NCBI GenBank assembly: GCA_937957915.1
Contig: CALGNZ010000028.1
Span: 47,736 to 111,735, forward strand
Source: an uncultured Granulosicoccaceae bacterium
GTDB taxonomy: Bacteria > Pseudomonadota > Gammaproteobacteria > Granulosicoccales > Granulosicoccaceae
Direction of reading: 5' to 3'
DNA length: 64,000 nucleotides
Shown here: one piece after another, positions 1 to 64,000 of the stretch
Numbering within the stretch: the stretch's first letter is position 1
How the letters are laid out: every line of letters starts with the position of its first letter
Program-made: the position numbers and the translations under genes
The notes under the pieces: model-generated
What the model saw: the letters and a program-made list of their open reading frames with translations, nothing else
The model's database searches: none
What the model was told of the DNA's origin: nothing

Positions 1-674
1 GACATGTCACATATCAGGGGGACGCGCAAATAGACGGCGTACCTGGCACTGCCGCAGCTGTGCTTCAGAACTTTCCTGAGGCTGCGGGCTCCAGCTGTGG
101 TGCGCTACTGCCAACTGGCAATCAGGTTGATGTGATTGACGGCGTGCAGGTGACCTGTATTGACAACGGCATGCCCGTAGCAGTGATACGAGCAGTTGAT
201 GTGGGCGTCACCGGGTATGAAACTCGAGAGGAGCTGGATGCAAACGAAAAGCTAAAGCGCAAACTTGAGAGTATTCGATTGCAGTTAGGTGAGCCGATGA
301 ACCTGGGCGATGTTACTGAAAAATCAGTACCGAAAATGTCTTTGGTAGCGGCGCCGCGCAATGGAGGTGCAATTTGCACACGCACCTTTATACCGCACAG
401 GTGTCATGCTTCAATTGGCGTGCTTGGGGCTGTCAGCGTGGCTACAGCGTGCATGATGCCTGAATCTCCTGCGGCACAGCTGTGCGTGTTGCCTGCCGCT
501 GATGCAGGTTTGAGTTCGACGCCTGAAAGTATGATTCAGGTGGAACATCCAATAGGCGCAACCGGTGTGTTGATGCAGGTCAGTGGAGACGGTGCAGCGT
601 TAACTGTTCACAAAGCGGCTATACTGCGCACCGCAAGGAAGCTAATGAGCGGCAGAGTTTTTCCGGCTAATTAA
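1..674 (+). CDS. PrpF-family isomerase, GalD-like 4-oxalomesaconate tautomerase (C-terminal part, cut by window edge)
   Basis: The frame is open to the left edge, so the ORF-track start at 60 is artificial; the reading frame runs from base 3 with HVTYQGDAQIDGVPGTAA before it. The DGVPGTAAxV stretch, the later PVAVIRAVDVGVTGYE and the C-terminal HPIGATGVL with ARKLMSGRVFP are typical of the PrpF fold (diaminopimelate-epimerase-like). GalD members isomerise 4-oxalomesaconate in gallate/protocatechuate 4,5-cleavage; other PrpF proteins isomerise 2-methylaconitate. About 223 residues are visible of a usual 350-400. Which substrate applies cannot be decided without the upstream neighbours. A hairpin follows the stop codon. 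Confidence 0.85.
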   Translation, partial: HVTYQGDAQIDGVPGTAAAVLQNFPEAAGSSCGALLPTGNQVDVIDGVQVTCIDNGMPVAVIRAVDVGVTGYETREELDANEKLKRKLESIRLQLGEPMNLGDVTEKSVPKMSLVAAPRNGGAICTRTFIPHRCHASIGVLGAVSVATACMMPESPAAQLCVLPAADAGLSSTPESMIQVEHPIGATGVLMQVSGDGAALTVHKAAILRTARKLMSGRVFPAN

Positions 675-705
675 AGAGCCACTGGATCGCTGGGGTTAAA
701 ACAGG

Positions 706-730
706 CTGGTTTATCGCAGGATAAACTCAG
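706..730 (+). terminator. Possible terminator hairpin after the PrpF/GalD gene
   Basis: GTTTATC, a GCAG loop and GATAAAC form a perfect 7-bp stem, extendable by CTG/CAG across a one-base bulge. A short T-run (TTTG) follows. The stem is A+T rich, so this is a weak call. Confidence 0.35.
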
Positions 731-849
731 TTTGACACAAACCTTATAGATTGATAGCGCTCACTGAGTGACAGCTGTGGTATTGATTATTAGTGTTACC
801 AAAAAGCTAAACAGCATCTGCAGTTTTGCAGGCATCAAAAGAGTAAAAA

Positions 850-1476
850 ATGTTAAACAAAAAAGTCATCATACCGATCATAGCGGCGATATTGGTCGCT
901 CTCGGTGTAAATCTGGAAGAGTTGGGTATTGACCTGAACCAACTGGCAGGCAATCAATCAACGTCTACGCAGTCGAACAACAATAAGGACGTTTTTGCTA
1001 CCAATACAAACAGCACCAAAACTATTCCGTCCAAAAACTCGGGTTCGGTAAAGGCTTACTCACCGGGCAGTAAATGGTCAAAAACCAGTCCGGCGGTGAA
1101 TTTACATCATGTCTTTGAAGGTGAAATTAATCGCAAAGGCAAGCCCGTTGGCTACCACTCTCGCCCTGGCGGGCAAGATCCGGAAGGTGCGAAGTTAGTA
1201 AAAATGCGTGATAAGCCGAACAAGGCGGGTGTCTACACAGCGATCATAGCCGTGCGTGATCAAGGTGACTGGAAAGAGAAATTTTCGAGTTTTTTCCCTG
1301 ATGACATGTCGCAGCAGGAAGTCGTTGATGCCGTGCTGAACGCTTACAGAAAAAGTTCAGACAAGAAAAAGCAACCCTGGCAGGGGCCGTCAGGTTTGGG
1401 TTTTGATATTCAGGGTTACACCCTGTCTAAAGGTGATATCAATACGGCATTCCCCGTTTACAGGAGAGACAACTGA
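850..1476 (+). CDS. Exported or membrane-anchored protein with bacterial EndoU nuclease domain
   Basis: 208 residues. The N-terminus has a hydrophobic stretch (residues about 5-20, VIIPIIAAILVALGV) that could be a signal anchor, then a Ser/Asn/Thr-rich linker to about residue 80. The C-terminal part begins NLHHVFEGEINRKGKPVGYH and ends with GFDIQGYTLSKGDINTAFP, which matches my memory of the bacterial EndoU domain used as an RNase toxin module; candidate catalytic histidines are H86/H87 and H103. The start is supported by AAAGAG upstream. The next gene begins on the last base of this stop codon (TGATG), so the two are translationally coupled. Such coupling is typical of a toxin followed by its protective partner. 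There is no large delivery domain. The toxin role is inference. Confidence 0.75.
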   Translation: MLNKKVIIPIIAAILVALGVNLEELGIDLNQLAGNQSTSTQSNNNKDVFATNTNSTKTIPSKNSGSVKAYSPGSKWSKTSPAVNLHHVFEGEINRKGKPVGYHSRPGGQDPEGAKLVKMRDKPNKAGVYTAIIAVRDQGDWKEKFSSFFPDDMSQQEVVDAVLNAYRKSSDKKKQPWQGPSGLGFDIQGYTLSKGDINTAFPVYRRDN

Positions 1477-1793
1477 TGGCGAAGCTTGAATTTTATCGCG
1501 ACGATCAGGGTAATGCCTGTGCTCGTGGCTCAGACCAGCGCCTGGCTACCTTTCTGCAAACCGATCTGCAGGGGTCTGTTGAGGTAACTCGGGATCTTGC
1601 AGGCAAGCTTGCAGGCTCTGATAAAAAGGCTGAGTTCAGTGGCAATGGACATAGCGTGAGCATTACCCCGGTGATGGCTGTTATCGAATCTCACTTTGAT
1701 GATGAGGCGCCGGATCGACGCATGACTCGTGCACATTTGTTAAAGCAGGTTGAGGCTTGGTTAAAATTTATCAGTGATGAAAAACATGCCTGA
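1476..1793 (+). CDS. Small acidic protein resembling YacL (UPF0231); candidate EndoU partner/immunity protein
   Basis: 105 residues, acidic, no signal peptide, no membrane segment. The pattern FYRDDQGNA near the start, a GxGHSVSI strand in the middle and the C-terminal VEAWLKFI helix resembles E. coli YacL (UPF0231), but the similarity is recalled rather than computed. It starts one base inside the EndoU stop codon with AGGAGAG just upstream, so the pair is a tight transcriptional and translational unit. Position directly after a nuclease gene suggests it binds and neutralises the nuclease; that is inferred from context only. Confidence 0.7.
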   Translation: MAKLEFYRDDQGNACARGSDQRLATFLQTDLQGSVEVTRDLAGKLAGSDKKAEFSGNGHSVSITPVMAVIESHFDDEAPDRRMTRAHLLKQVEAWLKFISDEKHA

Positions 1794-1829
1794 GTGCCAA
1801 TTACATTCGGTCGCTGACAGGAAGATGCG

Positions 1830-3737
1830 TTGAACAATAAAATTGCTGCGGCCTATGGCTCGTGGAAGTCACCGATCACCACCGAGTTGATGGTGTCCTC
1901 AAGTATCGGGTTGTCGGAGGCAAGGCTGTTTGACTCCACTCTATACTGGCTTGAAAGCCGCCCGCAGGAACAGGGCAGGTCAGTAATAGTAAAGCTGATG
2001 AATAACGAGCCGGTAGATGTTTTACCAGCGCCTTATAACTGTCGAACAACTGTTCATGAGTATGGCGGCAGTTGTTATTTGCCGACCGCGGAGGGTGTCT
2101 TCTTTGTCAATTTTGCTGATCAGCAAATCTGGTTGGTTGACGACGATGGATCAGTTCGGCAGATAACAGACAAAACGGATTTTCGCTTTGCTGATTTTGC
2201 CTACTGTGCAACAAAGAAGCGGCTTATTGCGATTGCAGAAGAGCATGGACCGTCACAGAGTGAGCCTGCTAACTCTCTGGTGCTGGTCGATACAACCAGC
2301 GGTATTATTACAACACTTCACAGTGGCGATGACTTTTATGCTACCGCATCGTTTGCACCTGATGGCGAGTCTGTAAGCTGGCTGACCTGGAGTCATCCGG
2401 ATATGCCCTGGGATAGCACCAGGCTCTGGCTGGCTTCCATTGATGCACAAGGCAATTTGGTTGATGCTGAGTCAATCGCTGGTGGCAATGGTGAGTCTTT
2501 GTTTCAGCCAGAGTGGAGTCCGGCGGGTGATTTATTTTTTGTGTCCGATAAAACAAACTGGTGGAATCTGTATCGCTGGAACAATGGCACCGCTATGTCG
2601 GTTTGTGCGCTCGATGCCGAGTTTGGCAAGCCGCAATGGCAGTTTGGGATGACCAGCTACGGATTTATTGATGGCAATACTATTATTTGCGCCTATAGCC
2701 AGGCAGGCATCGACACCCTTGCCCTGCTGAATGTTGAGTCGGGAACGCTGAGCACAATAGAACGGCCTCACAGTAGCTACGGATCGCTGCGAGCGGCTAG
2801 CGGACAAGTTTGCTACATCGCACAGTCTCCAACCGAGTTTCCAGCGCTTGTTCTATGCGATCAGCAACACGATTTCAAAGAGGAGCAAATCCGCAGTGCG
2901 TCGACTATAGCTTTAGACCATGAACACTATTCAGTGGGCCAGTCTATAAGCTACCCAACAGCCGGTGGACAGAATGCCTATGGTTTTTTCTACCCGCCCG
3001 TAAATGCAGCGCATCAGGGGCTGGAGTCAGAGTTGCCGCCGTTGATTGTAATGATTCATGGCGGGCCCACTGCATCCACACAAAATGATCTTGCACTAAA
3101 AATACAGTTTTGGACTAACCGCGGATTTGCTGTACTTGATGTTAACTATCGGGGTAGTACGGGCTTTGGCAGGAAGTATCGCGATGCACTGAAGGGGCAA
3201 TGGGGTGTGGCTGATGTGGAGGACTGCGATTATGGTGTGCGCTACCTGGTCGAGCGTAAAAAAGTTGATCCGAATCGGGTAGCGATTCGCGGTGGCAGTG
3301 CCGGGGGGTACACCACGCTGGCCGCGCTGGCTCACACCGATACATTCAAGGCAGGAGCCAGTCTTTACGGTGTCACTGACCTGGCCGCGCTGGCGACGGA
3401 TACACACAAGTTTGAATCACGTTACCTCGACAGCCTGATTGGTCCGTGGCCCGAAGAAAAAGAACTCTATGCCAGTCGATCTCCAATCAATCATGCTGAC
3501 TCAATAAACTGCCCGGTTATTTTTTTACAGGGGCTGGATGACAAAGTGGTGCCACCCAGTCAGGCAGAGGCAATGATCTCTGCTCTGCAACGCAATGGTG
3601 TAAAAACCTCTTATGTACCCTTTGAGGGGGAATCTCACGGCTTCCGCAAGAGCGAGAACATCCGCAAGGCGTTTGATCTGGAGCTGGCGTTTTATGGTGA
3701 GGTGTTTGGCTTTGCCACGGGCGATGCCGTCGGTTAA
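1830..3737 (+). CDS. S9-family serine peptidase (acylaminoacyl/dipeptidyl peptidase type)
   Basis: 635 residues. The N-terminal two thirds look like a beta-propeller (repeated WS/DG-rich strands such as FAPDGESVSWLTWS); the C-terminal third is an alpha/beta hydrolase domain. Visible features are the oxyanion region HGGPTAS, nucleophile motif GGSAGGY, acid residue in GLDDKVVP and catalytic His in ESHGF, in the order expected for prolyl oligopeptidase family S9. No signal peptide, so probably cytosolic peptide turnover. The start is TTG with GACAGGAAG at a good distance; the nearby ATG at 1825 is out of frame and runs into a stop. The gene follows the YacL-like gene by 36 bases and may be cotranscribed. 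Confidence 0.93.
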   Translation: MNNKIAAAYGSWKSPITTELMVSSSIGLSEARLFDSTLYWLESRPQEQGRSVIVKLMNNEPVDVLPAPYNCRTTVHEYGGSCYLPTAEGVFFVNFADQQIWLVDDDGSVRQITDKTDFRFADFAYCATKKRLIAIAEEHGPSQSEPANSLVLVDTTSGIITTLHSGDDFYATASFAPDGESVSWLTWSHPDMPWDSTRLWLASIDAQGNLVDAESIAGGNGESLFQPEWSPAGDLFFVSDKTNWWNLYRWNNGTAMSVCALDAEFGKPQWQFGMTSYGFIDGNTIICAYSQAGIDTLALLNVESGTLSTIERPHSSYGSLRAASGQVCYIAQSPTEFPALVLCDQQHDFKEEQIRSASTIALDHEHYSVGQSISYPTAGGQNAYGFFYPPVNAAHQGLESELPPLIVMIHGGPTASTQNDLALKIQFWTNRGFAVLDVNYRGSTGFGRKYRDALKGQWGVADVEDCDYGVRYLVERKKVDPNRVAIRGGSAGGYTTLAALAHTDTFKAGASLYGVTDLAALATDTHKFESRYLDSLIGPWPEEKELYASRSPINHADSINCPVIFLQGLDDKVVPPSQAEAMISALQRNGVKTSYVPFEGESHGFRKSENIRKAFDLELAFYGEVFGFATGDAVG

Positions 3738-3836
3738 GAGCATTCACTGCAATTAAAGTTGCAGGTGAAGTTCTGTGTTGCATGCCTGCTTCGTTTGTAA
3801 CAACGAATGTCCTGTCGCCCTTGCGCCCCAGCCGTC

Positions 3837-3856
3837 ACCGCCACTGACATGGCGGT
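3837..3856. terminator. Hairpin between convergent S9 peptidase and kinase genes
   Basis: ACCGCCA, loop CTGACA, TGGCGGT is a perfect 7-bp stem in the gap between convergent genes. It may end transcription from either side; no long T-run is present, so the call is tentative. Confidence 0.35.
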
Positions 3857-3924
3857 TTGGGGAGTGATTGCAGGCTGGCAGATTGTTGACATAGTGGATT
3901 GTTGCATAGTGGATGGTTGAAAAA

Positions 3925-4983
3925 TCAGTCCCATCGCAACGGAGTTTCATCAAGCGCTGAGCTTTGCTCCTTCAATGCCAGTATATGGTCATCCCAGTAT
4001 CGATTGCTCTCCAGCCATGGAAAAGCCTGTTGGAATGCAGGCTCCTCCCGTCGCTTGTCGAGCCAGGCGGCGTAGTGAATGATTCTAAGCGTGCGCAAAG
4101 CTTCAACCAGTCCCAGTTCGGCCGGATCAAACTCGCGAAACATGGTGTATCCATCTAGCAGGTCTGCCAGACGCGCCTGCTGGTATTGACGGTCACCGGA
4201 CAGAAACAGCCAAAGATCCTGAACGGCAGGGCCACTACGCGCGTCATCAAGGTCAACGATGTGTGGTGTTTCGTCTCGCCATAAAATGTTGCCCGGGTGA
4301 AAATCGCCATGCAGCCGGATGCTGCGCACCTGCTTGCAGGCATCAAACCGTGCCTCAACCTTTGAGAGCAGATCGTTGACCAGGCTTTCATACGCCTGAC
4401 CAAGATCGGCTGGCAGGCGATTGTTGCCAATCAGATATTCGGATGATTCGTTGCCGAGTGTTTCGGTATTCACACTGCTGCGGCTGGTAAACGAACTGGT
4501 TTCGGAGACCTTGTGCAATCTACCGATAAACCGTCCAATAATCTGGAGCTGTTCGGGATTGTCCAACTCCGGTGATCTGCCACCGCGCATCGGATAGAGC
4601 GCAAAATAAAACTCTCCCTGTTTGCGCAGTGTGTTACCGGATTCCGTAGCGAGAGGCGCGACTACAGGTATATCAGCTGCTGCCAGTTCCAGTGCAAACG
4701 CGTGCTCTTCGTTGATCTGTGCTTCGGTCCAGCGACTGGGTCGGTAGAACTTTGCAATCAGTGGTGTGCCGTCTTCGATCCCGATTCTGTAGACACGATT
4801 TTCGTAGCTGTTCAGAGCCAGCAATCGGCCATCGCACAACAATTTCTCGTCGCTTTCGATTGCCTCGATAATAATATCCGGAGACAGCGCGGCAAAGCTG
4901 TCAACGGCATCTTTTTCTGCATTGGCGGGAGTAGAGCCGTGCTCGGGCAGCGCGACGTTGCCGTTTACCTCGTTATTCGTCAT
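3925..4983 (-). CDS. srkA: Stress-response serine/threonine kinase, SrkA/YihE-like
   Basis: 352 residues from the chosen ATG at 4983. SrkA (YihE) is a cytosolic kinase-like protein of the choline kinase/APH fold that protects against stress-induced death. The sequence has the family landmarks: SYENRVYRIG near the nucleotide-binding loop, LIAKFYRPSRW with the ATP-contacting lysine, LHGDFHPGNILW as the catalytic loop and HIVDLDDARSGPAVQDLW as the metal-binding DFG equivalent. The ORF track extends to 5181, but the additional 66 residues are low-quality sequence absent from the family, so I start at MTNNEV. No clear Shine-Dalgarno is seen. It is transcribed away from accB. Confidence 0.9.
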   Translation of the reverse strand: MTNNEVNGNVALPEHGSTPANAEKDAVDSFAALSPDIIIEAIESDEKLLCDGRLLALNSYENRVYRIGIEDGTPLIAKFYRPSRWTEAQINEEHAFALELAAADIPVVAPLATESGNTLRKQGEFYFALYPMRGGRSPELDNPEQLQIIGRFIGRLHKVSETSSFTSRSSVNTETLGNESSEYLIGNNRLPADLGQAYESLVNDLLSKVEARFDACKQVRSIRLHGDFHPGNILWRDETPHIVDLDDARSGPAVQDLWLFLSGDRQYQQARLADLLDGYTMFREFDPAELGLVEALRTLRIIHYAAWLDKRREEPAFQQAFPWLESNRYWDDHILALKEQSSALDETPLRWD

Positions 4984-5406
4984 CTGTGTCGACCGGGAGC
5001 GAAATGTGAATGATTTGTAATTTTTATGCTCGCTTTTACTGGCTTTGTAAAGCCTGCTGCCTTGTTTGTCATCAGCGAGTGTAGTGAAACTTGTGTTAAC
5101 ATTGCCCGAATTGCTTTGAAGCAGCGTAGTACTGCCGCGAAGTTCTGTAAAAATGCAACTAACGCCCGAATCAACACACATACCAATACATGTAGTAATG
5201 CATGTAGCAACCTACAGGTAAAGCGAAGTTTGTTTTGCACTGTCAGCTGGTATCACTTGCGACATGTGGCAGCTGTTGTACATCACGGCCAGTGTGGCGC
5301 AGTTGCCAGAGTCTGTCCAACTTGCGTTGCAGCCAGGTGCTGTTAAATCGGTTTGCGCAGTCACCGTGTGCGCACCCACTCTCTAGTCAGGCGAGTACAT
5401 TCATCG

Positions 5407-5865
5407 ATGGATATTCGAAAAGTCAAAAAGCTCATCGAACTGCTTGAAGAATCGGCGATTTCTGAAATAGAAATCAAAGAAGGCGAAGAATCGGTTCGAA
5501 TCAGTCGCGCCAATTCAGCTCCGCAATACATTGCACCGCCACCTGCCATGCCTGCAGCATTGCCCGCGGCACAGGCAGGTATACCCAAACCTGCCGAGCC
5601 TGCAGTCGCTGCCATAGAAGAAGGTACGGTAATCGAATCACCCATGGTCGGAACGTATTATTCCGCGCCGTCTCCCGAAGCGCCGGCGTTCGTCACCATT
5701 GGGCAAAATATTCGGGTTGGCGATGTTATCTGCATTGTTGAGGCAATGAAAATTCTCAACCAGATCGAATCAGAAGTCAGTGGCAAGGTGAAGGCAATTC
5801 GTGTCGAAGATGGGCAACCGGTTGAATTTGGTCAGCCATTGATAGTGGTTGATACTAACGGATGA
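5407..5865 (+). CDS. accB: Biotin carboxyl carrier protein of acetyl-CoA carboxylase
   Basis: 152 residues from ATG 5407 ([13 protein letters not shown]), the family's usual beginning; the track start at 5353 adds 18 spurious residues. An Ala/Pro-rich linker ([12 protein letters not shown]) separates the N-terminal helix from the C-terminal biotinyl domain, where the EAMKILNQ motif carries the lysine biotinylated by BirA. It serves as the mobile carrier for the AccC carboxylase and AccAD transferase in the first step of fatty acid synthesis. The following accC overlaps by four bases (ATGA). Confidence 0.97.
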
Positions 5866-7202
5866 AAAAAGTTCTCATAGCAAATCGGGGCGAGATAGCG
5901 CTCCGAATTATGCGGTGCTGTCGTGACATGGGTATCGGCACGGTCGCGGTGTATTCAACCGCCGATCGCGAACTCAAACATGTGCGTCTGGCGGATGAGG
6001 CCGTGTGTATCGGTCCACCTTCATCAACCGATAGCTACCTGAATGTGCCTGCACTGATAAGCGCTGCCGAAATTACCGACGCCGATGCGATACATCCGGG
6101 TTACGGATTTTTGTCAGAGAACGCAGACTTTGCTGAACGTGTCGAGTCCAGCGGATTCATTTTTATTGGTCCGAGCCCACGAGTTATTCGGCTGATGGGT
6201 GACAAAGTCAGTGCCATCAACGAAATGCGTGAAGCTGGCGTCCCCACAGTGCCCGGTTCTGATGGACCGCTCGGTGAAGATCCGGTGGTGAACCTGCAGA
6301 TGGCCAACAAGATCGGGTATCCGATTATCATCAAGGCGGCTGGTGGCGGCGGCGGCAGGGGCATGCGCGTTGTTCGTGGCGACAGCGAGTTGATTGACTC
6401 CATTCAGTTAACCAAGACTGAAGCCGGGGCGGCGTTTAACAATGACGTTGTCTACATGGAAAAATTTCTTGAGACACCTCGCCATGTCGAGTTTCAGGTG
6501 CTGGCTGATTCTCACGGTGACGCAATACATCTCGGTGAGCGCGACTGCTCCATGCAACGCCGTCATCAAAAAGTAGTCGAGGAAGCACCAGCACCGGGAA
6601 TTACCCCGGAACAGCGAGCGGAAGTTGGTGCCCGCTGTGTTGATGCCTGTAAGCGTCTGGGTTACCGCGGCGCTGGTACGTTTGAATTTCTGTATGAAAA
6701 CGGTGGTTTTTACTTCATTGAAATGAACACACGGGTTCAGGTTGAGCATCCGGTTACCGAGATGATCACTGGTGTCGATATCGTCAAAGAGCAACTCAGA
6801 ATTGCAATGGGTAACCCGCTCAGTTACAAACAAAGCGATATTCGCATCAAAGGCCATGCCTTCGAGTGTCGAATCAACGCCGAAGATCCTGATACCTTTA
6901 TGCCGAGCCCGGGTCTTATTGAACAGTTTCATCCGCCGGGTGGCCTGGGGGTCAGGGTAGATTCCCATATTTATAACGGCTACCGCGTTCCACCTTACTA
7001 CGACTCTATGATTGGCAAGCTGATAGTGCACGGCAACACCCGCGAGTCGGCAACCGCTCGTATGCGGGGTGCGTTGAGCGAGGCGTTTATAACCGGCATT
7101 AAAACCAATATCCCATTGCTGGCGTCAATTATGGATGATGAGAATTTCGCCGCTGGTGGAACCGATATTCACTACCTTGAAAAGAAGCTTGGCATTGCCT
7201 GA
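5862..7202 (+). CDS. accC: Biotin carboxylase subunit of acetyl-CoA carboxylase
   Basis: 446 residues, full length for AccC. It carboxylates the biotin on AccB using ATP and bicarbonate. The start ([15 protein letters not shown]), the [10 protein letters not shown] motif, the glycine-rich ATP-grasp loop ([13 protein letters not shown]), [12 protein letters not shown] and the [14 protein letters not shown] active-site segment are all intact. The start codon overlaps the accB stop by four bases, giving the classic accBC operon; prmA follows closely, an arrangement common in Gammaproteobacteria. Confidence 0.98.
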
Positions 7203-7261
7203 CACAGGTCATTGTGACCACTGCAACTGTTGCAGACACCATCGGATCCGACAACAAGCGC

Positions 7262-8158
7262 ATGGATAGTTATGTGTTGGTTAAGGTTCGCGTTGATCGC
7301 GATGTTGCCCCGCAGGTAGAGTCGGCCATGCTTGAGTTTGGTGCATTGTCCTGCACCTTTGAAGACGCAGGCGACAAACCCATTCACGAGCCCGCACCCG
7401 GGCAGGTGCCACTTTGGGAAAAGGTAGATGTCAGTGGCATGTTTCCGCAAAACTATGACGCGTCGCTGTTGTCTTCACTGTTGAAAAATGAAATTCCCGA
7501 TGTGCAAGAGCAAGACATCGTTACCGAAAACCTGCAGGGACAGGTGTGGGAACGAGCCTGGATGGAGCACTTCGAGCCGCAGCGTGTGGCGGGCAATTTT
7601 TGGGTTGTACCATCGTTTTGTGAGCCTCCTGACCCTGATGCCGTCAATCTGTCGATTGACCCGGGGCTTGCATTCGGCTCTGGTACGCATGCAACCACCT
7701 TTTTGTGTTTGCAATGGATGGCTAAACAGAAGCTGGCTGGCAAGACCGTGATTGATTACGGTTGCGGCTCCGGCATACTCGCGATAGCCGCAGTGCTGCT
7801 GGGTGCGAAGGAAGTGTTTGCCTACGACATCGACCAGCAGGCGTTAGTAGCTACAGACGACAACGCGACACGTAATGGCGTTGCCGACAGAATTCACATC
7901 TGTGCCAGTGATAAAGAGTTGTCGGGACCGGTTGATGTGGTGGTAGCAAATATTCTGTTGGCCCCGCTGCTGGAGCTGAGCGGACGATTCGCAGAGTTAT
8001 TGAAAACTGATGGAGCACTCGGTGTGTCCGGTGTGCTGTCCGAGCAGGTGGCGACACTGGCCGGCGTCTATGCATCGAACTTTCAACACAGCGCTACAGA
8101 AATGCGTGAGCAGTGGATTTTGTACAGCGCAAGAAAAAATGGGATTCGCCAGATATGA
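7262..8158 (+). CDS. prmA: Ribosomal protein L11 methyltransferase
   Basis: 298 residues from ATG 7262; PrmA proteins start close to the ferredoxin-like N-terminal domain (here MDSYVLVKVRVDRDV), so the GTG at 7214 of the track, which adds 16 residues, is less likely. It trimethylates L11 with S-adenosylmethionine. The C-terminal domain shows the GLAFGSGTHATT motif, the SAM loop DYGCGSGILAIAA and VVANILLAPL. The position behind accBC is conserved in many Gammaproteobacteria. The next gene begins within its stop codon. Confidence 0.95.
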   Translation: MDSYVLVKVRVDRDVAPQVESAMLEFGALSCTFEDAGDKPIHEPAPGQVPLWEKVDVSGMFPQNYDASLLSSLLKNEIPDVQEQDIVTENLQGQVWERAWMEHFEPQRVAGNFWVVPSFCEPPDPDAVNLSIDPGLAFGSGTHATTFLCLQWMAKQKLAGKTVIDYGCGSGILAIAAVLLGAKEVFAYDIDQQALVATDDNATRNGVADRIHICASDKELSGPVDVVVANILLAPLLELSGRFAELLKTDGALGVSGVLSEQVATLAGVYASNFQHSATEMREQWILYSARKNGIRQI

Positions 8159-9810
8159 TTACTCGTTGCCCTGAGTGTGGGACAAAGTTCAGGATCAGCG
8201 TTGATTTAATTCGCGCCGAAGATTCCACAGTGCGTTGTGGAGACTGCATGTCAGTCTTTGATGCCAGGTCACAACTGGTAGATGAAGCTGCGGAGTCGAG
8301 CTATCTTGCAGACAGTGCGCGTGAGCGTGCAGCGCGTTTACGTGAGCAAAGTCAGACCACTGTGCCGCCATTACCTGGAAGCGTTGATACCGCTGCAACC
8401 GGCAGTAATCAGCGCCTGGCTGACGACGACAGAGGTGGTCATGGTGCCGGGTGGGTTAGCCCTGGCGGGGACCTTACCAGCGATTATCGCCACCGCAATC
8501 CAGCAGTTGAGCGCAGTGCCCCAGGGCGACGTCCGCGGGGACACATACTGATCGACAGACGAGAGTCTGAAGCTGATATCGATCTGGATCATGCCGACAC
8601 CATTGCGTACCAGCCGTTTAATGAATCTGCTGAAGCCCCTCGTCAGTCCGAGACGCAGCGCGGTGCAGAGTACGGTCTTCGTGCAGATCAGCCTTCTGCA
8701 GCAGAGCGGTTGAGTAGTGAGACAGCCGAGCTTGAGCTGGCAGAGCGAGGTGGCGACCTGGCGCCAGCCCCGAATGATTACTCTCAGCGTATTGATCCGC
8801 TTATCAATCCCGATGACAAGGCGATTGAGTTTGAGCAGACGCTGGCGCTCGATGGGTTAACCGGAATCGAGGCCGATTACCCGCAACCTGCACCGGGAGT
8901 CGGTCGGCGCTCGGTGGTCGAAAGATCGGTAGAGGCAGTTTCGGAGTCCACAGCGGCCGGCACCAGCCACGCGAGTTCGTATGTGGGCGAGCACCAGTTT
9001 GATGCGCCTCGGCAGCCTGACACCGCAGGTAGTGCACGAGCACAAACTCCGCGGTATCGGCCGCGCGAACGCCTGGATTTAACCAACGACCCTGACATAG
9101 TTAACCGGCCAGCCGGGCCGCCTCGCTCTGAGCGCCACCTTCCGGAGCACCAGCAGAGTAATCTGAGCGATTCCTACAGCGATGGTCACCAGCGACAGTA
9201 TGAATCCGGTGACATTGAGGCTGCACACCATTCACTGGATCAGCCGTCAGATCGTTCAGACTCAGCCACTGCCATGCGCCAGCATCTCAATGAGCGCGGT
9301 GTCACCATCGACTCAGACGATGCTTACGCGCAAGAGTCGCAGGCCAGGTCAGGTTCTCTCGGCTGGTTGTTGCTGGCGCTGCTCGCAGTTGGTTGCGCAG
9401 CGGCCATGTACGCGCGCGACGACATCGCAAAGTCGAATTTACCGCAGTCAGTCAGAGCGGCCTTCTGCTCCGTAGCCGGTTGCGAGTTGCCGGTAGCGAG
9501 CAACATCGCTGATCTCGAACTCTTGCGACAAAAAGTTTACTCACACCCGAGCATTGAAGGTGCGCTTGTCGTTAGTATCGATGTCGTCAACAACGCTGTG
9601 TTTCCGCAGCCGTATCCGGTGTTGGCTATTACCATGGCCAATGGTAGCGGTGAGGCCGTTGCTCAGCGCGACTTTGCGCCCGCAGACTATCTCGAAAACT
9701 ATGCTGGCAATGAGGTGTTGGGGGCGGGCAAGCCAACGCGAATCAATATCGATATTGTTGATCCGGGTGCTGATGCTCAGTCCTTTGAGATGGAGTTTCG
9801 CCAGCTGTAG
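8155..9810 (+). CDS. Zinc-ribbon and DUF3426 single-pass membrane protein
   Basis: 551 residues from ATG 8155, which overlaps the prmA stop by four bases; the track start at 8113 would lie deeper inside prmA. The first 40 residues form an MJ0042-type zinc ribbon with CPECG and CGDC pairs. A very long polar, charged and low-complexity linker follows (about residues 50-395). One membrane helix (GWLLLALLAVGCAAAMYA) precedes a C-terminal DUF3426 domain of about 130 residues. The topology would put the zinc ribbon in the cytoplasm and DUF3426 in the periplasm. The function of this family is not known to me. The linker is much longer than in most relatives I recall. Confidence 0.88.
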   Translation: MITRCPECGTKFRISVDLIRAEDSTVRCGDCMSVFDARSQLVDEAAESSYLADSARERAARLREQSQTTVPPLPGSVDTAATGSNQRLADDDRGGHGAGWVSPGGDLTSDYRHRNPAVERSAPGRRPRGHILIDRRESEADIDLDHADTIAYQPFNESAEAPRQSETQRGAEYGLRADQPSAAERLSSETAELELAERGGDLAPAPNDYSQRIDPLINPDDKAIEFEQTLALDGLTGIEADYPQPAPGVGRRSVVERSVEAVSESTAAGTSHASSYVGEHQFDAPRQPDTAGSARAQTPRYRPRERLDLTNDPDIVNRPAGPPRSERHLPEHQQSNLSDSYSDGHQRQYESGDIEAAHHSLDQPSDRSDSATAMRQHLNERGVTIDSDDAYAQESQARSGSLGWLLLALLAVGCAAAMYARDDIAKSNLPQSVRAAFCSVAGCELPVASNIADLELLRQKVYSHPSIEGALVVSIDVVNNAVFPQPYPVLAITMANGSGEAVAQRDFAPADYLENYAGNEVLGAGKPTRINIDIVDPGADAQSFEMEFRQL

Positions 9811-10123
9811 AGCGTCGGTGTCACGTGGTAACCAGCTAATAGCAAAGCACCGTACGATTGTAATAAAGCGTTTGTAGTGTCGCACTATGCTAACGGTGTA
9901 TTGCAGTTTCTCATCGTCACTTGTGTTTCGCTGCTGTTGCTAACACAAGCCATAGTGAACACACTTTTGTGTGTTGGCCTGAGGCGCGCTGTAGTGCGTC
10001 GATTAATGATGTGCTCACTGTCGCGACACAGCTAATCAACCCTCGTTATTCGCACGAAGTTGCTGCTAAACTGCGCGGCCGAAACCGGACGTCTGTTAAC
10101 ATACGTCGCTCCGCTAACTGCCC
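9811..10123. other. Intergenic region upstream of dusB-fis
   Basis: 313 bases without a convincing gene. The 74-residue track ORF starting at 9921 is Cys/Arg/His-rich and overlaps dusB, so I discount it. This stretch should hold the promoter and regulation of dusB-fis, but I see no operator that I can name. Confidence 0.5.
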
Positions 10124-11248
10124 GTGTCGCTTTTGCCTGAATTGATTCCTACAACTTCTTTACCTGTGTGCCTCGGTGATCACGAGGTGTCTCGTCCGGT
10201 CGTGCTCGCGCCAATGGCAGGGGTAACAGACCGTCCTTTCAGGATTCTTTGCAAGCGCCTTGGTGCGGACCTGGCGGTGTCAGAGATGATCACGTCCAAT
10301 GCGGCACTCTACGCCTCACGCAAAACACTGACACGAATGAATCATGATGGCGAAGTCGAACCGGTTATCGTTCAGATTGCCGGCGGTGATGTGGAGATGA
10401 TGGTACAGGCGGCGCAGTTAAACGAAGCGCAGGGTGCCGATGTCATTGACATAAATATGGGATGCCCGGCAAAGAAAGTTTGTAATAAAGCGGCTGGCTC
10501 GGCACTGCTATCCGATGAAAGCCTGGTAGAAAAAATTCTACGAGCAGTAGTCAGCAGTGTATCGGTACCGGTCACACTTAAGATTAGAACCGGCCCTGAT
10601 CGAGCGAATAAAAACGGCCTGAAGATAGCTCGAATCGCCGAGCAGTGCGGCGTTGCAATGCTGGCGGTTCATGGTAGAACTCGCGCCGACAAATTTTTGG
10701 GGGAAGCCGAGTATGAAACCACCGCTGAAATTGTGCAGAGCGTTGCCATGCCCGTGCTGGCCAATGGCGATATCACAACGCCGGAAGATGCCGTGGCCGT
10801 GCTTGAAAAAACCGGCGCGGCTGGCGTGATGATCGGTCGAGCGGCGCAGGGGAACCCGTGGATATTTCGCGAAACCAAACACTTCTTTGCGACAGGCCAG
10901 CGTGCTGCACCACCCACAGATACAGAAAAAGCCAGTGTACTTAAGTGGCACCTGGAAAACCTGTATGACTTGTACGGTGAGTTTAGCGGTGTTCGCATCG
11001 CTCGCAAACATATTGCGTGGTATTGCAAAGGTAAGCCGCAGGCAGCTGAATTCAGGCAACGTGTTTATCGCGTTGAGAGTGCTGAAGAGCAATTGGCTCA
11101 CGTGGAAGATTTTTTTCTTGGTAACTACGAAGTAACAAATGAGGTAACTGATAGTGAGAACGAACACCGTATGAATTATCGGACAGCAACAAAAAATCAA
11201 TCTGAATCGGCTTACAGATCTGCTCCAAATGCGGGGCTGGCGCCTTGA
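10124..11248 (+). CDS. dusB: tRNA-dihydrouridine synthase B
   Basis: 374 residues, GTG start. FMN-dependent reduction of uridines in tRNA. The sequence has VLAPMAGVTDRPFR at the FMN site, QIAGGDVEMM, DINMGCPAKKVCNKAAGSALL with the catalytic cysteine, KIRTGPD, VHGRTRADKF and the phosphate-binding ANGDITTPEDA/GVMIGRAAQGNPWIF. The length includes a 40-50 residue C-terminal tail beyond the usual DusB end. It overlaps fis by four bases, reproducing the dusB-fis operon known from enteric bacteria. Confidence 0.96.
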   Translation: MSLLPELIPTTSLPVCLGDHEVSRPVVLAPMAGVTDRPFRILCKRLGADLAVSEMITSNAALYASRKTLTRMNHDGEVEPVIVQIAGGDVEMMVQAAQLNEAQGADVIDINMGCPAKKVCNKAAGSALLSDESLVEKILRAVVSSVSVPVTLKIRTGPDRANKNGLKIARIAEQCGVAMLAVHGRTRADKFLGEAEYETTAEIVQSVAMPVLANGDITTPEDAVAVLEKTGAAGVMIGRAAQGNPWIFRETKHFFATGQRAAPPTDTEKASVLKWHLENLYDLYGEFSGVRIARKHIAWYCKGKPQAAEFRQRVYRVESAEEQLAHVEDFFLGNYEVTNEVTDSENEHRMNYRTATKNQSESAYRSAPNAGLAP

Positions 11249-11487
11249 GTGCAGTCACCTGTTCGCCGTTGCAGGAACAAGTAGAAAAAGAGCTGCGCAG
11301 ATACTTTAAAATTTTGAACGGTCAGGAACCCTGCGATCTGCATGAACTCGTTATGGGGCAGGTCGAAGAAGCGCTGTATCGCACGGTTATGGACCAATGC
11401 GATGGGAACCAGAGTCGCGCTGCCGCTTGTCTGGGTATAAACCGGGGCACGCTGCGTAAAAAGTTACAGCTATACAATTTGTCCTGA
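11245..11487 (+). CDS. fis: Fis-family nucleoid DNA-binding protein
   Basis: 80 residues. The C-terminal half is a Fis helix-turn-helix: YRTVMDQCDGNQSRAAACLGINRGTLRKKL. Fis bends DNA and regulates rRNA, recombination and growth-phase genes. The start codon is TTG overlapping the dusB stop (TTGA), so expression depends on coupling to dusB; there is no ATG in the right place. It is slightly shorter than the 98-residue enteric protein, which lacks nothing essential here since helices for dimerisation and the HTH are visible. Confidence 0.95.
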   Translation: MSAVTCSPLQEQVEKELRRYFKILNGQEPCDLHELVMGQVEEALYRTVMDQCDGNQSRAAACLGINRGTLRKKLQLYNLS

Positions 11488-11577
11488 GTAAACCTGTTTT
11501 AACTTATGCGCCGGCTATCGGGTATAGCGAATCGGATATTTTAAAAAAGGCAGGAAAAGCCTGTCGGAAACCACCAA

Positions 11578-13152
11578 ATGATCAAGAAGATTAATCGAGC
11601 GCTAATCAGTGTGTCGGATAAAAACGGCCTGATTGATTTTGCGCGTGTACTGCAACAGTCCGGTATTGAGATATTATCCACCGGGGGCACCGCCAGGGCG
11701 CTTTCGGAAAGCGGCCTCAAGGTAACCGAAGTCTCCGAGGTGACCGGTTTTCCTGAAATTATGGATGGCCGGGTAAAAACACTACACCCCAAAATTCACG
11801 GCGGAATTCTGGGTCGACGTGACAAAGACCAGTCCGTCATGGCAGAGCATGGAATTGCGCCTATCGATTTAGTGGTAGTCAATTTATATCCGTTTCAGCA
11901 GACCGTGGCAAAACCGGGCTGTGCGCTTGAAGATGCCATAGAGAATATTGATATCGGCGGTCCGGCAATGATCCGTGCGTCAGCGAAAAACTACCGCGAT
12001 GTCGTTGTGGTAACTGACCCGGCAGACTACAGCAGGCTCTCTCCAGAAATAGCAGCGCAGGGCGGAACCTCGGAAAACCTGCGATTTGATCTGTCGCAAA
12101 AAGCATTTGCCCACACTGCAGACTACGATGCCGCGATCTCGACTTACCTGATGCAGCAACGCACTGTAGAAAAAGAAGGCAACACATCCACTGCGGCCAA
12201 TGCACTCAACCTGCAGTTTGAGAAGGTTCAGGATCTGCGCTACGGTGAAAATCCGCATCAAAGTGCTGGTTTCTATAGAGAGCGGGTTGCTGTACCCCAG
12301 TCCATAGCATTTGCCACGCAACTTCAGGGCAAGGAACTTTCGTTTAATAATATTGCTGATGCAGACGCCGCCCTGGAGTGCGTTAAGCAATTCGATGCCC
12401 CCGCTTGTGTCATCGTCAAACACGCCAACCCGTGTGGTGTGGCGGTAGCCTCCAATGTATTAGAAGCGTATCAGCTAGCCTATAAAACAGATCCGGTATC
12501 AGCTTTTGGAGGCATTATTACTTTTAATACCAGGCTCGACGCGCAAACAGCCAAATTGATCGTAGATCAACAGTTCGTAGAGGTTATCGTGGCGCCTGAG
12601 GTAGATAGCGCTGCCATGACGGTACTGGCTGATAAACCCAATGTACGTGTACTCGAAAGCGGCAAAGCTCAGGGTAAGCTCGTCGATGGAAAAGACTATC
12701 GACGCATCAACGGCGGCTTACTGGTACAGGATAGCGATAGCCGCATCATTACCGAGGCAGATTTGACCACGGCCACGACGACAGCCCCGGACGCATCTCA
12801 ACTACGCGATCTGTTATTTGCATGGAAAGTCGTGAAGTATGTTAAATCAAATGCGATTGTATTTTGTAAGGACGGGGCCACCATCGGGGTTGGTGCCGGA
12901 CAAATGAGTCGAGTGTACTCGGCAAAAATTGCTGCCATCAAGGCGAAGGATGCCGAGCTCGAAGTTGCCGGTACCGTATTGGCATCGGATGCATTTTTTC
13001 CATTCAGAGATACTATCGATCAGGCGGCGGAGTATGGTGTATCAGCTATTATTCAGCCCGGTGGTTCCATGCGTGATAACGAGGTTATAGAAGCTGCCAA
13101 TGAGCATGGTATAGCGATGGTCTTTACCGGTGTCCGGCATTTCCGACACTAG
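11578..13152 (+). CDS. purH: Bifunctional AICAR transformylase / IMP cyclohydrolase
   Basis: 524 residues, full length. It carries out the last two steps of de novo IMP synthesis. The N-terminal MGS-like cyclohydrolase domain has the motifs [20 protein letters not shown] and [15 protein letters not shown]; the C-terminal transformylase domain shows [45 protein letters not shown] and SDAFFPFRD. The leader between fis and purH is only 90 bases. Downstream is a long hairpin. Confidence 0.98.
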
Positions 13153-13185
13153 CGCAAACTATAAATCTCTATTTATCCGTTGCGC
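13152..13185 (+). terminator. Stem-loop directly after purH
   Basis: GCGCAA pairs with TTGCGC and, inside it, ATAAAT pairs with ATTTAT around a CTCT loop, separated by small internal loops. It begins at the stop codon and lies between convergent purH and the SRAP gene. It probably ends purH transcription, though no T-run follows. Confidence 0.45.
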
Positions 13186-13337
13186 CGATATTGTGTTCTT
13201 GCTTTGTCGTAGGGTGTGGTGAGTGAAACAAACCGCACCCAATGTCAACTCCACATAACACACCTTCGGTACGATAGTGTCTGCCACCCTGCTTATTATC
13301 TGACGAACTACTCCGCTGTAAGCGTCAAACAGGCGCG

Positions 13338-14024
13338 CTATGAACCGACGGCCTCGGTGCACTCAGGTCCTTCGTTAGTGGATTTGTTGACGTAGTCGCT
13401 GACCTCGGTAAACACCAGTGCGTCATTTCCGGCCGGTTGCATCAACTCATCCAGAGATTCCCGGTCATTTTCCTGAATCCATGCCATTGCCGCATTTTGT
13501 GAAGAAAGTATGACGGGCATGCGATCGTGCACGTTACTCATAGCGTCGTTGGCGCTGGTGGTCACGATTGATACTTCCGGGCGTTCTGCTGTATCTGCAC
13601 CGGTGTCTTTGGGTTTTCGATAGATACCGGCAAAAAACATGGCTGGTTTATCTGCTGCTGTGATGTGGTATGCCGCAACCAGCTTTTTATTTTTTCTTTT
13701 CCATTCGTAAAAGCCGTTGACCGGAATTAACACCCGTTGCTCTGGAATCAGATAGCGCCACAGATATGAAGTCCATACCTTGTCATCGCGTGAGTTGGGA
13801 ATTCTGCGTGTAATGGGTTGGCCCTTCGCACCTTTTGCTTTCATGGAAATTCCCCAGTTCATCGTAGTCAGTACTGGTTGATCACCATCGATAGTGACGA
13901 CATCTAGTGACTGGGTAGGGGCGACGTTATAGCGTGGTTGCTGGCTGGGCCACACTTCCATGCCCAGCGATTCAAGCAGTGAGCGAATACCTTCGTGATC
14001 GGATATGTTCATTCGGCCGCACAT
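13338..14024 (-). CDS. SRAP-domain protein (HMCES/YedK family), abasic-site shield
   Basis: 228 residues. SRAP proteins crosslink through Cys2 to abasic sites in single-stranded DNA. The sequence starts MCGRMN, giving the required N-terminal cysteine after Met removal, followed by PRYNVAPTQ with the conserved Asn, then MNWGISM, RVLIPVNGFYEWKR with the catalytic Glu, FFAGIYR, TTSANDAMSNVHDRMPVIL with the conserved His. A perfect AGGAGG lies upstream of the ATG. It is monocistronic and not next to recA/umuDC or other SOS genes. Confidence 0.95.
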   Translation of the reverse strand: MCGRMNISDHEGIRSLLESLGMEVWPSQQPRYNVAPTQSLDVVTIDGDQPVLTTMNWGISMKAKGAKGQPITRRIPNSRDDKVWTSYLWRYLIPEQRVLIPVNGFYEWKRKNKKLVAAYHITAADKPAMFFAGIYRKPKDTGADTAERPEVSIVTTSANDAMSNVHDRMPVILSSQNAAMAWIQENDRESLDELMQPAGNDALVFTEVSDYVNKSTNEGPECTEAVGS

Positions 14025-14144
14025 AGCTCGGCACCTCCTGCATTTTACCGGGTTGTCTTCAATGTACCAAAGTTAACTGTCGGTATGTACTGTTTGCTGC
14101 GAGCTGTCAGTCGGCCCTGAGTTGAGGCGGTATCAGCAGTTTGT

Positions 14145-14966
14145 CTAGTTGTGTGCCAGCCACTCTATGACAGGTGCGGTATCGGGCTGCATTTTGGTCC
14201 AGGTAAAAAATGACACGGCGGCCTGCTCAATTAGCATACCTTTGCCATCGATGCTTCGGGCAGCACCCCGGGTTGCCGTCCATTGCAGAAAGGTGGTTGG
14301 TTCAGCGGCGTAGGCCAGGTCGTAGCAAATTGTATGATTAGCGATAACATCTTCCCTGCTGATGGGCAGTTCCGAAGACAGGCTCGCCGATGTTGCATTG
14401 ATTACCAGATCTGCCGCACGGTTGAATCCGGACAAGTCGGCGCCTGTGCTCCTGATGTCGAAGATTGAATTGAACTCACTCGCCAATCTGTCCGCTTTTG
14501 CAACGGTGCGATTAGCAATGGTAATGCTGGCTGGCTGTTTTGATATTAGTGGTTCCAGAATTCCTCTGGTCGCGCCGCCGGCGCCGAGAATCAGAATAGC
14601 CGAGTCTTTTATTTCGACCTGATGATTTTTACCCAGATCATTTACCAGCCCCGCACCGTCGGAGTTGTGGCCCCATAGTTTGTTGTCTGCATCTTGATAC
14701 AGGGTGTTCACCGCCCCGGCTGTTTGGGCAGTGTGGGTCAATGCATCGCACAATTCGAAGGCCTGTTCCTTGAACGGTACCGTCACATTGCAGCCAACGC
14801 CGCCGTTGTTGAAGAAACGTTCCACGTCGCTGGCAAATGCTTCAGGTGTTGACCGTATTTTTCGGTAATCGATGTCCAGGTCAAACTGTCTGGCAAAGTG
14901 CTGGTGTATGGGGGGGGATTTGCTGTGTTCGATCGGATTGCCGAAAACCGCGAATTTCTTGGTCAT
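14145..14966 (-). CDS. aroE: Shikimate dehydrogenase
   Basis: 273 residues, usual length. NADP-dependent reduction of 3-dehydroshikimate in aromatic amino acid synthesis. FAVFGNPIEHSKSPPIHQ is the substrate-binding start, NVTVPFKEQAF carries the catalytic Lys, AVNTLY and GHNSDGAGLVNDL follow, and ILGAGGATRGIL with ANRTVAKADRLA is the NADP Rossmann motif. It is divergent from hemB with only about 90 bases between start codons, so the two promoters must overlap or be very compact. Confidence 0.97.
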   Translation of the reverse strand: MTKKFAVFGNPIEHSKSPPIHQHFARQFDLDIDYRKIRSTPEAFASDVERFFNNGGVGCNVTVPFKEQAFELCDALTHTAQTAGAVNTLYQDADNKLWGHNSDGAGLVNDLGKNHQVEIKDSAILILGAGGATRGILEPLISKQPASITIANRTVAKADRLASEFNSIFDIRSTGADLSGFNRAADLVINATSASLSSELPISREDVIANHTICYDLAYAAEPTTFLQWTATRGAARSIDGKGMLIEQAAVSFFTWTKMQPDTAPVIEWLAHN

Positions 14967-15017
14967 GGTGTGTTTCTCGGGAGTGCCCTGCCAGCACTAT
15001 TTTTATGCTGAGTCTAA

Positions 15018-16097
<1,080 letters not shown>

Positions 16098-16260
16098 TCC
16101 GACAATTGATAAAAAATTAGCAGACGAATCTGCATTCGTGGACTAGAAGTAATAGGCAAGGTGTGGCTATCAGGTTTGCATTTTATCAGTTTCGGGTGCT
16201 GTTCCACGGGCATTGATTAACAGCATTGCTCCGTTGATCAGTTACTCTGGCTGTATCCCG

Positions 16261-16286
16261 GTTGACAGGCTCGCATGCTTGTCAAC
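16261..16286 (+). promoter_or_regulatory. Leader hairpin I upstream of OmpA-like lipoprotein gene
   Basis: GTTGACAGGC and GCTTGTCAAC pair over ten positions (one G-U) around a TCGCAT loop. It is inside the track's extended ORF but upstream of the start I choose at 16379, so it is probably in the 5' untranslated leader. Confidence 0.5.
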
Positions 16287-16294
16287 AAGGGAAG

Positions 16295-16318
16295 TCTCCG
16301 TGTAAGCCAACACGGAGA
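16295..16318 (+). promoter_or_regulatory. Leader hairpin II upstream of OmpA-like lipoprotein gene
   Basis: TCTCCGTGT, loop AAGCCA, ACACGGAGA is a perfect 9-bp stem eight bases after hairpin I. No T-run follows, so it is not a standard terminator. Two adjacent stable hairpins suggest a structured leader affecting mRNA stability or translation. Confidence 0.5.
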
Positions 16319-16378
16319 ACTGCTGAATGCAACTTGTGCTCATCACCCATAACAATCTGTTACTCCGGTGAGTTCACA

Positions 16379-17623
16379 ATGTTCGAATATAGAAAAAATA
16401 GCGCTGTTCAAATCAATTCCAAAGGCTCGTCTGCTGCTGCAGGGCCGGGCGTTTGCAAAGCCAAAACCAGGTTGTTGCCATTACTTCGCAGAGGCCTTTT
16501 GACCGTCGCAGTAGCAGGTGCGGTTGGCGGTTGCGCACAGGTGCAGTACGGCAGTATGTTCAGCGATGACCGGCAATTGCAACAACAGGCATCGCTGCAG
16601 CCCTCGCTCACAATCAGCAAAGACATCGACCTGGTCAGGGTTAACGGTGTGGTTGGTAGCGCTGTCGAAGCGGCCATGATCCGGCTGCGTGTTGCCTCTA
16701 TTTACGGGGCGGAAATGCTGATTGACGATCTTCAGATTGACGGTCGACTGAACGAAGCGGAATGGTATACAGCTGTGCTCGATACCGCTGAAGATATGCA
16801 GGATGTTGAAAAGTTCGCCATTACTGCCGAAAACGGCCAGTTGCGACTGGATGGCGAGATGGAATCTCAGGCGTCAGCCGAGGCACTGGCGAGCAATGCC
16901 AGTCTGGCACTCGGTGAGTTACTGGTTGTAAGTAATGAAATTAATTTCCCCGGTCGCGAAGCCAGCCAGGAAGCAATTTCTACCGCAACGTTGCTGCCAC
17001 TTGAAAACACCGTTCTCCCCTCTGCCGAGCAACAGGCCAGGGCTGATCAAGAGCTGTCTGCACAGTCAATACCTGCCCCGGGTGTGTCCGGTACCATTCC
17101 AATGCCGGTGACGTCCTCCGCGGTAGTGTTGGAACAGCGTACCGCCCTGAATGATAACAGCGACTCTGATCTGTTTGTGCCACCAGCCGATGATGGCATT
17201 GTTCGATCCGCCAGCAACGATTTAACCAACGATAGCGATGGCGACGGTGTGCCAAATTCTATCGATGAGTGCAAATCTCGACCCGGTTACCCGGTGAATG
17301 CAAGAGGGTGTCAGGCACTGGACGGTATGCTAAAAAATGTAGGGTTTCAGGGCGAAAGCGGTCAATTGACTCCCGAGGCGATGGAGTCATTGAATAATGT
17401 GGCGCGTGTGATGAAAGAATATCCGGCTGCGAGAATTGCGATTCTCTCCTACACCAGCAATTTCGGATCAGCACTAGAGACGCGTGGGCAGTCACGTGAA
17501 CGTGCGCGTTCAGTGGTTGGTTACTTAATCAATAAAGGGGTAGAGGGTGCACGCCTCGAAGCCTATGCATTCGGTCATATAAACAACTCCGATGATCACA
17601 TCAAGATTAAGGAAGTCGACTGA
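16379..17623 (+). CDS. Outer-membrane lipoprotein with BON-like and OmpA-like domains
   Basis: 414 residues from ATG 16379; the track's 16262 start would translate through two strong hairpins and gives a poor N-terminus. A late signal sequence (LLTVAVAGAVGGC) ends in a lipobox-like GGC around residue 55 after an unusually long polar n-region. Residues about 75-190 look like BON-type repeats (ASIYGAEMLIDDLQIDGRL; AENGQLRLDGEMESQ). After an Ala/Ser/Pro linker comes a calcium-binding type-3 motif (DSDGDGVPNSIDECKSRPG) and a C-terminal OmpA-like peptidoglycan-binding domain (ARIAILSYTSNFGS, RARSVVGYLINKGV). It likely ties outer membrane to cell wall. Exact role unknown. Confidence 0.8.
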   Translation: MFEYRKNSAVQINSKGSSAAAGPGVCKAKTRLLPLLRRGLLTVAVAGAVGGCAQVQYGSMFSDDRQLQQQASLQPSLTISKDIDLVRVNGVVGSAVEAAMIRLRVASIYGAEMLIDDLQIDGRLNEAEWYTAVLDTAEDMQDVEKFAITAENGQLRLDGEMESQASAEALASNASLALGELLVVSNEINFPGREASQEAISTATLLPLENTVLPSAEQQARADQELSAQSIPAPGVSGTIPMPVTSSAVVLEQRTALNDNSDSDLFVPPADDGIVRSASNDLTNDSDGDGVPNSIDECKSRPGYPVNARGCQALDGMLKNVGFQGESGQLTPEAMESLNNVARVMKEYPAARIAILSYTSNFGSALETRGQSRERARSVVGYLINKGVEGARLEAYAFGHINNSDDHIKIKEVD

Positions 17624-17637
17624 TTCAGGATTGAAGC

Positions 17638-17666
17638 GCGTGTGTTGCGAATCCCGTGACACACGC
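17638..17666 (+). terminator. Hairpin after the OmpA-like gene
   Basis: GCGTGTGT and ACACACGC form a perfect 8-bp stem with a 13-base loop, beginning 14 bases after the stop. Confidence 0.4.
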
Positions 17667-17670
17667 TATC

Positions 17671-17691
17671 CCGACTGCTGGTCGGTTATTT
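17671..17691 (+). terminator. Probable terminator of the OmpA-like gene
   Basis: CCGAC, loop TGCTG, GTCGG followed by TTATTT fits a short Rho-independent terminator and sits just behind the previous hairpin. Confidence 0.5.
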
Positions 17692-18096
17692 GACTGAAAC
17701 ATCCCGGTCAACTTTGAGCTGACCGGTGATATCGCCAGTGCAGCGTAGTCGAGTACTGGCATGCAGGCAGCCGCACTATTGCTTTACGCATCCGCCCGAT
17801 AAAAATTATACTTTCTGAAAGTGCAGCGCTCGCGGTACACCTTTACTACCGTGCACTATTGTTTGTACGTTGCTATCTGCGGTTACTGCGCGTGAGCATT
17901 CTGCTTATACTCTTCACATCTCTGTACACAGAGCAGTGATATCTTCCCCCGACGTTGCAATCGCTGATAACTACCCGGATGATGGTTTGAGCTGTATCTT
18001 CTCGTCGCGCTCTTGTCAGACAATATTCGCCGTTATTCGCACACGTGATGAGCAGTCCGTGCTGACAATCGTTTTGGCTGCAATGGTGGCTCTATC
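17692..18096. other. Intergenic region upstream of CPBP protease gene
   Basis: About 400 bases without a gene I can support; the 76-residue ORF at 17870 overlaps the next start and has no recognisable feature. Confidence 0.5.
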
Positions 18097-18540
18097 GTGA
18101 AACCGCTTACTGTGTTCGATATCAGGCAACTAAAAGACGTTCATTTATTGCTTGCCGTGTTGATTGGGCCTGTGGTGTGGAGCCTGCTTTGGTTTGTCAC
18201 TCCGGGTGCGAGTGGTGCGATAACCCTGATGCTTGTTGCTAACATGGTTCTTCTCTATCCGTTGCTTGAGGAGCTGGCTTTCCGAGGATTCCTGCAGGGC
18301 TGGTTACTGGAAAACGAAACGTTCAGACGGCGAGTTTCAGGTCTTACTCTGGCAAACCTGCTGACCAGTATTGTCTTCGCGGCAGCGCATTTAATAAACC
18401 AGCCGCCGTTGTGGGCGGCTGGTGTATTTTTTCCGTCGCTGGTGTTCGGATATTTCCGAGACAGACATCAATCGATAGTCGCATCCTTTCTGCTCCATGC
18501 CTGGTACAACGCCGGTTTTCTATTGGTGATGGTTCGCTGA
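18097..18540 (+). CDS. Small CPBP-family intramembrane glutamic protease
   Basis: 147 residues, GTG start preceded by GGTGG. Four to five membrane helices. The CPBP/Abi motifs are all there: LLEELAFRGFLQ (paired Glu plus Arg), FAAAHLINQP (first His) and HAWYNAGF (second His/Asn). Family members cleave inside membranes, process CAAX-like or sorting tails, or serve as bacteriocin immunity. The very short size resembles the glutamic proteases assigned to C-terminal sorting systems (MrtJ type), but I found no matching sorted protein in the window, so the substrate is unknown. Confidence 0.85.
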   Translation: MKPLTVFDIRQLKDVHLLLAVLIGPVVWSLLWFVTPGASGAITLMLVANMVLLYPLLEELAFRGFLQGWLLENETFRRRVSGLTLANLLTSIVFAAAHLINQPPLWAAGVFFPSLVFGYFRDRHQSIVASFLLHAWYNAGFLLVMVR

Positions 18541-18583
18541 CAGTGTTTGCAAATCTGTGGTTTGAATCGGTAGTAATTTAACC

Positions 18584-19534
18584 TCACAGCAAACTAATCT
18601 CTAACCGCTCCAGTGCACCATCAATCGCTTTTTTAGTTGTCTGGGTCAACGGCACCATTGGCAATCGTACCGTGTCTGTGCAGAGGCCTCTGCGAGCACA
18701 GGCGTATTTCACGCCGGCTGGGCTGGGTTCCAGAAACAATGCCTCGTGTAATGGTGTAAGTTGCTGTTGCATTGCAATTGCCTGCGTAAAGTCTCCGCGC
18801 TGGCAGGCGCTTTGAATTGCTGTACATAGTTCCGGCGCAACGTTGCCAGTGGTTGAAATACAGCCATTGCCCCCCGCCGCGTTGTAGGCGACGGCGGTGC
18901 CATCTTCACCGGACAGAAAACTGAAAGGGCTTTGCAGTGCTTCCATGGCAACTTTCTCAAGACAGGGTCGCGCGAGATCCTTAGTGGCATCCTTGACCCC
19001 TGAAACGTGCTCAAGTGTGGCCAGTTGAGCCATCGTTTCTACCGATATATCGACATGAGTTCGACCGGGTATGTTGTAGACAACGATGGGCAGGGCATTA
19101 AGGTGATTGAGTGCCTTGAAGTGTTGATACACACCTTCCTGTGACGGGCGGTTATAGTAGCCGGTGACGTGTAGCGCGGCGGTCGCACCAATACTGTAGG
19201 CATGTGCATGATGTTCCAGCGCCTCGTGTGTATTGTTCGATCCGCAGCCAGCAACAACGGGTATAGCACCGTTAGCCTCTTCACAGACAATTTCAACAAC
19301 GCGGTGTTGCTCGGTTGTCGACAGCACCGGTGACTCGCCAGTGGTGCCTGCAGGGACAAGACCATTGGTGCCTGCGTCCAGATGCCACTTGACCAGATGG
19401 CGCAGCGCGTCTTCGTCAACCGATCCGTCCACGGTCATCGGGGTGATGAGTGCGACCAGGCAGCCGGTTAGATGCTGGTGTGGTCGGGGCCCGCTAAAAT
19501 TGGATTGGTGGTTTGATGTATTACCTTCTGACAT
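18584..19534 (-). CDS. dapA: 4-hydroxy-tetrahydrodipicolinate synthase
   Basis: 316 residues. Condenses pyruvate with aspartate semialdehyde in lysine/diaminopimelate synthesis. The N-terminal 25 residues are an extension. CLVALITPMTVDGSVD starts the barrel, NGLVPAGTTGESPVL is the family signature, VYNIPGRTHVD holds the active-site Tyr, and SGVKDATKDL carries the Schiff-base lysine. It is not followed by bamC/nlpB or purC, unlike in many relatives, so it appears monocistronic. Other DHDPS-family lyases remain possible but the residues fit DapA well. Confidence 0.9.
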   Translation of the reverse strand: MSEGNTSNHQSNFSGPRPHQHLTGCLVALITPMTVDGSVDEDALRHLVKWHLDAGTNGLVPAGTTGESPVLSTTEQHRVVEIVCEEANGAIPVVAGCGSNNTHEALEHHAHAYSIGATAALHVTGYYNRPSQEGVYQHFKALNHLNALPIVVYNIPGRTHVDISVETMAQLATLEHVSGVKDATKDLARPCLEKVAMEALQSPFSFLSGEDGTAVAYNAAGGNGCISTTGNVAPELCTAIQSACQRGDFTQAIAMQQQLTPLHEALFLEPSPAGVKYACARRGLCTDTVRLPMVPLTQTTKKAIDGALERLEISLL

Positions 19535-19907
19535 GAGTTTTCCTCAGTGAAGGCGGTCAATACGTGGTAACCCGGGAATGTTGTAATAGACAAGCTCCAG
19601 GACCGCGAAGGGCCGCCGGAGTGTTGGTAGGCAGAACCTTACGCGCGCAGCTTTGCTGCCGGTTTGGATTTACCCGGTTTTATTTTTTCGCACACGAGCA
19701 CTGGTGGCTTGTGGAGACTATGGTAGTTGCAGTTAATGTCCATGTGATACCGAGATTGCCGGACCCTGCGTATTATGTCAATGGCTACTGCAAATTGTCG
19801 GTGCCTATCTGGTAGAAGGAAATCCGCTGCCCTGGCTGCGTGCCTCTGGAGTTATAGGTATGCTGAAGCATCGTAACAGGGACAGTGTTTGTTGCCTGTC
19901 TCCGGTA
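19535..19907. other. Intergenic region between methyltransferase and dapA
   Basis: 373 bases. Must include the dapA promoter on the minus strand. The 83-residue plus-strand ORF at 19564 has no family resemblance and unusual composition; not called. Confidence 0.5.
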
Positions 19908-20570
19908 CTACAGCGCATTGGTGGTGCTCTTTTTTAGTGCAACGTAAAAAGCTTTTGCACCCTGGCCCTTCATATAGTCATCTTCTGTCACCGAAGACGT
20001 CTCAATGCTGCCGTCAAGATGCAGTTGCATCACCAGATTTGCGACTTCCTCGTAGTAGAGTGGCCTGCAGCTGAACAACAGATAGCCGCCTGGCTTAATG
20101 ATACGCAACATCTCTCCGAGGAAATGCTGCTTAAATCGTTTGGTGTAGACCCCTATGGATATCACGCCGTGGTAAGTATCGCTTTGCAGGCTGATGGTCT
20201 GTGTGTAGTCTGCCTGCAGCAGGTGCTTATAGGTACCAGTGTCTCTGGCTTTTTTTAGCATGTCAGCAGAAAAATCACTGCCATCTATATTAGTGTAGCC
20301 AAGTGAATGTAGCAGTTTCCCGACCAGCCCGGTGCCACAGCCGGCATCATGGATTTTGGCGTCTGTGTCTGCCAGCAGCTGACAGAATAACGCAGTGCCG
20401 ATCTGCGGCGCCACATAACCAAATGAATCCAGATCATTGTCATAGGTGGCTGCCCACTGACGATAGAGCACTTTGACTTCTTCCGGGTCGTTGGCATGTA
20501 CCAGTTGATTTATCAGAGCGTCGAGCTGATCGGTGTTTGACATAACGTTTGTTCGAGTGGGAAGTGACAT
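19908..20570 (-). CDS. Class I SAM-dependent methyltransferase
   Basis: 220 residues from ATG 20570 (MSLPTRTNV), which has CCAAAG upstream; ATG 20543 is an alternative and the track start 20711 overlaps the divergent neighbour. Motif I is IHDAGCGTGLVGKLLHSLGY, followed by IDGSDFSADMLKKAR and the post-I region; IIKPGGYLLFSCRP is motif III. The VKVLYRQWAATYDND start resembles the Williams-Beuren/UbiE-type small-molecule methyltransferases. Substrate unknown. It is divergent from the aldo/keto reductase gene. Confidence 0.85.
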   Translation of the reverse strand: MSLPTRTNVMSNTDQLDALINQLVHANDPEEVKVLYRQWAATYDNDLDSFGYVAPQIGTALFCQLLADTDAKIHDAGCGTGLVGKLLHSLGYTNIDGSDFSADMLKKARDTGTYKHLLQADYTQTISLQSDTYHGVISIGVYTKRFKQHFLGEMLRIIKPGGYLLFSCRPLYYEEVANLVMQLHLDGSIETSSVTEDDYMKGQGAKAFYVALKKSTTNAL

Positions 20571-20701
20571 CTTTGGTACAATATAGCACTGCACTACGTG
20601 CAGAAAGAAACAGTATTCTGAAGCCGTATGCTGAATGCGTGGTCTGTTGCAAGGTACACAAGGTATAAAAAACAACGTGTCCGACGAATTTTGGATTAAA
20701 A

Positions 20702-21745
20702 ATGAAAACAAATCAGCTGGGCCGAACCGGCATTGAAGTCAGCGCTCTGTGTCTGGGTAGTATGACCTGGGGTACGCAAAACACTCAGGCTGAAGGCTTT
20801 GAGCAAATGGATTTTGCCGTTGCCAACGGAATTAATTTTGTTGATACGGCAGAGATGTATCCGGTAAACCCGGTTGGTGCCGAGACTCAGGGCCGCACGG
20901 AAGAGATCATTGGCAACTGGTTCAGAAAAAGTGGCAAACGCAACCATGTGGTGCTGGCTACCAAAGCGACAGGTTCCGGTATGGATCACATCCACGGTGG
21001 TCGTGATCTAACACCGGCTAAACTCAAGTTGTCACTGGAGAGCAGCCTGAAGCGCCTGCAGACAGATTATATAGATCTCTATCAGCTTCACTGGCCCAAC
21101 CGAAGCACCTATCATTTTCGAAAATGCTGGGGCTTTAATGCAACCCCGCAGCCACGCGATGCGACGATTGATCACTTTCGGGAAATCCTGTTTGCGTTAC
21201 AAACACATGTAGAGGCCGGAAAAATCCGAAGCATCGGTTTGTCCAATGAATCCTGTTGGGGGGTATCGAAGTATCTGGATATTGCAAAGCAAAATCGCTT
21301 GCCCCGAGTCGCCACAATACAAAACGAATACAGCCTGCTTTGCCGTTTGTATGATCTGGATCTGGCTGAGCTCTCACACCATGAAGATGTTGGTTTGCTG
21401 TCGTTTTCGCCGCTTGCCGCAGGTTTGCTTGGTGGTAATTACGCCGATGGCAACGTGCCTCCAGGCTCCCGGATGAGCATCAATCCGGGTCTTAATGGCA
21501 GATATACAGAGCACTCGATACCGGCACTAAACCAGTACACCGCCATTGCAAAGAAACACGAACTGCATCCCGCGCAAATGGCACTGGCGTTCTGCATGTC
21601 GCGGCCGTTTATGGCTTCAACAATTTTCGGTGCAACCAGTATGAAGCAATTGAAAATTGATGTCGCAGCAAGTGAGGTGGAGCTGTCCGACGAGGTGCTG
21701 TCTGAGATTGAGGCTGTTCATCGACAGCACCCGATGCCAATATAG
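20702..21745 (+). CDS. Aldo/keto reductase, Tas-like
   Basis: 347 residues, full length. NADP-dependent carbonyl reductase of the Tas subgroup. MKTNQLGRTGIEVSALCLGSMTWG start, catalytic Asp/Tyr in FVDTAEMYPVNP, Lys in VLATKATG, His in LYQLHWPNRST. The Tas-type insert with GRTEEIIGNWF is present. Cytosolic; physiological substrate unknown. Close divergent pairing with the methyltransferase gene could mean a shared control region. Confidence 0.93.
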   Translation: MKTNQLGRTGIEVSALCLGSMTWGTQNTQAEGFEQMDFAVANGINFVDTAEMYPVNPVGAETQGRTEEIIGNWFRKSGKRNHVVLATKATGSGMDHIHGGRDLTPAKLKLSLESSLKRLQTDYIDLYQLHWPNRSTYHFRKCWGFNATPQPRDATIDHFREILFALQTHVEAGKIRSIGLSNESCWGVSKYLDIAKQNRLPRVATIQNEYSLLCRLYDLDLAELSHHEDVGLLSFSPLAAGLLGGNYADGNVPPGSRMSINPGLNGRYTEHSIPALNQYTAIAKKHELHPAQMALAFCMSRPFMASTIFGATSMKQLKIDVAASEVELSDEVLSEIEAVHRQHPMPI

Positions 21746-21831
21746 AATACCTGTCGTGACTGCTCGTATTATAAGCTCTCTTTGTTAGCTTTTCCTGTCA
21801 GGTTCTCTGTGTCAGCCCTCGGTGTTAACTC

Positions 21832-23523
21832 ATGATCTATACCTGTGACCGAGGCGATTTTACGGATTGTTCAGTACCGGAGCGCTTTCCAAGTCCGTTT
21901 GATCTTGAGCCACACCCGCTGGCGCAATCAGCCAGTTTTGATTTGCAGAAAAAGCTGCTGTCGATTAGCACATCGGATCATAGTTTTTTCTCGCCAGATG
22001 GTGGAAAAATGTTTGGCGTACTTGTGGCACAGAAACCGGATACAAGCGCCACGATGGAACAAAAGTCACACGCTGATTTGGTCTATCTAGCGGCCTTTAG
22101 CGGTATGTTGGCAGGTGAGTGGGTGCGTGAGGGGTTTGCGCCCCCGGTTTTTAGTGTTGCCAAAAGAAGGCAAGTCCTCGACGAGGGCGAAGTAGAGCTT
22201 GCTGAAATCGCTAAAGCAATCGAAACGCAACTGCGGTCGCCACAACGCAGTGAGCTACAAGAGCAACTGTCTGCGATACTGGCTCAGCAACAACAGGCGT
22301 TGTCAGAGGCCGCTTTATATTTTCAGAAAAGGCGCGCACAACGCCATGACGTTCGGCACAATCATCAGACTGTTGAACGCGGTTTGGTTGGTAATCTGCC
22401 ATTGCACGTAGACCTTGCACTACAAAGTCAAAGAGATAAATCCGAGTATAAAGCGCTTAAGTCCGGATGGGCCCGGCGTGTCGCTACAATTCAGTCGGCG
22501 CTTGACGAGTTTGATCAAGCTATTTCCGCAAATAAACAAAAACGCAAAGCCTTATCAAGAACCCTGCAGGAGCAGTTGTTTTTTGACTACCGGTTGCCGT
22601 CGTACAGTGGCAAAAAGGCGTGCGTTACAGAGTTTTTTAGTGAGGCAATGCCACCTGGTGGCACCGGTGATTGTGCATCCATCAAGCTACTGTATCAGTG
22701 TTATGCGCTGAAACTGAAACCGGTTTGCATGGCAGAGTTCTGGTGGGGTGCGTCGCCTCCGGGTGGCGTGCGGCATCACGGTCAGTTCTATCCTGCCTGT
22801 CGTGGCAAGTGTCGTCCGGTGTTACCGCATATGTTGCATGGTCTGGATGTAGAGTCGCCTCGTTTTGAGGCGGTGCCTGAGTTTTCGCCTGCTGAGCCTC
22901 GTGTTGTATATGAAGATGAACATCTGTTGGTACTGATTAAGCCCGCCGGTATGTTGTCAGTGCCGGGCAAGGTGGTTTCAGATTCGGTAGAGTTGCGGTT
23001 GCAATCACGATACCCGGAACTTGTGCCGAAGGTACTATCACGCATGCTGGTGCACAGGCTCGATCAGGCAACTTCAGGGTTAATGGTGGCGGCCAGGAGT
23101 GCTGTTTGTCACAAAGCGCTGCACCAGCAGTTCGAGAGACGTGAAGTGACCAAGCGCTACATTGCGGTGGTGAATGGCACGGTTGCAGGTGACGCCGGTG
23201 TGATTGACCTCCCGCTTCGAGTTGATCTTGATGATCGACCCAGACAGATGGTGTGTTATCAGCACGGCAAACCCGCAGAAACACATTTCCAGGTATTGTC
23301 CCGAACCAGTGCTGGAACTCGCTTGCAGTTGTCCCCGGTCACCGGTCGCACCCATCAGCTAAGAGTACACCTGGCACACCCTGCCGGCCTAAATGCGCCG
23401 ATAAAGGGTGATGAGCTTTACGGCATCGGTTCTGATCGATTGTATTTACATGCCGAGCGATTGAGTTTTCGGCATCCGGTGACTGGTGAGAAACTCAGTT
23501 TTGAATCATCGGCGCCCTTTTAG
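21832..23523 (+). CDS. RluA-family pseudouridine synthase with large N-terminal extension
   Basis: 563 residues, about twice a minimal RluA. The catalytic domain covers about 360-563: VVYEDEHLLVLIKPAGMLSVPGK, then SRMLVHRLDQATSGLMVAAR with the catalytic Asp, and SPVTGRTHQLRVHLAHP. The N-terminal 350 residues contain a Gln-rich coiled-coil (EQLSAILAQQQQALSEA), and a conserved-looking segment PGGTGDCASIKLLYQCYALKLKPVCMAEFWWG with FYPACRGKC, possibly binding metal or RNA. Long versions of this kind occur in marine Gammaproteobacteria. Target (tRNA or 23S rRNA) unknown. Confidence 0.9.
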   Translation: MIYTCDRGDFTDCSVPERFPSPFDLEPHPLAQSASFDLQKKLLSISTSDHSFFSPDGGKMFGVLVAQKPDTSATMEQKSHADLVYLAAFSGMLAGEWVREGFAPPVFSVAKRRQVLDEGEVELAEIAKAIETQLRSPQRSELQEQLSAILAQQQQALSEAALYFQKRRAQRHDVRHNHQTVERGLVGNLPLHVDLALQSQRDKSEYKALKSGWARRVATIQSALDEFDQAISANKQKRKALSRTLQEQLFFDYRLPSYSGKKACVTEFFSEAMPPGGTGDCASIKLLYQCYALKLKPVCMAEFWWGASPPGGVRHHGQFYPACRGKCRPVLPHMLHGLDVESPRFEAVPEFSPAEPRVVYEDEHLLVLIKPAGMLSVPGKVVSDSVELRLQSRYPELVPKVLSRMLVHRLDQATSGLMVAARSAVCHKALHQQFERREVTKRYIAVVNGTVAGDAGVIDLPLRVDLDDRPRQMVCYQHGKPAETHFQVLSRTSAGTRLQLSPVTGRTHQLRVHLAHPAGLNAPIKGDELYGIGSDRLYLHAERLSFRHPVTGEKLSFESSAPF

Positions 23524-23653
23524 TGGTATTTTCTTTTCAAAAGCAAAAATAATCGTCATGCTACTGTTGCGATATCGTCCGCGGACTTGCTCTGTGTCTG
23601 ACGTGCTCCGTGGCTGGCTTGCTCCGTGAGATAAAAAACAGTAGCCCGTAACC

Positions 23654-24994
23654 GTGACTATTTATACCGAACAAACACCAAAGCAATTTAGCGATCCACT
23701 GCCACCCAGAGCTGACGTCGTCGTCATTGGTGGTGGCATTGCAGGTATTTGCACTGCACTGTATCTGGCTCAGCGCGGAGTGCAGGTTGTCGTGTGCGAA
23801 AAGGGTCGTGTTGCCGGTGAGCAGTCGTCGAGAAACTGGGGCTGGGTCAGGCAGCACGGGCGCGATCCAGCCGAGTTACCGATCATGATGGAGTCCAATC
23901 GGATCTGGCAGTCACTGCATAAAGTGGTCGGGGAGGATCTGGGGTTTCGGCAGCGTGGGGTATTGTATCTTGCCAGCAGTGAAAAAAAGATGGCAGTGCG
24001 AGAGCGCTGGGTTGATCTGGCTCGCGAACATCAACTTACTTCGGTCAAGCTCAGTGCCGGCGAGGTAGCCGACAACATCAAAACCTCAGCACATCGCTGG
24101 AAAGGCGCGGTATTTACACCGAGCGATGGCCGAGCCGAACCGTGGGTCGCCGTTCCTGCAATCGCACGGGCGGTGCAAAAATCAGGTGCTGTTATTCGCG
24201 AAGGCTGCGCCGTACGGTGTTTGGAAACCACCAATGGTCATGTGTCAGGGGTGGTTACAGAAGAGGGTCCGATACAGTGTGATCGCGTTGTGCTTGCAGG
24301 TGGAGCGTGGTCATCGTTATTTGCTGCTAATGAGGGCATTCGATTGCCACAGCTTGCAGTGCGATCAACGGTTGCCAGCACCGCTAACACAGCCGATATA
24401 TTTAGTGGCAATGCGGCAGATGAAGAGCTAGCCTGGCGCCGACGAGAAGACGGAGGTTATACCCTGGCGCTCACTGACCTTACCGAACACTTTATCGGTC
24501 CCGGTTCATTCCGATACTTTAAACCGTTTATTCCGGCGATGTTAAGCGAATGGGATACCTACCGATTGCATACCGCATGGCCAAAGAATTACCCGGACGG
24601 CTGGCGCACACAACGCAGCTGGTCGTCCGCCGAGGTATCACCGATGGAGCGTATCAGGGTGTTAAACCCGCCACCAAGGCAGGCGGCAGTGCGACGCATA
24701 CAGCAGCGATTCATCAATCGTTTCCCGGCGCTGCAAGATGCCACGATAGTGAAAACCTGGGCTGGCATAATAGACACCATGCCAGATGTTGTGCCGGTTA
24801 TCGATGAAGTAGATTCTCTGCCAGGCTGTATTATCGCCACCGGCTTCAGTGGACACGGTTTTGGTATTGGCCCTGCCGTTGGGAAAATAGTGGCAGATCT
24901 GGTGCAGAACCAAAAGCCCGAGCACGACCTGCACCGCTTTCGCTTTTCCCGTTTTTCAGATGGCTCGGCAATTAAGCTGGGGCCGGTTTGGTAG
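23654..24994 (+). CDS. FAD-dependent amino acid/amine oxidoreductase (DAO family)
   Basis: 446 residues, GTG start. An N-terminal dinucleotide-binding motif DVVVIGGGIAGICTALYLAQRG is followed by the EQSSRNWGWVRQHGRDPAE signature, which I associate with DadA/PuuB-like oxidases, and a C-terminal ATGFSGHGFGIGPAVGKIVADL FAD motif. It would oxidise a secondary amine or D-amino acid and pass electrons to oxygen or the quinone pool. It precedes a DUF1330 gene by 27 bases and then a TMADH-like gene, suggesting one catabolic cluster. Substrate unknown. Confidence 0.9.
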   Translation: MTIYTEQTPKQFSDPLPPRADVVVIGGGIAGICTALYLAQRGVQVVVCEKGRVAGEQSSRNWGWVRQHGRDPAELPIMMESNRIWQSLHKVVGEDLGFRQRGVLYLASSEKKMAVRERWVDLAREHQLTSVKLSAGEVADNIKTSAHRWKGAVFTPSDGRAEPWVAVPAIARAVQKSGAVIREGCAVRCLETTNGHVSGVVTEEGPIQCDRVVLAGGAWSSLFAANEGIRLPQLAVRSTVASTANTADIFSGNAADEELAWRRREDGGYTLALTDLTEHFIGPGSFRYFKPFIPAMLSEWDTYRLHTAWPKNYPDGWRTQRSWSSAEVSPMERIRVLNPPPRQAAVRRIQQRFINRFPALQDATIVKTWAGIIDTMPDVVPVIDEVDSLPGCIIATGFSGHGFGIGPAVGKIVADLVQNQKPEHDLHRFRFSRFSDGSAIKLGPVW

Positions 24995-25021
24995 TTATTA
25001 CTTTTTCACCAGGAAATGCCG

Positions 25022-25312
25022 ATGCCTAAAGGCTATGTAATTGCACAGATTAGTGTCTCCGATTCTGATACCTACTCACAATACATAAAGCTGGTGCTGC
25101 CAACCATAGAGCATTTTGGTGGTGAGTTTTTAGTGCGCGGAGGTCGCGCCGAAAGCTATGAGGGCGAGCCGCCCGGAGATCGGCATGTCGTGATTCAGTT
25201 TCCTTCGTACCAACATGCTCAAGACTGGTATCACTCGGATGTTTATGCGAAAGCAAAGCAACTGCGCATGTCGGCCTCAACCAGTGTGCAGACAATTGTT
25301 GAAGGCGTCTAA
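25022..25312 (+). CDS. DUF1330 small protein
   Basis: 96 residues from ATG 25022, which sits at the right distance from CCAGGAA; ATG 25016 is also in frame. A ferredoxin-like small domain with KGYVIAQISVSD at the start, GGEFLVRGGRAESYEG in the middle and VVIQFPSYQHAQDWYHSDVY near the end, all typical of DUF1330. Members are small dimeric alpha/beta-barrel proteins often next to oxidoreductases; catalytic role not established. Probably cotranscribed with the FAD oxidase. Confidence 0.9.
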   Translation: MPKGYVIAQISVSDSDTYSQYIKLVLPTIEHFGGEFLVRGGRAESYEGEPPGDRHVVIQFPSYQHAQDWYHSDVYAKAKQLRMSASTSVQTIVEGV

Positions 25313-25584
25313 CTAGCCAGGAAATTCTGCTCTGGTGAATGTTTTCCTGTCGAATTTAGGATTTGGTGCGGTTCGTTTCCCTTACCACTCCCTACGTGAG
25401 ATAAGGAAAGCCGATAACACCGCAAGCGGTACCTGTGAGTATGCAAACGTAAGGTGGTAGTGGGGTGTGCTGAATGGTGCGAAGCGCGCCAGCCAGATTT
25501 TCAAAGCCAGAAAAACAGACACTTGCTAGTTGTTAGACAAGCGTCTGTGCAGACTCCTGGCATCGGTTTATTAAGAGATTGACC
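25313..25584. other. Intergenic region upstream of TMADH-like gene
   Basis: 272 bases with several short hairpins (for example ACCG-CAAG-CGGT and the GGTGCG-AAG-CGCGCC element at 25476-25490). A regulatory leader is possible; I cannot match it to a riboswitch class by eye. Confidence 0.4.
25476..25490. repeat. Short palindromic repeat, copy 1
   Basis: GGTGCG-AAG-CGCGCC hairpin. Its context TGGTGCGAAGCGC.CCAG recurs at 31468-31482. It may be a small dispersed palindromic element, although two copies are weak evidence. Confidence 0.3.
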
Positions 25585-27618
25585 ATGTCACAAACTCGCT
25601 TTGATGTGCTTTTCGAATCAGTAAAAATTGGTCCGGTCACTGCACCCAACCGTTTTTATCAGGTTCCACACTGCAACGCTCTCGGTCATCTCAGGCCCAG
25701 GGCAGAGGCAGAAAACCGCAGGGTAAAAGCGCAGGGTGGCTGGGGTGTTATCTGCACACAGGAAGTCGAAATACATCCGAGTTCTGAAATAAGCCCTTTT
25801 GCCGAAGGGAGGCTTTGGGATGACGCCGACATTCCGGCAATGGAACTGACCACCAGTGCGATACATGAGTATGGATCGCTGGCGGCGATAGAGCTGGTTT
25901 ACAACGGTCATCATGCACCCAATCGTTACAGCCGTATTGCGCCGATGTCGGTATCTGCGATGCCGGTGGATTCCTATGATCCGGTGCAGGCCAGAGCGAT
26001 GAACAAAGCCGATATCAGTAACATGCGTCGGTGGTACGTTGACGCTGCAAAGCGAGCGAGAACCGCAGGCTTTGACATTGTTTATGTGTATGCCGGACAT
26101 GACATGTCTTTGCTGCAGCACTTTCTTTCACCACGCTACAACCAGCGCACTGACAACTACGGCGGCTCGCTGGTAAATCGCCTGCGTCTATTGCAGGAAA
26201 CCCTCACCGATGTAAAAAATGCTGTTGGTGATTCCTGCGGGATAGCGCTGCGCTTTGCAGTGGATGAGCTCATTGGCAGGGAAGGCTTACAGGCAGAGGG
26301 TGAGGCGCATGAGATGGTATCTATTTTGTCTGAAATACCTGACCTGTGGGATGTCAACATCAGTGACTGGAGTAACGATTCTTCGACAGCGCGCTTTGAG
26401 CCACAAGAAGGCTATCAGGAAAAATTTACCGCGTTTGTCAAAACCATTACCAGTAAACCTGTGGTTGGAGTGGGTCGGTTTACCTCACCGGATGCGATGC
26501 TGTCGCAGGTCAACCGTGGCATTCTCGACTTCATCGGTGCGGCGCGCCCGTCAATAGCAGATCCTTACTTACCCAATAAAATTCGTGAAGGCAGGTTTGA
26601 GGATATTCGCGAATGTATTGGCTGCAATATTTGTGTTGCCAGCGATAACGTTATAGCACCCATCCGTTGTACACAAAACCCGGTTGCTGGTGAGGAGTGG
26701 AAACGCAACTGGCATCCGGAGACCATAGCGCCCGCTGTTGAGGCTGTAGATACACTGGTCGTAGGTGCCGGGCCGGCAGGGCTTGAGTGTGCATTGCAAT
26801 TAGCCAGACGAGGACATAACGTATCACTGGCTGATACAGCAACTACACTGGGCGGCAGGGCATTGCGCGAGAGTACCTTACCGGGGCTTGCCAGTTACTG
26901 TCGCGTGGCAGACTACCGCATCAGTCAATTGCAACGTATGCCGAATGTGCAGTTATTGCCGGACAATCAGCTTCAGGCAAACGATATCGTTGAAGCTGGT
27001 ATCGAGCATGTCTTTATCGCCACGGGCAGCAGTTGGCGTCGAGATGCCATTGGCAGACAGCACCGGCTAGCCTTGCCACTTGAATCTGCAAAGGTACTAA
27101 CACCAGACGACATCCTTGACGGCGCCAGTGCAGGCGGCAACGTACTGGTTTACGACGATGATCACTATTATATGGGCGGCGTTATTGCCGAGCATCTGCA
27201 GGCGTCGGGTTGTACGGTAACACTGGTGACACCGGCTGCCAGAATATCCGAGTGGACTGAACACACGCTCGAAATAGATAAAATTCAGGCCAGAATATAC
27301 GAGGCTGGCATACAGGTGTTTACTAATACTGAATTAGTCAGTGCTAATAGTCAGTCGGTAACACTGCAGCATATTCACAGCGGTGTGCAACAGCAATTGA
27401 GTGTGGAATCGCTGTGCCTTGTCACTTCACGAGTGGCGCACGATAAACTCTATCAGTCGTTACTTGCTTCTGATTTAAAAACCTTGAACTGTATTGGAGA
27501 TTGCGAAGCACCCGGCACCGTCGCCGCAGCCGTGTATGCCGGGCATCTTGCTGCACGGCGTTTTCAAAATGAAGAAGCAGAAGATCAGCTACTGTTCAGA
27601 AGGGAGCTGGCCAGCTGA
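25585..27618 (+). CDS. TMADH-family FMN/4Fe-4S/FAD dehydrogenase (dimethylglycine/stachydrine demethylase-like)
   Basis: 677 residues from ATG 25585 (AAGAG upstream); the track's TTG at 25579 is less likely. N-terminal old-yellow-enzyme barrel to about 370, iron-sulfur cysteines in CIGCNICVASDNVIAPIRC, then an FAD/NAD domain with VVGAGPAGLECALQLARRGH. The architecture is that of trimethylamine dehydrogenase and 2,4-dienoyl-CoA reductase; details such as NRFYQVPHCNALGHLRP recall the DgcA/StcD-like demethylases of N-methylated amino acids. With the upstream FAD oxidase this suggests use of a methylated amine. No electron-transfer flavoprotein genes are nearby. Its last 30 bases overlap the convergent transporter gene. 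Confidence 0.88.
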   Translation: MSQTRFDVLFESVKIGPVTAPNRFYQVPHCNALGHLRPRAEAENRRVKAQGGWGVICTQEVEIHPSSEISPFAEGRLWDDADIPAMELTTSAIHEYGSLAAIELVYNGHHAPNRYSRIAPMSVSAMPVDSYDPVQARAMNKADISNMRRWYVDAAKRARTAGFDIVYVYAGHDMSLLQHFLSPRYNQRTDNYGGSLVNRLRLLQETLTDVKNAVGDSCGIALRFAVDELIGREGLQAEGEAHEMVSILSEIPDLWDVNISDWSNDSSTARFEPQEGYQEKFTAFVKTITSKPVVGVGRFTSPDAMLSQVNRGILDFIGAARPSIADPYLPNKIREGRFEDIRECIGCNICVASDNVIAPIRCTQNPVAGEEWKRNWHPETIAPAVEAVDTLVVGAGPAGLECALQLARRGHNVSLADTATTLGGRALRESTLPGLASYCRVADYRISQLQRMPNVQLLPDNQLQANDIVEAGIEHVFIATGSSWRRDAIGRQHRLALPLESAKVLTPDDILDGASAGGNVLVYDDDHYYMGGVIAEHLQASGCTVTLVTPAARISEWTEHTLEIDKIQARIYEAGIQVFTNTELVSANSQSVTLQHIHSGVQQQLSVESLCLVTSRVAHDKLYQSLLASDLKTLNCIGDCEAPGTVAAAVYAGHLAARRFQNEEAEDQLLFRRELAS

Positions 27619-28515
27619 ATGTCGATCGGGTTTTGGTTTTGTGCCACGGCGTGAAAGCGCCAGTGCACACAGTATAATCAGCAGAGCGAAATAGGCGTTA
27701 ATCGGCAAGCGCTCATGTAAAAAAATACTGCCCATCGCAACCCCGAACAGCGGCACCATAAAGTTGATCTGGCTCATAAACGAAGCGCCCTGTCGATCAA
27801 TGATGGTCAGAATAAGCCAGGTGGCAAATGCAGTTGGTCCAATGGCAAGTATCACTATCGCCACTACCGGTGTGGTTTCAAATTGCAATTGCCACGGCTG
27901 GTCGATTACCAGGGTAGGTACAACGAGCATCGCCGATGCGGACATCAGTATTGCCGTTATCATTGGCAGCCTTGGCAGTGATGTCAGTTGGCGAGTAATG
28001 ATAGCGTTTATCGCGTAGCAGATGGCAGCTGACAGAATGGCCAGTTGGCGTATCGTATTTTCGCCGACCTCTGATAATGCGGCCGGTCCAATTAAAACAA
28101 CAATGCCCGCAACCCCGCATAAAACACCGGCTAATTTCCAGCGATTCAGCTTTTCATCATCGGTAAACAAGTTGGCCAGTACAATGGTGGCCAATGGCAT
28201 GATGGCCATGAATATTGCGGTTAGCCCGGCTTCAACCTTTACCTGGCCCCAGCTGATCAGTACAAACGGTATTGCATTACCAGTGGCGGCAGATAAAACG
28301 ATATAAAGCCAAACTCTGCCCCTGGCAGGCATAGTTTGCCCCGCCGCTTTCATTACCGCGTACATCAGTAAAAAGGCGATGATCAGGCGTGTGGTTGCAA
28401 CCGTAAATGGCGGCAGATAAGACACCCCGATATCGGTAAAAATAAAGCTGGCACCAAAAATAAGCGACAGACCAACCAGTAAACCATAGTCCCAGATAGT
28501 GGGAGAGCTTCGCAC
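27589..28515 (-). CDS. EamA/DMT-family transporter
   Basis: 308 residues with ten hydrophobic helices in two EamA repeats. Starts WDYGLLVGLSLIFGASFIFTDIGV and the first repeat includes PPFTVATTRLIIAFLL; the second contains AICYAINAIITRQL and ends VPLFGVAMGSIFLHERLPINAYFALLIIL. Family members export amino acids, metabolites or drugs. The 3' end overlaps the convergent TMADH-like gene by 30 bases, so read-through would generate antisense RNA. Substrate unknown. Confidence 0.92.
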   Translation of the reverse strand: MRSSPTIWDYGLLVGLSLIFGASFIFTDIGVSYLPPFTVATTRLIIAFLLMYAVMKAAGQTMPARGRVWLYIVLSAATGNAIPFVLISWGQVKVEAGLTAIFMAIMPLATIVLANLFTDDEKLNRWKLAGVLCGVAGIVVLIGPAALSEVGENTIRQLAILSAAICYAINAIITRQLTSLPRLPMITAILMSASAMLVVPTLVIDQPWQLQFETTPVVAIVILAIGPTAFATWLILTIIDRQGASFMSQINFMVPLFGVAMGSIFLHERLPINAYFALLIILCALALSRRGTKPKPDRHSAGQLPSEQ

Positions 28516-28782
28516 GTCGCTATTATCTCAGTAGAGTGTGGCAATTGAGCAAGCCAGCGAGAATAGCGGTTTAATGGCTGTCGGGCCAGTCCGGATCAGT
28601 AATTCTTATTTGAGCGTTGATCACTGACGAGCGGATTACCTGGCAGGCGGTAACAGCAGCGCAACTCGCCACTGCCTGGCAGGCATCCGGGATGGTCCGT
28701 GCGACTCTGACGGTGGCGCCTGTATGAGCCTCGTTGTTAAGCATAGTCGTCAAAGCATAGTCGTCAAGCCATCGGGTTAGAT

Positions 28783-30006
28783 TCAGAATCCACCGGGTGG
28801 CAGTCCGCTGGGTACAGCCGTTGGTATGTTCCGATCAAACACTGGGTCATTCAGGGTTTTCAGGAAATCCTTAATGATAGTGCCCCGACCATCATCCATT
28901 TCAGGTACGTCAAGTAGTTCCTCGTCGAGGTTAGATGACCTCACATTCGGATTTTCAGAGCGTCGTGGTTCATCGTAAAAATCGATAGCCGCGTCCAGTG
29001 TTAGAAACTGGCCAGCGTGAAAGTACGGTGCGGTGAAGTCCAGTTGGCGCAGGCTTGGTGTTCTAAAGGCAAATGTTCCATCCCCGCTATCAGGTTCGGT
29101 TACCAGTGCACCTTCAGGTATACCGAGCACATGCGGGGTGAAATCAGAGAACAGTGGGCCACTGTGGCAGTCAGCGCAACCGGCTATAACGAATTCCTGC
29201 ATACCAGACAACTCGCGCGCATTCATGGATGTTGTGTCTCCTCTCATCCATTTATCGAATGGAGCGTTGTTGGCAACCAGCCCCGTTTGAAACTGGGCCA
29301 GCGCTGTTGCCACCTGATCTACCGTAGTTTCAGCTGAGTTAAAAGCACTCTGAAATAGAATCTGGTAATCCGTGTTGTTGGCCAGTCTCTGTTCAATTAC
29401 CTGATGGATTGCATCCTGGTTGAAAAAATTCCCCCTCATCTCCTGCCGAGACTCAATGGGTTCTATTGCCTGTGCTGCAAATCCTGAGGCGCGGTTGTCC
29501 CAGAACATCGGCGCAGTGGCAGGGTCAAACACCCCAAGTTCATCGATTCCATTCCAGGCCGTATTGATCAGTGTTTGAGAATTGCGCGGTACGACGCCTG
29601 TGTGACCGGCTATGCGTTCGGGACCTCTTCCGGCGCCGCCCACACCAATTGCCTGAGGCAGGCCATCAGTGTAAGCGCGCTCTGGCAGATGGCAAGTGGC
29701 GCATGCCGCGTCTTGCTCACCAGAGAGGATCGGGTCCCAAAACAACAGTCGCCCGAGTTCCGCCTGTTTTTCATTCACTGCGGGCGCACTTTCGGGCAGA
29801 GAGGAGATGATGCGCCCCCTTAGCTCAAGTGTGTGGACGTCACCGACCCTGACGATATCGCTCTGCGTAAAGTCGACAGGCGCTGGCGTAAACTCACCGC
29901 AGGCAGATAGCTGAATAAATGCCAGGCAGCACAATAGCGTTGGGACAACCCGACTGGTTTTGTGCTGGTACGGGCGTGAGTGTTCCAGGCTGTATGTTCG
30001 CAGCAT
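28783..30006 (-). CDS. Dihaem cytochrome c peroxidase / MauG-family lipoprotein
   Basis: 407 residues from ATG 30006, with AAGGAAG at good spacing; the track's 30063 start is longer. N-terminal signal peptide ending LSAC gives a lipoprotein facing the periplasm. Two CxxCH haem sites: AACATCHLPERAYTDG and AGCADCHSGPLFSDF, plus FRTPSLRQLDFTAPYFHAGQ with the usual second haem region. WDPILSGEQDAACATCH is typical of the family. It would reduce hydrogen peroxide with electrons from small cytochromes, or act as a MauG-like oxidase. The divergent LuxR-type gene may regulate it. Confidence 0.93.
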   Translation of the reverse strand: MLRTYSLEHSRPYQHKTSRVVPTLLCCLAFIQLSACGEFTPAPVDFTQSDIVRVGDVHTLELRGRIISSLPESAPAVNEKQAELGRLLFWDPILSGEQDAACATCHLPERAYTDGLPQAIGVGGAGRGPERIAGHTGVVPRNSQTLINTAWNGIDELGVFDPATAPMFWDNRASGFAAQAIEPIESRQEMRGNFFNQDAIHQVIEQRLANNTDYQILFQSAFNSAETTVDQVATALAQFQTGLVANNAPFDKWMRGDTTSMNARELSGMQEFVIAGCADCHSGPLFSDFTPHVLGIPEGALVTEPDSGDGTFAFRTPSLRQLDFTAPYFHAGQFLTLDAAIDFYDEPRRSENPNVRSSNLDEELLDVPEMDDGRGTIIKDFLKTLNDPVFDRNIPTAVPSGLPPGGF

Positions 30007-30219
30007 TGGTTTGGCTTCCTTATGTGTTTGCAGGCAAAGTTGTTGTAATTGATATCGCTGCATACACTGTCGGGGTGATCAGCCGTTTTCACCATTGGGC
30101 ACATGTACACAATCCGAAATGTGAATCGAATAGCATCTGGTACATATGTCTGAAAGCCGTATTCGGCATTTGCCCCGTATGTTGTAAGTCATTGAATATA
30201 TTTGCTAGTGGAGTAACAG

Positions 30220-30765
30220 GTGACACGTGTTTTCGACAGTTTCAGTTGGCGCCAGCTTTTTTTTATGCTGTTTGTTCTAATTGTGCTCGGAGAGAGTGCA
30301 ACAGAGATCATCGGTGAGATCGCCGAGGGTCAATCGCTGGCAGACATGGCCGACGACATTGCTATGTTTTTAATTAGCCTGGCTGTGGTGGTGATGTTTG
30401 CACTCGAGTACTGGCGACAGCAGCGCGCGCTAACCGAGCTTCGAGAGAAGTTTGAAAACTCGCGTGGCAAACTCGCTGCGGTAGATGCAGAAACACCACA
30501 AATTGCCAGCCAGTATCGGCAGGTCATGCAAAAGCAGTTTGACGCCTGGAAGCTGACCGCAAGTGAGCAGGATGTGGTGCTCGGCCTGCTCAAAGGATTG
30601 TCGTTCCGCGAGGTTGCCGAGATTCGCGAGACACGTGAAAAGACGGTTAGACAACAAGCGACAAACGTGTATCGCAAGGCCGGCGTGGCCGGACGCCATG
30701 AGCTGGCGGGATGGTTCTTTGAGGATCTGCTACAGTCACCTGCTGGCGGTAATGATCACAGATAG
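30220..30765 (+). CDS. Membrane-anchored LuxR-type transcription regulator
   Basis: 181 residues, GTG start with GGAGTAACAG upstream. Two N-terminal membrane helices (FFMLFVLIVLGESATEI; MFLISLAVVVMFALEYW) are followed by a coiled region (ALTELREKFENSRGKL) and a C-terminal GerE/LuxR helix-turn-helix: LTASEQDVVLGLLKGLSFREVAEIRETREKTVRQQATNVYRKAGV. There is no receiver or autoinducer domain, so the membrane part itself may sense the signal. It is divergent from the MauG-like peroxidase gene with a 213-base shared region. Target genes unknown. Confidence 0.85.
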   Translation: MTRVFDSFSWRQLFFMLFVLIVLGESATEIIGEIAEGQSLADMADDIAMFLISLAVVVMFALEYWRQQRALTELREKFENSRGKLAAVDAETPQIASQYRQVMQKQFDAWKLTASEQDVVLGLLKGLSFREVAEIRETREKTVRQQATNVYRKAGVAGRHELAGWFFEDLLQSPAGGNDHR

Positions 30766-30849
30766 CGGCGCTAACTGTGCTCAGCCAGATTAACAAATAC
30801 GCCTGGCGTGTGGGCTATCCGTAGGTACCAGCGTCAACGTCATATTCAG

Positions 30850-30886
30850 ATGAGAGTAGTTTGGATGAGAGCGTTTCGAATGAGAG
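30850..30886 (+). repeat. Three 15-base repeats, each carrying a start codon and SD-like GAGAG
   Basis: ATGAGAG occurs at 30850, 30865 and 30880 with exact 15-base spacing, all in the same frame as the LptA-like protein. The GAGAG of each copy lies about eight bases upstream of the next ATG, so each repeat could serve as ribosome-binding site for the following start. Confidence 0.7.
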
Positions 30887-31401
30887 CAAGAAGGCAACAT
30901 ATACGAAGCCCGTTTGTGCTGGCCATGCTGTTGCTGACTTTGGGAATGAGTGGTGCAGCAGACAGCGAGGACCCGGTCGAGCGCATAACTGCCAAGGCAG
31001 ATCGACTCGAGCTTGATCAGCGCACCGGTGTGCAGACGCTCAGTGGCAATGTGGTTATCTCACAAGGTGATATTTCGATTTATGGTGAGAGCATTCAGGT
31101 AGCTATGCGCAATGGCGCAGTATCCAGAATTTACGGGGCAGGAACACCGGTTAAGTTCAGTCAACGGCTCAGTAACGGCGACATAGTGCAAACGGAAAGC
31201 GATGAAATTGACTATCTGACCAGCAGCTGGACACTCGTGTTCAGAGGCAACGTCAGGTTGCAGCGAGGAGACTGGCAGCTAGGCGGTCAGGTGGTCGAAT
31301 ACAATATTCGCAACAGAAATTTTCAGGCCCGTGGTGGCAGGCAGATTGAATCCGGTGAATCGGCATCTGCTCCGCGAGTGAGTATTACTTACAACCGCTA
31401 G
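30880..31401 (+). CDS. LptA/OstA-like periplasmic LPS-transport protein
   Basis: 173 residues from ATG 30880; ATG 30850, 30865 and the track start 30808 are in frame. From 30880 the protein begins with a proper signal peptide (short basic region, then FVLAMLLLTLGMSGAA). The mature part has the OstA signature: ERITAKADRLELDQRTGVQTLSGNVVISQGDISIYGESIQV. LptA bridges inner and outer membranes with stacked beta-jellyrolls that carry lipopolysaccharide. The usual neighbours kdsC, lptC, lptB and rpoN are missing here, so this is either a relocated lptA or a second copy. A bidirectional terminator follows. Confidence 0.85.
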   Translation: MRARRQHIRSPFVLAMLLLTLGMSGAADSEDPVERITAKADRLELDQRTGVQTLSGNVVISQGDISIYGESIQVAMRNGAVSRIYGAGTPVKFSQRLSNGDIVQTESDEIDYLTSSWTLVFRGNVRLQRGDWQLGGQVVEYNIRNRNFQARGGRQIESGESASAPRVSITYNR

Positions 31402-31467
31402 CAAGGTGAATATGCCACGGCGAGCGTACTGGCTGCCTGGCGCGGAGTGTGTGTGGTTTTATGGTTT

Positions 31468-31482
31468 GGTGCGAAGCGCACC
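31468..31482. repeat. Short palindromic repeat, copy 2
   Basis: GGTGCG-AAG-CGCACC perfect 6-bp hairpin, near-identical to the element at 25476-25490 including flanking T and AG. Confidence 0.3.
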
Positions 31483-31522
31483 AGCGTGTAGTGCTCGTAG
31501 TGGTTTTGTAGTGCGCTGAACA

Positions 31523-31553
31523 AATCTGCCCTCACCCATAGCAAGGGCAGATT
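31523..31553. terminator. Bidirectional terminator between lptA-like gene and orphan lipoprotein gene
   Basis: AATCTGCCCT and AGGGCAGATT form a perfect 10-bp stem with an 11-base loop between two convergent genes. The T-run is short on both sides. Confidence 0.6.
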
Positions 31554-31566
31554 GTATTAGCTTTAC

Positions 31567-32979
31567 TTACTGGCAGCTCACCAGTTGCAGATCATCAGAA
31601 TCGGCATCGTCTTCGTCTGCACACTGACCTGAATTGACCGTCACCTGATTAACCACAGGATTGCCATTGTCGTCCTGAGTGGTCAGGCTATAGTTGAATG
31701 GTCCGCCACTTGTCACCATCAATGATCCGTTAAATTGTTCACTTAACTGAGTGCCTGCAGGTGCAGTCATTTCCAGCAGTGAAAACAGTGTGTCAGATAC
31801 GGTGTTGTCTTCAAGCAGTTCATTGATCATCAAACTCAGATTCAGTCCGCCCGTCAGTGTGATATCGCCGTCATCCATCGACACCGTGAAACCGAATGTG
31901 TCCAGACCAAGATTAACCACATCGGCGTTGTCCAGTGCGATACGCAGTGGCCCCTGGCCAATGCCAAGGTTTCGCACGGTCAACTGATCGGAGTTGTTGG
32001 CGATATCAATTATTGCGGTGAGCCCTTTCATATCGATACTGTTGACCGATCCATCTTCACTCTCACTGGCTTGCAATGCGCCAAGGGCAATTTCGATTGC
32101 AGCGCTTTCACTGGCTGCATCGGCCGACATGGCGAATATTTTCCCAGTGCCGAGTGACATCGTAGTAGCTGCGTCAGCGCTGGCGATACGCAGAGGACTG
32201 GAAACCTCCAGTGCCACAGACCCGGCCTCTGCACCACTGGTCTGGTTGGTTGCCACTGCAGACATGCGAATAGCGCCCTGAATAGTGTCGAGCGGGCTTT
32301 CGTCGCCAAAGTCCGGGTTCAGCGCATTGTCAGCATCAATAAGCGTTTTCAACGTGCCCAGATTTAACTCGAAGGAGTTGGAAGAATTGGTGTAGCCAAT
32401 AACCACCAGAGGCTGATTCTGAAACAGATAGCTGACTGAGCCGGCGGTATCACTGGTCGCATCAATTTGTACCAGCATGTCGCCGACCAGCGTCTGACAG
32501 CGCTGAAATTCAGTGTCGTTGGCATCCATGCCAACCAGTTCCTCAGCGCATACAGCAGCATCGTCAGGATCTATGGTGATGCGTGAGCCCTCGCGAACAG
32601 TGTTGTTCTCGTTCCCCAGATCGAGTGAAGTGTTAACCAGACTTTGGGCGTCGTCGCTCCAGAGTCCGCCGATGCCTGAATCTGCAGGGTCATCGGTAAA
32701 CCCGTCGGAGCTGCCACCACCAGAGGTGATCCGCGACGCGCCATTCAAAGTGGTATCGAGGCTACCGCCGATATTGCTGGAGGCATTGCGTTTCAGATCT
32801 GCTGTACTGGTGTCGTTTACGATCGGGTCTGGTTGTGGGTCGCTGCCTGATGATCCGCCACATCCTGCCATCAACAAACCGCTCATAATCAGAGGGATTG
32901 CTGCTAAACCACGACGGTTGCCGGTAATGGCCTGACGGACACTCGATGTAAGCCTGGTGGTTCTGATAAGGTAATTCAT
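31567..32979 (-). CDS. Secreted lipoprotein of unknown function
   Basis: 470 residues. After a basic n-region, the helix AIPLIMSGLLMAGC ends in a lipobox, so the protein is lipid-anchored. The mature part starts Gly/Ser/Asp-rich and contains long alternating beta-like segments rich in Asp, Ser, Thr and Ala (for example LSLGTGKIFAMSADAASESA, NLGIGQGPLRIALDNADVV), compatible with a beta-solenoid or beta-barrel-like fold. C-terminal pair of cysteines (SGQCADEDD..LVSCQ). I recognise no family. Very acidic, as secreted proteins of marine bacteria often are. Confidence 0.75.
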   Translation of the reverse strand: MNYLIRTTRLTSSVRQAITGNRRGLAAIPLIMSGLLMAGCGGSSGSDPQPDPIVNDTSTADLKRNASSNIGGSLDTTLNGASRITSGGGSSDGFTDDPADSGIGGLWSDDAQSLVNTSLDLGNENNTVREGSRITIDPDDAAVCAEELVGMDANDTEFQRCQTLVGDMLVQIDATSDTAGSVSYLFQNQPLVVIGYTNSSNSFELNLGTLKTLIDADNALNPDFGDESPLDTIQGAIRMSAVATNQTSGAEAGSVALEVSSPLRIASADAATTMSLGTGKIFAMSADAASESAAIEIALGALQASESEDGSVNSIDMKGLTAIIDIANNSDQLTVRNLGIGQGPLRIALDNADVVNLGLDTFGFTVSMDDGDITLTGGLNLSLMINELLEDNTVSDTLFSLLEMTAPAGTQLSEQFNGSLMVTSGGPFNYSLTTQDDNGNPVVNQVTVNSGQCADEDDADSDDLQLVSCQ

Positions 32980-33525
32980 GAGACTGAAATGCTCTCTCTA
33001 TTGTGATAGTGGTACCTGGTGGCATATAGGATTCGTTGTCGCCGGTAGTTACAACAACGCTGGTTCAGTTGAAAACTTTGGCTGAATGCAAAAATCGATT
33101 TTGCACTTTGCCGGGATTATAGTGCTTCTGCAATTGCCTTCCGTTGCCGGGATACAGTCGTCGGGCTTCTGTCATAGCAGCCTTCCTGCCACGACAGCGT
33201 AGCGGTTCTCATACCGGCGAAATGCCCCGATTTTAACCACCCCGATATTCAATTTGTGCAGTAGACAGATTAGATTAGTGTGTCTGATCGTATGTCTAGA
33301 ATAGTTATACTTGAGGTCTAATCCAAGTTAGCTGCTGTACATCTTGTTACAAATTAGTGTGGGTTTGACCCGGTGACACATCGTTGGCAGACGCTCCCGA
33401 CAGGGCAGGATTGCAGAAATTGTCTGTTGGAAAGTGACCGACTCGTTGACGGCGCGCCGCTGGCTCTGCTCAACTGGGGGTGAAATCAGAAGTGTGATTT
33501 CAGACGTCGGCAGGAGTAACCGATT
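32980..33525. other. Long intergenic region upstream of lipoprotein and decayed gene
   Basis: 546 bases with no supportable gene. It includes a TGCAAAA-ATCGA-TTTTGCA hairpin near 33090 and a GAAATCA-GAAGTG-TGATTTC hairpin just before 33526. The minus-strand lipoprotein promoter must lie at its left end. Confidence 0.5.
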
Positions 33526-33971
33526 ATGAATCTTGACGCAATGTTTCCAATATTAGTGCCTCTTGCGACTAAGTGGGGCAGGCGACAGACAAAGAGAATA
33601 CAGCTGCACGGGGTACCTCTGACTGAAGCGGAGTTAGTGCTGGCCAGGGCCGTTGGAGTAGCATTTCCAGAACGGGTAAGGCTGATGATTGTGCCAGTGA
33701 TATGCAGCCCGATAGCATATTACTTCGAATGGCTGCGCGCCAAACCAATATGCTAAGCGTTGCCACCGCTGGCATGGCCGTGGATCACTCTATCTATATT
33801 CGCGAAAACCAAATGTCTTCTCGATTGCCGTCACATGAGCTACGGCATGCATATCAGTGTGAGCAGTCTGGTTCATTCGATGAGTTTCTGACCGCCAATT
33901 TGAAGCAGGTTTTGCTATAGGGTTACAGAGATTGTCCGTTTGAAGTTGATGCCAGGAGTGATGAGCTTGCT
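33526..33971 (+). pseudogene. Decayed HExxH-type (DUF4157-like) protein gene with frameshift and amber stop
   Basis: Two adjacent ORFs in different frames are halves of one protein. The first (33526) gives VPLTEAELVLARAVGVAFPERVRLMIVPVI; the second, from about 33702, gives PDSILLRMAARQ, then MAVDHSIYIREN and SHELRHAYQCEQSGSFDEFL with an HExxH metalloprotease-like motif. Crossing needs one missing base around 33690-33702. After the TAG at 33918 the same frame continues GYRDCPFEVDARSDELA, the expected tail of this small family, implying a Tyr codon mutated to amber. Two independent lesions argue for a dead gene rather than programmed recoding. Confidence 0.75.
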
Positions 33972-34108
33972 GTGAACGATAGTTGTTTCTGGCCTGCATC
34001 CATAATCTGCAAGCGCCGCAGCAAATTACTATGTGGCTTTTATACGCGGTGTGTTCGTCGACGCGTCAGCTTGCTTTGTTTATTTGCGCACCAGACAGTT
34101 GTTCTGGC

Positions 34109-34372
34109 CTAGCGTAACTGGCTATCCTTACTGCCGCGTCGATTAAATGATTCAAGACTGGTTTTGCCGTCTTCGGCAGACTGACAGTTTACGCATAAGC
34201 GCACGCCTGGAATAATTTCGCGGCGCGCTATAGGTATCTCTGCATTGCATTCCTCGCAGTGGGTCAGACTCGGGCCACTGGGTAAACTGTTGCGTGCCTT
34301 TTCAACGGCATCTTTAACGCTGGCATCAATTTGATCCTGTACCGCACCGTCTTTTGACCATCCGCCTGCCAT
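34109..34372 (-). CDS. DksA/TraR-type C4 zinc finger protein, YbiI-like
   Basis: 87 residues. C4 finger CEECNAEIPIARREIIPGVRLCVNCQ, preceded by an N-terminal GGWSKDGAVQDQIDASVKDAVEKAR helix, matching the short YbiI members of the DksA/TraR family rather than full DksA (no long coiled coil with the acidic tip). Family members act on RNA polymerase or are uncharacterised. It lies 72 bases downstream of the ABC transporter genes on the same strand and could be read with them. Confidence 0.92.
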   Translation of the reverse strand: MAGGWSKDGAVQDQIDASVKDAVEKARNSLPSGPSLTHCEECNAEIPIARREIIPGVRLCVNCQSAEDGKTSLESFNRRGSKDSQLR

Positions 34373-34444
34373 TGTGTTTCCCTCAGTAGTTTACGGGTAC
34401 GGTGATAAGTGGCGTACAGCTATACTTTGAAGACCTCAAAAATT

Positions 34445-35236
34445 CTACAACGTAATTGTAGGTACTGCAGCCAGTAACTCTTTAGTGTAGCTGTGCTGAG
34501 GATTGTTGAAAAGGCTAAGGCGATCAGCGTATTCTACAATTTTACCTTTGTACATTACGGCCACGTAGTCGCACATATGCTGGACGACGCCAAGGTCATG
34601 CGAGATAAACAAATAAGTTAACGAAAACTCACTTTGCAATTTTCTCAGTAAATTGAGAATTTGCGCCTGTACTGCAACATCCAGCGCAGACACTGGCTCG
34701 TCACAGATGATTAAGTCTGGCTGCGTTGCCAGTGCACGGGCAATACCGATACGTTGACGCTGGCCGCCGGAAAACTGATGCGGAAAAAGTCTTTTCTGCT
34801 CTGGTCTGAGTCCGACAGCCTTGAACAACTCGTCAACCCGTTGCTCTTTGTCCTGTGCTGATAGTCTGCCCTGACTGTCGAGGGGTTCGCGTACTATGTG
34901 TTCAGCACGCAGTCGTGGATTAAGACTTGAGTAAGGATCCTGAAAGATAAACTGCATGCGATTTCTAACATCTCGCAGTTCACTGCCGTGCAATGATAAA
35001 AGATCAATATCACCGAGTTGTACCTGACCCGCGTATGCTTTTATTAAACGTGCTATAGCCAGTGCTGTGGTGGTTTTTCCGGAGCCGGATTCACCAACAA
35101 TGGCCAGAGTCTCTCCACGGTTTAGTTCAAACGAAACGCCGTCAACTGCATATAAATACTTGCGCTTGGTAAACATTGACCTGGTGAGTGGAAATCGCAC
35201 TTGCAGGTCTTTCACAGACAGAATTACTTCACTCAC
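34445..35236 (-). CDS. Peptide-type ABC transporter ATP-binding protein (DppF/OppF-like)
   Basis: 263 residues. Walker A GESGSGKTT, signature SGGQRQRIGIARAL, Walker B LIICDEPVSALD and the His switch ISHDLG are intact. The motif FQDPYSSLNPR is typical of the OppF/DppF branch. Slightly shorter than usual at the C-terminus. It overlaps the preceding ATPase gene by four bases and completes a five-gene importer for peptides or a related solute. Confidence 0.95.
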   Translation of the reverse strand: MSEVILSVKDLQVRFPLTRSMFTKRKYLYAVDGVSFELNRGETLAIVGESGSGKTTTALAIARLIKAYAGQVQLGDIDLLSLHGSELRDVRNRMQFIFQDPYSSLNPRLRAEHIVREPLDSQGRLSAQDKEQRVDELFKAVGLRPEQKRLFPHQFSGGQRQRIGIARALATQPDLIICDEPVSALDVAVQAQILNLLRKLQSEFSLTYLFISHDLGVVQHMCDYVAVMYKGKIVEYADRLSLFNNPQHSYTKELLAAVPTITL

Positions 35237-36264
35237 GATAGACTATCCGTATGCCAGCAGGCCGTAATGTGTTGGTTTTCTCTTGAGATTTCTTCAGGCC
35301 GTTGTTGGCGGCATTGCTCTGTTGCATAGTTACATCGACTGGCAAATAGGCATCGGTTCTGACCAAACTGCGACAGTGGTGGCACGATACCCGGTATTTC
35401 CAGCAATTCGGGTCGTTCCTCTGTAATGGTGGGGAGCAGGTGTGGTACAGCCGCGATTAGTCCGTGTGTATAGGGATGAGCTGGTTGTCGAATAACCTGC
35501 GCCACCGTGCCTTGCTCTGCTTTACGCCCTGCGTACATGACGATGATGTCCTGCGACATCCTGGCTACTGCGCCCATATCGTGGGTAATCAGTACAATTG
35601 CAGTGCCGGTCTTTTCCTGTAGCTCTGTCAACAGGTCAAATATCTGCGCCTGCACGGTTACATCAAGTGCCGTTGTTGGTTCGTCAGCAATCAGGATTTT
35701 TGGTTCACAAGCCAGTGCGATGGCAATCATCACGCGTTGTCGCTGTCCACCTGATAACTGGTGCGGGTAGTCGTTAATGCGGCTGGCAGGGGATGGAATG
35801 TGTACCGCGTCTAAAAGCTCAATCGCTTTTGCGGTCGCTTCAGCTCGATCAAGATTGCGATGACGACGCAGCACCTCTGCTATCTGTTCACCAATCGTAT
35901 ACACCGGGTTAAGCGATGTCATGGGCTCCTGAAAAATCATCGAAATATCGTTGCCACGTATTTCACGAAGTCTGGCATCGCTGGCCTGCGCCAGGTCTTC
36001 GTTGTTGAAAAGGATCTGGCCACTGGCAATACGCCCGGCAGGTTGCGGCAGTAAACCCATTAACGCCAGTGCGGTCATGGATTTACCGCAACCGGATTCA
36101 CCAACAAAGCTGATGTTGCCACCGGTTTTTAAATCGAATGACATATTATCGATCACAGGCACCACGCCATCGCGGGTGGTTAGTTCTACTGTCAGATTTC
36201 GAACGCTAAGTAGTATGGCGTCCGCACTGTTGTCCGGAGCGATATGGTGAATAGTGTCTTGCAT
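35233..36264 (-). CDS. Peptide-type ABC transporter ATP-binding protein (DppD/OppD-like)
   Basis: 343 residues. Walker A GESGCGKSMTALALMGLLP, FQEPMTSLNPVYTIGEQIAEVL, signature LSGGQRQR and Walker B ILIADEPTTALDVT. The C-terminal cysteine-containing OppD/DppD extension (CLFASRCNYATEQCRQQRP) is present; in some DppD proteins it binds an iron-sulfur cluster. It shares one base with the permease gene upstream and four with the next ATPase, so it is part of a tight operon. Confidence 0.95.
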   Translation of the reverse strand: MQDTIHHIAPDNSADAILLSVRNLTVELTTRDGVVPVIDNMSFDLKTGGNISFVGESGCGKSMTALALMGLLPQPAGRIASGQILFNNEDLAQASDARLREIRGNDISMIFQEPMTSLNPVYTIGEQIAEVLRRHRNLDRAEATAKAIELLDAVHIPSPASRINDYPHQLSGGQRQRVMIAIALACEPKILIADEPTTALDVTVQAQIFDLLTELQEKTGTAIVLITHDMGAVARMSQDIIVMYAGRKAEQGTVAQVIRQPAHPYTHGLIAAVPHLLPTITEERPELLEIPGIVPPLSQFGQNRCLFASRCNYATEQCRQQRPEEISRENQHITACWHTDSLS

Positions 36265-37151
36265 CAGCGCTGTCTCAGCTTCGGGTTGAGCGCATCATTG
36301 AGCCCATCGCCCACCAGAGAAATAGCCAGTACTGTTACAAAGATCGCTACCCCCGGTATAGTAACGGTATAACTTGCATCCAGAATATAGGGACGGTTCG
36401 ATCCAATGATCTGCCCCCAGCTTGCAACGTTGGGATCACTGAGCCCGAGAAAGCTCAGTCCGGCTTCAAACAATATGGCAGAGCCGACCATCAACGCCGC
36501 CTGCACAATAATAGGGGGCAGTGCATTGGGCAGAATAACGCTAAAGATCAACTTGGCATTGGTCGCCCCACTGGAGCGTGACGCCGTTACATATTCCAGC
36601 TCTCTGATGCGTAGAAATTCAGCACGTGTGATTCTCGCGACTGCCGTCCAGCTAACGATGCCGATGGCAAAGGTAATCATGGGTAGTGACGCACCAAACA
36701 GGGCCACTAACACCATTGAAAACAGGAGGGTTGGCAAAACCTGAAAAAACTCGGTTATTCGCATTAACACCTCTTCAATCCAGCCGCGGTAAAAGCCCGC
36801 GAGTGCACCGACCGTAATACCGATAAATACGCTCATCAGTGCTGCTGCCAGTCCAATGGCAATCGATACCCGACCACCATGTAACAGGCCGGAGAGCATG
36901 TCCCGACCCAGATAATCAGTGCCAAGCAGGAAGCCCTCTGCACCCGGTGGCGAAAATGGCGCCCATACCATTTCAAAGGGATCGGTCGGATAGAAAAACG
37001 GGCCAACGATTGCTGCGATGACAATGGTAACTAAAACGACCAGTGCCACCACTGCCGAATGGTTGCGAAAAAACATTTCTGCAGTTTCAACGAACGGGTG
37101 GCGCGATCGTAGAACTGGTTCGTCTGTGCTGATGTGGGTCGAATCATTCAT
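36264..37151 (-). CDS. Peptide-type ABC transporter permease (DppC/OppC-like)
   Basis: 295 residues, about six membrane helices with an N-terminal OppC-like extension. FLLGTDYLGRDMLSGLLHGGRVSI and the EAA loop EYVTASRSSGATNAKLIFSVILPNALPPIIV are classic DppC features. It pairs with the next permease to form the channel. Confidence 0.95.
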   Translation of the reverse strand: MNDSTHISTDEPVLRSRHPFVETAEMFFRNHSAVVALVVLVTIVIAAIVGPFFYPTDPFEMVWAPFSPPGAEGFLLGTDYLGRDMLSGLLHGGRVSIAIGLAAALMSVFIGITVGALAGFYRGWIEEVLMRITEFFQVLPTLLFSMVLVALFGASLPMITFAIGIVSWTAVARITRAEFLRIRELEYVTASRSSGATNAKLIFSVILPNALPPIIVQAALMVGSAILFEAGLSFLGLSDPNVASWGQIIGSNRPYILDASYTVTIPGVAIFVTVLAISLVGDGLNDALNPKLRQR

Positions 37152-37177
37152 GTCAGGTGCTGGTATCGGTAATGGCG

Positions 37178-38155
37178 TCAGGCACGATTGCGAATTCTCG
37201 GGTCAATCAATCGCAGCACCAGGTCAGTTAGCAGATTGCCAACGATCACAACCATTGCCGAGAAAAACAGAATGCCGATGATAGTCGGTGTATCTCGGGC
37301 AATAATTGATTGCAGTGCCAGTGTCCCGAGCCCGGGCCAGCTGAAAACTGTTTCAACAAGTACTGCACCCGAGACCACCGCAGAAAACTGAAGACCGGCG
37401 AGAGTGACAACCGGTCCGAGTGAATTCTTTAGTGCATGTTTAAAAACAATTTGTGATTCGGACAGGCCCTTGGCACGGGCGGTTCGAATGTAGTCTGAGC
37501 CCAGCACTTCCATCATACTGGCGCGGCATAGTCTGCTGTAGAGCGCCAGAAAAATACTGGACAGGGTAATAACCGGCAGCACCATATGCCTTGCAATATC
37601 GAGTACATGACTCCACCAGCCGCCTTCGATGGTCACGTCTACCATGCCTGCAACCGGGAAAATAGGTATCCACAGGGAAAACATGATCAGCAACATGATG
37701 CCAGTCCAGAACACCGGCGCCGAGTAGCCGAATAGTGCGATAAGTGTGACGATGTGGCTCAGCCATCCATTGGGTTTACGCGCAGCGAGGACACCCAGCA
37801 GCGTGCCCACAAACAGCGCCACTAATTGTGCTGTGATAACCAGCAGCAGTGTGGCCGGCAGCCTTTCTGCAATGAGTGAGGTAACAGGTTGTGTGTGAAA
37901 GTAAGAGTAACCAAGGTCACCTTGCATAACATTCGACACGTACCTGAAAAGCTGTTGCCATAGCGGTAGATCGAGTCCGTAATCAGCACGGATTTCTGCC
38001 ATTTGTTCAGCGGTAGCACCACCCATATCACCGGCAATTGTGTCGGCGATATCACCGGGTGCAAGATTAATCAGAATAAAGTTCAGTACCACTACTGCCA
38101 GCAGCAACATGGCCGCGTAGCTCACGCGTTTGACAATTAGTGTGAGTATTTCCAT
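37178..38155 (-). CDS. Peptide-type ABC transporter permease (DppB/OppB-like)
   Basis: 325 residues from ATG 38155 (MEILTLIVKRVSYAAML); the track adds 15 residues upstream. Six helices; FILINLAPGDIADTIAGDMGG, and the EAA loop DYIRTARAKGLSESQIVFKHALKNSLGPVVT match DppB. It is the first of the four membrane and ATPase genes after the binding-protein gene, separated from it by a hairpin-containing 232-base gap. Confidence 0.95.
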   Translation of the reverse strand: MEILTLIVKRVSYAAMLLLAVVVLNFILINLAPGDIADTIAGDMGGATAEQMAEIRADYGLDLPLWQQLFRYVSNVMQGDLGYSYFHTQPVTSLIAERLPATLLLVITAQLVALFVGTLLGVLAARKPNGWLSHIVTLIALFGYSAPVFWTGIMLLIMFSLWIPIFPVAGMVDVTIEGGWWSHVLDIARHMVLPVITLSSIFLALYSRLCRASMMEVLGSDYIRTARAKGLSESQIVFKHALKNSLGPVVTLAGLQFSAVVSGAVLVETVFSWPGLGTLALQSIIARDTPTIIGILFFSAMVVIVGNLLTDLVLRLIDPRIRNRA

Positions 38156-38346
38156 TGGGCGTGATCTATCTATACAAGCGCGAGGATATCGCGCTGACAA
38201 TGGTTTTAACTTCGGCTCGAGCCAGGTGCGGAGGGTTTCGCAGAGTTACACGAGCGCAACGGATGCTAAGTGATGTGTACAAGGGATAAAAGTGCCCGGT
38301 TTGAGAAAACAAGCTTCAGGTAAAAACACGATCTGCATGAGCGGTC

Positions 38347-38372
38347 AGACGGGGTGCAGGCGCACCCCGTCT
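38347..38372 (-). promoter_or_regulatory. Stable hairpin between solute-binding protein and permease genes
   Basis: AGACGGGGTGC and GCACCCCGTCT form a perfect 11-bp stem with an AGGC loop, 15 bases after the binding-protein stop. No T-run follows directly. Such intergenic stem-loops in binding-protein operons usually stabilise the upstream mRNA so that the binding protein is made in excess; partial termination is also possible. Confidence 0.6.
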
Positions 38373-38387
38373 TCGTGCTTGTGGGTT

Positions 38388-39968
38388 TTACTTTAAATAA
38401 ACCAGATCAAGCGGTGAGCTGGTAGCCCAGATGCCAGCAGGGACATTTCCTACTTTGTCGCTATGGAAGGTGTGATACGGCAGTGCGTATGCCCAGTAAA
38501 CAGGCAGTTCATCGGCAAGTATTTTCTGGAACTTCGAGTAGAGTTCTTTACGCTTTTCCAGGTCGGTTTCCTTGCCTGCCGCCTCCATCAGTGCATCGAC
38601 TTCTTCATTGGCGTAGCTCTGAGTGTTAGACCAGATAACACCTTCTTTGATGTTTGTTGACTGATAAGTGCGGTGTACACCGATAACCGGGTCTCCCCAG
38701 TTAAATACGACGTCCCACGTCATGTCGAAATCGTGCGAGCTGATACGCTTGGCCCAGGTCGGGAAGTCAGGCGCTGCTCTGACAGTAATATCTATACCAA
38801 TTTTTTTAAGCTGTGGCTTAACGTACTCGGCAACTGCTTTAACATCTGGCCAGCCATAGTCGACAAACAGTTTGAATCGCATGCCATCGGCACCTTTTTC
38901 GTAGCCTGCGTCTTCGAGTATCTGATTGGCTTTTTTCAGGTCCACATCATAGGCTTCAACATCTTTTTCGTAGAACGGACTACCCGGGTGAATACCGGTG
39001 AGTGCAGGCTCTGCGGTGCCGAGCATGATCGCCTTGGTGATAAAATTCCGGTCTACCGCGTAGGCGATGGCTTTGCGTACGTTAATGTCACTGGTGGGTT
39101 CGCGCGCGGTATTAAAAGCGAGCCATGCAATTGGTCCAATCGCGGCATAGCCGTCTGCGGTTGCACTAACGCCTTCTGCCTTTTTGATGCGGTTGATGTT
39201 TTGCGCGCTCTGTTCAAACGCCGCCAGATGCACTTCACCGTTTTCGATGGCAATAGCGCGAGCTGAAGGGTCTTTGATGATGCGCATAACAATCTTGTCG
39301 AGGTACGGGCGTCCTTCCATGAAGAAGTTTTCGTTACGCTCAAGAATGATGTGTTGATCGCGTTTGAATTCGACCAGTTTGAACGGCCCGGAGCCGACCA
39401 CGTTTTCCGAGTTTTGCGGGTGTTTCTTTGGATCCTGTCCGTCGCCATAAACGTGCTCGGGAATAATTGGCAGCAACTGTGACGACATTGCCAGCAACAG
39501 AGCTGGATGTGGCTCGGACAGTTTCAGGATTGCCGTGTTGTCGTCTGGTGTTTCAACGCTTTGTACCGGCGCGAACATGGTTTTAAACGGGTGGTTTTCC
39601 TGAACAGTCTTTACCGAGAACGCCACATCTTTGGAGGTTATCGGCTTGCCGTCGTGGAAAGTTGCACCTTCAACCAGGTTTAAAGTCACCGTCAGACCAT
39701 CGTCTGAAACATCCCAGGACTTCGCGAGGTAAGGCTGAGGCTCCCAGTTTTCGTCATAGCGAAGCGGAGCGGCAAACAGCTGTGCTCCGGGGGCGCCAGT
39801 CGCCGTGCCGGACTGGACCGCCGGATTCAGGTGACGCGGGGTTTGCGGCGCCGACATTACGAGGGTGCCTCCTCGTTTTGGTTCTTCCGCAGTAGCCAGC
39901 CCTGCAGTTATCCCGGTCGCCAGCAAGCAGGTGGCGGCGAGGGTAAGTGGCTTTGAAAGTTTGCCCAT
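38388..39968 (-). CDS. ABC transporter solute-binding protein, family 5 (peptide-type)
   Basis: 526 residues with a signal peptide (LTLAATCLLATGITAGLATAEE). EPKRGGTLVMSAPQTPRHLNPAV, AKSWDVSDDGLTVTLNL, FHDGKPITSKDVAFS and NVVGSGPFKLVEFKRDQHIILERN are family 5 hallmarks. Periplasmic; its ligand may be a peptide, but relatives also bind nickel, opines or sugars, and the sequence alone does not tell. The gene comes first in the operon on this strand, followed by dppBCDF-like genes. Confidence 0.95.
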   Translation of the reverse strand: MGKLSKPLTLAATCLLATGITAGLATAEEPKRGGTLVMSAPQTPRHLNPAVQSGTATGAPGAQLFAAPLRYDENWEPQPYLAKSWDVSDDGLTVTLNLVEGATFHDGKPITSKDVAFSVKTVQENHPFKTMFAPVQSVETPDDNTAILKLSEPHPALLLAMSSQLLPIIPEHVYGDGQDPKKHPQNSENVVGSGPFKLVEFKRDQHIILERNENFFMEGRPYLDKIVMRIIKDPSARAIAIENGEVHLAAFEQSAQNINRIKKAEGVSATADGYAAIGPIAWLAFNTAREPTSDINVRKAIAYAVDRNFITKAIMLGTAEPALTGIHPGSPFYEKDVEAYDVDLKKANQILEDAGYEKGADGMRFKLFVDYGWPDVKAVAEYVKPQLKKIGIDITVRAAPDFPTWAKRISSHDFDMTWDVVFNWGDPVIGVHRTYQSTNIKEGVIWSNTQSYANEEVDALMEAAGKETDLEKRKELYSKFQKILADELPVYWAYALPYHTFHSDKVGNVPAGIWATSSPLDLVYLK

Positions 39969-40133
39969 AGATCCTCTCAGTCGTTGAGTAATTCAGGCGG
40001 TAATTCACCCGGTCGGTATTAGTATCACTTCAATGGGGGATTGTCGAATGCCGGCCGAACTCTGGTCGATGCTATGTCGGCATCAGACCTTTGCTTTGTT
40101 CAGCACGCGACAGCGGCCGAACTTTCCGGGGTG

Positions 40134-41417
40134 TCAGCGTTCAGAGAGATGGGCCCAGCCACGGTAGGCGCAGATATGGTCGGCGATATTGTGCACTCTG
40201 ATGATGTCGACGCCCTGTTGACACAGTTGCATGGCTGCACCGACGGTGACCATATCTCGCTCGTGTACATCGCTGCCGGCAAACGATTTCATAAATGATT
40301 TTCGTGAGTGGCCAACAAGCAGCCTGAATCCGCTTTCATGAAATGCATCGGCCCGCTGCAAAATTTTAAGTGACTGCAGCGGGTTCTTGCCAAAACCAAT
40401 ACCGGGATCAAAAATAACCCGACTGAGATCAATACCGGTCTTTGACCAGAGTTCAGATTTTTCGTGCAGCCACTGTTGCAATTGCTCGATCGGGTCTTTG
40501 CCAGTATCCATAACTACAGAAGAATCAGCGGGCACGCTGAGGCTGTGCATGGCAATCCAGTCGCAATCGCTTTGTGCAGCAAGCGATATCATGGCCGGGT
40601 CGGACAATCCACTAACGTCATTAATGAAGTCAACGCCGGCACAAAGCGCTTTTTCTGCCACAGACGGGTTGCGCGTGTCGATGCTGATTTTAGGGCGCAG
40701 ATCGTCAGACTGATAACGTGAGTGCAGCGCGTCGAGTAACGGTTGCAGTCGCTCCCATTCTGCATCAGCGCCTATGGTGTCAGCGCCGGGCCGGGTAGAC
40801 TCTGCACCGAGATCCAGAATACTGCATCCGGCGTTTGTCATCGCCTCGATGCTGGCTAGCGCATCATCCAGGTGCTGATGTTTACCGCCATCCGAAAATG
40901 AGTCTGGCGTAACGTTGATAATACCCATCCACAGTGGTATGTGGTGTGTTAGCTGACGTGACCACTGCAACAGTGTGTGATCACCCCGACCTGGAATGGT
41001 CATACCGGGGACCAGTGCAATCATCGGTGTTAAAACAAAGTGCCTGAGATGCATATCCCGATGAGGAATGGTCAGCGTGTCCGTCTGGATGATCTCATTA
41101 CCCCACAGCAAAATGTCTATATCCACAGGCCTTGGCGACCAGCGTCGGGAACTGTCACGGCCCATATTGTTTTGAATAGTGTGTATTGATGTCAGCAGCG
41201 CTTCCGGCGTGCAGGCCACATCGCACTCCAGTGCCAGATTAAGAAAGGGTTGGTTCCACTCCCAGGGAGCATCGTCTGGCAAAAGCGCAGGCGTCTCGAT
41301 GACAGGCGATACCCGCAGTACATCGACACTGCAGTTTCCCAGCGCCTCAATGGCATTGCGCAGGTTTTCTTTTCTGTCGCCGAGGTTTGAGCCCAGGCCA
41401 AGATAAACACGGATCAT
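40134..41417 (-). CDS. Bifunctional HPPK-DHPS folate enzyme (FolK-FolP fusion)
   Basis: 427 residues. The N-terminal 160 residues are 6-hydroxymethyl-7,8-dihydropterin pyrophosphokinase (VYLGLGSNLGDR, RWSPRPVDIDILLWG, IPHRDMHLRHFVL). The rest is dihydropteroate synthase (GIINVTPDSFSDGGK, LDLGAESTRPGA, DFINDVSG, FDPGIGFGKN, GHSRKSF). Both catalytic sites look intact, so one protein does two successive steps of folate synthesis. Most Gammaproteobacteria carry separate genes, with folP next to ftsH/glmM and folK with pcnB; neither context is seen here. Similar fusions exist in Francisella, fungi and plants. Confidence 0.93.
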   Translation of the reverse strand: MIRVYLGLGSNLGDRKENLRNAIEALGNCSVDVLRVSPVIETPALLPDDAPWEWNQPFLNLALECDVACTPEALLTSIHTIQNNMGRDSSRRWSPRPVDIDILLWGNEIIQTDTLTIPHRDMHLRHFVLTPMIALVPGMTIPGRGDHTLLQWSRQLTHHIPLWMGIINVTPDSFSDGGKHQHLDDALASIEAMTNAGCSILDLGAESTRPGADTIGADAEWERLQPLLDALHSRYQSDDLRPKISIDTRNPSVAEKALCAGVDFINDVSGLSDPAMISLAAQSDCDWIAMHSLSVPADSSVVMDTGKDPIEQLQQWLHEKSELWSKTGIDLSRVIFDPGIGFGKNPLQSLKILQRADAFHESGFRLLVGHSRKSFMKSFAGSDVHERDMVTVGAAMQLCQQGVDIIRVHNIADHICAYRGWAHLSER

Positions 41418-41800
41418 GGGTTTTTTAAGTCAATGAGATTGATGTCTGCAGTTTACCTTGATAGTGCAGTGTGCCGGGGGTTAGGGTTTGCCTGTTCGAC
41501 GCGTTGGATGCCTGCTACATGTCGGGTGTGGTTTTTCGGGTGTTTTGCCAGTGTGACATCCCTGCCGGGAGCCTTCATTGTTGAATGCAGGAAGACAAAA
41601 AACGAAGCAAAAAGTCATCCTCCGAACGGACGTAGGCTGTCGACGAGCGACGCGAACCGAACCGAACAAACCCTGAGGGTGCCTGCGGATATGTTGAGAT
41701 TGAATGCTCCAGCGTCAGCGTAATTTGCCCACCAAAGCAATAGCGCCCTCAGCGCCATTAATGGCTGGCCTCGTTGCACAGACGTCTCCTGCGCTGACAC
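41418..41800. other. Intergenic region between folKP and the YciI-like gene
   Basis: About 380 bases between divergent genes. I see no supportable coding region; the 96-residue ORF at 41433 is Arg/Cys-rich and without family likeness. Confidence 0.5.
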
Positions 41801-41836
41801 CAGTCCGGTGTTAGTATTTCGCGTAACACCGGACTG
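41801..41836 (+). promoter_or_regulatory. Perfect 13-bp inverted repeat in the leader of the YciI-like gene
   Basis: CAGTCCGGTGTTA and TAACACCGGACTG, with a ten-base spacer, end 19 bases before the ATG at 41856. As RNA it is a strong hairpin next to the ribosome site; as DNA it could be an operator of a dimeric regulator. Confidence 0.6.
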
Positions 41837-41855
41837 ATAACCCGAGAGATATTCC

Positions 41856-42143
41856 ATGGAATATATTCTCTTTATTCACAACAATTCTCGTACTCGCGCC
41901 AGCGCCGAGGAGTGGGACTGTTTTTTCACTAAGGCTCGCGCCAGTGGCATGTTTGCCGGAGGCAGTGAAATAGCTAACAGGCAATTGCTTGGAATGCAAC
42001 CGGGCCTGTGCATAACCGATTCGATCGGCGGATTTATGCGGTTTGAGGCTGACGATAAAAGCGCCTTGCTGCAACTCCTCGAATCACATCCGGTGCTGGT
42101 ACATGGCGGCACAATCGAACTGTGCGAGATGCCGAGGACCTAA
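41856..42143 (+). CDS. YciI-like small protein
   Basis: 95 residues, ATG with CGAGAG upstream. MEYILFIHNN start, then EEWDCFFTKARASGMFAGGSEI and a C-terminal GGTIELCEM strand, fitting the YCII/DGPF ferredoxin-like fold (start EYILL, mid GxxxGGSEL, end GGxxEVRPM). Function of such proteins is mostly unknown; some accompany ECF sigma factors, but none is adjacent. The leader contains a 13-bp palindrome. The stop codon is part of a 12-base direct repeat. Confidence 0.8.
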   Translation: MEYILFIHNNSRTRASAEEWDCFFTKARASGMFAGGSEIANRQLLGMQPGLCITDSIGGFMRFEADDKSALLQLLESHPVLVHGGTIELCEMPRT

Positions 42144-42307
42144 CGCTGCGGGTATTGCACGACTTAACGCTGCGGGATTTGAATGTGCCACTGCTATGAT
42201 TTGCAGGCTGGTAACCTGCCGTTCCTGATGTGCGTCGGTGAACTCAGTTGGGATCGGTTACCATCTACTCAGGATAAAACCGTGAGCATACCCTGTTGAC
42301 CGACAAA

Positions 42308-43315
42308 ATGAACAAGCAATGGCTTTTGGCTGAGCGACCAAGTGGTCTCTTCACAAAAGAGAACTTCGAGTTGAAGCAGGTCATCATGCCACAACTCGAA
42401 GATGAGCAGTTTCTGGTCAAAGTCATCTATCTGTCAATTGATCCAACCCAGCGCATGTGGGCGCAAATGGACACCTATCTGCCGGCTGTTGCAAAAGGGG
42501 AGGTTATGCGCAGTCTCGGTATGGGGGTGGTTGTTCGCAGCCGCAATCCGGCGTTCAAGGAGGGTGATGTGGTGCAGGGAATGACCGGCTGGCAAACCCA
42601 CACGGTTACTGACGGGCGCGGATTTTCGCTGGTGCCGTGGAAAAGCGGGTTGCCACTCGACTCCTACATGGGCCCGCTGGGGATGACAGGCATCACCGCC
42701 TACTTTGGCCTGATGGATATCGGTAAACCTGAAAAAGGCGAGACACTGCTGGTATCGGCCGCCGCTGGTGCTGTCGGTTCAATCGTTTGCCAGATTGGCA
42801 AGATCAAGGGCATGCGAGTAGTGGGTCTGGCCGGCACCGATGACAAATGCAAGTGGCTGGCAGACGAACTGGATGTCGATGAGGCAATAAACTATCGCGA
42901 TGCCAATGCCTATAAAAAATTGCAGGAAGCCTGTCCAAAAGGTGTCGATGTTTTTTTTGATAACGTCGGTGGCAAAATGCTTGATATGGCGCTGGGCCTG
43001 ATCAACGTTGGTGCCAGAATCCCCCTGTGTGGCTATATCTCCGAGTATGCATCCAGCAAGCCTGGACCTGGCGTTCATAACCTTGCCGCACTGATTTCAA
43101 AGCGCGCAAGAATCGAGGGATTTTTAGTGCTCGACTATGTTCATCAAAGCCGCGATGCGCTGGGTGAGCTCGGTAAGTGGGTGATGGATGGCCGAATTAA
43201 ATATCGGATGGATATTGCCGAGGGTTTTGATGAGCTGCCACTGATTGCCAATAAGTTGTTTACTGGTGAAAACACCGGCAAGCTGCTGCTCAAGGTGAGC
43301 GAGCCGCCAGAGTAA
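42308..43315 (+). CDS. NADP-dependent oxidoreductase, MDR superfamily (CurA-like)
   Basis: 335 residues from ATG 42308; the track's TTG at 42296 adds four. Zinc-free medium-chain reductase: KQWLLAERPSGLFTKENFEL, SIDPTQRMWAQMD, GPLGMTGITAYFGLMDIGKPEKGETLLVS, then Rossmann motif AAAGAVGSIVCQIGK and FDNVGGKMLD. These match the CurA/leukotriene B4 dehydrogenase-like group that reduces alpha,beta-unsaturated carbonyls. Substrate unknown; cytosolic. Confidence 0.94.
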   Translation: MNKQWLLAERPSGLFTKENFELKQVIMPQLEDEQFLVKVIYLSIDPTQRMWAQMDTYLPAVAKGEVMRSLGMGVVVRSRNPAFKEGDVVQGMTGWQTHTVTDGRGFSLVPWKSGLPLDSYMGPLGMTGITAYFGLMDIGKPEKGETLLVSAAAGAVGSIVCQIGKIKGMRVVGLAGTDDKCKWLADELDVDEAINYRDANAYKKLQEACPKGVDVFFDNVGGKMLDMALGLINVGARIPLCGYISEYASSKPGPGVHNLAALISKRARIEGFLVLDYVHQSRDALGELGKWVMDGRIKYRMDIAEGFDELPLIANKLFTGENTGKLLLKVSEPPE

Positions 43316-43368
43316 TTGCCGGTTCAATTTTTGAAAAACACCGTTAACAAAATCTGAGGGTACAGGCG

Positions 43369-45048
43369 ATGAATTCTCGCAGAGGCTCTGACTGGTGTGC
43401 AATGACACAAAGTTCACGCGGCACCAGGAGCGTTGTTAAATTCAGGGGCGTTGTTAAATACCGCATTGCAGGTAGTGTACTGGCGATATTGTTGTGCTGT
43501 TCATCCGCAATAGCGCAGGACGATGAGCCATTCAGGCTAACCCTGATGCACACCAATGACACGCATTCGCACCATGAGCCACAGGGGCGCACCGGCACTG
43601 GTGGTGCCGCACGTCAGGCAACTGTAATTAAAGCGATCCGAGACAGTGTTGATAACAGCCTGCTACTCGATGCCGGTGATAGATTTACCGGTACGCTCTT
43701 TCACAAATACTACGAAGGCGTAGATAACATCAAGATTATGAATGCACTTGGCTATGACGCCATGGCGCTTGGTAATCATGAATTTGACAACGGTCTTGAA
43801 GTACTTGAAAGATTTGTCTCCGGGGTGAATTTTCCGGTGTTATCTGCCAATGTTGATTTTGGTCGACTGGAAACGCTGGCTGCGAAAATCCCTGCTTCAA
43901 CAACGCTCGAGGTTGGTGGCGAAAAGATTGGAATAATCGGTCTGGTTACAGCAGAGACACCAGAGATCACTATAAATTTTACTGACAAGGATGCGATAAC
44001 CTGGTCAGACGACTACGCGGCCGCGGTCAATCGCGAGGTGGCCATACTTAAAAGCGACGGCATTAACAAAATCATTCTGGTGACCCACATCGGTCTTGGC
44101 ATGGATAAAGCCGTCGCCGCACGGGTAACCGATGTCGATGTGATCGTTGGTGGACACAGTCATACTGTTGTCAGCAGCATCTTTAAAGAAGGCGGGGACA
44201 CAAAATACCCGCTGTCGGTAGAAGGTGCTGATGGCAAGCCGATTTACATCGTCCAGGCTGGTGATCGCGATCGATTTGTCGGCAAGCTCGATTTGCGCTT
44301 TGACAAAGACGGCAATGTTATTCGCGCGCGAGGTGACCTTGTGCGACTAACACGGTATATAGAGCCCGACCCCGAAATACAGGCATTGGTTGGTGAGCTC
44401 GCGGAGCCGATCAACGAATTAAAAAATACTGCCGTCGCCGATAGCACAGGGACAGTAGTCACGAGTAACCAGCTAATGAGTAACAAAAGCTGTCGTGGAC
44501 AGGAGTGTCTGATTGGCAATTTGATAGCCGATGCAATTCGTGCCGAGACCGGTGCGGATATCGCTATGCAAAATGGCGGGGGAATTCGAGCCGACATTGA
44601 CGAAGGCGAGGTTACCGTTGGTGAAGTATTAACCGTACTGCCGTTCGGCAACACCATAGCTACTCTCACGCTGTCTGGTGCTGATGTACTGGCATCACTT
44701 GAAACCGGCCTGTCTCGTGTCGGTGGCCCAAGTGGTACCGGCCGCTTTCCGCAAGTGTCTGGTATACGCTTTGAGTACGATCCCGCCAAAGAGCCGGGTA
44801 GCAGGGTAGTGAGTGCATCCGTTGTCAATAGTGAGGGTGTTGCCGAGCCGCTTGATATCGGCAAGCAGTACACACTGGCTACCAACAATTTTATGCGCAC
44901 CGGTGGTGATGGCTATCATCTGTTTAACGACAACGCCATTGATCCCTACGACTATGGGCGGCCGCTTGAGGAAGCGTTAATTGATTATATGATTGCGAAC
45001 AATCCGGTGTCCGTTACGCTCGATGGTCGCATTAAGGTTGTGCAGTAA
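43369..45048 (+). CDS. Periplasmic 5'-nucleotidase/metallophosphatase, UshA family
   Basis: 559 residues. A long n-region precedes a signal helix (IAGSVLAILLCCSSAIAQ); the real start may be Met12 (43402). Metal motifs LMHTNDTHSH, LLDAGDRFTG, GNHEFDNG, VTHIG and GGHSH build the two-metal site, and the C-terminal nucleotidase domain has GNLIADAIR, MQNGGGIRADI and TNNFMRTGGDGYHLF for substrate. It should hydrolyse extracellular nucleotides or similar phosphoesters for phosphate and nucleoside scavenging. Convergent with the selenoprotein gene. Confidence 0.94.
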   Translation: MNSRRGSDWCAMTQSSRGTRSVVKFRGVVKYRIAGSVLAILLCCSSAIAQDDEPFRLTLMHTNDTHSHHEPQGRTGTGGAARQATVIKAIRDSVDNSLLLDAGDRFTGTLFHKYYEGVDNIKIMNALGYDAMALGNHEFDNGLEVLERFVSGVNFPVLSANVDFGRLETLAAKIPASTTLEVGGEKIGIIGLVTAETPEITINFTDKDAITWSDDYAAAVNREVAILKSDGINKIILVTHIGLGMDKAVAARVTDVDVIVGGHSHTVVSSIFKEGGDTKYPLSVEGADGKPIYIVQAGDRDRFVGKLDLRFDKDGNVIRARGDLVRLTRYIEPDPEIQALVGELAEPINELKNTAVADSTGTVVTSNQLMSNKSCRGQECLIGNLIADAIRAETGADIAMQNGGGIRADIDEGEVTVGEVLTVLPFGNTIATLTLSGADVLASLETGLSRVGGPSGTGRFPQVSGIRFEYDPAKEPGSRVVSASVVNSEGVAEPLDIGKQYTLATNNFMRTGGDGYHLFNDNAIDPYDYGRPLEEALIDYMIANNPVSVTLDGRIKVVQ

Positions 45049-45104
45049 CAGGATGGTTGTCAGCTGCCCTGCGTGTAGGCCTGATGCTAACAATTATTCA
45101 CTGG

Positions 45105-45141
45105 GAGCATTCACCGGAGATTTCACACGAGCATTCACCGG
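45105..45141. repeat. 13-base direct repeat GAGCATTCACCGG
   Basis: Two exact copies at 45105-45117 and 45129-45141 (24-base spacing); the second runs into the terminator hairpin. Confidence 0.5.
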
Positions 45142-45158
45142 GAGGCGCTCCTCCCGGT
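45137..45158. terminator. Hairpin between UshA-type gene and selenoprotein gene
   Basis: ACCGGGAGG, loop CGCT, CCTCCCGGT is a perfect 9-bp GC-rich stem between convergent genes. A short TCTATT follows on the plus strand. Likely a shared transcription end. Confidence 0.55.
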
Positions 45159-45176
45159 CTATTGCCATTATCAAAA

Positions 45177-45659
45177 CTAGCTTTCCAGCCGCAGTTTTTC
45201 CTGAAAGGTAAGAAAGCGTACCGCATCGACGGCTTCCACTCTTCCGATAGAGCCACTGCTATAAGTTGCAGACAGCACCTTTCCCTCATGGTTGAGTACA
45301 AAGTTTGATGGTTGAATCAAACCGCGGCGATCTTCCCACCACGAGCCGAGTGTATCGGCCTGTTCACGAGTGACTCCGTGTGCTACCGGAAACGGCAGGT
45401 CAGCGGCAATGGCTTTTGAATTTTCAATGTCATCTGTGCTGGCTGCAATAATGCGCGCATTAAATTTCTGAAGTTCTGAAAATTGTTCACTGAAACCGCC
45501 CAACTGACGGAGACAGTAAGGTCAGAACTTACCTCGAAAAAAAAGAATAATCTGATACGCGCCCGGATCCAGCTGTTCCGGCAGCGATACCTGCTGCCCG
45601 TCGACTGTGTTCAGGGTCAGCGCTGGAAAGCTGTCCCCTGTGTTTAGTTTACTGTTCAT
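45177..45659 (-). CDS. Selenocysteine-containing peroxiredoxin-like protein (AhpC/TSA, thioredoxin fold, UxxC)
   Basis: 160 residues if TGA at 45522-45524 is read as selenocysteine (residue 46). The ORF track shows only the part after it (45177-45503, whose Met is an internal TTG Leu). The upstream frame is a perfect match to the family start: MNSKLNTGDSFPALTLNTVDG, then QIILFFRGKF-U-PYC, where relatives have RGxWCPYC. Coding resumes immediately with LRQLGGFSEQFSEL and ends with the usual peroxiredoxin strands. ATG 45659 has AAGGAAA at good spacing. A bacterial-type SECIS stem-loop follows the TGA. The protein probably reduces peroxides or disulfides. Substrate unknown; no sel genes in the window. 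Confidence 0.9.
45489..45524 (-). promoter_or_regulatory. Bacterial SECIS element with its UGA codon
   Basis: Reading the minus strand, UGA is followed by CCUU, then outer stem ACUG/CAGU, a UCU/UUU internal loop, inner stem CCGUC/GGCGG (one U-G pair) and a five-base apical loop AGUUG. The loop begins 17 bases after the UGA and has G at its second position. That is the arrangement known for SelB-binding elements of bacterial selenoprotein mRNAs, lying inside the coding sequence. Confidence 0.8.
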
Positions 45660-46108
45660 CTAATTTCCTTGTTATGGGACATGCAAGTATACCTGACTCG
45701 TCTGTTGTCATGGATAGCCACTGGCGTCGAATCTGCGTTTGCGCCAATCAGCAACTGTCTTAAGTCTCATTGAGAGCTGGTCTTGCGCGTTGCAACTGTC
45801 TTGTTACCACACTGGCCGCATCGTGGTTGCGGCTCATTCTGTAATCAGAAAATCGATGCCGCGACGGATCCCGGTTGCGGTGCAGAAACGGGCTTGTTCG
45901 TTGCACAGACTTTCCCGGGTAGCCCCGGAACGCAAGCCGCCTTGCGGAAATCTAAAGTGTGACCCTCTTGTCATTGGTCAAATGGTGAGTCGCAGCTATT
46001 AGTTATTGCAGCTATTTTCGAAAAATTGGCGCTTGTGTGATGCGAGCCCCGATCTTCCACTCTGCGTTGTCGGGTGCGTCGGTTGTAAATTACTCCAATG
46101 AAAAAATT
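45660..46108. other. Intergenic region between selenoprotein gene and orphan lipoprotein gene
   Basis: 449 bases between divergent genes. The 87-residue ORF at 45739 has no family likeness. No regulatory motif recognised. Confidence 0.45.
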
Positions 46109-47449
46109 ATGAAAGTAAAAATGATATTCCTGTCAGCGCTGTCGGTCTTCGTGCTGCACGGCTGCGGTAGTTCCACGACAGAACCGGTAGAAGAGTCCTT
46201 TTCACTAGAGCATTCCGTTTCAGCGGCGGAGCTTGTTTCGGGGTTGGGGTCTGGCACCGGAAAAGCGCCTGAAACCGGGGTGGAGCCCGTGCAGGGTGCG
46301 GCCCTGCCGGTTGCCGGTGCAGTCGCCGAGCTTATTTCTATTGCTGACTTATCGTACGTCGGTGCGTTTGCATTGCCCACGGCTGAGGACGGTGTTTCTA
46401 CCCTTGATTACTCAGCCGGGGTGATTGAAGTGAATGGTGATTCATTGCTTATTGTCGGCCACGATCAACACGACGCCATTGCGGAATTCAGCATTCCGGA
46501 TCTGGTTGCCAGCACGGAAATATCAGCGCTGAATATTGCCGATGCGCCTCGCCAGAGCTTTGTCAAAATTCTGGATCGGGCGGCGTCTGGCAACCCTGAG
46601 TCCCTGGATGAGATTGTCGGTCTCGAAGTGGTTGGCAACGCGCTGGTGATCAACGCGATCGAGTATTACGATGCTCCGGCCGACAATCAGCTGTCGACAC
46701 TGGTTGTTGATAATGCGTCTGATTTGAAAAACTCAGCTGTCGGTGAGTTCCGATCTATGGTCGGGCTGACGCGAGCCGCCGGATGGCTAAGCGCCATACC
46801 AGAAGGGTGGAGGCCCTTGATTGGCGGAAGCCATATATCCGGCTTTTCAAGTGGTGCGCCGATTATTGGTCGGCTCAGTGTGGGGCCGTCGGCGTTCGCT
46901 GTCGATCTTGAAGCTGTTGTCGCAACTGCCAGTACTGCTGCAATACCCAGCAAAGAGCTACTGGGTTTCAGCCTCGATCAGCCGCTCAACAATGATCTTC
47001 TAAACGAGAGCGGACAAAATAACTTGTGGACTCATCTGAGTCAGGCGAGGTTCGGTTTTATCGTTCCAGGGACCAGAACTTACATGACCTTAGGTCAGTC
47101 TGGCGGGCATCAATCAGGTGTTGGCTACAAGGTATCGCAAAGTAATGGTAACGTGTGTGGCGGACACTGCTCGTTTGGTGCACAGGACAGCTACAATTAT
47201 TACTGGCTCTGGGATCTTGATGATCTGCTTAGTGCGGCGGCCGGTGCGATTACCCCGGACAGCATAAAGCCATATGAGTTTGGCCAGCTTGACTTACCCT
47301 TTCAGACTGGCACCAGTTTGAAGCCGGTGGGTGGCGCCTCCTACGATAGCGTAAAAAACCTTCTGTACATTAGCCTGGTCAGAGCCAACAACGAATTGGG
47401 TGAGTACAACAATCCCCCGATTATTGTTGCGTATCGAATAAATCCTTGA
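46109..47449 (+). CDS. Secreted lipoprotein of unknown function
   Basis: 446 residues from ATG 46109 (MKVKMIFLSALSVFVLHGC), giving a clean lipoprotein signal; the track start 46037 is upstream of it. The mature protein has an acidic linker, then segments reminiscent of a beta-propeller (LSYVGAFALPTAEDG, DSLLIVGHDQHDAIAEFSIPDL, GGASYDSVKNLLYISLVRANN). NVCGGHCSFGAQDSYNYYWLWDLDDLL contains a close pair of cysteines. I do not recognise a named family. A role in surface binding or hydrolysis cannot be inferred further. Confidence 0.75.
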   Translation: MKVKMIFLSALSVFVLHGCGSSTTEPVEESFSLEHSVSAAELVSGLGSGTGKAPETGVEPVQGAALPVAGAVAELISIADLSYVGAFALPTAEDGVSTLDYSAGVIEVNGDSLLIVGHDQHDAIAEFSIPDLVASTEISALNIADAPRQSFVKILDRAASGNPESLDEIVGLEVVGNALVINAIEYYDAPADNQLSTLVVDNASDLKNSAVGEFRSMVGLTRAAGWLSAIPEGWRPLIGGSHISGFSSGAPIIGRLSVGPSAFAVDLEAVVATASTAAIPSKELLGFSLDQPLNNDLLNESGQNNLWTHLSQARFGFIVPGTRTYMTLGQSGGHQSGVGYKVSQSNGNVCGGHCSFGAQDSYNYYWLWDLDDLLSAAAGAITPDSIKPYEFGQLDLPFQTGTSLKPVGGASYDSVKNLLYISLVRANNELGEYNNPPIIVAYRINP

Positions 47450-47633
47450 ATACCACACCTCGCAGGCCCCCCTCCGCCGTGTGAATTTTACTGGCTTCTT
47501 TTTTGGTTAAGCCCTTTGCTCGAGTCGATTGCATGGCGCGAAGGTCGTGCTGGCGTCAGGTCAAGTCAATCGCGCTGATCGATAAGGCAGGTTAGGAAGT
47601 CATATTTGCTGGTACTGGCTGCGTGTGCCGACC

Positions 47634-47678
47634 TATGCATTGCATCGATATGCATTGCACCGCTATGCGTTGTACTGA
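47634..47678. repeat. Three tandem 15-base repeats
   Basis: TATGCATTGCATCGA, TATGCATTGCACCGC and TATGCGTTGTACTGA follow each other without gaps just downstream of the GST gene's 3' end. The first two differ by three bases. Possibly a small variable-number repeat. Confidence 0.6.
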
Positions 47679-47682
47679 CCAT

Positions 47683-48381
47683 TCATCCGGCCACGAATCG
47701 ATCTGCATCTGGCATGTGAGGCGGCAGAGCGCGTTGCAGAACCTGTGCGACTGCAATGACGTATTCGTCACCCGGTTTAGGATAGCGAAGCGGGGATGCA
47801 AGATAGTTTGCAACACCTTTGTGACTCGTGACCGTGTCATGCAGTTTTTTAAGGTGTGGTCTGTCAGACAGAATATCAGGGCACCACTCAAGGTAAGAAC
47901 TTAATGCCTCTGTCAGTACCACATCGGCGAAGGTCATGTTGTCGGCGGCGCAGAATCCTGACCCCTGCTGTTCAATTCGAGCCTCAAACCGTGGACCAAA
48001 CTTTGACAAGCAAGTCGTCATCGCTTCTATAGCGACAGTCGCGCTCGGTTTAAAAGCGGCCTGAAGAGCGACTTCTGCAAAATCTGCGGCAGCGCCAGCA
48101 ACAAGGTCGCACCACATCGCATCTGTATCATTGTTTCCGTACAGATTTCCTCGTCGGGCCAGGTAGCGGATCATGGCTGACGATTGACTCAGGCGGTGAC
48201 CGTCAATCTCGAGCAGCGGCATTTGGTCAAAAGGTAATTTTCCGGTCGCTCGTAACGCAGTTAACTCCTGCGGCGTCTCAATTGCCACATTTGTGAAATC
48301 AACGTCTGTAGCAGCGAGCATCCATCGTGTCGTTTCAGCTCGGCCGCGTCCATGGAAATAGGTCAGTGTGGCAGCAGTCAT
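47683..48381 (-). CDS. Glutathione S-transferase family protein
   Basis: 232 residues. N-terminal thioredoxin-like domain: LTYFHGRGRAETTRWMLAAT with the Tyr that activates glutathione, LPFDQMPLLEIDG (cis-Pro) and LSQSSAMIRYLARR (Gln-Ser contacts), followed by the all-helical domain with NMTFADVVLTEAL. The arrangement is that of sigma/prostaglandin-synthase-like GSTs. A role in detoxification is likely but the substrate is unknown. Divergent from the SDR gene. Confidence 0.93.
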   Translation of the reverse strand: MTAATLTYFHGRGRAETTRWMLAATDVDFTNVAIETPQELTALRATGKLPFDQMPLLEIDGHRLSQSSAMIRYLARRGNLYGNNDTDAMWCDLVAGAAADFAEVALQAAFKPSATVAIEAMTTCLSKFGPRFEARIEQQGSGFCAADNMTFADVVLTEALSSYLEWCPDILSDRPHLKKLHDTVTSHKGVANYLASPLRYPKPGDEYVIAVAQVLQRALPPHMPDADRFVAG

Positions 48382-48495
48382 TCAGTTTTCATCACTTATA
48401 TTTTAATTCAGGTTGCTTGTCGCGGCGTAATTGCCAAAAAGAGATTTGTTTTGTGTATGGGTATAACATGGATAGGGAATTCAAAGGAATTTTCC

Positions 48496-49263
48496 ATGTA
48501 CAAACCATTTGATCTCAATGGACGCAAGGCACTTGTTACCGGTGGTAACGGGGGTATTGGTCTGGGTATGGCGAGCGCATTGTTACAAGCAGGTGCTGAT
48601 GTTGCGATTTGGGGGTCTAATGCCGAGAAAACCACATCTGCAGTGGCAAAGTTGCAAGCTGAAGGTGGCACTGTTCACGGGTTTGTTTGTGATGTTGGTG
48701 ATGAACAGATGGTACAGGCTACGCTTGCAACCACGGTAGAAGCGCTGGGAGGGCTGGATGCCTGTTTTGCAAATGCCGGCGTATCGTCTGCTCCGGTGCC
48801 GATTGCCGATATGTCAGCAGAAGAATTTCGGCGCGTCCAGCGCGTCAATGTGGACGGGGTGTTTTATACCTTCAAGGAGGCGACCAAAGTCATGCAGCAG
48901 CATGGCACTGGAGGTTCTCTGATTGCCACAGCCAGTACCGCGGCGGTAGAAGGAGCAGCGCGCAACAGTCATTATGGTGCCTCTAAGGGTGCAGTTACCT
49001 CCTATGTGCGCGCATTGGCGGTTGAACTTGCCCGATTTCAAATAAGGGTCAATTCCATTTTGCCCGGCTGGATCACCACAGACATGACCGCAAGAGCAAT
49101 GGCGGATGAACGGTTTGCCAACAATGTTATGCCGCGTATCCCTGCTCGGCGCTGGGGTACGATAGAAGACTTTGGCGGTATCGCTGTCTATTTGATGAGT
49201 GATGCATCGTCCTATACCACTGGTGAGCAATTTATTATCGATGGTGGCTATACAAAGTTTTAG
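48496..49263 (+). CDS. Short-chain dehydrogenase/reductase
   Basis: 255 residues from ATG 48496, preceded by AAAGGAA; the track start at 48352 would overlap the divergent GST. TGGNGGIGLGMASALLQAG is the cofactor loop, FANAGVS the NNAG-type motif, and the catalytic Ser-Tyr-Lys lie in TASTAAVEGAARNSHYGASKGA. C-terminal TGEQFIIDGGYTKF completes the classical SDR fold. The acidic/neutral end of beta2 (AIWGSNAEK) does not settle NAD against NADP. Substrate unknown. Confidence 0.95.
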   Translation: MYKPFDLNGRKALVTGGNGGIGLGMASALLQAGADVAIWGSNAEKTTSAVAKLQAEGGTVHGFVCDVGDEQMVQATLATTVEALGGLDACFANAGVSSAPVPIADMSAEEFRRVQRVNVDGVFYTFKEATKVMQQHGTGGSLIATASTAAVEGAARNSHYGASKGAVTSYVRALAVELARFQIRVNSILPGWITTDMTARAMADERFANNVMPRIPARRWGTIEDFGGIAVYLMSDASSYTTGEQFIIDGGYTKF

Positions 49264-49469
49264 CCAGGCGCAATGGTGTGGGTCGGAAACAGGGTTTCAA
49301 TATTCAGCGCTGAATGGTTCGTGGATATCTGACCGCATAGTCCATCGGCGAGGCTGGTGTGTACGGTTTGCATGCCTGTTTGCAGCACTGGCAAGTTGTG
49401 ATAGATTTAGCGGTGCAACACCCACAGAATGCGCGAGCGACTACTGCTTGTTGTCCAGGGACTGTCTGA

Positions 49470-49913
49470 GTGCCCTCAAGGCTTGAATCGTTCGCGAACA
49501 AAGGAGCAGCATGCCCATGGAGTTGGGAACTCTCTCTTGTTAATCCAGCATCCGCAAGTCTTTTCCGAGCCAGGAAACCAGTGAATATTGGAAGTAAACC
49601 TAAGGCGGTGGGCCAGGTATTTCTCTTTGATGTTTTGCTGAGGTTTGTCCGCTTGGTCATTGAGCCTGCGCCGAGGCAAGTACGTGCTGAGAGCGCGAGC
49701 GCCGCTTATCCAGTGAATAGTAATAGCAATAGTATTATTAATGTGGCGTCTAAACCCTGGTTGCGCATCAGCCGGGTTACACGGTTCTATCGCGACGAAT
49801 CTATACATTCTGTCTGGCTGAATAAACCCGATGTCGAGCTTGATGTTAGTGTAACTGCTGCAACATCATTGGCCTTCGACAGATTGCTATTAGAAGTTGG
49901 TGGCGGAAAATAA
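49470..49913 (+). CDS. Doubtful ORF upstream of the small membrane protein
   Basis: 147 residues from GTG with no clear ribosome site. Its second half (WLRISRVTRFYRDESIHSVWLNKPDVELDVSVTAATSLAFDRLLLEV) reads more like a real protein than the first half. The stop lies two bases before the ATG of the next small gene, as in an operon. No family recognised; the true start may be further in. Confidence 0.3.
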   Translation: MPSRLESFANKGAACPWSWELSLVNPASASLFRARKPVNIGSKPKAVGQVFLFDVLLRFVRLVIEPAPRQVRAESASAAYPVNSNSNSIINVASKPWLRISRVTRFYRDESIHSVWLNKPDVELDVSVTAATSLAFDRLLLEVGGGK

Positions 49914-49915
49914 TA

Positions 49916-50095
49916 ATGCCGAGGGATACACCAGGGGAAAAGGAAGATGTAGAGCGACTGGAGGAGTTGGTCTCCATCAAAGTGCTGCTTGGTATAGCCT
50001 TTCTATTAATGTTTGCCCTGTGTGTGACTGTGGCCGACAAGCTGTCCGCGTTGATTTCAAAATTGGCAATATTCAAGTCGGCAACGAAGAAATAG
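49916..50095 (+). CDS. Small single-pass membrane protein (59 aa), not in the ORF track
   Basis: ATG with GGCGGA about eight bases upstream. The protein has a highly charged N-terminus (PGEKEDVERLEELVSIK), one strongly hydrophobic helix (VLLGIAFLLMFALCVTVA) and a basic end (KSATKK). The clean domain pattern in only one of six frames and the ordinary codon choice support coding. It follows the 147-residue ORF by two bases. Function unknown; small membrane proteins of this shape often modulate a larger membrane partner. Confidence 0.55.
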   Translation: MPRDTPGEKEDVERLEELVSIKVLLGIAFLLMFALCVTVADKLSALISKLAIFKSATKK

Positions 50096-50331
50096 TTGGC
50101 GGCCCGCACCTGCAATGAAGGGTGGCTGCTAATTTGAAAAACAGTCGTTCTTTAAAGCAGCAAGCGTCTGCAACTCCGCTTTCCTCCTCTGCTTGATGCA
50201 CAGTTTGCATCAGTAATTGTACCCTCTATTATTGGCCCTCGAATTTGTATGCCCTGTTGATCCTGACGTTGGTTATACTCCCCTGATAGACGAACAATTA
50301 GCGGATGTAATTTCCAGTAGGGAGAGTTGTC

Positions 50332-50730
50332 GTGAGCCGGGATGTTGAATCAATAATTACACAGATCATTCAGGGCGTTAACGGTGATGCGGCACTGGTA
50401 CGCCGAGGGCGTTATGTCAATCTGACCTTTCAGCTTGGCATTGACAATCACAACTATCTGGTCACCGTCGACAATGGCCGATTGACCGATATTCAGCCCC
50501 GTCTTCTATCTACCGAGACAGGGGTGTTTAGCGTGCGAGCTAAATCGGAGCACTGGCACAAGTTCTGGCTACCAGTGCCACCTCGCGACTACCAGGATTT
50601 GTTCAGCATGTTGCCAAAGCAGTATGCGCAGATTGATGGCAATGTGTTGCCACTCATGCAGAATCTGCAGTACTTTAAAGATGTGCTTGCCTGCGGCCGA
50701 ATGCCACAAGAGGGTGCAGCCAATGCCTGA
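50332..50730 (+). CDS. Conserved-looking small protein paired with an alpha/beta hydrolase
   Basis: 132 residues, GTG start with AGGGAGAG upstream. Alternating strands (ALVRRGRYVNLTFQLGIDNHNYLVTVDNGRL) followed by a C-terminal helical part resemble sterol-carrier-protein-2-like domains, but only loosely. It overlaps the next gene by eight bases, so the two are co-translated. It may present a hydrophobic substrate to the hydrolase; this is inference. Confidence 0.75.
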   Translation: MSRDVESIITQIIQGVNGDAALVRRGRYVNLTFQLGIDNHNYLVTVDNGRLTDIQPRLLSTETGVFSVRAKSEHWHKFWLPVPPRDYQDLFSMLPKQYAQIDGNVLPLMQNLQYFKDVLACGRMPQEGAANA

Positions 50731-51565
50731 GTTTGAACCCATCGTTGGGCGCTACTTTACGATGGACGTTGCCGGTGAGGCCTGTCGAATCTACGTTGAA
50801 GAGGCGGGTAGTGGTATACCGCTGGTTTGCCTGCACACCGCCGGTTCTGATGCGCGCCAGTTTCGGCACCTGATGTGCGACGAAACCATCACGCGTGATT
50901 ACCGCGTAATCGCGTTTGACCTGCCATGGCATGGTAAGTCCAATCCTCCAGATGGTTATCGTGATCGGGAGTACCAATTGACGACTGACCTGTACAAAGA
51001 AATCGTGATGAACTTTTGCCACGCTTTTGAGTTACAGCAACCCGTAGTGATGGGGTGTTCGATGGGCGGTCGTATCGTGTTGCACCTTGCGTTAGAGCAG
51101 GCTGGCTATTTTCGCAGTGTAATAGCGCTGGAAGGCGCAGATAGACTCGAGCCCTACTACAGTCTTGACTGGCTACACCGACCTGATGTGCATGGCGGTG
51201 AAATTTGTGCGGCGTTTGTCAGTGCGCAGGTGGCCCCTCAAAGCCCGGATAACTATCGATGGGAAACACTGTGGCACTACATGCAAGGCGGGCCAGGTGT
51301 GTTCAAGGGTGATTTGTATTTCTATTGGCACGACGGGCACTTCGATGATCGTTCACCGCTGATTGATACTGAAAAATGTCCGGTATATTTGTTGTCTGGT
51401 GAATACGATTGCTCGTGTACGCCTGAGCGTACACAGGCGACGGCCGATCGAATAAAAGGGTCCAGCATGATGGTTATGCCTGGCATAGGCCACTTTCCCA
51501 TGTCTGAAAACCCTGACAAGTTTCGCGAGTACTTATTGCCGGTGTTAGAGCAAATAAAAGGATAG
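50723..51565 (+). CDS. Alpha/beta hydrolase
   Basis: 280 residues from ATG 50723; the track start 50624 lies deep inside the preceding gene. Landmarks are GIPLVCLHTAGSDARQFRHL (oxyanion region), nucleophile elbow GCSMGGRIVLHLAL, acid residue in LLSGEYDCSCTPE and catalytic His in MPGIGHFPMSENP. It belongs to the large carboxylesterase/dienelactone-type group; substrate unknown. It overlaps the SCP2-like gene, suggesting joint function. Confidence 0.93.
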   Translation: MPEFEPIVGRYFTMDVAGEACRIYVEEAGSGIPLVCLHTAGSDARQFRHLMCDETITRDYRVIAFDLPWHGKSNPPDGYRDREYQLTTDLYKEIVMNFCHAFELQQPVVMGCSMGGRIVLHLALEQAGYFRSVIALEGADRLEPYYSLDWLHRPDVHGGEICAAFVSAQVAPQSPDNYRWETLWHYMQGGPGVFKGDLYFYWHDGHFDDRSPLIDTEKCPVYLLSGEYDCSCTPERTQATADRIKGSSMMVMPGIGHFPMSENPDKFREYLLPVLEQIKG

Positions 51566-51608
51566 CCGGATATACGCCAGGCAGGCTTCGTTCTGCATTA
51601 GCGCTTTA

Positions 51609-53687
51609 TCAAAGCGTCTTCAGATACTCTATCAGCGCGCTCTTTTGCTCTTCTGTGAAGACCGGACCAATTACGCCGTTCCTTGCGTAGTCGTCGTGAT
51701 CTGCTGGCCCCTCGAAACTGTGTCCGGTATTGTGATTGCCGGCCTCGCGTGTATCGAGCACGAAAAATCCATCATCGCTGTAGTAGGAGCCAACCGCTTT
51801 CTCCTTACCATCGACAACTTGCCGGTTTAGTTTTTCCACTTGTGCGCTTTGCCTGACCCCCACTTTTTTAACATCGAATTCCTGCGAGCCAAGCTCCACG
51901 AAAACCGGCCGCTTGCTGGCTGGTGTTAACAGGTCATCCAGAGTGGCCACCGATCCATTGTGCAAATACGGAGCTGTCGCCCAGACTCCGTTCAATGGAC
52001 GCGCTTTGTAACCTGCGCCTGCCTGCAGGCAATTCGGTCGCCCACCTTGCATTTCAGTTCTTGCAGAGGGTGATGTGTAGTTTTGGCTAAACCACTGCTG
52101 GTTGGTGCGTTCAACAACGGCACCCAGACTTAAGGCATAGCTGGCGCTTTCGCTGTCGTTTAAGTCAACGTACTTGAGTGCCGTGGTTTCCGGCTGTCCG
52201 TCACCGGGGCTAAACGTTACGACCGTGCAGACTTCAGTATCAAGGTTCAGTCCGGTTGTATTGACACGTCGGCTTGTTAGCACCTGAGACTGCCCGGGGT
52301 CAGTACCAATGTCCTGCTGTTTGATTATTTTCAATTTCAGATAGGGCTCATCAGTGGCGAGGAGCTCATTGTCGTTGGCATAGTAACGGATGGGCTGCCA
52401 GTGTTTATCGCTCCAGAATTCAGCTGAGTCAGTGCTCGGCAGGTGACAACCCGCACAGTGATTCTTATACAGTTTCGCCCCCTCATCTGCCAGCTTCTGG
52501 TCAGGAGCCGGTAACGATGCCGGCCATTTCGGTGATTTCAGTCCATTGAACTCCGGGTTTTCACTTTCGCCCGTCAACGGGTGAGTGCCACTTAGCCATT
52601 GTTCCATCTTGTGCAAATTCGCCATATTAATAGACGATGCAAAGCGCTGATTGTCTGGTGCCCGGGTATCAAGATAGGCTTTTACACCGAGTGCTTCACC
52701 GGCATTGCGAATTAACGGTTGCATGATTGAACCGTCGTATTGCACCCAGTCGAACCATGATGTAGTCCAGATATGCGGGTAGGTGACCGGTGCATTGACC
52801 ACGCTGTAGTTTGCCGGACGCTCCATATCAGTGGCGAACACCTGATTGCCAATTCGATTAAGTGCGTCATTACGGGTAAAACCTTCGGTAACCTTTATGA
52901 TATCCGAAGTCTTTTTCAACAAAGTAACGGTAGACTGCAGCTCATCTTTCAGTTTGCTTTTAGTCAGTACGTTATTGTTTTTGCCCAACACGCGCTCGGC
53001 GAATCGATCAAAGCGCGCATTGAGCAAGTTAAAGTTACTTGATAGTGCCGTCTGTCCAAGCGCCGCACCAATGGATCGTGAGAAAAGCCCAAGGTCAGTA
53101 ACCGCTGGTCCTCCGTCGACTATGTACCGTGTATTGTTGTGGGTGAACTGGCCGGTATGACATGCCGCACAGGTAAATCCCATTGTCGGCGCATGCCGAT
53201 CAATGCCGGGCAGGTAGATGCTGGGTGTTTTGGTTAGTCCGATTGGCAGCCCGTCCGGGTTGTAGGCAGATTCACCACCGCGGATAAATCCGTGTCTGTA
53301 AATAAAATCTTCTATAAACACGGCTTTGTCAGAGCCAATATCGATCAGCGATCGTATCGGGCCCGCCTGCGGCGCTTCGAGGGCCAAAAACCACTCGTAC
53401 GGGATTGGCACAGTGGCAGTGCCCTGAGAGGCGAAATGAAACCAGTCAGAGGTTTGTCCGTCGGCGCCGGTTTTGTTTATGAATTCCTCGTTTTCTACCC
53501 GGGTTAACTGTGGAAGATCGGGTGGTGACAACGCCAGCTCAATTTTCAGGAAAAAGTAATAGGTCCGCAAGAGGGTGATGAGTACGTACGCGACTATCGC
53601 CAGTATTACAAGGCTGGTGATGAATGTTTTAGGACGAGATTTAAACAGCCGACCTACTAAACCTGACCTTGCGACAGCAGAAGACAT
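51609..53687 (-). CDS. RoxA-like membrane-anchored dihaem cytochrome c (peroxidase/oxygenase family)
   Basis: 692 residues from ATG 53687, which has GGAGGGT at ideal distance; the track start at 53708 is seven codons longer. An N-terminal anchor (TFITSLVILAIVAYVLITLL) places the rest in the periplasm. Two haem motifs: FTCAACHTGQ and NHCAGCHLP. SWFDWVQYDGSI, SSINMANLHKME and YKARPLNGVWATAPYLHNGSV are the segments I associate with rubber oxygenase RoxA and its relatives (di-haem peroxidase-like). In RoxA the protein is secreted; here it seems membrane-tethered. Whether it cleaves polyisoprenoid-like substrates, acts as a peroxidase or something else is open. Confidence 0.88.
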   Translation of the reverse strand: MSSAVARSGLVGRLFKSRPKTFITSLVILAIVAYVLITLLRTYYFFLKIELALSPPDLPQLTRVENEEFINKTGADGQTSDWFHFASQGTATVPIPYEWFLALEAPQAGPIRSLIDIGSDKAVFIEDFIYRHGFIRGGESAYNPDGLPIGLTKTPSIYLPGIDRHAPTMGFTCAACHTGQFTHNNTRYIVDGGPAVTDLGLFSRSIGAALGQTALSSNFNLLNARFDRFAERVLGKNNNVLTKSKLKDELQSTVTLLKKTSDIIKVTEGFTRNDALNRIGNQVFATDMERPANYSVVNAPVTYPHIWTTSWFDWVQYDGSIMQPLIRNAGEALGVKAYLDTRAPDNQRFASSINMANLHKMEQWLSGTHPLTGESENPEFNGLKSPKWPASLPAPDQKLADEGAKLYKNHCAGCHLPSTDSAEFWSDKHWQPIRYYANDNELLATDEPYLKLKIIKQQDIGTDPGQSQVLTSRRVNTTGLNLDTEVCTVVTFSPGDGQPETTALKYVDLNDSESASYALSLGAVVERTNQQWFSQNYTSPSARTEMQGGRPNCLQAGAGYKARPLNGVWATAPYLHNGSVATLDDLLTPASKRPVFVELGSQEFDVKKVGVRQSAQVEKLNRQVVDGKEKAVGSYYSDDGFFVLDTREAGNHNTGHSFEGPADHDDYARNGVIGPVFTEEQKSALIEYLKTL

Positions 53688-54228
53688 ACACCCTCCAGTA
53701 ACTTCCATGAAAAAAATCTACTCCAACATGCCGAATGAGTTGTGCACTCTCGCACGGCTTGTTGACACTATTTCTACGGTGTGCTGCGAAAAAGCATCCT
53801 AATTGCAGTATTTGCCAGCGCTGCAGTTAAATATCCAGTCACTATTAGTGCGTCGGGAGATCGAGAAAGAGGTTTCGCCGTGTGACTCCGGTTGCACTGT
53901 TTTCGATCTCGTAGGCCTTATTATAGGTTGGTTTTGTATGGTTGCTGAAAACACTGTTGCTGCATTACGCGATTCTAATTTCCAGCTAACAAGTAAACAG
54001 AATCCGCCAAGATATACATCACCTATTCGGGTTATGCCGTAAAACAACTGTTCTACGTTTCTACAAGAAACTCAATACAGTGGAGGGGGTACTACACGCT
54101 TGCATCGAGAGACTTGAACAGGTCTATCGAGTGAGTCTGGTTACTTTCATGCCGTTCAGGAGCTCCGGCACTGTAGGTTCGGGCCGCCCGGTTGGCATTT
54201 GTGTTAGGTCAGCAGTGAAAGAGACCTG
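53688..54228. other. Intergenic region downstream of the lipid operon
   Basis: 541 bases. Two overlapping ORFs of about 80 residues on opposite strands (53799-54047) cannot both be real; the plus-strand one contains a hydrophobic helix but has a TTG start with no ribosome site. Neither is called. Confidence 0.45.
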
Positions 54229-55224
54229 CTAGGTCGAGTGGCTACACGAAACTGTTCTGAATAATCCGGTTTTGCCGGATTGAAAAAAACCTCCTTGTTT
54301 TACTTGCTCGAGTACAACCTCTCCGGTGGAATCCATGGTCACCAGGGCAGTAAACACTAATGGCCTGAGTTGAGGCTCCAGTCTCCATTTTAGATCTTCG
54401 ACGAGCACGTACAGGGATCGTTGTTCGTTAACCAGTGTGTATACCGGCATATCAAATGTCACCAGCACTGCGCTAAGCAACTCATCGTTCTGACAAGCCG
54501 TGATTACCTTATCGAGGTGCCTCTGGTCGTAGTGGCCTGAGATGTGATGTTTTTGTTCATGCCAGGGTCCACGCCAAAGCAAATTCTGATAGGCGTATCT
54601 GTAACCGTCATCTTTTTGCAGAATAATCAACCAGCGAAATGGCGCAAGAAACCTCGGCTCAAGGTGCGCAAGGCGGTTACTGCCCAGGTCAGAGTGTCGG
54701 CTTGAATACCACGCGGTTAACGCATATCGGACGATTATGCCAAAAGAGAGGTAAATCAATAATGCGGCCATCCAGCGCACCGGGCTTGTAGAGAGTAAGC
54801 CAAAACCACATATCAGAATAACCACTGGGTCAAAGATAAAGTGGCTACGCGTAGTGAATCGGGTGGTGTTAAACGGATACAGCAGACATGTGCCGAAACT
54901 GGTCAATACATCAAGTAACAGATGAATGGTCGCGGCAGAGATACAGACGATAAGCACAACAGGCAGAGGTAGCGCTGTGGCAGACCACACTACCAACCCC
55001 AATACCGTGGCTAACAACAACGCAACCGGAATATTGTGAGCCACAATTCTGTGCATGGTCCATGCGGCTACTTTTCCTTTTAATTCGGCCAGAAAATCGA
55101 TGTCAGGAATCAAGCCCGCTATCAGACCAATGCAGATAAGACTGGTACTTGCTGTGGGCAGCATCAGTTCCGCCGCCACCGCACCCGTCAGCGCACCGCT
55201 TGTGGCATGACTTAAAGTATCCAA
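54229..55224 (-). CDS. DUF457-type membrane-bound metal-dependent hydrolase (YdjM-like)
   Basis: 331 residues if the start is TTG 55224, which yields (M)DTLSHATSGALTG, the canonical start of the family, has AGGG seven bases upstream and overlaps plsC by 13 bases; ATG 55269 in the track would overlap by 58. The first 200 residues contain four to five helices with conserved metal-ligand candidates (TLSHA, LIPDIDFLAELKG, MHRIVAHN, ATIHLLLDVLTSFGT). The C-terminal 130 residues are soluble. It ends the three-gene lipid operon. Function of DUF457 proteins is not established; phospholipase-like activity has been proposed. Confidence 0.85.
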   Translation of the reverse strand: MDTLSHATSGALTGAVAAELMLPTASTSLICIGLIAGLIPDIDFLAELKGKVAAWTMHRIVAHNIPVALLLATVLGLVVWSATALPLPVVLIVCISAATIHLLLDVLTSFGTCLLYPFNTTRFTTRSHFIFDPVVILICGFGLLSTSPVRWMAALLIYLSFGIIVRYALTAWYSSRHSDLGSNRLAHLEPRFLAPFRWLIILQKDDGYRYAYQNLLWRGPWHEQKHHISGHYDQRHLDKVITACQNDELLSAVLVTFDMPVYTLVNEQRSLYVLVEDLKWRLEPQLRPLVFTALVTMDSTGEVVLEQVKQGGFFQSGKTGLFRTVSCSHST

Positions 55225-56081
55225 TTGAAAGCCCTGTGTGTCACGGTTTTCCTGTTGGTCGAATGACATCCAAGCCGATTGTATTCATCAGAAATTCGCG
55301 TTTCGGCAAGATCAATTTTCTGCTCGATTGTCTCTGCGTCAATTGCAGACAGAATTGATAGCTCAATGTTTGTTGAAAAATTCGGTAGCTGATGCAACAG
55401 CTGCGATACGCTGCGACCCGTGGTGTAGAAATCACGGGTGCCTTTAATTACCACCGGTACAAGTATGGCATTGGGCATTTGCTCGAGTAAAATTCGCAGA
55501 CCATTTCGGCGAAAGGGCGCATTGTGTTCTGGTGTGGCCACAGACTTAACTCCCTCAGGAAATATTACAACGGCGCCGTTTATGGCGGCCTGTTCACTCG
55601 CAAATTCAGCGAGCATCGAATGGGAAGTGTGTTGGTTTTGCACGCGATCACCGGTTTTGAAGTGCGGCAAAGAGAAACAAAACTGACGCAGGTAGAAACT
55701 GATTAGCGGTATGTACTTGTCGAGTCCGGACCGGCTGATAAAACTGAATTTTCGCCCTTTAAGCAAGCCACCCAATACGTTTGTCAACAAGACAATATCC
55801 AGACAGGAATGGTGGCTGCTTACAAATATGATTGGTTTTTCTGTATCCCATTTTTCGCAGTTTGAGTTGGGATTCATGTGATAGTTAAACCTTGTACCCC
55901 AGGCTCGCATCAGCAATTGAACGAGGCAGGCTGTTTTACGTGTTAGTTCCTTCGCCAGTCGTTTATGCCCTAAAAGGCTTACGAGTTTTACTATCGGATC
56001 TGCGACAGTAATCAGGATTAGAAAGGCCAGCAGAACACAAGCCGAGATACACATATTGACCATTAAGAGCAACAGTTTCAT
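55212..56081 (-). CDS. 1-acyl-glycerol-3-phosphate acyltransferase-like protein (PlsC family)
   Basis: 289 residues from ATG 56081, one base after the previous gene's stop, with AGGTAG upstream. N-terminal membrane helix, then the acyltransferase motifs HHSCLD (HX4D), ISRSGLDKYIPLI, FPEGVKS (block III) and LVPVVIKGTRD. It would acylate lysophosphatidate or a related glycerolipid at the inner membrane. Being sandwiched between a lipid glycosyltransferase and a DUF457 protein, it may serve a special lipid rather than bulk phospholipid. Confidence 0.92.
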   Translation of the reverse strand: MKLLLLMVNMCISACVLLAFLILITVADPIVKLVSLLGHKRLAKELTRKTACLVQLLMRAWGTRFNYHMNPNSNCEKWDTEKPIIFVSSHHSCLDIVLLTNVLGGLLKGRKFSFISRSGLDKYIPLISFYLRQFCFSLPHFKTGDRVQNQHTSHSMLAEFASEQAAINGAVVIFPEGVKSVATPEHNAPFRRNGLRILLEQMPNAILVPVVIKGTRDFYTTGRSVSQLLHQLPNFSTNIELSILSAIDAETIEQKIDLAETRISDEYNRLGCHSTNRKTVTHRAFNWIL

Positions 56082-56082
56082 G

Positions 56083-57180
56083 CTACCTGGCTCCATTGAC
56101 AAGCCGCTGCACAAAATTACAATAGTCGATTTTCTTGCGGACCTTAGCTACGTTCCTTTGCAACCGATCCAGGTATTCTGTGTCACCGATTACTTTACAT
56201 AGAAATTCCGTTTGCTGATTCGAGTCTCTGCTTGCGATACCCAGTCCATTCTGCTCGATATAGGTAGTTTGAAAAACCTCGTGTGCGGTCCAGTCAAACC
56301 CTAAAACGGGTACACCGGCACTAATGCATTCGGACAACACTCCAGGGCTGGTTCGCACGAGCATCAAATCATAGTTGTGAAATGTTTGCGCTACGTTGTC
56401 AACATATCCATTTATCTTAAGATCAATAGTTTGAATGCCCTGTTTCATTTGCTCCATTGAATGTTTTAGTTTTTCGTTTTTGCCGCAAATGACGGTCAGT
56501 TCAATGTCAGTATTGCTACCTATTCGGCCTATTATTTCTACCAATCTATGAATCTGCCGGCCGTTAGAGCCATCCTGACCGGCAATGAGTAGCAGTTTCC
56601 AGGGTGCGTTAGCCTGCCGCATAACAGATTTATGCTGAAGCTCTTCTACAGGAACTATCTGCATCTTCGTTAGCGTTTTATCGGTATAGCCAATTGATCT
56701 GGCACGATTGACTCCTGAGTCGCTCACCACAAAAAGCTGATCGGTTTCTTTACCCAGCCACGCCCAGTGTGGATCGAAGTCTGTGACCACAATGCTAGTT
56801 TGTGGGGGACTGTTAAACTTCATCGCCAGCGATTTAAGTATTTGTGCCGGGTTAAAATGAACGGCAATGAGGTGACTGGTGTTTTTTGGCAGTTCTCGAG
56901 ATATCAAATGCAACATGTAACGGCGCATAAGCAATGAAATTACCTCGACTGCCCAGCGACGGTTAGTGATACGAAAAAATAGCCGCCATGCAAAGTCACT
57001 TTGATACCGGATTTTCGCCAACCCCGGCAAGCGGGATACGAGGTTGTTGCGGTAGATATCAATAATCTTATACTCGTATTGGTCTCCGTACTGTGCACGT
57101 ATGCGATTGACTATCGCCTTTGCAGCCGCATTATGCCCGCCGCCACTGGATGCACTTAATACTACAATTGCGCTGGTCAT
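56083..57180 (-). CDS. MGDG-synthase-like lipid glycosyltransferase
   Basis: 365 residues. AIVVLSASSGGGHNAAAKAIV is the glycine-rich start of the MGDG synthase/MurG-like GT-B enzymes, followed by an amphipathic region (MRRYMLHLISREL) and an acceptor domain with VTDFDPHWAW. The C-terminal donor domain has LLIAGQDGSNGRQI, ICGKNEKLKHSMEQM, INGYVDNVAQTFHNYDLMLVRTSPGVLSECISAGVPVL. Such enzymes add a sugar from UDP-sugar to diacylglycerol. In several marine bacteria glycolipids replace phospholipids under phosphate stress. It is the first gene of the operon. Confidence 0.9.
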   Translation of the reverse strand: MTSAIVVLSASSGGGHNAAAKAIVNRIRAQYGDQYEYKIIDIYRNNLVSRLPGLAKIRYQSDFAWRLFFRITNRRWAVEVISLLMRRYMLHLISRELPKNTSHLIAVHFNPAQILKSLAMKFNSPPQTSIVVTDFDPHWAWLGKETDQLFVVSDSGVNRARSIGYTDKTLTKMQIVPVEELQHKSVMRQANAPWKLLLIAGQDGSNGRQIHRLVEIIGRIGSNTDIELTVICGKNEKLKHSMEQMKQGIQTIDLKINGYVDNVAQTFHNYDLMLVRTSPGVLSECISAGVPVLGFDWTAHEVFQTTYIEQNGLGIASRDSNQQTEFLCKVIGDTEYLDRLQRNVAKVRKKIDYCNFVQRLVNGAR

Positions 57181-57454
57181 CTGTTCTTCTCGCTGGAAAT
57201 CCGCTTTGTGCTATTCGAAAGATATTTATCGGACTACGATAGATGATTGCAAACGGCGGATTTCGCATTCGTTTTGACAGTGTTAGTGTCTAAAACCCAG
57301 TTTCGACGATTTTGAATACGAATTGTGGGTAAAATTACCCGTTAGTAGCGGTAGACCTGCGAGTTATTTACTTCGTTTTTTTTGTACCCGTGGTTGAAAA
57401 GGTAAGTTTTCACACTCAATACGACGAGATAGCACTGAGTGATTCGATTGGTTG
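57181..57454. other. Promoter region of the lipid operon
   Basis: 274 A+T-richer bases upstream of the glycosyltransferase start. It must hold the minus-strand promoter. I looked for a Pho box by eye and saw no convincing pair of CTGTCAT-like repeats. Confidence 0.4.
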
Positions 57455-57883
57455 TTAGCCAACAGGTGCTCCGATTGCCGCAAGGCCTGCTCTTGCTACT
57501 TCCATGTCATCGCTATAGTGTCCACCAGATATTCCAATTGCACCGACTATTTTTCCATCTTCCACGATTGGATAGCCGCCACCAAATACAATCACTCGCG
57601 GGCAGGCGGGAAAGCCGTGCAAAAGCGGTGGATCGTTCTTAATGAAATCCCATAATGCATGGGTTGGCTGGCCAAATGATGCGCAGGTGTTGGCTTTGTC
57701 CTGAGCAATGTTCATGGTTGCCTCAGAGGCACCGTCCATTCGCAACGTGGCTTTGCTTATTCCGCCTTCATCGCAAATGGCAATGCTCATACTATGGCCA
57801 AGTTGTTTGGCTTTGGCGGCCGCTGCGGTAATGGCATTTTGCGCTGTTTGCGCATCGATACTGTGCTTGGTGAAGCTGGACAA
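57455..57883 (-). CDS. GlcG/HbpS-like haem-binding (DUF336) protein
   Basis: 142 residues, TTG start with GGAG upstream. AQNAITAAAAKAKQLGHSMSIAICDEGG, then RMDGASEATMNIAQDKANTCASFGQPTHAL and VFGGGYPIVEDGKIVGAIGISGG are classic GlcG/HbpS features. Relatives form octamers that bind haem or accompany glycolate and propanediol operons. It lies 120 bases upstream of no same-strand partner but follows the FadH-like gene in the same direction, so the two may be cotranscribed. Confidence 0.95.
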   Translation of the reverse strand: MSSFTKHSIDAQTAQNAITAAAAKAKQLGHSMSIAICDEGGISKATLRMDGASEATMNIAQDKANTCASFGQPTHALWDFIKNDPPLLHGFPACPRVIVFGGGYPIVEDGKIVGAIGISGGHYSDDMEVARAGLAAIGAPVG

Positions 57884-58003
57884 GGTGTGTATCTCCGTGT
57901 TCGAATCGAATAGTTATGTGACGATTGTTACTCGCTTGCTGGTTTGCAAATTCGGAATCTATCGCAACGATAAAATCATCTGCTAATATATTTCAAGTCA
58001 ATT

Positions 58004-59980
58004 TCAGGCGGCTTGTGAACCGATCGCTCGTGCTGCCGTATGTGCTTCGACCAATGCGTTGACCAGTCGCCGTGGTGACCAGGCATCGCCAACAATACTC
58101 ATTTGACTCTTTGGAAACCCAGCCTCGGTTAGATCATCTGCCAACTGGTTGTTGGCTGTTGCTGAACCCACCCAGACAATCGCACACACATCTTCAATCC
58201 AGCACTCACGTGCAGTCATATAGTGGCTGAGCTGAACACGCCCGTTGTCAATTCTGGTGACTTCAGTATTAGGTTTAAGATCGGCATTGTGTTGGTCGAG
58301 TTGCCTGATCAATGCTATGCGAGAAACCATTGGGAGTTCCCGGGTGATTTCAAAAAAGCGGCTCACGACTATGGGTCGCTTGCCCTGTGCGATAACACTT
58401 TCAGCGACAGCGGAAGTCCAGTAGTAGCCATCCTCGTCAACGATAATAACGTTATTACCAGGTCTGTCGGGAAGGTTCTTTTCACCGTCAGAACAAATCA
58501 CCGGCACACTTTGATCACCCGCTATAGCCGGCACGGTTGCCGTAGCACCAGTGGCGATCACGAGGTGGTCGGGTCTGGCTTCAAGCACAGAGTCAACAGA
58601 AGCTATGGTGTCGGTTTTGATCGTTACACCGGCTTTGATTACCTGCGGTATGAGAAAATCAAACAGGTGGCGCATCTCTTCGTGAAAGGGCACGCTGTGT
58701 ATGTCTTTGAGGCGCCCGCCTAAACGTGATTGCGCTTCTAGCAGGGTTACCTGATGCCCCCTTTTTGCCGCAACGCGCGCAGCCTCGAGGCCGCCAGGGC
58801 CGCCACCTATCACCAGTACCGTTCGCGACTGTGCAGCGCGATCCGTTTCCAGGCTGGGCCACAGATGCTCACGGCCGGCAACCGGGTTGGTTGCACAGGC
58901 GATGGGTTCCCCGGTAGATATCCATGCCCAGCACTGGTTGCAGGCAATGCAGTGGCGAATATCGTCAGGTTTGCCGGCACTGGCTTTTTTAGGCCATTCC
59001 GGGTCTACCAGCAACGCGCGACACATACCTACCATATCGGCTTCGCCGTCTTCCAGTAGTTGCTCTGCCTGTGCCGGGCGCTGGATTCGTGTCGAGGCTA
59101 TTACCGGAACATCTCCGGCCACAGATTTAAACTGCGAATGCAGGTTTTGATAAGCCAGAATTGGCCAGTGACGGTCAGGCAGATGAGTTTCAATGCTGTT
59201 GAAGTTGCCCTGGCTTAGCGATAGGTAGTCGACCAGTTGATCATCGCAAAAGGTTTTGGCAATCGCCAGCGTGTCTTCAACGCCCAAGCCACCGTCGGTA
59301 AACTCGGCGACTCCCATGCGGTAACCAACGATGTGCTGATGGCCAATTCGTTTGCGCACCTGTTGCAGTATTTCTCGTGCAAAACGCAATCTGTTTTCAC
59401 TGCTGCCGCCGTATTCGTCCGAACGTTTGTTGGTATAGGGCGAGGTGAATTGTTGAATCAAATGGCCTTGCGCACCATGGATTTCCACGCCATCCATCCC
59501 CGCCTCTATGCAGTGCACTGCACACATGACGTAGTTCTCTATCGTTTCTTTGACCTCGCGCGTGCTGAGTTCGTGTGGCACCCCTCCGCTGCGTGGGCAG
59601 GCGATCGCTGATGGTGCGATGGTAAAAGGCATCACGCGTGAGGCCAGATGCTGGCGCCCACCCATATTCAACTGACCTATCAGTAATGCACCTTCGGCAT
59701 GGCAGACATCGGCAATGCGCTTTAACCCTTCGATACTACTGCGATCAAAAATAACCAGTGCACTTGGGCCGAAAGGCTCCTGTGCGGTCATACGCATCGC
59801 TTCGGTAACGATGGTGCCGGTGCCGCCTTTGGCTACTGTGCGATAAAAAGCCAGCACACGTTCGCCAACCGTGTTGCCGTCTGCCAGATTTGCGGTAGTG
59901 GCCACGCGCATAATTCGATTTTTCGCGCTTTTTGAGCCGATAGCGATAGGCGTGAATAGCTGCGGAAAGTGTGCATTCAT
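58004..59980 (-). CDS. FMN/4Fe-4S/FAD NADH:flavin oxidoreductase (FadH/TMADH family)
   Basis: 658 residues from ATG 59980 (ATG 59992 also in frame). OYE barrel with FTPIAIGSKSAKNRIMRVATTANLADGN, VEIHGAQGHLIQQFTSPYTNKRSDEYGGS; four cysteines in CIACNQCWAWISTGEPIACATNPVAG for the iron-sulfur cluster; then VIGGGPGGLEAARVAAKRGHQV and a second dinucleotide fold. The HGAxGHLIxQFxSPxxNxRxDEYGG motif fits both 2,4-dienoyl-CoA reductase and related demethylases/reductases. It is a second member of the family in this window (25585), with a similar architecture. Substrate unknown. Confidence 0.9.
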   Translation of the reverse strand: MNAHFPQLFTPIAIGSKSAKNRIMRVATTANLADGNTVGERVLAFYRTVAKGGTGTIVTEAMRMTAQEPFGPSALVIFDRSSIEGLKRIADVCHAEGALLIGQLNMGGRQHLASRVMPFTIAPSAIACPRSGGVPHELSTREVKETIENYVMCAVHCIEAGMDGVEIHGAQGHLIQQFTSPYTNKRSDEYGGSSENRLRFAREILQQVRKRIGHQHIVGYRMGVAEFTDGGLGVEDTLAIAKTFCDDQLVDYLSLSQGNFNSIETHLPDRHWPILAYQNLHSQFKSVAGDVPVIASTRIQRPAQAEQLLEDGEADMVGMCRALLVDPEWPKKASAGKPDDIRHCIACNQCWAWISTGEPIACATNPVAGREHLWPSLETDRAAQSRTVLVIGGGPGGLEAARVAAKRGHQVTLLEAQSRLGGRLKDIHSVPFHEEMRHLFDFLIPQVIKAGVTIKTDTIASVDSVLEARPDHLVIATGATATVPAIAGDQSVPVICSDGEKNLPDRPGNNVIIVDEDGYYWTSAVAESVIAQGKRPIVVSRFFEITRELPMVSRIALIRQLDQHNADLKPNTEVTRIDNGRVQLSHYMTARECWIEDVCAIVWVGSATANNQLADDLTEAGFPKSQMSIVGDAWSPRRLVNALVEAHTAARAIGSQAA

Positions 59981-59992
59981 GGATCTCAGCAT

Positions 59993-60425
59993 GCGTTATA
60001 TCGCCACGAGATTCAATATCGAATTAGCCAGAGGTATATTTGTGAAAGTCTGATGTTATGTGTGTACTGGCTTGAGGACGTTTGATTTTTTGGTGTTTAA
60101 GAATTATCGGGTACCTACCAAAGTGGTGGCACGATACGTACGATAAAACAGATGGGAAACACAAAGCGTTTGCTTTGCCTGCGTTTAATCTTAAAATGCC
60201 GGAGGCACCCGTACGATCGGTGCGGGGCGCGTCGCTCGCTGACAACCTGCGACCGACCGCAAAAGACTTTTGCTACGCTCTTGCTTTTCAAAAATGAAGG
60301 CCCCGGCAGGGGTGTTTATATGCGAGCGCCACTGGAGTGGTCAAACTTAAAATCCAGATTGTAAGCTGTGTAACAGCGCACCGCTTGCCGGGGCATTACC
60401 TTTTAGTTGGCCTTTGCTTCAGCAA
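59993..60425. other. Intergenic region with long-range inverted repeat
   Basis: 433 bases without a supportable gene. GCCCCGGCA (60300-60308) and TGCCGGGGC (60386-60394) are a perfect 9-base inverted repeat 77 bases apart; the second is followed by ATTACCTTTT. A small structured RNA is possible but not demonstrated. Confidence 0.35.
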
Positions 60426-61235
60426 TCACTGTATGGAAGTAATAATAACCAGCCCGCTGTCTCCGCGTGTCGGGCTCGTAAAGTTCTGGCGTTGAATGGT
60501 AAGTGAGCTGGCTGCAAACAGTTCACCAAGTTGCGCCTGTGTGGCTGCGGAAAAACTGAACGAACCGTCGTCGGCGAGTGAGCAGTTCACAGTTACATCT
60601 GCATCTGACGCGGTTAGCAATAAGCGAGAGTTGGGGCTGTCTGTGGCCGCATTCCATGCTATGGCTGTATCACTGCGAAGAAGTTCGCCGCTCGTCGGTG
60701 AGCTGACTGCAAGTTCCTGTAAGTCCGGAATTTGCACTGCAGAGAACGGCGAGAATGTATCTCCTGGTATATCCAGCGTCAGTCCATTTGGAGGCCGCGG
60801 TAATGGACTGCTTGTTGTATAAGTGATGTTGTCAACGGAAATTTCCTGTGCCAGATCTGCATAGGTGCCGGCATTTGAACTGACTGTCAGGTTTTCGCCT
60901 GCGCTGATTGATTGCGCTGGTAGCGCGGCACTGCATAGCAATGGTGTTGCCTGGTCGATATTGCCCTGGCTGTCATTAGAGACAACACAGCTATCAGCAG
61001 CAGACAGAAACTGTGCATCAATGATGGCCGCAGTAGCGGGTGCAGACAGATCGCAGAACACCGCATCCAGCCTGGTTTGTGCAGTGCCGGTATTGTGATC
61101 GACGCGGATGATGCCATAGTCGGTCAGTGCAACCGTGGCCTCAGTGATCGGCTGGGGGCTCTCATCAGAGCCGCAACCACTCAGTAGGGCGGTAATGAGT
61201 GTGATCAGTAGCAGTGAAGGCTTCATTCGGGGCAT
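60426..61235 (-). CDS. Small secreted lipoprotein of unknown function
   Basis: 269 residues; ATG 61226 is an alternative start. KPSLLLITLITALLSGC is a clear lipoprotein signal. The mature part is rich in Ser, Thr, Ala and Asp with short strands (TLDIPGDTFSPFSAVQIPDLQELAVSSPTSGELL; ADVTVNCSLADDGSFSFSAATQAQL), resembling immunoglobulin-like or carbohydrate-binding modules. Its four cysteines could form disulfides. No family recognised. Confidence 0.75.
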   Translation of the reverse strand: MPRMKPSLLLITLITALLSGCGSDESPQPITEATVALTDYGIIRVDHNTGTAQTRLDAVFCDLSAPATAAIIDAQFLSAADSCVVSNDSQGNIDQATPLLCSAALPAQSISAGENLTVSSNAGTYADLAQEISVDNITYTTSSPLPRPPNGLTLDIPGDTFSPFSAVQIPDLQELAVSSPTSGELLRSDTAIAWNAATDSPNSRLLLTASDADVTVNCSLADDGSFSFSAATQAQLGELFAASSLTIQRQNFTSPTRGDSGLVIITSIQ

Positions 61236-61905
61236 ATTCCTAAGATTTCCGGGCTACTAAAGAGTAGCAGTATGGCGCCACCACAAAGACCTACATGTCG
61301 GCAAGGTGGTGGCTGTAGACTCGTCGAGTATGTGCACTTGACCCAGGACTGCCACACAACTAAATACTTTGACCAAAAACTACCAGATAGATTCCATCGG
61401 TAATCCCACCAAATGGATGCAAAGACTGCTTCAGTAGACGGACAAGTGTGAAGCCGAGAAACTATTCGTCTGGATCTTTTTGTACAGAATCGGGTTAGAT
61501 GCAATATCGAGAGTAAAAATGTGACACTCGACCCTTCGACACAAAAACTGAGATCGAGCAGTTGGGTCGTTATTAGCATGTGCTGGCGCTAACACTAACA
61601 CCAGTGAAACAATAACGACTCGGATTGAGTTGGTGCTGTTTCCAGTTGCTTCCGGACAGCTATCGTTCGCAATTCCAGCAGTTTGTGGTTTAACATCATA
61701 AACCTCAGTGGCGCACTAAAGATACCAGGCTGCTGCAAGGTAAAATGGAAAACGGGTTATGGTCGTGGGAGTCGACAATGGCACGTGACTTCGTAATTGT
61801 TTTCGAAATGTGCCGGTACGAATACAATGCTTCTAGTGCATATTGGATGGAAGCTCATCAACCATTGTTGTTAAAAAGGACTAACCCTGACACCAATAAC
61901 TACGA
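61236..61905. other. 670-base gap between divergent genes
   Basis: Contains a GCCACCAC/GTGGTGGC 8-bp inverted repeat (61277-61312) near the lipoprotein promoter. The 118-residue minus-strand ORF at 61223 overlaps the lipoprotein start and has no family likeness. Nothing else recognised. Confidence 0.45.
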
Positions 61906-62541
61906 ATGCTGTCAAAACTGAGCCAAACCCGGTTAACCTGGTCAGATATAGTGAACATTAAAACGAATTTTACAAGCGGGATGCTACGGTGCCTGACGAT
62001 GGCGGTGCTTATAACCGGTATATGGTCAATTGCCAAAGCGAACACCAGTATTAGCACTGACGATGCCTTTACCCTGAATCTAACCAACGTCGATATCCGA
62101 TCGTTAATTGAAACCGTTTCCAAACAGACCGGAAAAAATTTCATCGTCGATCCCCGGGTAAAAGCCACCGTCACTGTCATATCGGCAACGCCCGTCAATG
62201 CAGATAAACTCTACGACTTGTTTCTGTCGGTATTGAGTGTGCACGGATACGCTGCGGTACCAGCTGGCAGTGTAACCAAGATAGTGCCGCTGGCAACCGG
62301 TGTGCAAAGTGCGCTGCCAGTGCTGTCAGATAGTGGAGAAAGTGGCGACGAACTGGTAACCAGAGTAGTTCAGGTTGAATATGTGTCTGCGCAAAAACTA
62401 GTCGAGGCATTGCGACCACTGTTACCTGAAACAGCCACCGTTGGTGCGGAGCCAGATTCCAACACCGTTGTCATCACCGACAGCGCTGATAATATAGAAC
62501 GGGTGATCGAAATAATACGCCTGCTGGATCGTGCCCGGTAA
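61906..62541 (+). CDS. Secretin-like protein consisting only of GspD N0-N1 domains
   Basis: 211 residues; ATG 61981 (MLRCLTMAVLITGIWSIAKA) may be the real start since it begins the signal peptide. The mature part has the N0 domain of type II secretins (FTLNLTNVDIRSLIETVSKQTGKNFIVDPRVKATVTV, then LYDLFLSVLSVHGYAAV) and one N1 repeat (VVQVEYVSAQKLVEALRPLLP, then EPDSNTVVITDSADNIERVIEIIRLLDRA). It stops right there, without N2, N3 or the secretin pore. No other gsp gene is adjacent. Either a truncated gspD duplicate or a soluble periplasmic accessory. Confidence 0.85.
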   Translation: MLSKLSQTRLTWSDIVNIKTNFTSGMLRCLTMAVLITGIWSIAKANTSISTDDAFTLNLTNVDIRSLIETVSKQTGKNFIVDPRVKATVTVISATPVNADKLYDLFLSVLSVHGYAAVPAGSVTKIVPLATGVQSALPVLSDSGESGDELVTRVVQVEYVSAQKLVEALRPLLPETATVGAEPDSNTVVITDSADNIERVIEIIRLLDRAR

Positions 62542-62827
62542 TCTGATTGGTAGCTAATTGGCTCGTTCTGGCACGGCCTGCACAAGGATGTATCTTTGCC
62601 TCGGCTTAGGAATCCTGTTCAATATGATATTTATCGTTTTAAATTAAACGATAGTTGCTGATATTTGTTCCAGGCTCAAACAGCCCGAATCCTCTTCCGC
62701 GTCAACCAGTCATAACGCATAGACGGAGCGCATTCGACACTCTTTACGATTGCGCTCGTGTTCACGGCATGCAGCAATAGTAAAAGCGCCGCATGCGGAG
62801 CAACGAGAATTCCCCACTGCGGATAGA
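62542..62827. other. Convergent gap between N0-N1 protein and methyltransferase genes
   Basis: 286 bases, no gene or clear terminator recognised. In the frame after the stop I see no continuation of the secretin. Confidence 0.4.
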
Positions 62828-63748
62828 TCACTGCACGCCCATATTTGAGGCCACCGCTTTCATATGCCTCGGTCCGATTCCGCAACAACCACCGATAATC
62901 GTTGCCCCGGCATCGAACCAGGCGGGGGTATAGGCTGCGTAGTCCTCGGGACTGATCACGTCCTCGAATGTCAACTGACCGTCCAGTTCCTGTGCCGCGT
63001 GTGCATAGGCACCGATCGGACCATCCCATCGTTCCCGAATCGCTGTTACTCCACGCTCGGTCAATCGCACATCGGAATGCATGATACAAAGTACATCAAC
63101 GAGTTCGTGTGTGATCGCAAGCTCGATCGCATCGGCCAGTAGTCCGCCTTCGCGCAATGGAACCGGTGTCGGCAATTCTTCAGCCGGCTGCCCCTGCTCA
63201 GGGCCGATGGTAAATCCAACCCATATCGGCAGGCCTACACTCGATACTGCGTCCAGCGTGGTGCTGAGCCGTGGCAGGTCAACCATCATTTCAAGACTCA
63301 AAAGATCCACACCGGCGTCGCGCATGATCGTCGCCTGTTCTATCGTGTTTTGGCGTAACGTCTCCAGAGAAGGCCGATCTCCGGAAAAGCTCCAGTTGCT
63401 GATACCGCCCGCGACAAGCACATGATCGGCACCTGCGCGGGTTCGCGCCTCGATCGCCAACTCCACCGCGCGACGATTGCAAAGCTCGAAGTCATCGGCC
63501 ACGCCGGCGTCCTCAAGCACATTGCGACCGGTCGCGAAGGTATTCGACGCAATCATTTCTGCACCTAATGCCAGGTAATCGGTGTGAATGTCGAGCACGA
63601 TTTCAGGATTGTTCAAAATCGCACCGCCACTCCAGCCGTTAGGCAAGCGCGCCGCACCGCGACGGAGACACTCCGAGCCGGTCGCGCCGTCTATCAGTAT
63701 ACGTTTACCGATTCTGGCTCTCTGAATCAGTCGCTGGTAACGGTTCAT
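62828..63748 (-). CDS. Homocysteine S-methyltransferase family protein
   Basis: 306 residues from ATG 63748; the track's 63868 start adds 40 doubtful residues. RILIDGATGSECLRRG is the family start, then LALGAEMIASNTFATGRNVLEDAG, and a C-terminal IIGGCCGIGPRHMKAV with the pair of zinc cysteines; VDVLCIMHSD supplies the third. Such enzymes transfer a methyl group from S-methylmethionine or betaine to homocysteine. Given the possible N-methyl catabolism elsewhere in the window, betaine is conceivable, but the sequence does not tell. Confidence 0.9.
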   Translation of the reverse strand: MNRYQRLIQRARIGKRILIDGATGSECLRRGAARLPNGWSGGAILNNPEIVLDIHTDYLALGAEMIASNTFATGRNVLEDAGVADDFELCNRRAVELAIEARTRAGADHVLVAGGISNWSFSGDRPSLETLRQNTIEQATIMRDAGVDLLSLEMMVDLPRLSTTLDAVSSVGLPIWVGFTIGPEQGQPAEELPTPVPLREGGLLADAIELAITHELVDVLCIMHSDVRLTERGVTAIRERWDGPIGAYAHAAQELDGQLTFEDVISPEDYAAYTPAWFDAGATIIGGCCGIGPRHMKAVASNMGVQ

Positions 63749-64000
63749 GTTATTTGTCCACGAATAAATGTTTCTATTCAGAGGCGATGAAAATTCCACT
63801 GTCGGCCAGTTTAGGTACGATTTGACACGGTGAGGCCCGTGCAAACTCTCTTTCGTTGCACACGTCAATTATGGCTTGGCGTTCAGCAGGAGTAAGCTTA
63901 TTGGCTGGTATCGGACGAACCGCACCAGGTCGTTTGTCCTATGTTATCTCATCCGGTTCGCAGCACCATCGCTGAAGAGTTCTTATCGAAATCTGAACAA

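Follow-up and report, generated by a model that had tools for sequence, protein, structure and literature searches.

A rare three-gene operon encoding a glycosyltransferase, a PlsC-like acyltransferase and a DUF457 membrane protein in a Granulosicoccaceae genome, and its possible role in membrane glycolipid formation

On the minus strand of the window, which denotes here the whole 64,000-nucleotide stretch analysed from an uncultured Granulosicoccaceae bacterium, a gene for a glycosyltransferase (GT) is followed closely by genes for an acyltransferase and a DUF457/YdjM membrane protein. The question raised by this arrangement is whether the three products serve one pathway and, if so, on which lipid they act, since an operon tying a DUF457 member to a lipid GT and an acyltransferase points to a concrete, testable substrate class for the former.

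Organization of the three-gene unit

The members of the trio and the junctions between them are listed in Table 1. The acyltransferase gene starts with the ATG at nt 56081, one base past the GT stop codon, and its end overlaps the start of the DUF457 gene. Both junctions, TGA-G-ATG and ATGGACTCAGTAA, were the same in the one relative found in a species-level genome collection, a 5,831-base MAG contig of Granulosicoccus sp. (L002); because they are identical there, they are not products of chance. For the DUF457 gene, an ATG start at nt 55269 was given in the mechanical ORF list, whereas comparison with L002 favoured the TTG at nt 55224, as proposed in the sequence-only reading that preceded this analysis. 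Nucleotide differences between the window and L002 were most frequent at third, fewer at first and fewest at second codon positions (249, 172 and 127, respectively, in the GT gene), which is the order that purifying selection on protein-coding genes would produce. The trio is probably a translationally coupled operon, and the earlier proposal that the three genes form one unit was borne out, with the ORFs lying where they had been placed and both the 1-base gap and the 13-base overlap repeated in L002.

Table 1. Positions of the three genes, their junctions and the upstream stretch in the window
Feature	Position (nt)	Strand	Evidence or remark
GT of the MGDG-synthase/UgtP type, 365 aa	56083..57180	-	PF06925; PDB profile matches 9wde and 4wyi; MGD1 fold; tree
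PlsC-like membrane acyltransferase, 289 aa	55212..56081	-	PF01553; hydropathy; alignment with L002 and L045
DUF457/YdjM membrane protein, 331 aa, TTG start	54229..55224	-	PF04307; 28-member alignment; AF2 model
1-base spacer between GT stop and acyltransferase start	56082..56082	-	Equal spacing in L002
13-base overlap of acyltransferase end and DUF457 start	55212..55224	-	Equal overlap in L002
Intergenic stretch upstream of the operon	57181..57454	-	Pho-box match ≤11/18

Sequence and structural features of the three products

The GT matched PF06925 (MGDG_synth) with 57.5 bits (Pfam curated cut-off 25) and, over residues 4–351, NCBIfam NF010135 (diglucosyl diacylglycerol synthase) with 80.4 bits against an equivalog cut-off of 500. 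Its only significant PDB profile matches were 9wde (76.9 bits, the best), which is the processive diacylglycerol beta-glucosyltransferase UgtP/YpfP of Bacillus, and 4wyi, the plant enzyme MGD1; MurG was absent among them. The AF2 model of the GT (pLDDT 77) had MGD1 as its top fold match, with E 1.5e-16 for 4wyi and 2.1e-14 for a second MGD1 entry; natural-product GTs with GT-B folds ranked next, and the best MurG match had E 8.7e-9. In the tree, MurG was split from the trio GT with 100/100 support. Assignment as a MurG was thus ruled out by tree, profile and fold, which agree with the MGDG/UgtP type to which the sequence-only reading had assigned the protein. The two trio GTs formed a long branch of their own (2.67 changes per column), with no settled place among the PF06925 enzymes.

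With MGD1, the plant chloroplast MGDG synthase of family GT28 (4wyi/4x1t), the trio GT shares PF06925, the GT-B fold and the GGGH loop; when the structures are matched, the two are about 18% identical. The N-terminal loop GGGHNAAA and the motif TDFDPHWAW (TDFxxHxxW) were kept, the invariant residues being G13, G15, H16, T133, D134, H138 and W141, and a turn ahead of the conserved Glu, SPG in the trio GT and GPG in MGD1, is a further common feature. In contrast, the donor loop had diverged, reading RTSPG(V/I)LSE and DW(T/S)AHE (RTSPGVLSE ... DWTAHE in the window) versus KPGGITLTE/KAGPGTIAE and GQE in UgtP/MGD1: the KPGG and PGQE motifs of UgtP were lacking, and AHE and RTSPG stood for the GQE and KAGPG of MGD1. 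Within the donor motif SPG(V/I)L ... AHE, Glu284, Pro291 and Glu301 were kept, with His in place of Gln. The GT probably transfers a sugar to a diacylglycerol-type acceptor, and we infer that the chemistry is the same and the donor sugar possibly different; since the donor loop departs from those of both UgtP and MGD1, the enzyme may use another donor or even another acceptor. Unlike MGD1, the trio GT is encoded in a bacterial operon together with an acyltransferase and a DUF457 protein.

The acyltransferase matched PF01553 with 37.5 bits (Pfam cut-off 23), possessed a single N-terminal hydrophobic segment in its hydropathy plot, and had the motifs HHSCLD (HX4D) and FPEGVK (FPEG) intact in an alignment with L002 and L045; a profile comparison with solved structures revealed no relation. 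Against TIGR00530 it scored 24.4–25.9 bits (cut-off 102.95), whereas three other genes of the genome scored 90.6 (L073), 65.1 and 39.7 bits. Because these three fit better, the acyltransferase of the trio is not the housekeeping PlsC (1-acylglycerol-3-phosphate acyltransferase), a role for which L073 is a stronger candidate.

The product of the third gene matched PF04307 (YdjM), which we take to be the current name of DUF457, with 81.7 bits (Pfam cut-off 29). DUF457/YdjM is SOS-linked in E. coli. Alignment of 28 relatives showed Asp40, Asp42, His57, Arg58, His62, Asp104 and Asp131 to be invariant and His100 nearly so (numbered from Asp1 after the start residue), and the trio protein keeps all eight of these residues although it is only ~20% identical to its family relatives. 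Stand-alone YdjM/YfhP proteins share with it PF04307 and all invariant Asp/His positions, but mostly carry MDSxTQ and HRxFSHS where the trio protein has DTLSHA/DSVTHA and HRIxxHN. In its AF2 model (pLDDT 85.1), the N-terminal domain was helical and the C-terminal one rich in beta structure. A fold search of the PDB returned nothing below E 0.05, the listed matches having query TM-scores below 0.2; a viral library gave just two short nameless matches (E about 2e-3), and a profile search against solved structures gave none. With fold and profile matches absent, a PlcP-like (calcineurin-type) fold was ruled out, and the comparison with PlcP drawn in the sequence-only reading did not hold, PF04307 being a family distinct from the calcineurin-type phosphoesterases. 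Since the Asp/His residues presumed to bind metal do not vary, we nevertheless infer that the protein may release diacylglycerol.

DUF457/YdjM proteins were present in 28 of 57 genomes scanned. Stand-alone DUF457 genes in the family had no recurring lipid-gene neighbour, and the larger clusters among their neighbours looked like shadow ORFs of DUF457. In daptomycin-adapted S. aureus, the YdjM-domain gene yfhP was mutated repeatedly alongside mprF and cls2, both phospholipid genes, and a putative phospholipase function for Gram-positive homologues of yfhP was mentioned by one paper (PMC10215302, PMC11540788); deletion of yfhP alone left antibiotic MICs unchanged (PMC10215302). No reaction was found in the literature for DUF457/YdjM proteins.

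Distribution and genomic surroundings

The evidence for the trio comes from two loci, the window and L002, the latter on a 5.8-kb MAG contig. L002 (G035 of the whole-genome set) belongs to the window's own family and to a different genus; its genes are arranged in the same order, with protein identities of 42% (GT), 38% (acyltransferase) and 46% (DUF457). The neighbourhood is therefore not unique to the window's genome: trio, order and junctions recur, and the unit is conserved. Neither of the two outcomes that would have refuted the sequence-only reading, a placement of the GT with MurG and a neighbourhood confined to one genome, was thus observed. Upstream of the trio, L002 has the end of an ABC-transporter gene and a large membrane transporter-like ORF (by sequence reading alone), and the window has HbpS-like and OYE-family genes; because the flanks differ, the trio appears to travel or persist independently of its surroundings.

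Within the family, the trio GT was present in 2 of 48 genomes, and among the 36 scanned for both genes, GT and acyltransferase co-occurred in two, the remaining ones having neither. Trio-type DUF457 scored above 640 bits in the two trio genomes and at most 84.5 bits in every other relative. No further trio GT was detected in evenly drawn samples of 369 class genomes and 399 phylum genomes; PF06925 genes of any kind, at E 1e-8, were found in seven genomes of the class sample, a count that includes the window's genome. In a congener (G011), the HbpS-like/OYE-family pair is 82.6% identical in DNA to that of the window; the match ends at window nt 57459, beyond which there is no trio. Because this congener keeps the flanking pair without it, the trio is accessory, gained in the window's lineage or lost in the congener. 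No close plasmid relative was found; as to a defence or phage origin, there was no PADLOC match, and a match to a PHROG 'hydrolase' was weak. The GC3 of the GT and acyltransferase genes deviated by just 1.2 s.d. below the window mean, so that the signature of horizontal transfer in base composition is weak. Structured RNA families were not detected in the window. The trio is a genuine, conserved and rare accessory operon; its parts are of known kinds, and their three-gene combination is uncommon.

The flanking pair shared with G011 spans nt 57455–60021 on the minus strand, its OYE-family member being mycofactocin FadH/OYE-like; this OYE gene was not found at E 1e-100 in the other twelve congeners.

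Other proteobacterial PF06925 genes have partners different from those in the trio, namely an MFS-PlsC fusion in L008, an LpxL-like acyltransferase and an RND pump in L009, and YkoP and a polysaccharide deacetylase in L057 and L059, both from other Gammaproteobacteria; a deacetylase also adjoins the PF06925 gene in L058 and L060. DUF457 was absent among the examined neighbours in L008, L009, L057 and L059. These lipid- and sugar-modifying neighbours, together with the phosphatase of the Caballeronia cluster described below, support a lipid-glycan role in a general way. The recurring set of GT, YkoP and deacetylase (L057:4619-7219 and L059:1192-3995) might make a deacetylated amino-sugar lipid. 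On a Caballeronia plasmid (L049:3674-6608), a PF06925 GT occurs with a hypothetical protein, a tyrosine/dual-specificity-type phosphatase and a DUF218/YdcF protein.

Proposed pathway and alternative readings

The reading that we prefer, and to which we give about an even chance, is that the trio is an accessory operon for one membrane glycolipid of the glycosyl-diacylglycerol type, with the acyltransferase and DUF457 preparing or modifying the lipid and the GT adding the sugar. The substrate of the acyltransferase would be a lysolipid at the inner membrane, as in the conversion of lysophosphatidate to phosphatidate, or else a hydroxyl of the glycolipid itself; DUF457, as a metal-dependent hydrolase, would free diacylglycerol from a phospholipid or phosphatidate, which is the weakest step of the scheme; and the GT would move a sugar from a nucleotide-sugar onto the diacylglycerol-type acceptor. 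With its donor-site loop altered, the GT may use a sugar other than plain glucose or galactose. No biochemistry for the trio subfamily was found in the literature. Few glycolipid systems are on record for proteobacteria, and the trio would extend them by a route that does not depend on a GT4 enzyme. That DUF457 is a dedicated phosphatidate phosphatase or phospholipase C, in a self-contained and undescribed glycolipid route whose GT28 enzyme has a new donor specificity, seems rather unlikely; if true, this would be the first defined reaction for a widespread uncharacterised membrane family.

The place of the acyltransferase allows another, tentative ordering of events, in which the GT makes a glycosyl-diacylglycerol, the acyltransferase then acylates a hydroxyl of the sugar, and an acyl or head group is trimmed off or recycled by DUF457. 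Such an ordering would suit an enzyme that falls far behind L073 as a housekeeping PlsC (25.9 versus 90.6 bits with TIGR00530), and other GT28 genes adjoin acyltransferases of LpxL or MFS-PlsC type; the motifs, however, are ordinary for the PlsC type and the sequence does not fix the acceptor. We regard this ordering as rather unlikely. Improbable in our view is an acceptor other than diacylglycerol, with the trio forming part of a surface polymer or secondary-metabolite pathway. The long branch of the trio GT, its altered donor loop and the rank of natural-product GT-B folds directly after MGD1 would accord with it, but the best profile and fold matches are diacylglycerol glycosyltransferases, TDFxxHxxW is kept, and none of the flanking genes examined was identified as a polymer, Wzx/Wzy or PKS/NRPS gene.

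The glycosyl-diacylglycerol reading shares its proposed logic, a lipid hydrolase adjoining a diacylglycerol glycosyltransferase, with the PlcP-Agt operon of marine bacteria and Pseudomonas. That operon, however, has a GT4 Agt, a calcineurin-type PlcP and Pho boxes, none of which is found in the trio, which has PF06925/GT28 and PF04307 instead. GT4, and not GT28, is the family of Agt/GTcp, the enzymes for phosphate-saving glycolipids in marine bacteria (PMC8231724), and these glycosyltransferases act together with PlcP (PMC4796936, PMC8528852). These differences bear on the link to phosphate saving suggested in the sequence-only reading, by which DUF457 would replace PlcP and free diacylglycerol under phosphate limitation for the GT to make MGDG. 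Upstream of the operon, where a Pho box had been suggested as a check, the best match in nt 57181–57474 was 11/18. The window's genome (89% complete) has six PF00149 genes, assigned to LpxH, ApaH, a 5'-nucleotidase, SpdA-like and YaeI-like proteins and one without a name, and no evident PlcP was seen among them in a search without a PlcP sequence as query; the PlcP slot might thus be free. The GT is indeed of the diacylglycerol-glycosyltransferase type, and the conserved Asp/His set of DUF457 is carried by a membrane protein, but DUF457 and PlcP differ in family and fold, and nearly all relatives lack the trio. With no Pho box found upstream, and with a characterised marine system that pairs a GT4 enzyme (PMC8231724) with PlcP (PMC4796936), the phosphate-saving link is unsupported, and we consider such remodelling improbable.

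Two further genes of the window lie to either side of the trio. Of the domains of a GspD-type secretin, a 211-aa ORF at nt 61906–62541 on the plus strand has just N0 and the first secretin-N domain, and no pore domain follows; the gene is truncated, or else its product is an unusual N-domain protein that stands alone. At nt 51609–53708 on the minus strand, a di-heme cytochrome c peroxidase family protein is encoded, in which there is a short motif of RoxA-like kind (NCBIfam NF040606, 449 bits).
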